From a virus, in IMG/VR virus record IMGVR_UViG_3300010368_000107, positions 1-24,411 of that record: a stretch of DNA of 24,411 bases, one strand, 5' to 3'. The notes under the pieces were generated by a model. That model saw only the letters and a list, made by a program, of their open reading frames with translations, made no database searches and was not told the origin of the DNA. Position 1 is the first letter of the stretch, and each line of letters begins with the position of its first letter. The position numbers and the translations under genes are program-made. Below are positions 1-24,411 of the stretch, in pieces.

Positions 1-1
1 A

Positions 2-94
2 ATTTCCGGCGCGGAGTCGGGAACTGCTAAGGCTTTGCGGGCATTGGCGCAATGTGGCCTTGGATTTGAAAAACAAACCAATCAACCAAAATGA
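2..94 (+). CDS. C-terminal end of an unidentified gene (partial)
   Basis: An open frame enters from the left edge and runs to a TGA at 92-94, giving about 30 residues ending in LGFEKQTNQPK. The stop lies only 11 bases before the SSB start and inside its ribosome binding region, which fits an upstream gene of the same operon. The fragment is alanine- and leucine-rich (AKALRALAQCGLGFE) and too short to assign to a family. In phages the gene before ssb is often a recombination or nuclease gene, but nothing here proves that. Confidence 0.45.
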   Translation: MSGAESGTAKALRALAQCGLGFEKQTNQPK

Positions 95-105
95 GGTGAA
101 ATAAC

Positions 106-543
106 ATGGCGCACAATCAATGTGAATTTATCGGAAACTTGGGTCGCGATCCCGAAGTGCGGACTTTTTCCAACGGCAACAAGGTTTGCAACCTCAATCT
201 GGCCGTTTCCGAGCGCTGGAAAGACAAGGCCAGCGGCGAAACCAAGGAAAGCACCGAATGGGTATCGGTTGCCATTTTCCAAGAGGGTCTGATCCGCATT
301 GCCGAGCAATATCTACGCAAGGGCAGCAAGGTATTCATTCAAGGCAAGATGAAAACCCGCAAATGGCAGGACCAAAGCGGCGCTGACAAGTATTCGACCG
401 AGATTGTGTTGCAGGGCTTCGACGGCAAGTTGGAAATGCTGGACGGCAAGCCAAGCGGCAACGGTGATGCGGGCGGGTATCAGAAACCACCTGCCGATCA
501 GGGCGGCGGCGGGCCAGACATGGACGACGGAATCCCGTTTTAA
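106..543 (+). CDS. ssb: Single-stranded DNA-binding protein
   Basis: This 145-residue protein is a phage SSB. It coats single-stranded DNA during replication and recombination and recruits partner enzymes through its tail. The OB-fold is visible from the N-terminus: EFIGNLGRDPEVR, then AVSERWKD, TEWVSVAIF and GSKVFIQGKMKTRKWQD, all classic bacterial SSB signatures at about residues 7-95. A glycine-rich linker follows, then the acidic tip DMDDGIPF, the conserved tail that binds partner proteins. The length is close to the smaller phage SSBs. The start has a strong ribosome binding site (GAGGTGA, 6 bases upstream). It is the first complete gene of the replication block. Confidence 0.95.
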   Translation: MAHNQCEFIGNLGRDPEVRTFSNGNKVCNLNLAVSERWKDKASGETKESTEWVSVAIFQEGLIRIAEQYLRKGSKVFIQGKMKTRKWQDQSGADKYSTEIVLQGFDGKLEMLDGKPSGNGDAGGYQKPPADQGGGGPDMDDGIPF

Positions 544-575
544 TCCGATAAATCATTAACTTAGGGGGCGAAATC

Positions 576-1061
576 ATGTTGCAATTTGACGGGAAATCGC
601 TCATAAACGGAACAGGGCCGCGCCTGCTGGAAACATGCGCGACCCCTGACCTAAACGCGCCTTTAGAGGAGACGCAAATGGCTGATTTCAGCAATATAGG
701 CTTGCGCGATGATTCCGCAAGTGTCGAAAATCAAAAAGACCATTCAGGGCTTACACCCCAGCAATCTAAACTGCTGTCGTTTATCGAGCGCAAGTGTGAC
801 GCGGGCGCTGTAACGCCAAGCTATGATGAAATGCTAGTAGAGATGGGCCTGTCCTCAAAGTCCGGCATCCACAGGTTGATAAATGCACTGGAGGCGAAGG
901 GCCGCATCACCCGCATCAGGGCGTTCGCCCGTTCCATCCGCATAGCCGCAAACCCAGATATCCTATTGCCTGATGCTATTAGGATGGTGTTGCAGGGGTG
1001 CGCTTTGAGCGAGGAAACTTCTGGCGAACTGTCCCGAATACTGGGGGCCATAGCGCGTTGA
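576..1061 (+). CDS. LexA-type winged-helix DNA-binding protein, no protease domain
   Basis: Residues of about 55-125 match the N-terminal DNA-binding domain of LexA: LTPQQSKLLSFIERK, a central YDEMLVEMGLSSKSGIHRLI helix-turn-helix, and LEAKGRITRIRAFARSIRI as wing. LexA proteins carry a C-terminal serine peptidase; here the protein ends about 36 residues after the wing, so RecA-stimulated self-cleavage is not possible. It is probably a phage transcription regulator. Two in-frame ATG starts, 576 and 678, both have good ribosome binding sites (AGGGGG and GAGGAG). The shorter form (127 residues) contains the whole domain. The stop overlaps the TTG start of the next gene as TTGA. The target genes are unknown. 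Confidence 0.8.
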   Translation: MLQFDGKSLINGTGPRLLETCATPDLNAPLEETQMADFSNIGLRDDSASVENQKDHSGLTPQQSKLLSFIERKCDAGAVTPSYDEMLVEMGLSSKSGIHRLINALEAKGRITRIRAFARSIRIAANPDILLPDAIRMVLQGCALSEETSGELSRILGAIAR

Positions 1062-1855
1062 GCGGAACGATTAACATATCCAGACGCCTTTTCTTGAGCG
1101 AGGCTTTCCGTGACGAGCCGTTCACCGAGCGCGAGGCTTGGGTTTGGCTTGTGATGGAAGCGTCATGGAAAGAGCGCACGGTGCGGGCGGGCGATTATGT
1201 CGCTGATACCAAGCGCGGGCAGCTAGCCGCATCGGTGCGGTTTATGTCTAAGGCATGGTCTTGGACCGCAGCCAAAGTGCAGCGCTACCTAAAACGCATT
1301 GAAAAACTGAAAATGATCTGTGTTGAAACCGATACAGGTATAAGCATCGTAACCATCTGTAATTACGGCAAATATCAGAATGGCGCACAAGCATCCGATA
1401 CGGTTCCGATACAGGACCGATACACGACCGATACAAACGAGAAGAAGGATTCAATACCAGAGGTAAAAAAGGAAAAGGAAAGTCTTTTGCCTTTTTCGGA
1501 CTTCTGGGCGGTTTGGCCTGTCAAGATTGCGAAGGACGCAGCCAGTAAGGCTTGGTCTAAGCTTTCACAGGCTGACAGGATCAGGGCGATCGATGGCGCT
1601 GCCGATTGGTATGACCGATGGCGGCAATCAAACCCGCAAGCCAATCCGATCCATCCAGCTTCATTCCTAAATCAAAAGCGATGGACCGACGAAATTCAGC
1701 CGCGCCAACTCACAGCAATCACCGGAGGCCGCAATGACCGTTCACAATCAGACCGCGCTATCAACGAGTTCGCCAACCAACTCACTAGCGGCGCAGTCAG
1801 TATCGACCGTTCAAACCGCGATCCTTTCGCCGTTCAACGAAGGGGCGACACTTAA
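1058..1855 (+). CDS. O-like phage replication initiator with helix-turn-helix domain
   Basis: The product is 265 residues if started at TTG 1058, which overlaps the previous stop as TTGA and has a GGGGG site about 10 bases upstream. An in-frame GTG at 998 is the alternative, but its extension covers none of the recognisable domain. The N-terminal part (LFLSEAFRDEPFTEREAWVW, then TAAKVQRYLKRIEKLKMI) resembles the winged-helix domain of lambda O-like and DnaD-like replication proteins. The C-terminal part has the FSDFWAVWPVKIAK...HPASFLNQKRW arrangement common at the end of such proteins. The usual role is to bind the phage origin and recruit helicase loading. The gene sits between a regulator and a DnaA-domain gene, which fits. 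Confidence 0.75.
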   Translation: MSGTINISRRLFLSEAFRDEPFTEREAWVWLVMEASWKERTVRAGDYVADTKRGQLAASVRFMSKAWSWTAAKVQRYLKRIEKLKMICVETDTGISIVTICNYGKYQNGAQASDTVPIQDRYTTDTNEKKDSIPEVKKEKESLLPFSDFWAVWPVKIAKDAASKAWSKLSQADRIRAIDGAADWYDRWRQSNPQANPIHPASFLNQKRWTDEIQPRQLTAITGGRNDRSQSDRAINEFANQLTSGAVSIDRSNRDPFAVQRRGDT

Positions 1856-2390
1856 GCGGGTCAACGCAGTTCTGGCGAATTACTACGACCCCGATTTTGA
1901 CGCGGAAACCAAAGCCCTTGCCCGTGGTGAGTTTTTGACCGCGCTGGAGTCGTTCCCCGATTGGGCCGTGCAGCAAGCGTTTGACACTTGGGTGAAGACC
2001 GGAACCCGCAGACCATCGCCGGGCGAGATTGTGATTTTGGTGGGCCGCGCGATGAAGCCGCTGACCGACGAACTGGCACGGCGGGAAAAGGTAGCGGCGC
2101 AAAAGGCCGAGTACGAAGCCGAGCAAGCCCGCGAACCACGCTGCAAGGAAATGGCGGAGCGCATCATGCAAACCAATGGCTTCACCGCAAAACGGTTTCA
2201 CGACATCAAAAAGCGGCCAATGGCGAAAACATGGGACGAGGTGGACGCGGTATCGGACCCGCAGGCAGCGCCGCCTCATTGGTCGATCGGCAAGTCAGAC
2301 GATAGCCCCGAAATGGTTGCGCTGCGCCTGGCCCGTGCCGCCAACCCGCTTATGACCGCATCGGCCCGCAAGGCTGGGGGTGCAGCATGA
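1734..2390 (+). CDS. Probable replication accessory protein (helicase-loader-like), function unproven
   Basis: This 218-residue protein is soluble. It has a helical N-terminal domain at about residues 38-100 (NAVLANYYDPDFD, WAVQQAFDTWVKTGTRRPSP) of a kind often seen beside O-like genes in alphaproteobacterial phages. A lysine/glutamate-rich helix follows at 115-150, then a charged, flexible C-terminus. The start has an excellent ribosome binding site (GGAGG, 5 bases upstream) although it lies 122 bases inside the previous gene; no other start precedes the conserved part. The stop overlaps the next start. A role in loading or regulating the replicative helicase is inferred from position only, as no Walker motif is present. 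Confidence 0.6.
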   Translation: MTVHNQTALSTSSPTNSLAAQSVSTVQTAILSPFNEGATLKRVNAVLANYYDPDFDAETKALARGEFLTALESFPDWAVQQAFDTWVKTGTRRPSPGEIVILVGRAMKPLTDELARREKVAAQKAEYEAEQAREPRCKEMAERIMQTNGFTAKRFHDIKKRPMAKTWDEVDAVSDPQAAPPHWSIGKSDDSPEMVALRLARAANPLMTASARKAGGAA

Positions 2391-2728
2391 AACCCACCAT
2401 CGCAGAAATCACCAACGCCGTTGCCGAGGCTTTCAACCTTCGCGCCGATAACATCACGGGGCCGCGCAGGCTTCGGCAGTACGCCCACCCGCGCTTCATC
2501 GTTTATTCCATCGCCCACGAGGCCGGGTATTCGTATCCCAGCATCGGGCAGCGCCTCGGTCAGCGCGACCACACCAGCGTCATGTATGGCGACCAGCAGG
2601 TTTCGAAAATCATCCTGAAAGACATGGAGTTTCGCGAAACCTACGAGCGGCTAAGGCAGGATATCATTGGGACGCTGGTAGCCGCCCAAGACTGGCAATT
2701 CAAAAGCATTCGGAGCGCAGCACAATGA
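2387..2728 (+). CDS. Stand-alone DnaA domain IV (DnaA-box-binding) protein
   Basis: This 113-residue protein corresponds to the C-terminal DNA-binding domain IV of the bacterial initiator DnaA without the AAA+ domain. It shows the basic-loop region TGPRRLRQYAHPRFIVYSIA, then YPSIGQRLGQRDHTSVMYG, the DnaA signature helix in which the RDHT and following residues contact the DnaA box. A short helix ending in TYERLRQDII follows. A full DnaA is about four times longer. The gene overlaps its neighbours by ATGA on both sides, within the replication block. It could mark phage origin DNA, recruit other initiators, or compete with host DnaA; the sequence does not tell which. Confidence 0.85.
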   Translation: MKPTIAEITNAVAEAFNLRADNITGPRRLRQYAHPRFIVYSIAHEAGYSYPSIGQRLGQRDHTSVMYGDQQVSKIILKDMEFRETYERLRQDIIGTLVAAQDWQFKSIRSAAQ

Positions 2729-3192
2729 CCGCAGAACAAATCGCAGCCGATGTATCCGCCCGTTATGGCCTGCCTGTCATGGATGGTGCTTTCACAAGAT
2801 GCCCGCCGAACACCTACACATGGCAGATTGAGGGCGTAGACGACACGCCGCCTAGCTGGAAGGAAATGCGTCAGATCAGCCATGCCAACAGATCCCGCAC
2901 CCGCCGCGGGAATGGAGCAAGTGACGGGGTTAGCGAGGTTTGTATCCGCATGTATCTGGACAAGAAGCCAATCAGGGAAATCGCGGCGGTTGTTGAAATC
3001 AGCCGAAAGGCGGTGCGTGAGAGATTGAAGCGGGCAAAGGTCCATAATCCGCAGCAGGGGTACGATGCGCAAGTCAATGGGGCAAAGGCCACAAATGACG
3101 CCCGTTCAGCCGCGCAAGAGGCATTGCAGGCGATACGGGTAGCCCAAACGCAGGAAGGCCGCTCTACGGGCCGCGTTGGGGCCGATACATGA
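2725..3192 (+). CDS. Hypothetical helix-turn-helix protein
   Basis: I do not recognise a named family for this 155-residue protein. A likely helix-turn-helix lies at about residues 70-112 (IRMYLDKKPIREIAAVVEIS followed by RKAVRERLKRAKVHN), the layout of a resolvase- or sigma-type recognition unit. The N-terminal 60 residues (ARYGLPVMDGAFTRCPPNTY) and the polar C-terminus are of unknown structure. Start and stop overlap the neighbouring genes by 4 bases. It may be a second DNA-binding regulator of the early operon. Confidence 0.6.
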   Translation: MTAEQIAADVSARYGLPVMDGAFTRCPPNTYTWQIEGVDDTPPSWKEMRQISHANRSRTRRGNGASDGVSEVCIRMYLDKKPIREIAAVVEISRKAVRERLKRAKVHNPQQGYDAQVNGAKATNDARSAAQEALQAIRVAQTQEGRSTGRVGADT

Positions 3193-3383
3193 CCGCGCTT
3201 GAAACCTTCATCAGCACCGCAATCGGCTTTGCAGTCTCGTGGGCGCTGACATTCCACGTTTTGCCGCTCTGGGGCTTCGCGCCTTCGCACGGCGAGGCAT
3301 TGGGCATCACGGCGGTTTACACGGCGGCGTCATTCTTGCGCGGGTATGCCGTGCGGTGGGCGTTTCGGAGGGTGTGGGGATGA
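3189..3383 (+). CDS. Small two-helix membrane protein, DUF7220-like
   Basis: This 64-residue protein has two hydrophobic segments, at about 7-28 (FISTAIGFAVSWALTFHVLP) and 38-52 (LGITAVYTAASFLRGY), ending in a basic tail RWAFRRVWG. The order LPLWGF, then a glycine-containing helix, then SFLRGYAVRWAFRR matches the phage DUF7220 pattern, whose function is unknown. It sits in the early operon rather than the lysis module, so it is more likely to alter the host membrane or exclude other phages than to act as a holin. That is inference. Confidence 0.7.
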   Translation: MTALETFISTAIGFAVSWALTFHVLPLWGFAPSHGEALGITAVYTAASFLRGYAVRWAFRRVWG

Positions 3384-3577
3384 AATTCAGATATTGGATA
3401 GCTGAGCGCCTTATCATCGCGGGCCTGTGGCTTGTAGGGCAGCCAGATTTATTGCGCCAAGCAACGAGAAACCAGATTGAGCAAAGATCACGCCTCGCCC
3501 GCATCGCAGCCCTTGAAACCCCCGGCGCAAACGCAACCGTCCGCAAAATGGCCAGCATCGCAAAAGGTGAACTATGA
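3380..3577 (+). CDS. Small hypothetical protein
   Basis: The ATG at 3380 overlaps the previous stop as ATGA and gives 65 residues; longer readings of the frame only run into the upstream gene. GGTGTGGGG precedes the start. The N-terminal half is amphipathic to hydrophobic (YWIAERLIIAGLWLVGQP) and may lie against the membrane. The second half is a charged helix (ARIAALETPGANATVRKMAS). No family is recognised. The stop overlaps the next start by 4 bases. Confidence 0.6.
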   Translation: MKFRYWIAERLIIAGLWLVGQPDLLRQATRNQIEQRSRLARIAALETPGANATVRKMASIAKGEL

Positions 3578-3990
3578 CACAGAAAAAAGCACTGCAAGAT
3601 TTGTTGGTGGCGATTGAGGCAGGTAGCGCGGTTCAGCAAGATGAAGGATGGATGCATCTACCTTGCACAAGGCACGATGATGGAAAAATGTCATCACAAA
3701 TGGGTAGGGCGTGGCGTTCCTACCACGGTTCAATGGACGCGGCCAAGGCGCTGCATGATGCGGTGTTGCCGGGGTGGTGGTATCAGGTTGGTAGCTGCCA
3801 CTTATCTGATGATGCCCGCGTGTCACCTGATTTCAATTGCCCGGTACACGGCGCAGATTTGGCGCTGGAATATGACCCATCAATTGATTGGGCCGACCTA
3901 ACAGATGTTGACCAGCGCCCTGCGGGAAACCCCGCCCGCGCATGGCTTACCGCCCAGATCAAGGCTCTAATCGCGGGGTGCGATGAATGA
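3574..3990 (+). CDS. Phage ABA-sandwich domain protein
   Basis: This 138-residue protein fits the small phage family known as the ABA sandwich domain. Visible pieces are an N-terminal helix (LQDLLVAIEAG), a central AWRSYHGSMDAAKALHDAVLPGWW arrangement read in two parts, and the C-terminal PARAWLTAQIKALI helix. In that family the central block reads as a small strand-helix unit, and the last helix follows a proline/glycine linker. The molecular function is unknown; members are frequent in early regions of alphaproteobacterial phages. Cysteine/histidine residues (SCHLSDD, NCPVHGAD) are present, but a metal site is not clear. Confidence 0.65.
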   Translation: MTQKKALQDLLVAIEAGSAVQQDEGWMHLPCTRHDDGKMSSQMGRAWRSYHGSMDAAKALHDAVLPGWWYQVGSCHLSDDARVSPDFNCPVHGADLALEYDPSIDWADLTDVDQRPAGNPARAWLTAQIKALIAGCDE

Positions 3991-4229
3991 AGCCATTAGC
4001 ATCGCAAACCGCAATGAACGAAATCGGACGCCTCAACCGCGTGATTGATGATCTGAAATCCGACAAGAAGTCGCTGCACGCGGATGTTGTGGCACAGCGC
4101 GAGGCAATAGCACTGGCCGCCGTAAAGCTGGAGACGGGCAACATCAGCGGCGCAATCGACACACTCAACGGCGCACTGGCATATCGCACCGCGCAACGTG
4201 AGCCGCGAAAGAATGGGGTAAAAGCATGA
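3987..4229 (+). CDS. Small coiled-coil hypothetical protein
   Basis: This 80-residue protein overlaps its neighbours by ATGA at both ends. Residues of about 10-50 form a long charged helix with heptad-like spacing (IGRLNRVIDDLKSDKKSLHA), followed by LETGNISGAIDTLNGALAYR, which looks like a short helical hairpin. A second possible start is the methionine at residue 10 (4014). No family is recognised. Together with the next three small genes it forms a run of helix-rich proteins of unknown role. Confidence 0.55.
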   Translation: MKPLASQTAMNEIGRLNRVIDDLKSDKKSLHADVVAQREAIALAAVKLETGNISGAIDTLNGALAYRTAQREPRKNGVKA

Positions 4230-4552
4230 CCGAGACACCAGACACAAGCCGGGAAGCGGTGGAACGGGTCGATTGGGGGGATGACGGCGAAATGGTTGCC
4301 TGCGTTGGCGGTGAGTTTGTCTATGCGACCGCATATGACGCCATCCTCGCCCGCGCCGAAAAGGCAGAGGCCGCAGTCCGTGAAAGCGCAATGCAGGAGC
4401 TTGCGAGCCTTGAACAGGCCGCAGAAGCCCACGCCGCACAGCTAAAGGCTGAGGCCGAGCGTGACGCCCTGCAAGCCGATAACGATAGGCTGCGGGCAGC
4501 GCTTGAGTCTGGGCTGAATTTTTTTCAATGGTACACGGCACCCACACCCTGA
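4226..4552 (+). CDS. Hypothetical coiled-coil protein
   Basis: This 108-residue protein begins with MTETPDTSREAVERVDWGDD, a start typical of small phage proteins of unknown function. Residues of about 42-95 form a continuous alanine/glutamate-rich coiled coil (ILARAEKAEAAVRESAMQEL and onward). It ends with a short aromatic stretch, NFFQWYTAPTP. The last 25 bases overlap the following small frame. Function is unknown. Confidence 0.6.
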   Translation: MTETPDTSREAVERVDWGDDGEMVACVGGEFVYATAYDAILARAEKAEAAVRESAMQELASLEQAAEAHAAQLKAEAERDALQADNDRLRAALESGLNFFQWYTAPTP

Positions 4553-4683
4553 CCAGCGGGCAAAGCTGGCGGATCATGCGGATAGTGCCGGGCCGTTCAC
4601 CCAAAACCCCGCAAGCCGCGCAGACCCTTATCCTTGTAGGGCGAGGCGCGGCACACAACAACAAACGAGGGCAGCAGCAATGA
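4528..4683 (+). CDS. Possible 51-residue protein
   Basis: An ATG at 4528 inside the end of the previous gene opens a frame that runs exactly to the TGA overlapping the next start (ATGA at 4680-4683). The product is basic (MVHGTHTLTSGQSWRIMRIV at the start, NNKRGQQQ at the end) and matches no family I know. Without it the 127 bases between 4552 and 4680 would be the only gap in an otherwise gapless run, and the perfect ATGA junction supports translation. The ribosome binding site is poor. Confidence 0.4.
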   Translation: MVHGTHTLTSGQSWRIMRIVPGRSPKTPQAAQTLILVGRGAAHNNKRGQQQ

Positions 4684-4826
4684 CAACCGCAAACGAAAGA
4701 CGCCTAACCGACCGCATCAAGTTTCTGGAAACCATCAACGACACGCAGACGGCCACAATCGAGCGCCTGCAACGCGAAACGGCAGACCAGCAACGGCATA
4801 TCGAGATTTTGAAAGGCGGCAAGTGA
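4680..4826 (+). CDS. Small coiled-coil protein, 48 residues
   Basis: The start has GAGGGCAGCAGCA upstream, and the frame ends in a TGA overlapping the next ATG by one base. The product is almost entirely one charged helix (RLTDRIKFLETINDTQTATI, then ERLQRETADQQRHIEILKGG) with leucine/isoleucine heptads, so a short coiled coil is likely. Such short helical proteins are common in phage early operons and mostly have no known role. Confidence 0.6.
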   Translation: MTTANERRLTDRIKFLETINDTQTATIERLQRETADQQRHIEILKGGK

Positions 4827-5413
4827 TGACCAGCAAGGCACAACGCAGGAGCCGCAAGCGCAGCCGCAGCATAAGCCTGCCGGGTGGTGAGATAGCAACC
4901 GCCCCGCCGATGCAAGGCAGCCGTGAGCCGCAGGAAGATCCGCGCAAGGTGGTAATCGATGCACGGGCGCGGGTGTTCGGTATCAAGCCCGACGAAGCGG
5001 CAACGAGAGGCACACAGGCCGATTGTTGCATTGCCAGCGCAACGGGTGACAGGGTGGCGATGCAAGAGGCATGGCAGGGGATATGCACATCGCGCCGCAA
5101 CAGCCGATTGCGCAACGGTATTCCAGACGGGCCGAAGTGTTCGACCTTCACCATGATTTCAGACGCAATGCAAACCGACACAAGCCTAACCGTTGATCTG
5201 CGCACGGGGGAAGAACGGGACGCCGCCGCCAAACATGCCCGCCAGATGTGGGACGCCCGCATCAATGCGCTACCGGCACCGCAGATGATCCGCGCAATCA
5301 AGGAGGCGCTAGACGGCGGCATTAACGGGCAAGGCGCGGAACTATGGGCAGACGGGAAGCCCACAACGCGCGGGGCGGTGTTTGTCGCAGCGTTGCGAGC
5401 CTTGACAAACTGA
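4826..5413 (+). CDS. Hypothetical basic protein
   Basis: The ATG at 4826 overlaps the preceding TGA by one base; a GTG one codon earlier (4823) is also possible. The product is 195 residues. The N-terminus is very basic (MTSKAQRRSRKRSRSISLPG), suggesting nucleic-acid binding. The middle (ARARVFGIKPDEAATRGTQA) and the C-terminal helical part (AKHARQMWDARINALPAPQM, then AVFVAALRALT) look folded but unknown. The C-terminal half has the character of proteins found just before terminase genes in related phages. It is the last gene before the terminator, so it closes the early transcript. Confidence 0.6.
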   Translation: MTSKAQRRSRKRSRSISLPGGEIATAPPMQGSREPQEDPRKVVIDARARVFGIKPDEAATRGTQADCCIASATGDRVAMQEAWQGICTSRRNSRLRNGIPDGPKCSTFTMISDAMQTDTSLTVDLRTGEERDAAAKHARQMWDARINALPAPQMIRAIKEALDGGINGQGAELWADGKPTTRGAVFVAALRALTN

Positions 5414-5444
5414 CAACTTACTGCCACAGTAATCACAATCGAAG

Positions 5445-5476
5445 AAGCCCGCACCTTAACTGGTCGCGGGCTTTTT
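5445..5476 (+). terminator. Intrinsic terminator at the end of the early block
   Basis: The stem AAGCCCGC (5445-5452) pairs with GCGGGCTT (5466-5473), with further partial pairing of ACC with GGT inside, and is followed by a run of five T (5472-5476). It lies about 30 bases after the last early gene and about 50 bases before the small terminase gene, the position expected for a boundary between two transcription units. Confidence 0.85.
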
Positions 5477-5524
5477 GCATTCCCAATATGAGGCCAGCAC
5501 CCGGCAACGGACTGGATCGGGCAT

Positions 5525-5824
5525 ATGGTTGAATCCACTAAACAAGTGAAATCTAGTGCGCCAAAGCCGCCAGCAGCAGGCATGGGCAGGCGCAAGGGCT
5601 CATTGAACAAAACCACAGCAATCATCAAAGACGCAATCTTGCAAGCGGCGGAGAACGCAGGCGGCAAGGGCGGGATGGTCGGATACCTGACATTGCAGGC
5701 AATCGAAAACCCCGGCCCGTTTATGTCATTGCTTGGTAAGGTTTTGCCCACGCAGATAGCAGGCGATCCAGACGCGCCGCTCGTCCACAAAATCGTGACT
5801 GAAATTGTCCATTCTAAGAACTAG
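5525..5824 (+). CDS. terS: Putative small terminase subunit
   Basis: This 99-residue protein has the pattern of short proteins placed directly before terminase large subunits in alphaproteobacterial phages: MGRRKGSLNKTTAIIKDAIL, then GGMVGYLTLQAIENPGPFMS and LLGKVLPTQIAG. The basic GRRKGSLNKTT stretch could bind DNA, and the following helices could form the oligomer. The small subunit recognises the packaging site and hands DNA to the motor. It is shorter than classical small terminases, so the assignment rests on position and the sequence pattern. Its end overlaps the large terminase gene by 20 bases. Confidence 0.7.
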   Translation: MVESTKQVKSSAPKPPAAGMGRRKGSLNKTTAIIKDAILQAAENAGGKGGMVGYLTLQAIENPGPFMSLLGKVLPTQIAGDPDAPLVHKIVTEIVHSKN

Positions 5825-7094
5825 AACGGCGGCGGCGTTTGCCCCGCTATTAGCACCAGCACGCTATAAAGGCGCATATGGCGGGCGCGGGTCGGGGAAG
5901 TCACAATTCTTTGCGGAGGAGGTGATCAAGTCTCATCTTGCGCAGCCGGGGCGGCGAACGGTCTGTATTCGTGAGGTGCAAAAGACCCTCAAGCAGTCTG
6001 CAAAACGATTGCTTGAGGATAAGATTGAGGAATATGACCTTTGGAAACAAGGGTTTCGCGCGACCAACGACTTTATTGAGACACCCGGCAACGGCACCAT
6101 AATCTTTCAGGGGATGCAGGACCACAGCGCGGAGAGCATCAAATCGCTGGAAGGTTTTTCTTGCGCTTGGATCGAGGAAGCCCAAACGCTTTCTGCTTTA
6201 TCGCTGCAACTTCTACGCCCGACAATCCGCGCGGAAAACTCCGAGCTATGGTTTAGCTGGAACCCCCGGCGGGCAGAAGACCCCGTTGACCAGCTATTGC
6301 GCGGGCCAACACCACCTGAGGGCGCGATAGTCGTCCAGGCCAACTGGAATGATAACCCTTGGTTTCCAGACGTGCTGGAGCAAGAGCGCCGAGGCGATCA
6401 ACAGAACGACCCGGAGCAATACGACCACGTCTGGGAAGGCGGTTACATCCGCGTTGTCAAAGGCGCGTATTTTGCCGAGGCGCTAGAGAGAGCCGCAACA
6501 GACGGGCGCATCACGACAATCCCCGCCGATCCGATTATGCGCAAGTACGCATATTGGGACATCGGCGGAACTAGCCGCACATCGGACGCAACGGCAATCT
6601 GGGTTGTGCAATTCGTTGGCGACCTTATCAACGTGTTGGATTATTATGAGGCGGTAGGGCAACCAATGGCCGAGCATATCGGCTGGCTGCACCGCCAAGG
6701 CTATTCTGAGGCGGTTATGATGTTGCCGCACGATGGACACAAACACGACATTGTAAACCGCGTTACGCCACGCAGCGCGCTAGAGTCAGCAGGGTTCAAA
6801 GCCGAGGTTATGCCTAACGCCGGATCAGGGGCAGCAATGCACAGGGTTGAGGCCGTGCGCCGGGTATTCCCGCGCGTTAGGTTCAACGCAGAAACAACCA
6901 AGCCGGGCCGTGAGGCTTTGGGCTGGTATCACGCAAAGATTGACCGCCACCGCAACGCCAACCTTGGACCGGATCACGATTGGTCCAGCCATGCGGCGGA
7001 TGCCTTCGGCGGTATGGCCGTCGACGTTCTGGAAAACCCTAAAACGGTTGTCTGGAAAGCGCCGCCACGCCGGAACATGCAAGGGATAGCCTGA
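5805..7094 (+). CDS. terL: Terminase large subunit (DNA packaging ATPase/nuclease)
   Basis: This 429-residue protein is the packaging motor. The ATPase domain has Walker A GGRGSGKS at residues 26-33 and Walker B CAWIEEAQ at about 120-127, followed by the coupling region LWFSWNPRR. The second half is an RNase H-like nuclease beginning YAYWDIGGTSRTSDATAIWV, with acidic residues there and in HAADAFGGMAVDVL near the end. The overall pattern is the PBSX/Terminase_3 type. The start is a TTG inside the previous gene (20-base overlap), chosen because the family begins with FAPLLAPARYKGAYGG. No ATG occurs before the Walker motif. Confidence 0.95.
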   Translation: MSILRTRTAAAFAPLLAPARYKGAYGGRGSGKSQFFAEEVIKSHLAQPGRRTVCIREVQKTLKQSAKRLLEDKIEEYDLWKQGFRATNDFIETPGNGTIIFQGMQDHSAESIKSLEGFSCAWIEEAQTLSALSLQLLRPTIRAENSELWFSWNPRRAEDPVDQLLRGPTPPEGAIVVQANWNDNPWFPDVLEQERRGDQQNDPEQYDHVWEGGYIRVVKGAYFAEALERAATDGRITTIPADPIMRKYAYWDIGGTSRTSDATAIWVVQFVGDLINVLDYYEAVGQPMAEHIGWLHRQGYSEAVMMLPHDGHKHDIVNRVTPRSALESAGFKAEVMPNAGSGAAMHRVEAVRRVFPRVRFNAETTKPGREALGWYHAKIDRHRNANLGPDHDWSSHAADAFGGMAVDVLENPKTVVWKAPPRRNMQGIA

Positions 7095-7696
7095 TGGGAT
7101 TAGCGACTTATTCAGAGTTGAAAAGCGCGGTTGCCAAATGGCTAGACCACGACGACCTGCCCGATATTGGCGACTTTATCACGCTGGCCGAGGCGCAGAT
7201 CAACCGCGACGTGCGACACCGCAAAAGCGTTACATCGGCGGAATTGGATATATCCACGCGCTTTGTGGACTTGCCCGCCGATCATCTGGCAACCATCCGA
7301 CTTGATTGCAACGGCAACAGGCTGACGCTTGCCAGCGTTGAGGAAATGGCATCACGCAGATACACGGGCATCGGCGCAGGCCAGCCGTGCCTCTATGCAC
7401 CGCTTGGAACGCAGATTGAACTCTGGCCGGACCCTGACGGGGCTTATACCGGAACGATGCAATACACCGCCACATTGCCCGCGCTGTCTGATGTAGCGCC
7501 GAGCAACTGGCTTTTGACCACCGCGCCCGATGTTTACCTTTACGGTACGTTGCTGCAATCCGCGCCCTTCTTGATGGAGGACGCACGAGGCACAACCTGG
7601 GCCGGGCTATATGCGGCTGCGGTCACAAACCTAAACAAGACTGACGAGATTGGCCGCTATGGCGGGGCGACAGTAATTAGACCGAGGGCGCGCTAA
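7094..7696 (+). CDS. Head-tail adaptor protein (SU10-type)
   Basis: This 200-residue protein fits the adaptor family of SU10-like podoviruses, which forms a ring under the portal and holds the nozzle. The N-terminal helices (ATYSELKSAVAKWLDHDDLP, then FITLAEAQINRDVRHRKS) and the middle strands with PADHLATIRL, IELWPDPDG and MQYTATLPALSD are typical. Near the end, the helix around LYGTLLQSAPFLMEDAR is also a family feature. It overlaps terL by one base and is followed by tail genes. Confidence 0.8.
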   Translation: MGLATYSELKSAVAKWLDHDDLPDIGDFITLAEAQINRDVRHRKSVTSAELDISTRFVDLPADHLATIRLDCNGNRLTLASVEEMASRRYTGIGAGQPCLYAPLGTQIELWPDPDGAYTGTMQYTATLPALSDVAPSNWLLTTAPDVYLYGTLLQSAPFLMEDARGTTWAGLYAAAVTNLNKTDEIGRYGGATVIRPRAR

Positions 7697-8268
7697 TGGC
7701 CGATACAACGACAGCAACCTATAGCTTTGTTAAGCCCGAATTGAACGGGTCGGACGAGACTTGGGACGAAAAGCTGAACGATAACTTTGACCTGATCGAT
7801 GCCGCTATCAAAGCCGCTACCGGCTGGGTTGAGAAAATCACAATCAGCGTTGCCGCGGCAAACGTTGACATCACATTACCGGCTGATGATTGCAACTATG
7901 TCATCATTGCGCGCGGCTTGACATGCAGCATCGGCGGCACGTCTACGGACACGCTGGCCCTGCGCACATCGGCGGACGGTGTGACCTATGACGATGCAGC
8001 CGCAACATATAGCACGGGCGGCGTTGACGGGACCAGCTACACACTAGGGCTAGTATCTACGACATATCCAACCACGCTGAAGCTTGAGGTTGCCGGGGCC
8101 AACAGCACCGCATTCACCACATTCAGCAGCGTAAACTATAACCGCTTTGGCGGCGGGTATCGCAAAGCAAATGCAACAACCCGCTATTTGCGCCTATTTT
8201 GCACGGCGGCGTCCAATATCACGGGCGGCGAAATCCTGATTTACAAGCAGACCGAGGCGGGCGCTTAA
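7696..8268 (+). CDS. Fibre-like virion protein
   Basis: This 190-residue protein starts with TYSFVKPELNGSDETWDEKL followed by NDNFDLIDAAI, a motif typical of the N-terminus of phage tail fibres, where it helps anchor the fibre. Residues of about 45-190 are rich in strands, threonine and glycine (ITISVAAANVDITLPADD, TRYLRLFCTAAS) and look like a beta-sandwich. It lies between adaptor and nozzle genes, so it may decorate the neck or form short fibres. The start overlaps the adaptor stop by one base. The exact place in the particle is unknown. Confidence 0.65.
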   Translation: MADTTTATYSFVKPELNGSDETWDEKLNDNFDLIDAAIKAATGWVEKITISVAAANVDITLPADDCNYVIIARGLTCSIGGTSTDTLALRTSADGVTYDDAAATYSTGGVDGTSYTLGLVSTTYPTTLKLEVAGANSTAFTTFSSVNYNRFGGGYRKANATTRYLRLFCTAASNITGGEILIYKQTEAGA

Positions 8269-8269
8269 G

Positions 8270-9745
8270 ATGCTGATGCCGATTGAACTGCCCCCAGGTC
8301 AATACCGCAACGGTACGGACCTGCAAAGCACCGGGCGGTGGCGCGATGCCAGCTTAGTGCGTTGGCATGAGGGGTCGTTACGCCCGGTCGGCGGCTGGGA
8401 AGCGTTCAAGGAGACGGAAACGGCGGGCGTTATCCGGTCCATCCACGCATGGCGGGCCAACAACGGGCACCGCTTTGTTGCGCTTGGTGGGCCAGCGTCT
8501 TTGCAGGTTTACAACCGCGAGCGGCAGTTGATTGACATCACACCGGCAGACCTTGCCGGAGGGCAGGCTATCGGGCGGCAGGCGGTCGGCTACGGGGTCG
8601 GCGCTTATGGCCGGGGCGCATATGGCAGCGATTACACAAACAGCAGCGTAGGGCTGGACGCAACGATTTGGAGCATAGACAACTGGGGTCAAGACCTGGT
8701 GGCATGTTCAGGCGCTGACGGGCGGATATTCTACTGGGCGCGGGATGAGACAGCAACGGCGCAGGTAGTAGCAGGCGCACCAACGGGCAACGCGGGGATC
8801 GTCGTTTCGGACAACCGCTTTCTGTTTGCGCTTGGGGCCAATGGCGACCCGCGCAACGTGGCGTGGTGCGACCGCGAGGACTACACGGTCTGGACCCCAA
8901 CGGCGACAAACGAAGCGGGCGACTACACGCTAAACACATCGGGCAACATCATCACGGCGGTCAGCGTTCAGGGCGAGGTGCTGATATTCACGGACAACGA
9001 TGCCCACGTTGCGCGTTATGTTGGGCCGCAGTTGGTTCACTCATTCGAGCGGGCAGGAACGTCTTGCGGCATCATCGGCAAAAACGCCGTTGAGGTTGTG
9101 GATGGAACGGCGTTCTGGATGGGGGTTGGCGGGTTCTTTGCATATCAAGGCGGCGTGGTGCAGCGTATTCAGTGCGATGTATCAGATTATGTATTTGGAG
9201 AGTTTGGGCCGTTCACAGGGTCACACGTCCACGCAATGCGCGTTTCGGAGTTTTCGGAAATCTGGTGGTTTTACACCAGCAACTTGGACACCGAAAACGA
9301 TAGATACGTTGTGTTCAACTACGACAAGGCCACATGGGCCACCGGGGCGTTATCGCGCACGGCTGGACTTGACCGGGGCGTGCATCCTTACCCGTTGGCG
9401 GTGGGGTCTGATTTGGTGCTGTATGAGCATGAAAAAGGCTTTGTGCCGTTTGGCTTCCCTGTCTATGCCGAGAGCGGGCCTTTTATGATCGGGACCGGCG
9501 ACAACACATTCACGGCAACCAAGCTATACCCGGACGAGCGCACGGCGGGCGAGGTCACGGCGACATTCAAGACGCGGCGCTACCCCAACGGGCCAGAGAG
9601 TACGCACGGGCCTTATATGCTGCATTCCCCGACCAGCGTGCGCTTCACAGGCAGACAAGGACGGATGCGCGTTGACGGGGTGTTTAGTAAGGACTTTCGC
9701 GTTGGCATCCCGCGCCTTGACGTGCAGCCGAGGGGCAAACGATGA
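8270..9745 (+). CDS. Nozzle-like tail protein (P22 gp10-like stabilisation protein)
   Basis: This 491-residue protein begins MLMPIELPPGQYRNGTDLQS followed by TGRWRDASLVRWHEGSLRPV, the standard opening of a phage beta-propeller protein found below the adaptor. Repeated strand motifs are visible (FVALGGPASLQVYNRE, LVACSGADGRIFYWARDE, FLFALGANGDPRNVAWCDRE), as expected for propeller blades. The family includes nozzle and packaged-DNA-stabilisation proteins that close the tail channel. A second start two codons downstream (8276) is possible. Confidence 0.7.
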   Translation: MLMPIELPPGQYRNGTDLQSTGRWRDASLVRWHEGSLRPVGGWEAFKETETAGVIRSIHAWRANNGHRFVALGGPASLQVYNRERQLIDITPADLAGGQAIGRQAVGYGVGAYGRGAYGSDYTNSSVGLDATIWSIDNWGQDLVACSGADGRIFYWARDETATAQVVAGAPTGNAGIVVSDNRFLFALGANGDPRNVAWCDREDYTVWTPTATNEAGDYTLNTSGNIITAVSVQGEVLIFTDNDAHVARYVGPQLVHSFERAGTSCGIIGKNAVEVVDGTAFWMGVGGFFAYQGGVVQRIQCDVSDYVFGEFGPFTGSHVHAMRVSEFSEIWWFYTSNLDTENDRYVVFNYDKATWATGALSRTAGLDRGVHPYPLAVGSDLVLYEHEKGFVPFGFPVYAESGPFMIGTGDNTFTATKLYPDERTAGEVTATFKTRRYPNGPESTHGPYMLHSPTSVRFTGRQGRMRVDGVFSKDFRVGIPRLDVQPRGKR

Positions 9746-9924
9746 AACTGCCAAGGGGTGACGCGGCACAGAATGAGCGCAACCGGCAAATCGAAAAGGC
9801 CGACGGCGAGAACATCAAGCGCGACCGTGAGAATTTTGTATCTGGTACGATCAGGTTGCAAAGCCCGGATGGTACTTGGTGGACGCTAACGGTGGACAAT
9901 GGCGGCAATGTTGCGGCTGTCTGA
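9742..9924 (+). CDS. Small hypothetical virion-region protein
   Basis: This 60-residue protein overlaps the nozzle-like gene by ATGA. It has a charged helical first half (AAQNERNRQIEKADGENIKR) and a small strand-rich second half (SPDGTWWTLTVDNGGNV). A helix plus a beta-strand tip is the shape of some short fibre or decoration proteins, but no family can be named. It overlaps the following gene by 26 bases. Confidence 0.55.
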   Translation: MKLPRGDAAQNERNRQIEKADGENIKRDRENFVSGTIRLQSPDGTWWTLTVDNGGNVAAV

Positions 9925-10255
9925 CCTGGTAGCCAAGGCCATTGCGCGTGACGGCGAATATACCGCCGAGGAATTGCTCGCAGAGTGCGCGGCGGGGCGG
10001 ATGCAGCTTTGGCCGGGTAAAGATGCCCTAGCCATAACGCAGATCAAGACGCGGGCAGGCCGCAAGGTTTTGCACGTTGGAATAATTGCCGGATGCGGCG
10101 AAGAACTAGAACAAATGGAACACGCGGTGGCAGCTTGGGGGAAAACCCAAGGTTGCGAGGCAATGACGCAGACAGGCCGGATTGGCTGGCGCAAGGTTCT
10201 GAAACATCGCGGCTGGCACGAAACAGCCGTGACAATGGAAAGAGCGATAACATGA
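9899..10255 (+). CDS. GNAT-like phage protein
   Basis: This 118-residue protein resembles the small GNAT-fold proteins often found among phage structural genes. It has ALAITQIKTRAGRKVLHVGI (strands 4-5), then GCGEELEQMEHAVAAWGKTQ (the helix before the next strand) and IGWRKVLKHRGWHETAVTME, the end of an acetyltransferase fold. The usual acetyl-CoA loop (R/Q-x-x-G-x-A/G) is not obvious, so catalysis is uncertain. Two ATG starts (9899 and 9908) are close together. The stop overlaps the next start by 4 bases. Confidence 0.6.
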   Translation: MAAMLRLSDLVAKAIARDGEYTAEELLAECAAGRMQLWPGKDALAITQIKTRAGRKVLHVGIIAGCGEELEQMEHAVAAWGKTQGCEAMTQTGRIGWRKVLKHRGWHETAVTMERAIT

Positions 10256-10869
10256 GCCTATTCGGTGAAAAGAAAAGCGAACAAACGATTCCCGCTTATA
10301 TTGAGGATGCGCAAAAGGCGGCGCTTTCCTTGGCGCAGAACCGCAACGCATTGGGCTATATCCCAAAGTATGGGCCGGAGATTGCCGCCTTCACGGGTCA
10401 GCAAATGGCCGCGATGAATGGCGCGAATCAAATGGCGGGCAGCTTGGGATTGCAAACCGCACCAATGAATATCCCCACGGCTAAAAACTACGGGAACGGC
10501 ATCACGGGGTATTCATCTCAAGACCTGTATCAAAGCAACATGGAAGAACTGAAGGCGGCAAACCCTGAATTATACGCCGCGATTGCCGCGCTTGTCGGCA
10601 AGGGGTCAGGGCAAACGGGCGGAATGCCGGGCGTTGACGCAAACGGCAACCCGATCCAGGGCGGAAACGTCCACGAAAACCCTTTTGGCGGGGGCACGCA
10701 GAGCAGCGGCAATCCGAGCAATAGCGGGGGCCTTAATAGCTCGCTAAATGGCGCTTTCGGCGGCGAATATGGCAGTATGCGTGACCGCTTCGACGGCGGC
10801 GGGCCGGGCAAATCAAGCGGGAGCCTCGGCGGGCGAATTGGCGGCGGTTTGGGGGGGTTGTTTGACTGA
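10252..10869 (+). CDS. Glycine-rich virion-region protein
   Basis: The ATG at 10252 overlaps the preceding stop as ATGA and begins MSLFGEKKSEQTIPAYIEDA; longer readings of this frame are only overlap with the previous gene. The product has 205 residues. The first 110 residues are helical and polar (AYIEDAQKAALSLAQNRNAL). The second half is a low-complexity glycine/serine/asparagine tail (GGGTQSSGNPSNSGG, GRIGGGLGGLFD). Proteins of this sort sit beside ejection proteins in related phages, so a role in the internal virion or neck is possible. No enzyme motif is seen. Confidence 0.6.
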   Translation: MSLFGEKKSEQTIPAYIEDAQKAALSLAQNRNALGYIPKYGPEIAAFTGQQMAAMNGANQMAGSLGLQTAPMNIPTAKNYGNGITGYSSQDLYQSNMEELKAANPELYAAIAALVGKGSGQTGGMPGVDANGNPIQGGNVHENPFGGGTQSSGNPSNSGGLNSSLNGAFGGEYGSMRDRFDGGGPGKSSGSLGGRIGGGLGGLFD

Positions 10870-11975
10870 TGATGATATATACACCTCAATTCAGCACACC
10901 GGGCGCGCAACTTAACGAACCGAGCGCGCAATTCAACACACAGACGGCGACCGGCGCTAACCCGTACACGTCTGGCAGAATGACGATGGGCGCGCAAATG
11001 GTTTCAGGCAGCCAGCAGATTGCCCTTCGCCAACCCGCGACTGACGTTGCAGGCATCTATCAAAACCAGCTAGGGCGCGCACCAGACGCGGCTGGATTGG
11101 CGTTCTATCAGGGCTTGCTTGATAACGGGACGATAGGTATTGACGAGATCCGCAGCAATATTATGGGGTCAGGCGAGGCGCTATCTTTCCAGCAATCGCA
11201 GCAAGCGCCACAATCGCAGCAAGCGCCACAAGGGCCGAATGTTTTTGACCAATCGGCGGCGGCGTTTCAATCTGCGATGCAGATGTTGACCAATCGCCCA
11301 ACGGCAGCCCCTGTAATCAAGGCGCAGAACGTTAGCGTGGGGCAGCTATCCAACGCCAACCTTGACCCGTATATGAACCCCTACACCTCGGCGGTGACGG
11401 ACCAAACCTTGCAGGGTCTTGACCGTGCGCGGCTTATGGCGATGAACGGAACGGACGCAGCGGCGGCGGGCGCATTCGGCGGATCACGACACGGCGTAAT
11501 GCAGGCGGAAACCAACCGAGGGTTTGCAGACACCAGCGCGCGGGCACTTTCGGGCTTGAATGTGGACAACTACACCAACGCGCAGGCGGCGGCGTTTCAA
11601 GACATTCAAAACCGGCTATCGGCCAACCAATCCAACGCCAGCAATTCGCTCAACGCTTCGGTTGGCAATGCGAACGCTCAACAGGCTTTCGACAGCGCAA
11701 ACATGAGCGCCGCCAATTCGCTCGCACAACTTTCTAACCTTGGGTTTGGGCAGGGTAACACGGCCCTGAATGCGCAGATGAACGCGGGCAACATGCAGCA
11801 AGGGCTAATGCAGCAGATCATTGACGCGGGCCAAGCGCAAAGCCAGGGCAATGTGAATTTTGCGGACGACGCGCTGTCGCGGTATATGGCAGCGATCCGC
11901 GGTATTACCACGCCGACCACGACCACGCAAACAGACACGCCCGGCCTGTTTGATATTTTGGCGCTGGCGCCTTGA
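10869..11975 (+). CDS. Virion protein with DUF4214-like domain
   Basis: This 368-residue protein has a short DUF4214-like unit at about residues 58-103: AGIYQNQLGRAPDAAGLAFY, then GLLDNGTIGIDEIRSNIMGS. That domain is best known from secreted bacterial proteins. A glutamine-rich tandem repeat follows at about 109-120. The rest (NLDPYMNPYTSAVTDQTLQG, FGGSRHGVMQAETNRGFADT, then long Asn/Ala/Gln-rich helices to about 330) is typical of internal or ejected podovirus proteins. The start overlaps the previous stop by one base, and the next gene overlaps by one. The exact function is not known. Confidence 0.65.
   Translation: MMIYTPQFSTPGAQLNEPSAQFNTQTATGANPYTSGRMTMGAQMVSGSQQIALRQPATDVAGIYQNQLGRAPDAAGLAFYQGLLDNGTIGIDEIRSNIMGSGEALSFQQSQQAPQSQQAPQGPNVFDQSAAAFQSAMQMLTNRPTAAPVIKAQNVSVGQLSNANLDPYMNPYTSAVTDQTLQGLDRARLMAMNGTDAAAAGAFGGSRHGVMQAETNRGFADTSARALSGLNVDNYTNAQAAAFQDIQNRLSANQSNASNSLNASVGNANAQQAFDSANMSAANSLAQLSNLGFGQGNTALNAQMNAGNMQQGLMQQIIDAGQAQSQGNVNFADDALSRYMAAIRGITTPTTTTQTDTPGLFDILALAP
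11193..11228 (+). repeat. 18-bp tandem repeat, two copies
   Basis: The unit CAATCGCAGCAAGCGCCA occurs twice in a row (11193-11210 and 11211-11228) and encodes QSQQAP twice in the linker of the DUF4214-like protein. The copies are identical, so this is likely a recent slippage event in a flexible linker. Confidence 0.9.
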
Positions 11976-13672
11976 TGGCAAATTACCTGCAATCCCTCAT
12001 CAATTCCGAAAGCGGCGGGAATTGGGCGGCAAAGAATAGCGAAATGGGCGCGGGCGGTAAGGCTGGCCACTTCGGGCGCGTTCAATTCGGGCAGGCGCGA
12101 TTGCAAGACGCTATGAACGCGGGCGCAATCCCGCAAGGGACTACACCACAGCAATTCATGGCATCACCTGATTTGCAGGTGGCGGCAGAAAAGTGGCATT
12201 TTGCGGACCTTGAGAGTAAGTTAGGGCCGCTTGTCGGCTCTGTTGTAAACGGCAAGCCGCTTGATATGGGCGCATTGGTTGCGATGGGCCACCTTGGCGG
12301 GGCCGGTGGCGCGCGGAAATTTGTTGCAACGGGCGGCAAATATAACCCGTCAGATTCATTCGGCACTAGCCTTTCCGATTATGCGTCTAAGCATGGCGAC
12401 CGAGGGCTTGCATCCGACACCATGCGCGCTATCGGCAAAGCCCCCACAAGCAGCAGCACAAGCACGATGAACGGAGCGGACCCAATGGCAGACACAGGCG
12501 GGCTTTTAGGCCAATTCAAGCGCACAGAGGAAAACGTTGGCGGGCTTTTGGGAATGTTGTTCAAAGGTATGTCGCCGGATCGGGCGGACAGTATTCGCGC
12601 GGCAATCGGCGGGATGCAGGGGATCGACAACGCGGGCATGGTTGACGCGGCGCGGGGGCGGATGCAGGGCCGCAGACAGACCGAGGCGGGCGACCTACAG
12701 TACCAGCGGGGGCTAGAGGCCGAGCAGCGCGGCTATGACCGTCAAGACGCGGTTACAGCGCAGCAGCAGGCGCAGGCCGATCAGCAGCGGGCGCAGGCAC
12801 GGGCATGGATTGCCGCCAATGCGCCGGAGCAGCTTGCAGCGTTTGACGCGGGCATGACAGACGCGGGCGGGGTTTATAAAGCGGCAACAGGCGCAGACGC
12901 GGACCCCAACGTGCAGAGCAGCGCAATGATGCCGGATCAAAGCGGAACGATCCTCACTATGCGGGACGGTTCCACAAAAGTCCAAACGATTGGCGGCGAG
13001 GTTCTCACCGGGAATGATGCGATAAAATACGTTCAGGAAGCACAGGCACGTTATACGGACGGGCAGCGCAGCATTTACGGCGCGCGAGAAACTGGAAAAA
13101 ATCAAGCCCAAATCGAAACAGGTGGCCAAGCGGCGGCGGCGATTGAGGCGGGCAAAGCATCGCCTGCATGGGCGAAGGCGTTCGGAGATACCGCAGCGCA
13201 GACTAGGGGCAGCATAAGCACAATCGACAGCGCGATTGCAGCTCTCGACACGGGGGCTAATTCCGGCATTATCTACAAGATGTTGCCCGCCGTTGATTTG
13301 GCGACCGCTACGCTAAGAAACGACATGAACCGCATGGGGCTTGATGTTATCGGCTCGGTAACATTCGGCGCGTTGAGTGCTGGCGAAATGGAACTGGCGA
13401 TGGAAACAGCCGCGCCGCGCAACCTAGAACCAGCAGAGTTGAAAATGTGGCTTGAGAGCAAGCGGGCGGTGCAGGCGAAAGCATACACTGCGGCAATGGA
13501 GGCGGCGCAACACTTTGCGGGGGGCGGCTCGCTTGCTGATTACTATGCGCAAATCCGTTACGACCCGACAGCGGTCGCAGCGCCACCGCCAGCACCATCG
13601 GCAGCGGCGGGCGTTACAGCGCCAGCCGACAATATCCCGACCTACAACCCAGCAACGGGGAAATTTGAATGA
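11975..13672 (+). CDS. Ejection protein with N-terminal lytic transglycosylase-like domain
   Basis: The product has 565 residues from ATG 11975, which overlaps the previous stop by one base; a TTG one codon earlier is less likely. Residues 1-150 form a lysozyme-like domain: LQSLINSESGGNWAAKN with the probable catalytic glutamate at residue 12, then GHFGRVQFGQARL and GALVAMGHLGGAGGARKFV. This domain would open peptidoglycan as DNA enters the cell. The rest is long and helical, with a glutamine/alanine-rich section at about 240-275 (QQQAQADQQRAQARAWIAAN) and a proline/alanine-rich end. This fits a virion protein injected with the genome. Confidence 0.75.
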   Translation: MANYLQSLINSESGGNWAAKNSEMGAGGKAGHFGRVQFGQARLQDAMNAGAIPQGTTPQQFMASPDLQVAAEKWHFADLESKLGPLVGSVVNGKPLDMGALVAMGHLGGAGGARKFVATGGKYNPSDSFGTSLSDYASKHGDRGLASDTMRAIGKAPTSSSTSTMNGADPMADTGGLLGQFKRTEENVGGLLGMLFKGMSPDRADSIRAAIGGMQGIDNAGMVDAARGRMQGRRQTEAGDLQYQRGLEAEQRGYDRQDAVTAQQQAQADQQRAQARAWIAANAPEQLAAFDAGMTDAGGVYKAATGADADPNVQSSAMMPDQSGTILTMRDGSTKVQTIGGEVLTGNDAIKYVQEAQARYTDGQRSIYGARETGKNQAQIETGGQAAAAIEAGKASPAWAKAFGDTAAQTRGSISTIDSAIAALDTGANSGIIYKMLPAVDLATATLRNDMNRMGLDVIGSVTFGALSAGEMELAMETAAPRNLEPAELKMWLESKRAVQAKAYTAAMEAAQHFAGGGSLADYYAQIRYDPTAVAAPPPAPSAAAGVTAPADNIPTYNPATGKFE

Positions 13673-15669
13673 CTGAATATGTCACCATAACCCTGCCAGA
13701 TGGTCGCGCCGTTCGCTTTCCGTCCAGTATGACGCGCGCCCAAATGGCCGATGCCCTAAACAGCTTCCCAGCACCAAAGGGCGGCGCTTCAACCAACAGC
13801 GAGGCCGTTGCCGAATTGGGCAGCAAAGCCCGCTCGTTGGCAATGGGTGGGCAGAACGGCGCAAGCTATGGCCTTGCTGACAACGCGGTGGGCGTTATGT
13901 CGGCAATCACCGGGGCCGTGCCAAACGAGGGCGGCGGCAAACGGTTGTTTGATTATTCCGGAAGCTTTGGCGACAGGTACGAGCAAAGCCGAGATTTGCA
14001 GCGCGGGCAGTTCAACGATGCGAGGGAGGCGAACCCCGGCGCATTTATGGCGGGGGACGTTGGCGGCGCGGTTGTGCAAGCCCTTACAACCCTGCCAATA
14101 GCCACCGGGGCGACCATCTGGAACACCATCGCGCGCGGTACGGGGATTGGTGCGGTTGAGGGAACACTGCAAGGCGCGGGCAACGCTGACGGCGTGGATG
14201 TGGGCAAGAAGGCACTCGCGGGCGGGCTTTTGGGTTCCATTCTTGGCGGCGGCGCTCCTGTTGCGGCCTTGGCAGGGTCTAAGGCTACACGCCTGTTGAG
14301 TGACCCAGCCGGGGGGCTTATCGACCTTGCCCTTGGCCGCGCGAACCAAGGCAAAGCAAACCGCACTATAACATCGGCGCTGCAAAAAAGCGGGCAGGGT
14401 TCCGACGATGTGGCGCGGTCGATTGCTAAAGCGGCGGCGGATGGTCAACCCGAATACACACTAATGGACGCGCTAGGTATGCCGGGGCAGAGGACCGCGA
14501 ACGGCATTGTCCGGGGCGGCGACAGCAAAGCGGGGCTTGATTTGGCTGACTTCCTAGAGAAGCGCCAGCTTGGACAGCCCGAACGGGTTTCTAGGTTTAT
14601 TGATGACGCGTTCGGGATGAACGGGCAAAGCGCGGAGCAAACCCGCACAGCGATGACTAGCGCACGCGGCAAGGCGGCGGATACGGCGTATTCAGCAGCG
14701 CGCGGCAATGCGGCACCAGTTGACGTGCGCGGCGCTATTTCCGTCATTGATAACCGCATTGGCGGCATGAATGGCAGCGGCGTTGTGGGCGATGGTATCG
14801 ACGGAAAACTTGCATCATATCGCAACAGGCTTGCGGCCAAGCCTCCGCCAAACGGGGAAATATCCCGCGAATTGAGCGACTTTGACCGGGTTCTTGGCGT
14901 CAAACAGTCAATTCAAGATGACATCGGCGCAGCGGTGCGGGCAGGCCGCAATAATGAGGCGCGCGAACTTGGCAAGCTTGTGGAAGAATTGGACGCAGCG
15001 CTTGAAAATTCGTCTGACATGTATCGCACCGCAAACGATGGTTTCCGCAAGGCGTCCACAGAAATCGACGCGATAGATCAAGGCGTTGATATGTTGCGCC
15101 CCGTGCGCCGTGAAACTGACACCACCCAACAGTTCGGCAAGATGACACCGGAGCAGCAGCAGGCGGCACGCACGGGCTACGGCGACAGAATGTTGTCCGG
15201 CATTGAGGCAAACAAAGCCCCAACGGCGAACCGCGCAAAGGCGGTGCAAAGTACCAAGATGGACGCAGAAGCGGCGGCAATGGCTATCGATCCCGACACA
15301 TACGCGCGGCGGCTTGCGCGCGAGACAGAAATGTGGATGACGCAAAATAAGGCGCTTCAGGGTTCAGCCACGGCGAACAATTTGCAAGACATTGAAGGCG
15401 CATCCAGAACATCGGGCGGGCTTTTCCAAGCGCTGCAAAAAGCTGGAAACTTCCAGCTTGGGGATGCGGCGGCGCAAATCATGGCAACGCTTGGTCCTAT
15501 GTCCAAAGGCCAGACCGAGGCAACAAAGCAACTAATCGCCAAAGCGCTTATGTCGACGGACCCAATGGCGGTGCTAGCCCCAGCGTTGCGTCAAGAGGCA
15601 GGCTCACAGCAGACCCGGCGGGTAATCGAGTCCATCATCCGCAACACGGGCGGCGCGTTGGGGCGTTAA
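13669..15669 (+). CDS. Large internal virion (ejection) protein
   Basis: This 666-residue protein overlaps the previous gene by ATGA. It opens with VTITLPDGRAVRFPSSMTRA followed by QMADALNSF, a small N-terminal motif common in large phage internal proteins. A glycine-rich hydrophobic segment at about 180-205 (ALAGGLLGSILGGGAPVAAL) could enter or cross a membrane. The remainder is mainly charged helices. Together with the preceding gene it probably builds the channel that carries DNA through the envelope. Its stop shares TTAA (15666-15669) with the stop of the opposite-strand gene. Confidence 0.65.
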   Translation: MTEYVTITLPDGRAVRFPSSMTRAQMADALNSFPAPKGGASTNSEAVAELGSKARSLAMGGQNGASYGLADNAVGVMSAITGAVPNEGGGKRLFDYSGSFGDRYEQSRDLQRGQFNDAREANPGAFMAGDVGGAVVQALTTLPIATGATIWNTIARGTGIGAVEGTLQGAGNADGVDVGKKALAGGLLGSILGGGAPVAALAGSKATRLLSDPAGGLIDLALGRANQGKANRTITSALQKSGQGSDDVARSIAKAAADGQPEYTLMDALGMPGQRTANGIVRGGDSKAGLDLADFLEKRQLGQPERVSRFIDDAFGMNGQSAEQTRTAMTSARGKAADTAYSAARGNAAPVDVRGAISVIDNRIGGMNGSGVVGDGIDGKLASYRNRLAAKPPPNGEISRELSDFDRVLGVKQSIQDDIGAAVRAGRNNEARELGKLVEELDAALENSSDMYRTANDGFRKASTEIDAIDQGVDMLRPVRRETDTTQQFGKMTPEQQQAARTGYGDRMLSGIEANKAPTANRAKAVQSTKMDAEAAAMAIDPDTYARRLARETEMWMTQNKALQGSATANNLQDIEGASRTSGGLFQALQKAGNFQLGDAAAQIMATLGPMSKGQTEATKQLIAKALMSTDPMAVLAPALRQEAGSQQTRRVIESIIRNTGGALGR

Positions 15670-15893
15670 ATCGAGGTGTAAAGCCATATCGCACCGGGCA
15701 AGGCGGCTGCAAACGGGATCAGGATGTAAGCGTAAACCTTCAAGGGCAAGTCATCTTGCGGGGTTCCGGTCTTTTCAAGGCGGCGGGCCGTAATAAGCCC
15801 GACCACGCCAAGGCCGCAAGCCGCGTTCGCGACAATCACCGCCGAAACAATCTGAAAAAACATATAAATATCCATACCCCAATAAGTGACCAC
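15666..15893 (-). CDS. Small two-helix membrane protein on the opposite strand
   Basis: This is the only - strand gene I accept in the window. The longest form starts at GTG 15893 (75 residues); ATG at 15875 (MDIYMFFQ, 69 residues) or 15863 are alternatives and seem more natural. Two hydrophobic helices are clear: IVSAVIVANAACGLGVVGLI and VYAYILIPFAAALPGAIWLY. They are separated by a charged loop RRLEKTGTPQDDLPLK. No clear ribosome binding site is seen. No family is recognised. It could be an accessory gene acting on the host membrane, for example in superinfection exclusion, but that is a guess. No + strand frame fills this gap. Confidence 0.55.
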   Translation of the reverse strand: MVTYWGMDIYMFFQIVSAVIVANAACGLGVVGLITARRLEKTGTPQDDLPLKVYAYILIPFAAALPGAIWLYTSI

Positions 15894-15911
15894 GCCTTAA
15901 CCCCGCGTCAA
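15882..15911 (-). promoter_or_regulatory. Possible weak promoter for the - strand membrane gene
   Basis: On the - strand TTGACG (15911-15906) matches a -35 box in five of six positions. At 18-base spacing ACTTAT (15887-15882) matches a -10 box in only three. The transcript start would fall near the ATG at 15875, which would make a leaderless message and explain the missing ribosome binding site. Confidence 0.2.
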
Positions 15912-15935
15912 TAGCCCGCCTGAAAATATTCACAC

Positions 15936-15956
15936 CAAAAAGACCCGTTTCGCGGG
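15936..15956 (-). terminator. Possible short terminator on the - strand
   Basis: Read on the - strand, CCCG and CGGG form a short stem around a CGAAA loop, followed by TCTTTTT (15942-15936). The stem is only four or five pairs, so it is weak. It lies between the portal gene and the opposite-strand gene and could stop antisense transcripts. Confidence 0.25.
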
Positions 15957-15974
15957 CAAATTTGCGTTGGAAAC

Positions 15975-17945
15975 ATGAAAAAAACCAAAATCACGGACCA
16001 AATACAGTCCAACGTCAAAGCGCAAGTGCAGGCCGCGCGGTCTTTCATCGCGTCAAATATCGCGCCGGACCGCATCAAAGCCGACCGTTACCGCAATGGA
16101 GAGGTTGATATTGGCAGCGAGGCGGGCCGTTCGGCGGTTGTCGCAACGCCAGTTTCGGACACCGTGCGCGCGGTTAAGCCTGCCCTGATGCGGTTGTTCT
16201 TGCAGAGCGACCCGGTTGAATTTGTACCACGCACCCCGCAGGACGTTCAAAGCGCACGCCAGCGGACCCAGATGGCGCGTTATGTGTTTGACCGATCAAA
16301 CGGGTTTATGGTGCTGCATGATGTGTTTGATGACGCGCTTGTCAAGAAAGTTGGCATTGCCAAGGTTTCTTGGGATGAAAAGCAAGAAATCGAGTTTGAC
16401 GAATATTCGGGCCTATCGCTAGAGGCCGCGCAGTATATCGCGGATCAGCCCGATATTGAGGTTGAAAGCGCCACGCAGGAGCCTGACGGTTCTGTGTCCA
16501 TGAAAATATCGCGGACCAGCGACAAGGGCCGGATTAGCATAGAGGCATTGCCGCCAGAAACGTTTTTCGTGAACGCCGAAGCCAAGAGCCTAGAGACAGC
16601 GACCATTTGCGGCCACGCGGAAGAGCAGACCGTTGGCGACCTTGTGGCGATGGGCTTTGACCTTGAGGACGTGCAAGGGCTGGACGGCGAAACCGAGGAC
16701 GAAGAAAACAGCGAACGGCACGAGGGCGTCACCGAGGAGGAAAGCGACGATCCGTTGATGAAAAAGGTTCTGGTGACAGAGGCTTACATGGACGCGGACC
16801 TTGAAGGAACGGGCATCCCGCGCAAATACAAGTTTATCCTTGGCGGTTCCGCTTTCGATGTGCTGGACTTTGAGCCATGCGATCAAGTGCCTTTCGCGGT
16901 GTTTGAAGTTGATCCAATCCCGCACGCCTTTCATGGGCGCAGCTTGGCCGAAATCCTTATCCCCGATCAGGACAGCCAGACCAGCATGGAGCGCGGGTTG
17001 CTGGACTCAATCAATATGGCGAACACCCCGCGCGTTGTTGCGTTGAAGGGCAAAGTTGACGTTGACAGCCTGTTAAACAACGAAACGGGCGGCGTTATCT
17101 GGGCAGACCAGATGGACGCGGTACGGGAATTTTCCATCGGCAACGGCGCGACGATCGCCTTGCCAGCGTTGCAATATCGGCAGACGCGCATAGAGGCCAA
17201 AACGGGCGTGCAGGGCGTGGGCATGGGCTTGGATGCCAATGCACTACAGAACCAGTCGGCAACGGGCGCAGGCATCGCGGAACGGGCCGCTATGGGCCAG
17301 ACAGAGTTGATTGCGCGCACCTTGGCGGAAGGCGGCATGAAACAGCTTTTCAAGTTGATCGATGCGCTTGTACGGCAACACCCCGACCAAAACACGATGA
17401 TGCAAATCGCGGGCGAGTTTGTTGAAGTCGACCCGCGTTCGTGGTCGGCTGATGCGGACGTGACGGTAAACGTTGGGCTTGGCACCAACCGGGCAGACGA
17501 ACGCACGGCGGCGCTAGGTTCGATGGTTCAGATGCAGATGAATATTTACCAGACCCTAGGCGCGGATAACCCGCTTGTAGGGCTTGGCGAGATCCGCACG
17601 GGCATAGCGGACTTTTACCGCGCACAGGGCATTTTTGACGCCTCCAAATACATCAAGCCATTCGGGCCGGAACAAGCCGCGATGATGCAGCAGAAGGCCG
17701 CACAGCCACAGCAGCAGCAGACCAACCCGCTTGCCGAGGCTGAAATGATTAAAGCGCAATCCAAAGAGAAAACAGACGCCGGGCGGCTGATGCTGGATGC
17801 GCAGAAGTTCAAGATGGACGATGACCGCAAGCGGGACGAAATGGCGCAAAAGCTGGCGCTTGAGGCCGTGAAATTGCAGGGCCAATACAACGTACAGCCC
17901 GACTTGCAGGCGATTGAGTACCAGCAAAACTTGCCGCGCTACTAA
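15975..17945 (+). CDS. Portal protein
   Basis: This 656-residue protein is a podovirus portal of the P22/SU10-like type, the dodecameric ring at the capsid vertex. Features: an N-terminal helical region with VATPVSDTVRAVKPALMRLF, a middle domain with ISIEALPPETFFVNAEAKSL, and an acidic loop (GETEDEENSERHEGVTEEES). Next come FAVFEVDPIPHAFHGRSLAE and DSQTSMERGLLDSINMANTP, the portal stem region. The C-terminus has a glutamine/alanine-rich tail beyond FDASKYIKPFG, expected for barrel helices. GGAA lies 5 bases before the ATG. Scaffold and capsid genes follow in the classic order. Confidence 0.9.
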   Translation: MKKTKITDQIQSNVKAQVQAARSFIASNIAPDRIKADRYRNGEVDIGSEAGRSAVVATPVSDTVRAVKPALMRLFLQSDPVEFVPRTPQDVQSARQRTQMARYVFDRSNGFMVLHDVFDDALVKKVGIAKVSWDEKQEIEFDEYSGLSLEAAQYIADQPDIEVESATQEPDGSVSMKISRTSDKGRISIEALPPETFFVNAEAKSLETATICGHAEEQTVGDLVAMGFDLEDVQGLDGETEDEENSERHEGVTEEESDDPLMKKVLVTEAYMDADLEGTGIPRKYKFILGGSAFDVLDFEPCDQVPFAVFEVDPIPHAFHGRSLAEILIPDQDSQTSMERGLLDSINMANTPRVVALKGKVDVDSLLNNETGGVIWADQMDAVREFSIGNGATIALPALQYRQTRIEAKTGVQGVGMGLDANALQNQSATGAGIAERAAMGQTELIARTLAEGGMKQLFKLIDALVRQHPDQNTMMQIAGEFVEVDPRSWSADADVTVNVGLGTNRADERTAALGSMVQMQMNIYQTLGADNPLVGLGEIRTGIADFYRAQGIFDASKYIKPFGPEQAAMMQQKAAQPQQQQTNPLAEAEMIKAQSKEKTDAGRLMLDAQKFKMDDDRKRDEMAQKLALEAVKLQGQYNVQPDLQAIEYQQNLPRY

Positions 17946-17960
17946 CGGGAAACCCCACAC

Positions 17961-18200
17961 ATGAACATTGAACAAAAGGCAGCGACCGCAGCGCGGTTGC
18001 TGGCCGATGAAGGCTTTTTAATGGCCTTCGATGAAATCAAAAGCGCGGCGGTTGCCGTGTTTTTAGATGCCGCCTCAACACCAGAGGCGCGCGAGGAAGC
18101 GCACGAAAGCGTGCGTTCAATCGAGCAGCTTAAAGCCCGCTTTGCGAGTTGGTCAGATGACCTAAAGCGCCGGAAACATAAAGAGAGGTCTGCACCGTGA
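17961..18200 (+). CDS. Small hypothetical protein between portal and scaffold
   Basis: This 79-residue protein is mainly helical (QKAATAARLLADEGFLMAFD, then ESVRSIEQLKARFASWSDDL) and ends in a basic tail, KRRKHKERSAP. Short proteins of this look are common directly after portal genes in phages of this kind; the role is not known. The stop overlaps the GTG start of the scaffold gene as GTGA, so the two are probably translated in a coupled way. Confidence 0.65.
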   Translation: MNIEQKAATAARLLADEGFLMAFDEIKSAAVAVFLDAASTPEAREEAHESVRSIEQLKARFASWSDDLKRRKHKERSAP

Positions 18201-19192
18201 GCGACACGACAGAACAAACAGACATGGATTCGATGGTTGATCGATACATGGCAGCATCCGAGGCACCGGAAACGACCGAGGATGAATCGGAAGTAGACGA
18301 CACCGAAGAAGAATTGACCGAGGACGCCGACACGGGCGCAACCGAGGAAGAGCCAGAACCGGAAGCCGAAACCGATGAGGACGAGGCGGGGGAGTCCGAA
18401 GAAGACCCCGACGAGGACGAGGCAGAAGCCGCCAAAGCCGACCAGCCCAATTTGATCCCCGTCTTGGTAGACGGCAAGGAACAAAAGGTGACTCTGGACG
18501 AGTTGAAGCGCGGTTATTCTGGGCAAGCCAAGATTCAGCAGGATTTGCAATCTAATGCCGGGGTGCGAAAGCAGCTTGAGCAAGCGGCGCAAGCCCTAAT
18601 GGATCAGCAGGAAAGTTTCCTGAAACTGCACCAACGGCAACAGCAAGGCGGGTTCAAACCAACCCCCACGCCGCCAGACCCGGCCATGATCGAACAGGAC
18701 GCCGTTAAGTATTTGCGCCTCCAGGCCAAGTACCAAACCGATGTCAAAGAGTATCAGGCCGAACAGCAACACATTGAACAGATGGACCGCCAACGCAGCG
18801 CATACGCGCAGGCGAAGCACTCGGAAACGATCAATTCGCAGGTTGCAAAATTGCGGGAACGTATCCCGGAATTAGCCGACGAAAAGACCGCGCCCGACTT
18901 CGCCCGCAAGCTATTCGCGGCGGGTTCTGAGTACGGTTACAGCAGCGACGAGTTGAGCGGGATTGAAGACGCCCGCGCGCTTGAGGTGCTGAGTGATGCC
19001 GCCAAGTGGCGCGCATTGAAGGCCAAACAGGTGACGTCAAAAGCACCCCCAAAGCCGACCCGCAATGTGAAAGCAAAGGCCGCAAGAGTTGCGCCCGTTG
19101 ATGCAAAAGCCAAAGCGGCAAAGGCACAATTCCGCAAAACCGGCTCGTTAAACGATGCCGTGGAAGCCTTTTTGTTCGCTTCAAATCCTTAA
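18197..19192 (+). CDS. Scaffolding protein
   Basis: This 331-residue protein sits directly before the major capsid gene, the usual place for the scaffold that guides procapsid assembly. The first 80 residues are extremely acidic (for example EDESEVDDTEEELTEDADTG). VLVDGKEQKVTLDELKRGYS follows, a motif frequent in phage scaffold proteins, then long glutamine-rich helices (EQAAQALMDQQESFLKLHQR). The C-terminus is basic (KPTRNVKAKAARVAPVDAKA), as needed to bind the capsid protein. The start is GTG, overlapping the previous stop. Confidence 0.85.
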   Translation: MSDTTEQTDMDSMVDRYMAASEAPETTEDESEVDDTEEELTEDADTGATEEEPEPEAETDEDEAGESEEDPDEDEAEAAKADQPNLIPVLVDGKEQKVTLDELKRGYSGQAKIQQDLQSNAGVRKQLEQAAQALMDQQESFLKLHQRQQQGGFKPTPTPPDPAMIEQDAVKYLRLQAKYQTDVKEYQAEQQHIEQMDRQRSAYAQAKHSETINSQVAKLRERIPELADEKTAPDFARKLFAAGSEYGYSSDELSGIEDARALEVLSDAAKWRALKAKQVTSKAPPKPTRNVKAKAARVAPVDAKAKAAKAQFRKTGSLNDAVEAFLFASNP

Positions 19193-19216
19193 CCTTGAAA
19201 ACCGGAGACCATTACC

Positions 19217-20173
19217 ATGGTTCAGCCAACCAACACCTTCGATTCCTATGATGCCAAAGGCGCACGGGAAAGCCTCGCGGATTACATTTCCAATGTGGAC
19301 CCGCATGAAACGCCGTTCCATTCGAACACCAAAAAGGTGAAAATCGACGCGCACAACCACGAATGGCAGACTGATGCGCTGCGTTCGGCTGCGCGGAACA
19401 AGCACGTCCAGGGCGATGACACCGTTGCATCGGCCAAGACAGCGACCACGCGCCTGGGCAACTACACCCAGACGTTCAAAGACGCCGTTGCCATTCCTGA
19501 CACTGACGACACCACGAACAAAGCGGGCCGTCAAAAAGAAATCGTTTACCAGATGATGAAGATGGGCAAGGAATTGCGCCTTGATTTGGAACTGGCGATG
19601 TTTTCCAACTATTTCAAGGCAGCGGGTGACGCCACCACCGCGTCGGAAATGGCGGGCGCTTTGTCTTGGATCAAGACAAATACCAGCGTAGGGACAGGCG
19701 TTCCAGCCGACCCAACGGGTGACGGTACGGACGCGCGCACAGACGGGACGCAAGTTGCGTTTTCTCAGGCCCGCCTTGACACTGTGATGCAGGGTATCTG
19801 GGAGGCTGGCGGCAAGGCTGGCACGGTTTACCTGTCTGCGTACCAGCAAAACATTGCATCCGGCTTTGTCGGGTCCAATAACCAGCGTTCGACCGTTGAC
19901 GCCAGCGCCGACAAAAACACCGTCATCAACTCGATGGATGTTTATATCTCGCCGTTCGGCAAGGTTGAAATGCAGCTTTCGCGCCTCAACCGTGCGCGTG
20001 ATGTTTTGGTCCTGCAAGACGATATGTGGGAACTTGGCGTAAAACGGAACTGGAAAGAGTCCGAACTTGCGAAAACAGGCGATGCCACCAAGAAACAGAT
20101 TGTTGGTGAATTCACCCTGATTTCCAAGAACGAAAAGGCATCGGGCGGCGTGTTCGACAACACCACAGCCTAA
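19217..20173 (+). CDS. Major capsid protein (SU10/DUF5309 type)
   Basis: This 318-residue protein matches the SU10 major head protein family (formerly DUF5309), an HK97-fold capsid protein. Hallmarks are TFDSYDAKGARESLADYISN and DPHETPFHSN at the start, HEWQTDALRSAARNKHVQGD, the long helix IVYQMMKMGKELRLDLELAM, and the C-terminal LSRLNRARDVLVLQDDMWEL ... EFTLISKNEKASGGVFD. The ATG has CGGAG about 9 bases upstream. It stands after the scaffold gene and before a strong terminator. This is one of the firmest calls in the window. Confidence 0.93.
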   Translation: MVQPTNTFDSYDAKGARESLADYISNVDPHETPFHSNTKKVKIDAHNHEWQTDALRSAARNKHVQGDDTVASAKTATTRLGNYTQTFKDAVAIPDTDDTTNKAGRQKEIVYQMMKMGKELRLDLELAMFSNYFKAAGDATTASEMAGALSWIKTNTSVGTGVPADPTGDGTDARTDGTQVAFSQARLDTVMQGIWEAGGKAGTVYLSAYQQNIASGFVGSNNQRSTVDASADKNTVINSMDVYISPFGKVEMQLSRLNRARDVLVLQDDMWELGVKRNWKESELAKTGDATKKQIVGEFTLISKNEKASGGVFDNTTA

Positions 20174-20181
20174 GCCAAACG

Positions 20182-20215
20182 GGGCGGCGTGTAAAAGCGC
20201 CGCCCTATCTTTTTT
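20182..20215 (+). terminator. Strong intrinsic terminator after the capsid gene
   Basis: The perfect 8-pair G+C stem GGGCGGCG (20182-20189) with CGCCGCCC (20198-20205), an 8-base loop, and TATCTTTTTT directly after it form a textbook terminator. The next gene begins 14 bases further, and its ribosome binding site (AGGGG) follows the T-run, so there is no room for a promoter between them. Confidence 0.92.
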
Positions 20216-20228
20216 CTAGGGGCATCAC

Positions 20229-20405
20229 ATGCAAATCAAAATTCTGAATGAGCGCCTTCGGGCGAATGGCGGACGCTGGGCTAAAGGCGATATTGTGCAA
20301 GTTGATAGCGGGTTCAAGGCCGAGGCCGAGGGCAAAGGCGTTGGCGGTTTGTTTGAGGTTGTTGCGGAGCCGGTCAAGGTATCGGTGCGGACAGGCCGCA
20401 AATGA
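20229..20405 (+). CDS. Small protein after the capsid gene, 58 residues
   Basis: The ATG at 20229 with AGGGG upstream opens a 58-residue frame (MQIKILNERLRANGGRWAKG, then DIVQVDSGF and LFEVVAEPVKVSVRTGRK). It looks like a small beta-barrel. The stop overlaps the next start as ATGA. Its position suggests a head-completion or decoration role, but no family is recognised. Confidence 0.7.
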   Translation: MQIKILNERLRANGGRWAKGDIVQVDSGFKAEAEGKGVGGLFEVVAEPVKVSVRTGRK

Positions 20406-20689
20406 AAATTGCCGAGCAGTTTATTAATGACGATGGGGCGAAATTCCACGTCAAAAAGGTCTATGACGCAACCCCGCATCTTGAGCAGGTCAAGGCATTG
20501 CGCAGCGCCGGGGCTATCGGGCAGGGCGAAAACCGCCTTGTGGCGCGCGTTCCGCTTTGGGTCATCAATGAATGGTGCAAGCAAGCGGGCATTTTGTATT
20601 CCGATGTCGAGGCGCGGCGCGAGGTTATGCACCGCAAGCTACTGAACGGCGAGGCCAGCGCTTTCCGCGTTTGGCAGGGGAAATATTGA
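20402..20689 (+). CDS. Hypothetical protein, head region
   Basis: This 95-residue protein starts MKIAEQFINDDGAKFHVKKV and ends in GEASAFRVWQGKY. Mixed helices and strands are likely (PHLEQVKALRSAGAIGQGEN, VPLWVINEWCKQAGI). It is conserved-looking, without gaps or low-complexity sequence, and coupled to the preceding gene by ATGA. I cannot name the family. The place between capsid and fibre genes points to a virion or assembly protein. Confidence 0.65.
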   Translation: MKIAEQFINDDGAKFHVKKVYDATPHLEQVKALRSAGAIGQGENRLVARVPLWVINEWCKQAGILYSDVEARREVMHRKLLNGEASAFRVWQGKY

Positions 20690-20699
20690 GGGCTAAACG

Positions 20700-21692
20700 A
20701 TGGTAATCAGCACGGCAACAATCACGGGATCAATCCCGCTCCCCGACACGACCGCACCGGAAACGGGGGCTTATGTTGAGTTTACGCTGACCAGTTACGA
20801 CACAGAATTAGCTGTCGTGTTGCCAAAAATGGTACGGGCGCAAATCGCGACAGACGGGACGTTTTCGGCGGTGCTTTGGCCAAATGGCGTTGGCATCCGG
20901 TCCACGCAATACAACGTGACCGTGCGAGAGCCGACTAAGCGTTATGATTTAGGCAACATTTCCATCCCAAGCACGGGCGCGCATAACCTGCACAGCCTTT
21001 TAGGCGTTTCCCCGTCAAACCTCTTGGCAATCAACGTGCAGGCGGCGCAATCGGCAGAAGCGGCGGCTATCAGCAAGCTGGAAGCTGAGGCAGCAGCGGC
21101 GGCGGCATTGGTTAGCGAGGGCGCGGCAGATGCAAGCGCGACAGCAATCATTGGGCTGGCGGCGGAGGCAGGTGTAAGCGCGGCGGAGGCAGGTGTAAGC
21201 GCGGCGGCGGCATTGGTTAGCGAGGGCGCGGCAGATGCAAGCGCTATTGCGGCAGCAGCAAGCGCGGCGGCAGCGGCGGATTTGTCCGAAGTTACGCTTG
21301 CGGGCGCTGAAACGCTGACCAACAAAACCCTCACAGCCCCCGCGCTGACCGACCCCACGCTGACCAATCCAGCAATAGACGGTTGTATCATTGATGAAGT
21401 ATTTACCATTACCGATGCCGCAGGATTCCAAATTGACCCCGGCAACGGGGCGATCCAACAAATCACACTGACCGCCAGTCGCACACCACTTGCCACCAAT
21501 TTTGCCAACGGCGAGACAATCACGCTACGGATTGCGGACGGTACGGCATACACAATCACATGGTCCACGATTGGTGTGGTCTGGGCGGGGGGCACCGCGC
21601 CAACACTGGCCGCAACCGGCTTCACAGAGATTAATTTACAGAAGGCGGGCGGCGTTGTGCGCGGCGTTTATGTGGGGGATTTTGCATCTTGA
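20700..21692 (+). CDS. Tail fibre protein
   Basis: This 330-residue protein is a probable tail fibre. The N-terminal beta domain (about 1-110) contains TATITGSIPLPDTTAPETGA and ends YDLGNISIPSTGAHNLHSLL. An alanine-rich repetitive shaft at about 118-200 (AAAALVSEGAADASA twice, EAGVSAA twice) probably forms a trimeric coiled coil. Next comes the fibre motif ETLTNKTLTAPALTDPTLTN, and the C-terminus is a strand-rich knob with NFANGETITLRIADGTAYTI and GFTEINLQKAGGVVRGVYVG. GAGGG lies 7 bases before the ATG. The knob would bind the host surface. Confidence 0.8.
   Translation: MVISTATITGSIPLPDTTAPETGAYVEFTLTSYDTELAVVLPKMVRAQIATDGTFSAVLWPNGVGIRSTQYNVTVREPTKRYDLGNISIPSTGAHNLHSLLGVSPSNLLAINVQAAQSAEAAAISKLEAEAAAAAALVSEGAADASATAIIGLAAEAGVSAAEAGVSAAAALVSEGAADASAIAAAASAAAAADLSEVTLAGAETLTNKTLTAPALTDPTLTNPAIDGCIIDEVFTITDAAGFQIDPGNGAIQQITLTASRTPLATNFANGETITLRIADGTAYTITWSTIGVVWAGGTAPTLAATGFTEINLQKAGGVVRGVYVGDFAS
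21096..21244 (+). repeat. 44-bp direct repeat flanking a 21-bp tandem repeat in the fibre shaft
   Basis: A 44-base segment at 21096-21139 recurs exactly at 21201-21244, an offset of 105 bases (35 codons). Between them a 21-base unit beginning GGCGGAGGCAGGTGTAAGCG occurs twice in tandem (21161-21181 and 21182-21202). All copies are in frame, so gain or loss of units would change shaft length without breaking the gene. Confidence 0.92.
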
Positions 21693-22336
21693 GCGGGGCA
21701 ATCAAACGGCGGCGGGCTGGTGCTAGTGATGAGTTCGAGTTTATCACATTCGCGCAGGTCTACGTGACAGATGGTAGCGCCCACATAATAACAATGCCCG
21801 CCAACATTAAAGCGGGCGACTTGCTGATACTGACATACACGCACCCTAGCCCAGCAAACCCCGCAGGTTGGACCCAAATATTCAGCGGCGGCACGACCCA
21901 AGCGGTCATGCAGGTGTCTTATAAAACGGCGACCCTTGCTGACGCCGGGGCCAGCCTGACGTATAGAGCAGGCACGTCCGACGCATCATTGTGTTGGGTT
22001 TCGGTGTGGCGGGCGGCGGCGTATAGCGTGTTGGGAGGGTCGACTTCTGGCAACTCTGGTGCCAAGACAATATCCAGCTATAACACACTGTTTAGCAATG
22101 ATATAATTATCGCCGTGCAAGTCACGGAGAACGCGGGGGAACCTCCATCTGGCTGCGGAATGACAACCAGCGGCTTTACAACAATGGCGGCACCGCTTGG
22201 GTCTGTGGCGTTCCCAGTCGCGTTGGGGCTTTTCTATAAAGTCCAGCCCGCAGCGGGCGCAACAGGGGCTATAACGTCTGCGGCAACGGCTGACAGGCAG
22301 ACGTTTCTCTCTTTTTCGATAACGTCCACAATATAG
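21689..22336 (+). CDS. Putative tail adhesin or fibre-tip protein
   Basis: This 215-residue protein starts at TTG 21689, which overlaps the fibre stop as TTGA and has GTGGGGG upstream. It is made almost only of strands, with many threonine, serine and glycine residues (FAQVYVTDGSAHIITMPANI, GDLLILTYTHPSPANPAGWT, SYNTLFSNDIIIAVQVTENA). The pattern is that of a beta-sandwich surface-binding protein found beside tail fibres. It may be carried by the preceding fibre or be a separate adhesin. No enzymatic motif is seen. Confidence 0.65.
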   Translation: MSGAIKRRRAGASDEFEFITFAQVYVTDGSAHIITMPANIKAGDLLILTYTHPSPANPAGWTQIFSGGTTQAVMQVSYKTATLADAGASLTYRAGTSDASLCWVSVWRAAAYSVLGGSTSGNSGAKTISSYNTLFSNDIIIAVQVTENAGEPPSGCGMTTSGFTTMAAPLGSVAFPVALGLFYKVQPAAGATGAITSAATADRQTFLSFSITSTI

Positions 22337-22346
22337 GCGGTAGACC

Positions 22347-22859
22347 ATGAATCAATATATTAAAGCGGACGGCTTGGTTTTCCCGATCACCGACACGGAG
22401 ATACGGCGGGAAAACAAGGGCACGTCTTTTCCGGCAGAAATGACAGACGAGAACCGCGCGGCATTTGGGGTGTTCCCTTGTGCGCTTGATGATGTGCCGC
22501 CTTATGACGCGGCCACACAGGTGGCGGAACAGGTCGCGCCTGCATTGATCGACGGGGCTTGGTCTATCGGCTGGACCGTGCGCGATAAGACGCCGGGGGA
22601 ATCGGCTGCAATACTTGCCGCCGAACGCGAGGCCATGACATGCACACCAATGCAGGGCAAACTAGCATTGGGCGAAACCAACTGGGCCGTTATCCTTGAA
22701 TACAAGGCAACGGCAGGCTGGGCGCAGCAGACCGTCATTGATAGCGCCCAAACTTGGGTTCGTACTTCGCAAAACATTGCGTTTTTTCAGTACCTTTTAG
22801 GCTTCACGGATGCGCAGGTTGATGACCTCTTTCGCGCGGCAATGTTGATCGACGCATGA
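22347..22859 (+). CDS. Tail-fibre-region protein, possible fibre assembly or accessory protein
   Basis: This 170-residue protein has an N-terminal part (YIKADGLVFPITDTEIRREN, then SFPAEMTDENRAAFGVFPC) resembling the short domain of fibre-assembly-type proteins. The C-terminal half (MTCTPMQGKLALGETNWAVI, then TWVRTSQNIAFFQYLLGFTD and AQVDDLFRAAM) is a helical domain often seen in proteins after fibre genes in related phages. Position supports a role in fibre folding or attachment. It overlaps the following gene by 4 bases. Confidence 0.6.
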   Translation: MNQYIKADGLVFPITDTEIRRENKGTSFPAEMTDENRAAFGVFPCALDDVPPYDAATQVAEQVAPALIDGAWSIGWTVRDKTPGESAAILAAEREAMTCTPMQGKLALGETNWAVILEYKATAGWAQQTVIDSAQTWVRTSQNIAFFQYLLGFTDAQVDDLFRAAMLIDA

Positions 22860-23122
22860 TGCGCCGGGCGGGGTATATCGCGCGGCGGCTTGGCCATGCC
22901 TTGCTGTCGGCGGTTTCGCGGTTTTTCAACGCGGCCTGCCTTGGCGGGTCTACGTCTGAAAGCGTAAGTGCGCGGGCGTATCGTGAGCCTTGGCCGCGTG
23001 CCGTCAGGCGCATCAACGCCGCGCTGTGGGTTTTTGAGCGCGACCATTGCCGCAAGGCATGGGACACCGAGGTTCTGGACGCAATCAAGACCTTGGAGCG
23101 CAACGATTTATTGCAAAAATAA
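22856..23122 (+). CDS. Small hypothetical protein before the lysis genes
   Basis: This 88-residue protein starts at ATG 22856, overlapping the previous stop as ATGA; a second ATG follows directly. The first 30 residues are amphipathic and basic (MMRRAGYIARRLGHALLSAV). The middle has STSESVSARAYREPWPRAVR and the end is helical (NAALWVFERDHCRKAWDTEV). This layout recurs in phage genes close to the lysis module, but no function is known to me. Membrane association of the N-terminus is possible. Confidence 0.6.
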   Translation: MMRRAGYIARRLGHALLSAVSRFFNAACLGGSTSESVSARAYREPWPRAVRRINAALWVFERDHCRKAWDTEVLDAIKTLERNDLLQK

Positions 23123-23186
23123 CAGGCGCACCGGGCAGGGCAGCAACCCAAAGCCCGATGCTGACCAATACCAGATAGGAAATGGC

Positions 23187-23243
23187 ATGGCTGAAACGCA
23201 CAAGCGGGCGATTCTGTCCGGCTGTCAAGCGCGGGGCAAATAA
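23187..23243 (+). CDS. Possible 18-residue peptide with good ribosome binding site
   Basis: Between 23122 and 23243 there is no longer gene. An ATG at 23187 has AGGA 6 bases upstream and encodes MAETHKRAILSGCQARGK. Its TAA shares one base with the ATG at 23243 (TAATG). It could be a tiny peptide that couples translation to the next gene, or simply a leader. The sequence has no known relatives that I can name. Confidence 0.3.
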   Translation: MAETHKRAILSGCQARGK

Positions 23244-23476
23244 TGGCTGAAATCATTAGGGACTTTTGGGCCGTCATCGCGGCGGTGGTTGCGGCTGTCG
23301 TTTGGCTGGTACGGCTAGAGGCGCGGGGCATATCCAACGCCGCCGAAATCAGGCGGTTATGGGCGCAGCGCAAAGAGGATTTGGAGCTGCAAAGCAAGGC
23401 CCGCGAGGAAACCAACCACATGCTTTCCGAAATACGGGCAGACATTAAGGCGCTATTGCGCGAGGTGAAACAGTGA
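23243..23476 (+). CDS. Membrane-anchored coiled-coil protein of the lysis module
   Basis: This 77-residue protein has one N-terminal transmembrane helix (FWAVIAAVVAAVVWLV) and then a long charged helix to the end (AAEIRRLWAQRKEDLELQSK, then HMLSEIRADIKALLREVK). This layout resembles XhlA-like lysis accessory proteins that work with a holin. It lies directly before the endolysin gene and overlaps it as GTGA. It could also be a spanin-like or pinholin-type protein. Direct proof of holin function is not in the sequence. Confidence 0.55.
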   Translation: MAEIIRDFWAVIAAVVAAVVWLVRLEARGISNAAEIRRLWAQRKEDLELQSKAREETNHMLSEIRADIKALLREVKQ

Positions 23477-24000
23477 GACAGGTCAACGAAATTATCGTGC
23501 ATTGCACGGCTACCCGTTCCGATTGGTGGGCAAATAAGCGCACATCCGAAAAGGTGGCAGAGATTAAGCGGTGGCACGTTCAGGACCGTGGATGGAACGA
23601 CATCGGGTATCATTACCTGATCGACCGCGATGGGACTGTTGCCAAGGGCAGGCCGATTGAAAAGATTGGTGCGCACGTTGCGGGGCACAACACGGGCACG
23701 ATTGGGATCAGCCTCTTCGGCGGGCACGGGTCGGCGGAAACGGATATGTTCCACGAGCATTTCACGCCAGCCCAAGAGGCGGCGCTGCACAAGCTGATTG
23801 CGGATCTGCGCAAGCGGTTCGGCGTGGTGAAAATCACAGGGCACAACCAATACGCGGCCAAGGCGTGCCCCGGCTTTAACGTGCCGGATTGGTTTCGCGC
23901 GGTTTCGCCGCCCCTCGATCACGTCCCGGTCAAAGCGCCCCCTAGCTTCTGGGCCGCTCTCGTGAAAGTATTTGCCAATTTATTTCTGAGGAAATCTTAA
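23473..24000 (+). CDS. Endolysin: N-acetylmuramoyl-L-alanine amidase, T7 lysozyme-like
   Basis: This 175-residue endolysin belongs to the Amidase_2 family and cuts the bond between N-acetylmuramic acid and L-alanine at the end of infection. The zinc ligands are visible: histidine 10 in IIVHCTAT, histidine 124 in GHNQYAAKACPGF and cysteine 132 in the same motif. The catalytic tyrosine 46 (DIGYHYLIDRDG) and lysine 130 are also present, at almost the same spacing as in T7 lysozyme. The start is GTG 23473, overlapping the previous stop. No signal peptide is seen, so export needs a holin. Confidence 0.92.
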   Translation: MRQVNEIIVHCTATRSDWWANKRTSEKVAEIKRWHVQDRGWNDIGYHYLIDRDGTVAKGRPIEKIGAHVAGHNTGTIGISLFGGHGSAETDMFHEHFTPAQEAALHKLIADLRKRFGVVKITGHNQYAAKACPGFNVPDWFRAVSPPLDHVPVKAPPSFWAALVKVFANLFLRKS

Positions 24001-24001
24001 C

Positions 24002-24181
24002 ATGGACCTTGCACCAATCGCGCGGATCATTCTGCGCTATGGCATCGGCTATCTAGCAGGGTCCGAGGTGGGCGAGTCGCTGGCAATGGACGGTGACGCC
24101 GTGCTGACGCTGTCGCTGGCCCTTGGGGCGGCTGTGGAGGGCGCGTATGCCCTAGCCAAGAAGCGCGGGTGGTCCACATGA
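24002..24181 (+). CDS. Putative holin
   Basis: The ATG at 24002 with GAGGAAA 8 bases upstream gives 59 residues. The protein has two weakly hydrophobic helices (IARIILRYGIGYLAGSEVGE and VLTLSLALGAAVEGAYALAK) and a basic C-terminus KKRGWST. Start MDLAPIARIILRYGIGYLAG and the overall size match small putative holins of alphaproteobacterial phages. Placed between endolysin and an Rz-like gene, it would release the amidase to the periplasm. The stop overlaps the next ATG. Confidence 0.6.
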   Translation: MDLAPIARIILRYGIGYLAGSEVGESLAMDGDAVLTLSLALGAAVEGAYALAKKRGWST

Positions 24182-24411
24182 TTGCCCTAATCATCAACGC
24201 TATCCCTGCGCCCGTGTGGGCCGCGCTGGCGGGCATGGTCGCGGTTGCGGTTGCATGGCTTACCGGGCGGCGTAGCGGTGCGCAGCGGACCAAAACCAAG
24301 GCGGCTGCGAAAGCGGCAAAAGACACATCAACAGCAATTGAGGTGATGAATGAAACGGCCAGCAAGTCTGATGACACTGTGCGCAACGCTCTTGGTAAGT
24401 GGATGCGTGAC
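24178..24411 (+). CDS. Rz-like inner-membrane spanin, partial at the window end
   Basis: An ATG at 24178 overlaps the holin stop as ATGA. The frame is still open at the last base (78 codons seen). The N-terminus is one transmembrane helix (IPAPVWAALAGMVAVAVAWL), followed by GRRSGAQRTKTKAAAKAAKD and a polar helix ending NALGKWMRD. An i-spanin has this layout, anchoring in the inner membrane and reaching through the periplasm to disrupt the outer membrane. It is truncated by the window edge, so length and an overlapping Rz1 cannot be judged. Confidence 0.6.
   Translation, partial: MIALIINAIPAPVWAALAGMVAVAVAWLTGRRSGAQRTKTKAAAKAAKDTSTAIEVMNETASKSDDTVRNALGKWMRD

Follow-up and report, generated by a model that had tools for sequence, protein, structure and literature searches.

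The stretch of DNA analysed here (the window) is a 24,411-nucleotide viral fragment, IMG/VR record IMGVR_UViG_3300010368_000107. It carries on its + strand the third gene of a presumed ejection group, which encodes a DUF4214 protein (10869..11975), a second ejection/endolysin-like gene (phrog_26675; 11972..13672) and the last ejection-type gene (phrog_5880; 13669..15669). The ejection role of the phrog_5880 protein is putative and is assigned from its position and neighbours; no solved structure matched it. On the far side lies a SU10/P22-type portal gene (15975..17945, +; SU10_portal, E 4e-165). Between the two, as the first-pass annotation had described, an ORF is present on the - strand, running from a GTG at 15893 to a stop codon at 15666-15668. 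The TTAA at 15666-15669 is common to this stop and to the end of the + strand gene 13669-15669. The apparent status of this ORF as the lone - strand gene agrees with the ORF list.

The true start of the gene is probably ATG 15875 rather than GTG 15893, because most relatives begin with M-D/E at this position and the end of a promoter-like element lies 5 nt before it. Translation from the ATG gives a two-helix protein of 69 aa (15666..15875, -), beginning MDIYMFFQIVSAVIVANAAC, which we consider below as a candidate superinfection-exclusion protein. The GTG start used earlier would add 6 aa at the N-terminus (15876..15893, -) and is weakly supported. The promoter-like element, TTGACG-19-CTTATT (15881..15911, -), is weak alone but recurs in relatives; a strict promoter scan of the window found none at the gene start, and the recurrent element emerged only when relatives were compared. 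At 9 of 17 loci, the best promoter-like element in the 100 nt upstream ends 4-7 nt before the conserved start, a geometry found at 1 of 129 other gene starts and at 7% of random ATGs. Such close spacing suggests a leaderless transcript, predicted to arise from the gene's own promoter, and the recurrence of the element directly at the start codon supports the earlier proposal of an accessory gene with its own promoter. L032 and L035 lack the element but have another antisense gene upstream, and could be operons. In some relatives, for example L022, a terminator-like hairpin followed by a run of T lies on the + strand between the gene start and the portal gene. Transcription of the late genes would thus cross this gene in antisense before terminating.

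Two hydropathy segments were found in the protein, and the AF2 model, for which a 16-sequence alignment of relatives was the input, has helices at 3-35 and 45-68 with a mean pLDDT of 94.8, confirming the two helices that had been noticed before as transmembrane. Helix 1 contains an Asn conserved in all 17 sequences of the family alignment. Nearly all family members have 2-5 Lys/Arg in the loop that joins the two helices, while the termini are mostly neutral or acidic; on this basis the protein is predicted to be an inner-membrane hairpin with its basic loop in the cytoplasm and both ends in the periplasm. No known family had been recognised in the first-pass annotation, and this held when Pfam, PHROGs, PADLOC, NCBIfam and the PDB sequences were searched, which gave nothing above threshold for the window protein. 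Weak matches to TraL and to a decarboxylase were below threshold and were rejected as noise. A fold search of BFVD returned no match at E <0.8, a helix hairpin being too simple to be informative in such a comparison. A small membrane protein of DUF7220 (E 1e-16) is encoded elsewhere in the window, at 3189-3383 (+).

The - strand gene is real and conserved. Searched alone against 50,697 phage records, the window protein had matches in Sulfitobacter phages pCB2047-A and -C alone; when IMG/VR was scanned, one contig was matched. In each of them the frame lies antisense behind the same ejection gene. Gathering relatives via the ejection gene extended the sample to about 20 distinct phage lineages, all with a homologous or similar antisense ORF abutting the ejection-gene stop; with loci chosen in this way, copies elsewhere would be visible only in the fetched flanks, the phage-record search or the IMG/VR scan. 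Every Rhodobacterales-type locus fetched via the ejection gene has a homologue detected by profile. The 17-member profile was run over the 8,397 frames of all loci and matched only frames antisense at the ejection-gene stop, the weakest accepted match having E 1.4e-5 and the next frame E 0.39. Matches outside the members of the profile were L045, an out-of-sample Rhodobacteraceae genome (E 5e-16), L009/L030 (4e-11) and EBPR podovirus 2 (1.4e-5), which has a different ejection protein. The frame, which might have been broken by stops in related phages, was intact in all of them. Comparison of the window with L022 gave pN 0.30 and pS 0.67, rough values with pS near saturation. Third codon positions were the most variable, indicating purifying selection on the protein in this frame.

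The gene is bound to the ejection gene rather than to the portal gene. A two-TM antisense ORF was found at the stop of 14 of 17 ejection genes compared to 1 of the 148 further genes of these loci, and the three misses are family members that fell under the hydropathy cut-off. The next + strand gene is the portal gene in only part of the relatives (the window, L001, L022, L025 and L033); in others, among them phi-A, L007, L028 and L029, that position is taken by a tail fibre or another late gene. The gene was therefore rejected as a marker of the portal junction, being also present where a tail fibre adjoins. Likewise, the loose island of about 300 bases that had been proposed was not borne out, since the gene tracks its ejection-gene partner. 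The place is also occupied beyond the family. Rhizobium phages RHph_N2 and RHph_Y25 and Microcystis phage Mae-JY35, whose ejection proteins are more distant, have unrelated short antisense membrane ORFs there, and additional two-helix ORFs, not recognised by the profile, are present in the Rhodobacteraceae prophages L054, L057 and L058. The phrog_5880 matches in L047-L052 are weak and partial, and some of these loci are remnants or lack the gene.

The carriers of the gene are temperate where this could be read from near-complete genomes. A tyrosine integrase was present in all 8 of the near-complete carriers first checked, and also in phi-D and EBPR podovirus 2; two carriers without one are fragments of 11 and 19 kb. 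The window, itself a 24 kb fragment, contained no integrase. Phages phi-A and phi-C have been published as temperate (PMC4047441). The earlier suggestion of a lysogen-type accessory gene is supported by these relatives. Among relatives of the phi-D-type ejection protein, three in which no integrase was detected have no annotated two-helix antisense gene. This negative control is only suggestive, because a hydrophobic antisense ORF, missing from the annotation, is present in one of them, Octadecabacter DB virus 2. This ORF (L064:3839-3991, -) overlaps the annotated gp21 (+), which may be mis-annotated.

The Sulfitobacter phages phi-A (HQ332142) and phi-D (NC_027299) provide a natural comparison. 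They share 99.0-99.8% identity along most of their genomes and diverge in an early region with regulators and in a block comprising the antisense gene, the ejection gene, an endolysin-like gene and neighbours. The protein at the ejection position of phi-D (phrog_21712) is unrelated to that of phi-A, and behind it lie two antisense features: a lipoprotein gene, SUFP_017, and a two-helix ORF of 48 aa, missing from the annotation, which overlaps the stop of the ejection gene. In this one phage pair, ejection genes and antisense envelope genes were thus exchanged as one cassette, as they should be if the envelope proteins act on the ejection proteins. Lysogens of phi-A and phi-D each resist their own phage and are infected by the other, and the differing regulators were proposed as the cause (PMC7305329). 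The regulators alone could account for this pattern. A published tail-fibre explanation of the specificity is unsupported: the annotated tail fibre genes (L003:19048-19959 in phi-A; L062:10522-11433 in phi-D) sit in a 99.7% identical block, which makes the tail fibre an unlikely cause.

Lipoproteins often accompany the two-helix gene. In temperate podophages, small lipoproteins ending in CY recur antisense behind the ejection genes, together with the two-helix gene or close to it (L062:11505-11819 (+); L032:6600-6881 (-); L057:5244-5615 (+); L065:3577-3906 (-)). L032, L057 and EBPR podovirus 2 have relatives of the SUFP_017 lipoprotein in the corresponding position. The antisense lipoproteins of about 90-120 aa that accompany the gene in several relatives recall the Ltp-type exclusion lipoproteins of prophages and the Eex lipoproteins of plasmids. 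However, the window has none, the relatives' lipoproteins have no accepted family match, and the resemblance of one CY-ending lipoprotein to EexN is weak and sub-threshold.

SieA of the Salmonella phage P22 sits in the inner membrane and has about 160 aa and at least three helices. It prevents related phages from injecting their DNA, and mutations that escape it lie in ejection proteins. In the P22 genome, ejection gene 16 is followed at a distance of 23 nt by the antisense gene sieA (13336-13830, -), after which come mnt (-), arc (+) and ant (+). The window gene resembles sieA as a lone opposite-strand membrane gene right behind the last ejection gene, P22 likewise being a temperate podovirus, with the lysogeny-control genes mnt, arc and ant adjoining sieA (PMC10883804). 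SieA also has its own promoter (PMC10883804), which serves in the lysogen, and the window family has the recurrent promoter-like element at its start codon. In contrast, SieA has 164 aa compared to 69 aa and two helices here, the phages belong to a different group, and the window family is found with at least two unrelated ejection families. Profile comparison of the window family with P22 SieA (type A) gave a probability of 0.1% over 3 columns, which is no detectable homology. The family is therefore not filed as SieA, and our claim is only that the two may work alike. An order like that of P22 immI was found behind the ejection gene in alphaproteobacterial prophages (L054:1128-2797; L030:6775-8538): in L054 and L030/L009 the antisense membrane gene is followed by an Arc-like gene (-), an Arc-like gene (+) and a pRha-ANT antirepressor gene (+). 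The + strand Arc-like gene of L030/L009 has no Pfam match and was recognised by eye. T4 Imm is a further lead for comparison, although T4 is a virulent phage, unlike the carriers here.

By analogy with SieA, we think it probable that the gene encodes a non-homologous, SieA-like superinfection-exclusion protein of marine temperate phages, aimed at the DNA-delivery conduit. The prophage would make the small inner-membrane hairpin from the gene's own promoter, with expression in the lysogen, and antisense late transcription would silence the gene during lytic growth. The hairpin protein might then bind the ejection proteins of incoming related podophages and interfere with the conduit built from them, so that DNA entry would be blocked and the lysogen protected. 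The added antisense lipoproteins at this place, which resemble in kind those known for exclusion, would fit such a role. Against it stand the absence of sequence similarity to SieA and the difference in size and helix number. In addition, phi-A infects phi-D lysogens, which is unexpected with a broad activity of the P22 SieA type, and specificity must therefore be assumed.

The lysogen-type features name no function, however, and unrelated small envelope proteins occupy the same spot. Both observations would also suit a membrane protein of lysogenic conversion that serves a different purpose (host envelope, fitness or prophage stability) and whose gene sits behind the ejection operon because insertions are tolerated there. 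We regard this as unlikely: it leaves unexplained the joint swap of ejection and antisense envelope genes, as well as the constancy of the ejection-gene partner whatever the other neighbour. It is improbable that the gene product is a small hydrophobic protein of the abortive-infection or toxin type, by which the infected cell would be killed or depolarised. Small membrane hairpins are capable of such an effect, and HigBA-like genes were recognised by eye in the same region of L054, but most loci have no adjoining antitoxin partner, the PADLOC search was without match, and the gene is tied to the ejection gene, not to regulators.

The size and two helices of the protein would suit a class II holin. 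Yet the gene runs opposite to the late operon, the lysis genes are 7 kb away, an endolysin-type amidase (23473-24000) is accompanied by small membrane ORFs at 23243 and 24002 (+), and the lysis genes of phi-A are also elsewhere, making a holin or antiholin of the lysis system highly improbable. We give hardly any credence to a reading in which the minus-strand transcript, and not the protein, matters through antisense control of late genes. The convergent arrangement with overlapping stops would accommodate it, but it is at odds with selection acting at the protein level, the third positions being the most variable, and with the conservation of the helix 1 Asn throughout the family alignment.

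Returning to superinfection exclusion, a wider reading can be offered tentatively, at slightly less than an even chance. The antisense envelope genes may form an undescribed exclusion locus, exchangeable and inherited as one cassette with the ejection proteins that it targets, and the type of this cassette would define a second immunity group, at the level of entry, beside repressor immunity. Such a locus would comprise a two-helix inner-membrane protein, often a lipoprotein and sometimes an immI-like Arc/antirepressor switch, and its carriers would be temperate podophages of alphaproteobacteria and some others. If true, a second, unrelated family at the same genomic place would suggest that entry exclusion via ejection proteins is general and has been repeatedly invented by temperate podophages. 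The phi-A/phi-D pair of Sulfitobacter would be a ready laboratory system for separating repressor immunity from entry exclusion.

Two further observations were made among the relatives. L039 is a Rhodobacterales-type phage on a contig filed under a Candidatus Paceibacterota MAG, probably a binning error. L009 encodes a 145-aa version of the protein (5775-6212, -) in which the two-helix unit seems to be present twice, as a fusion.
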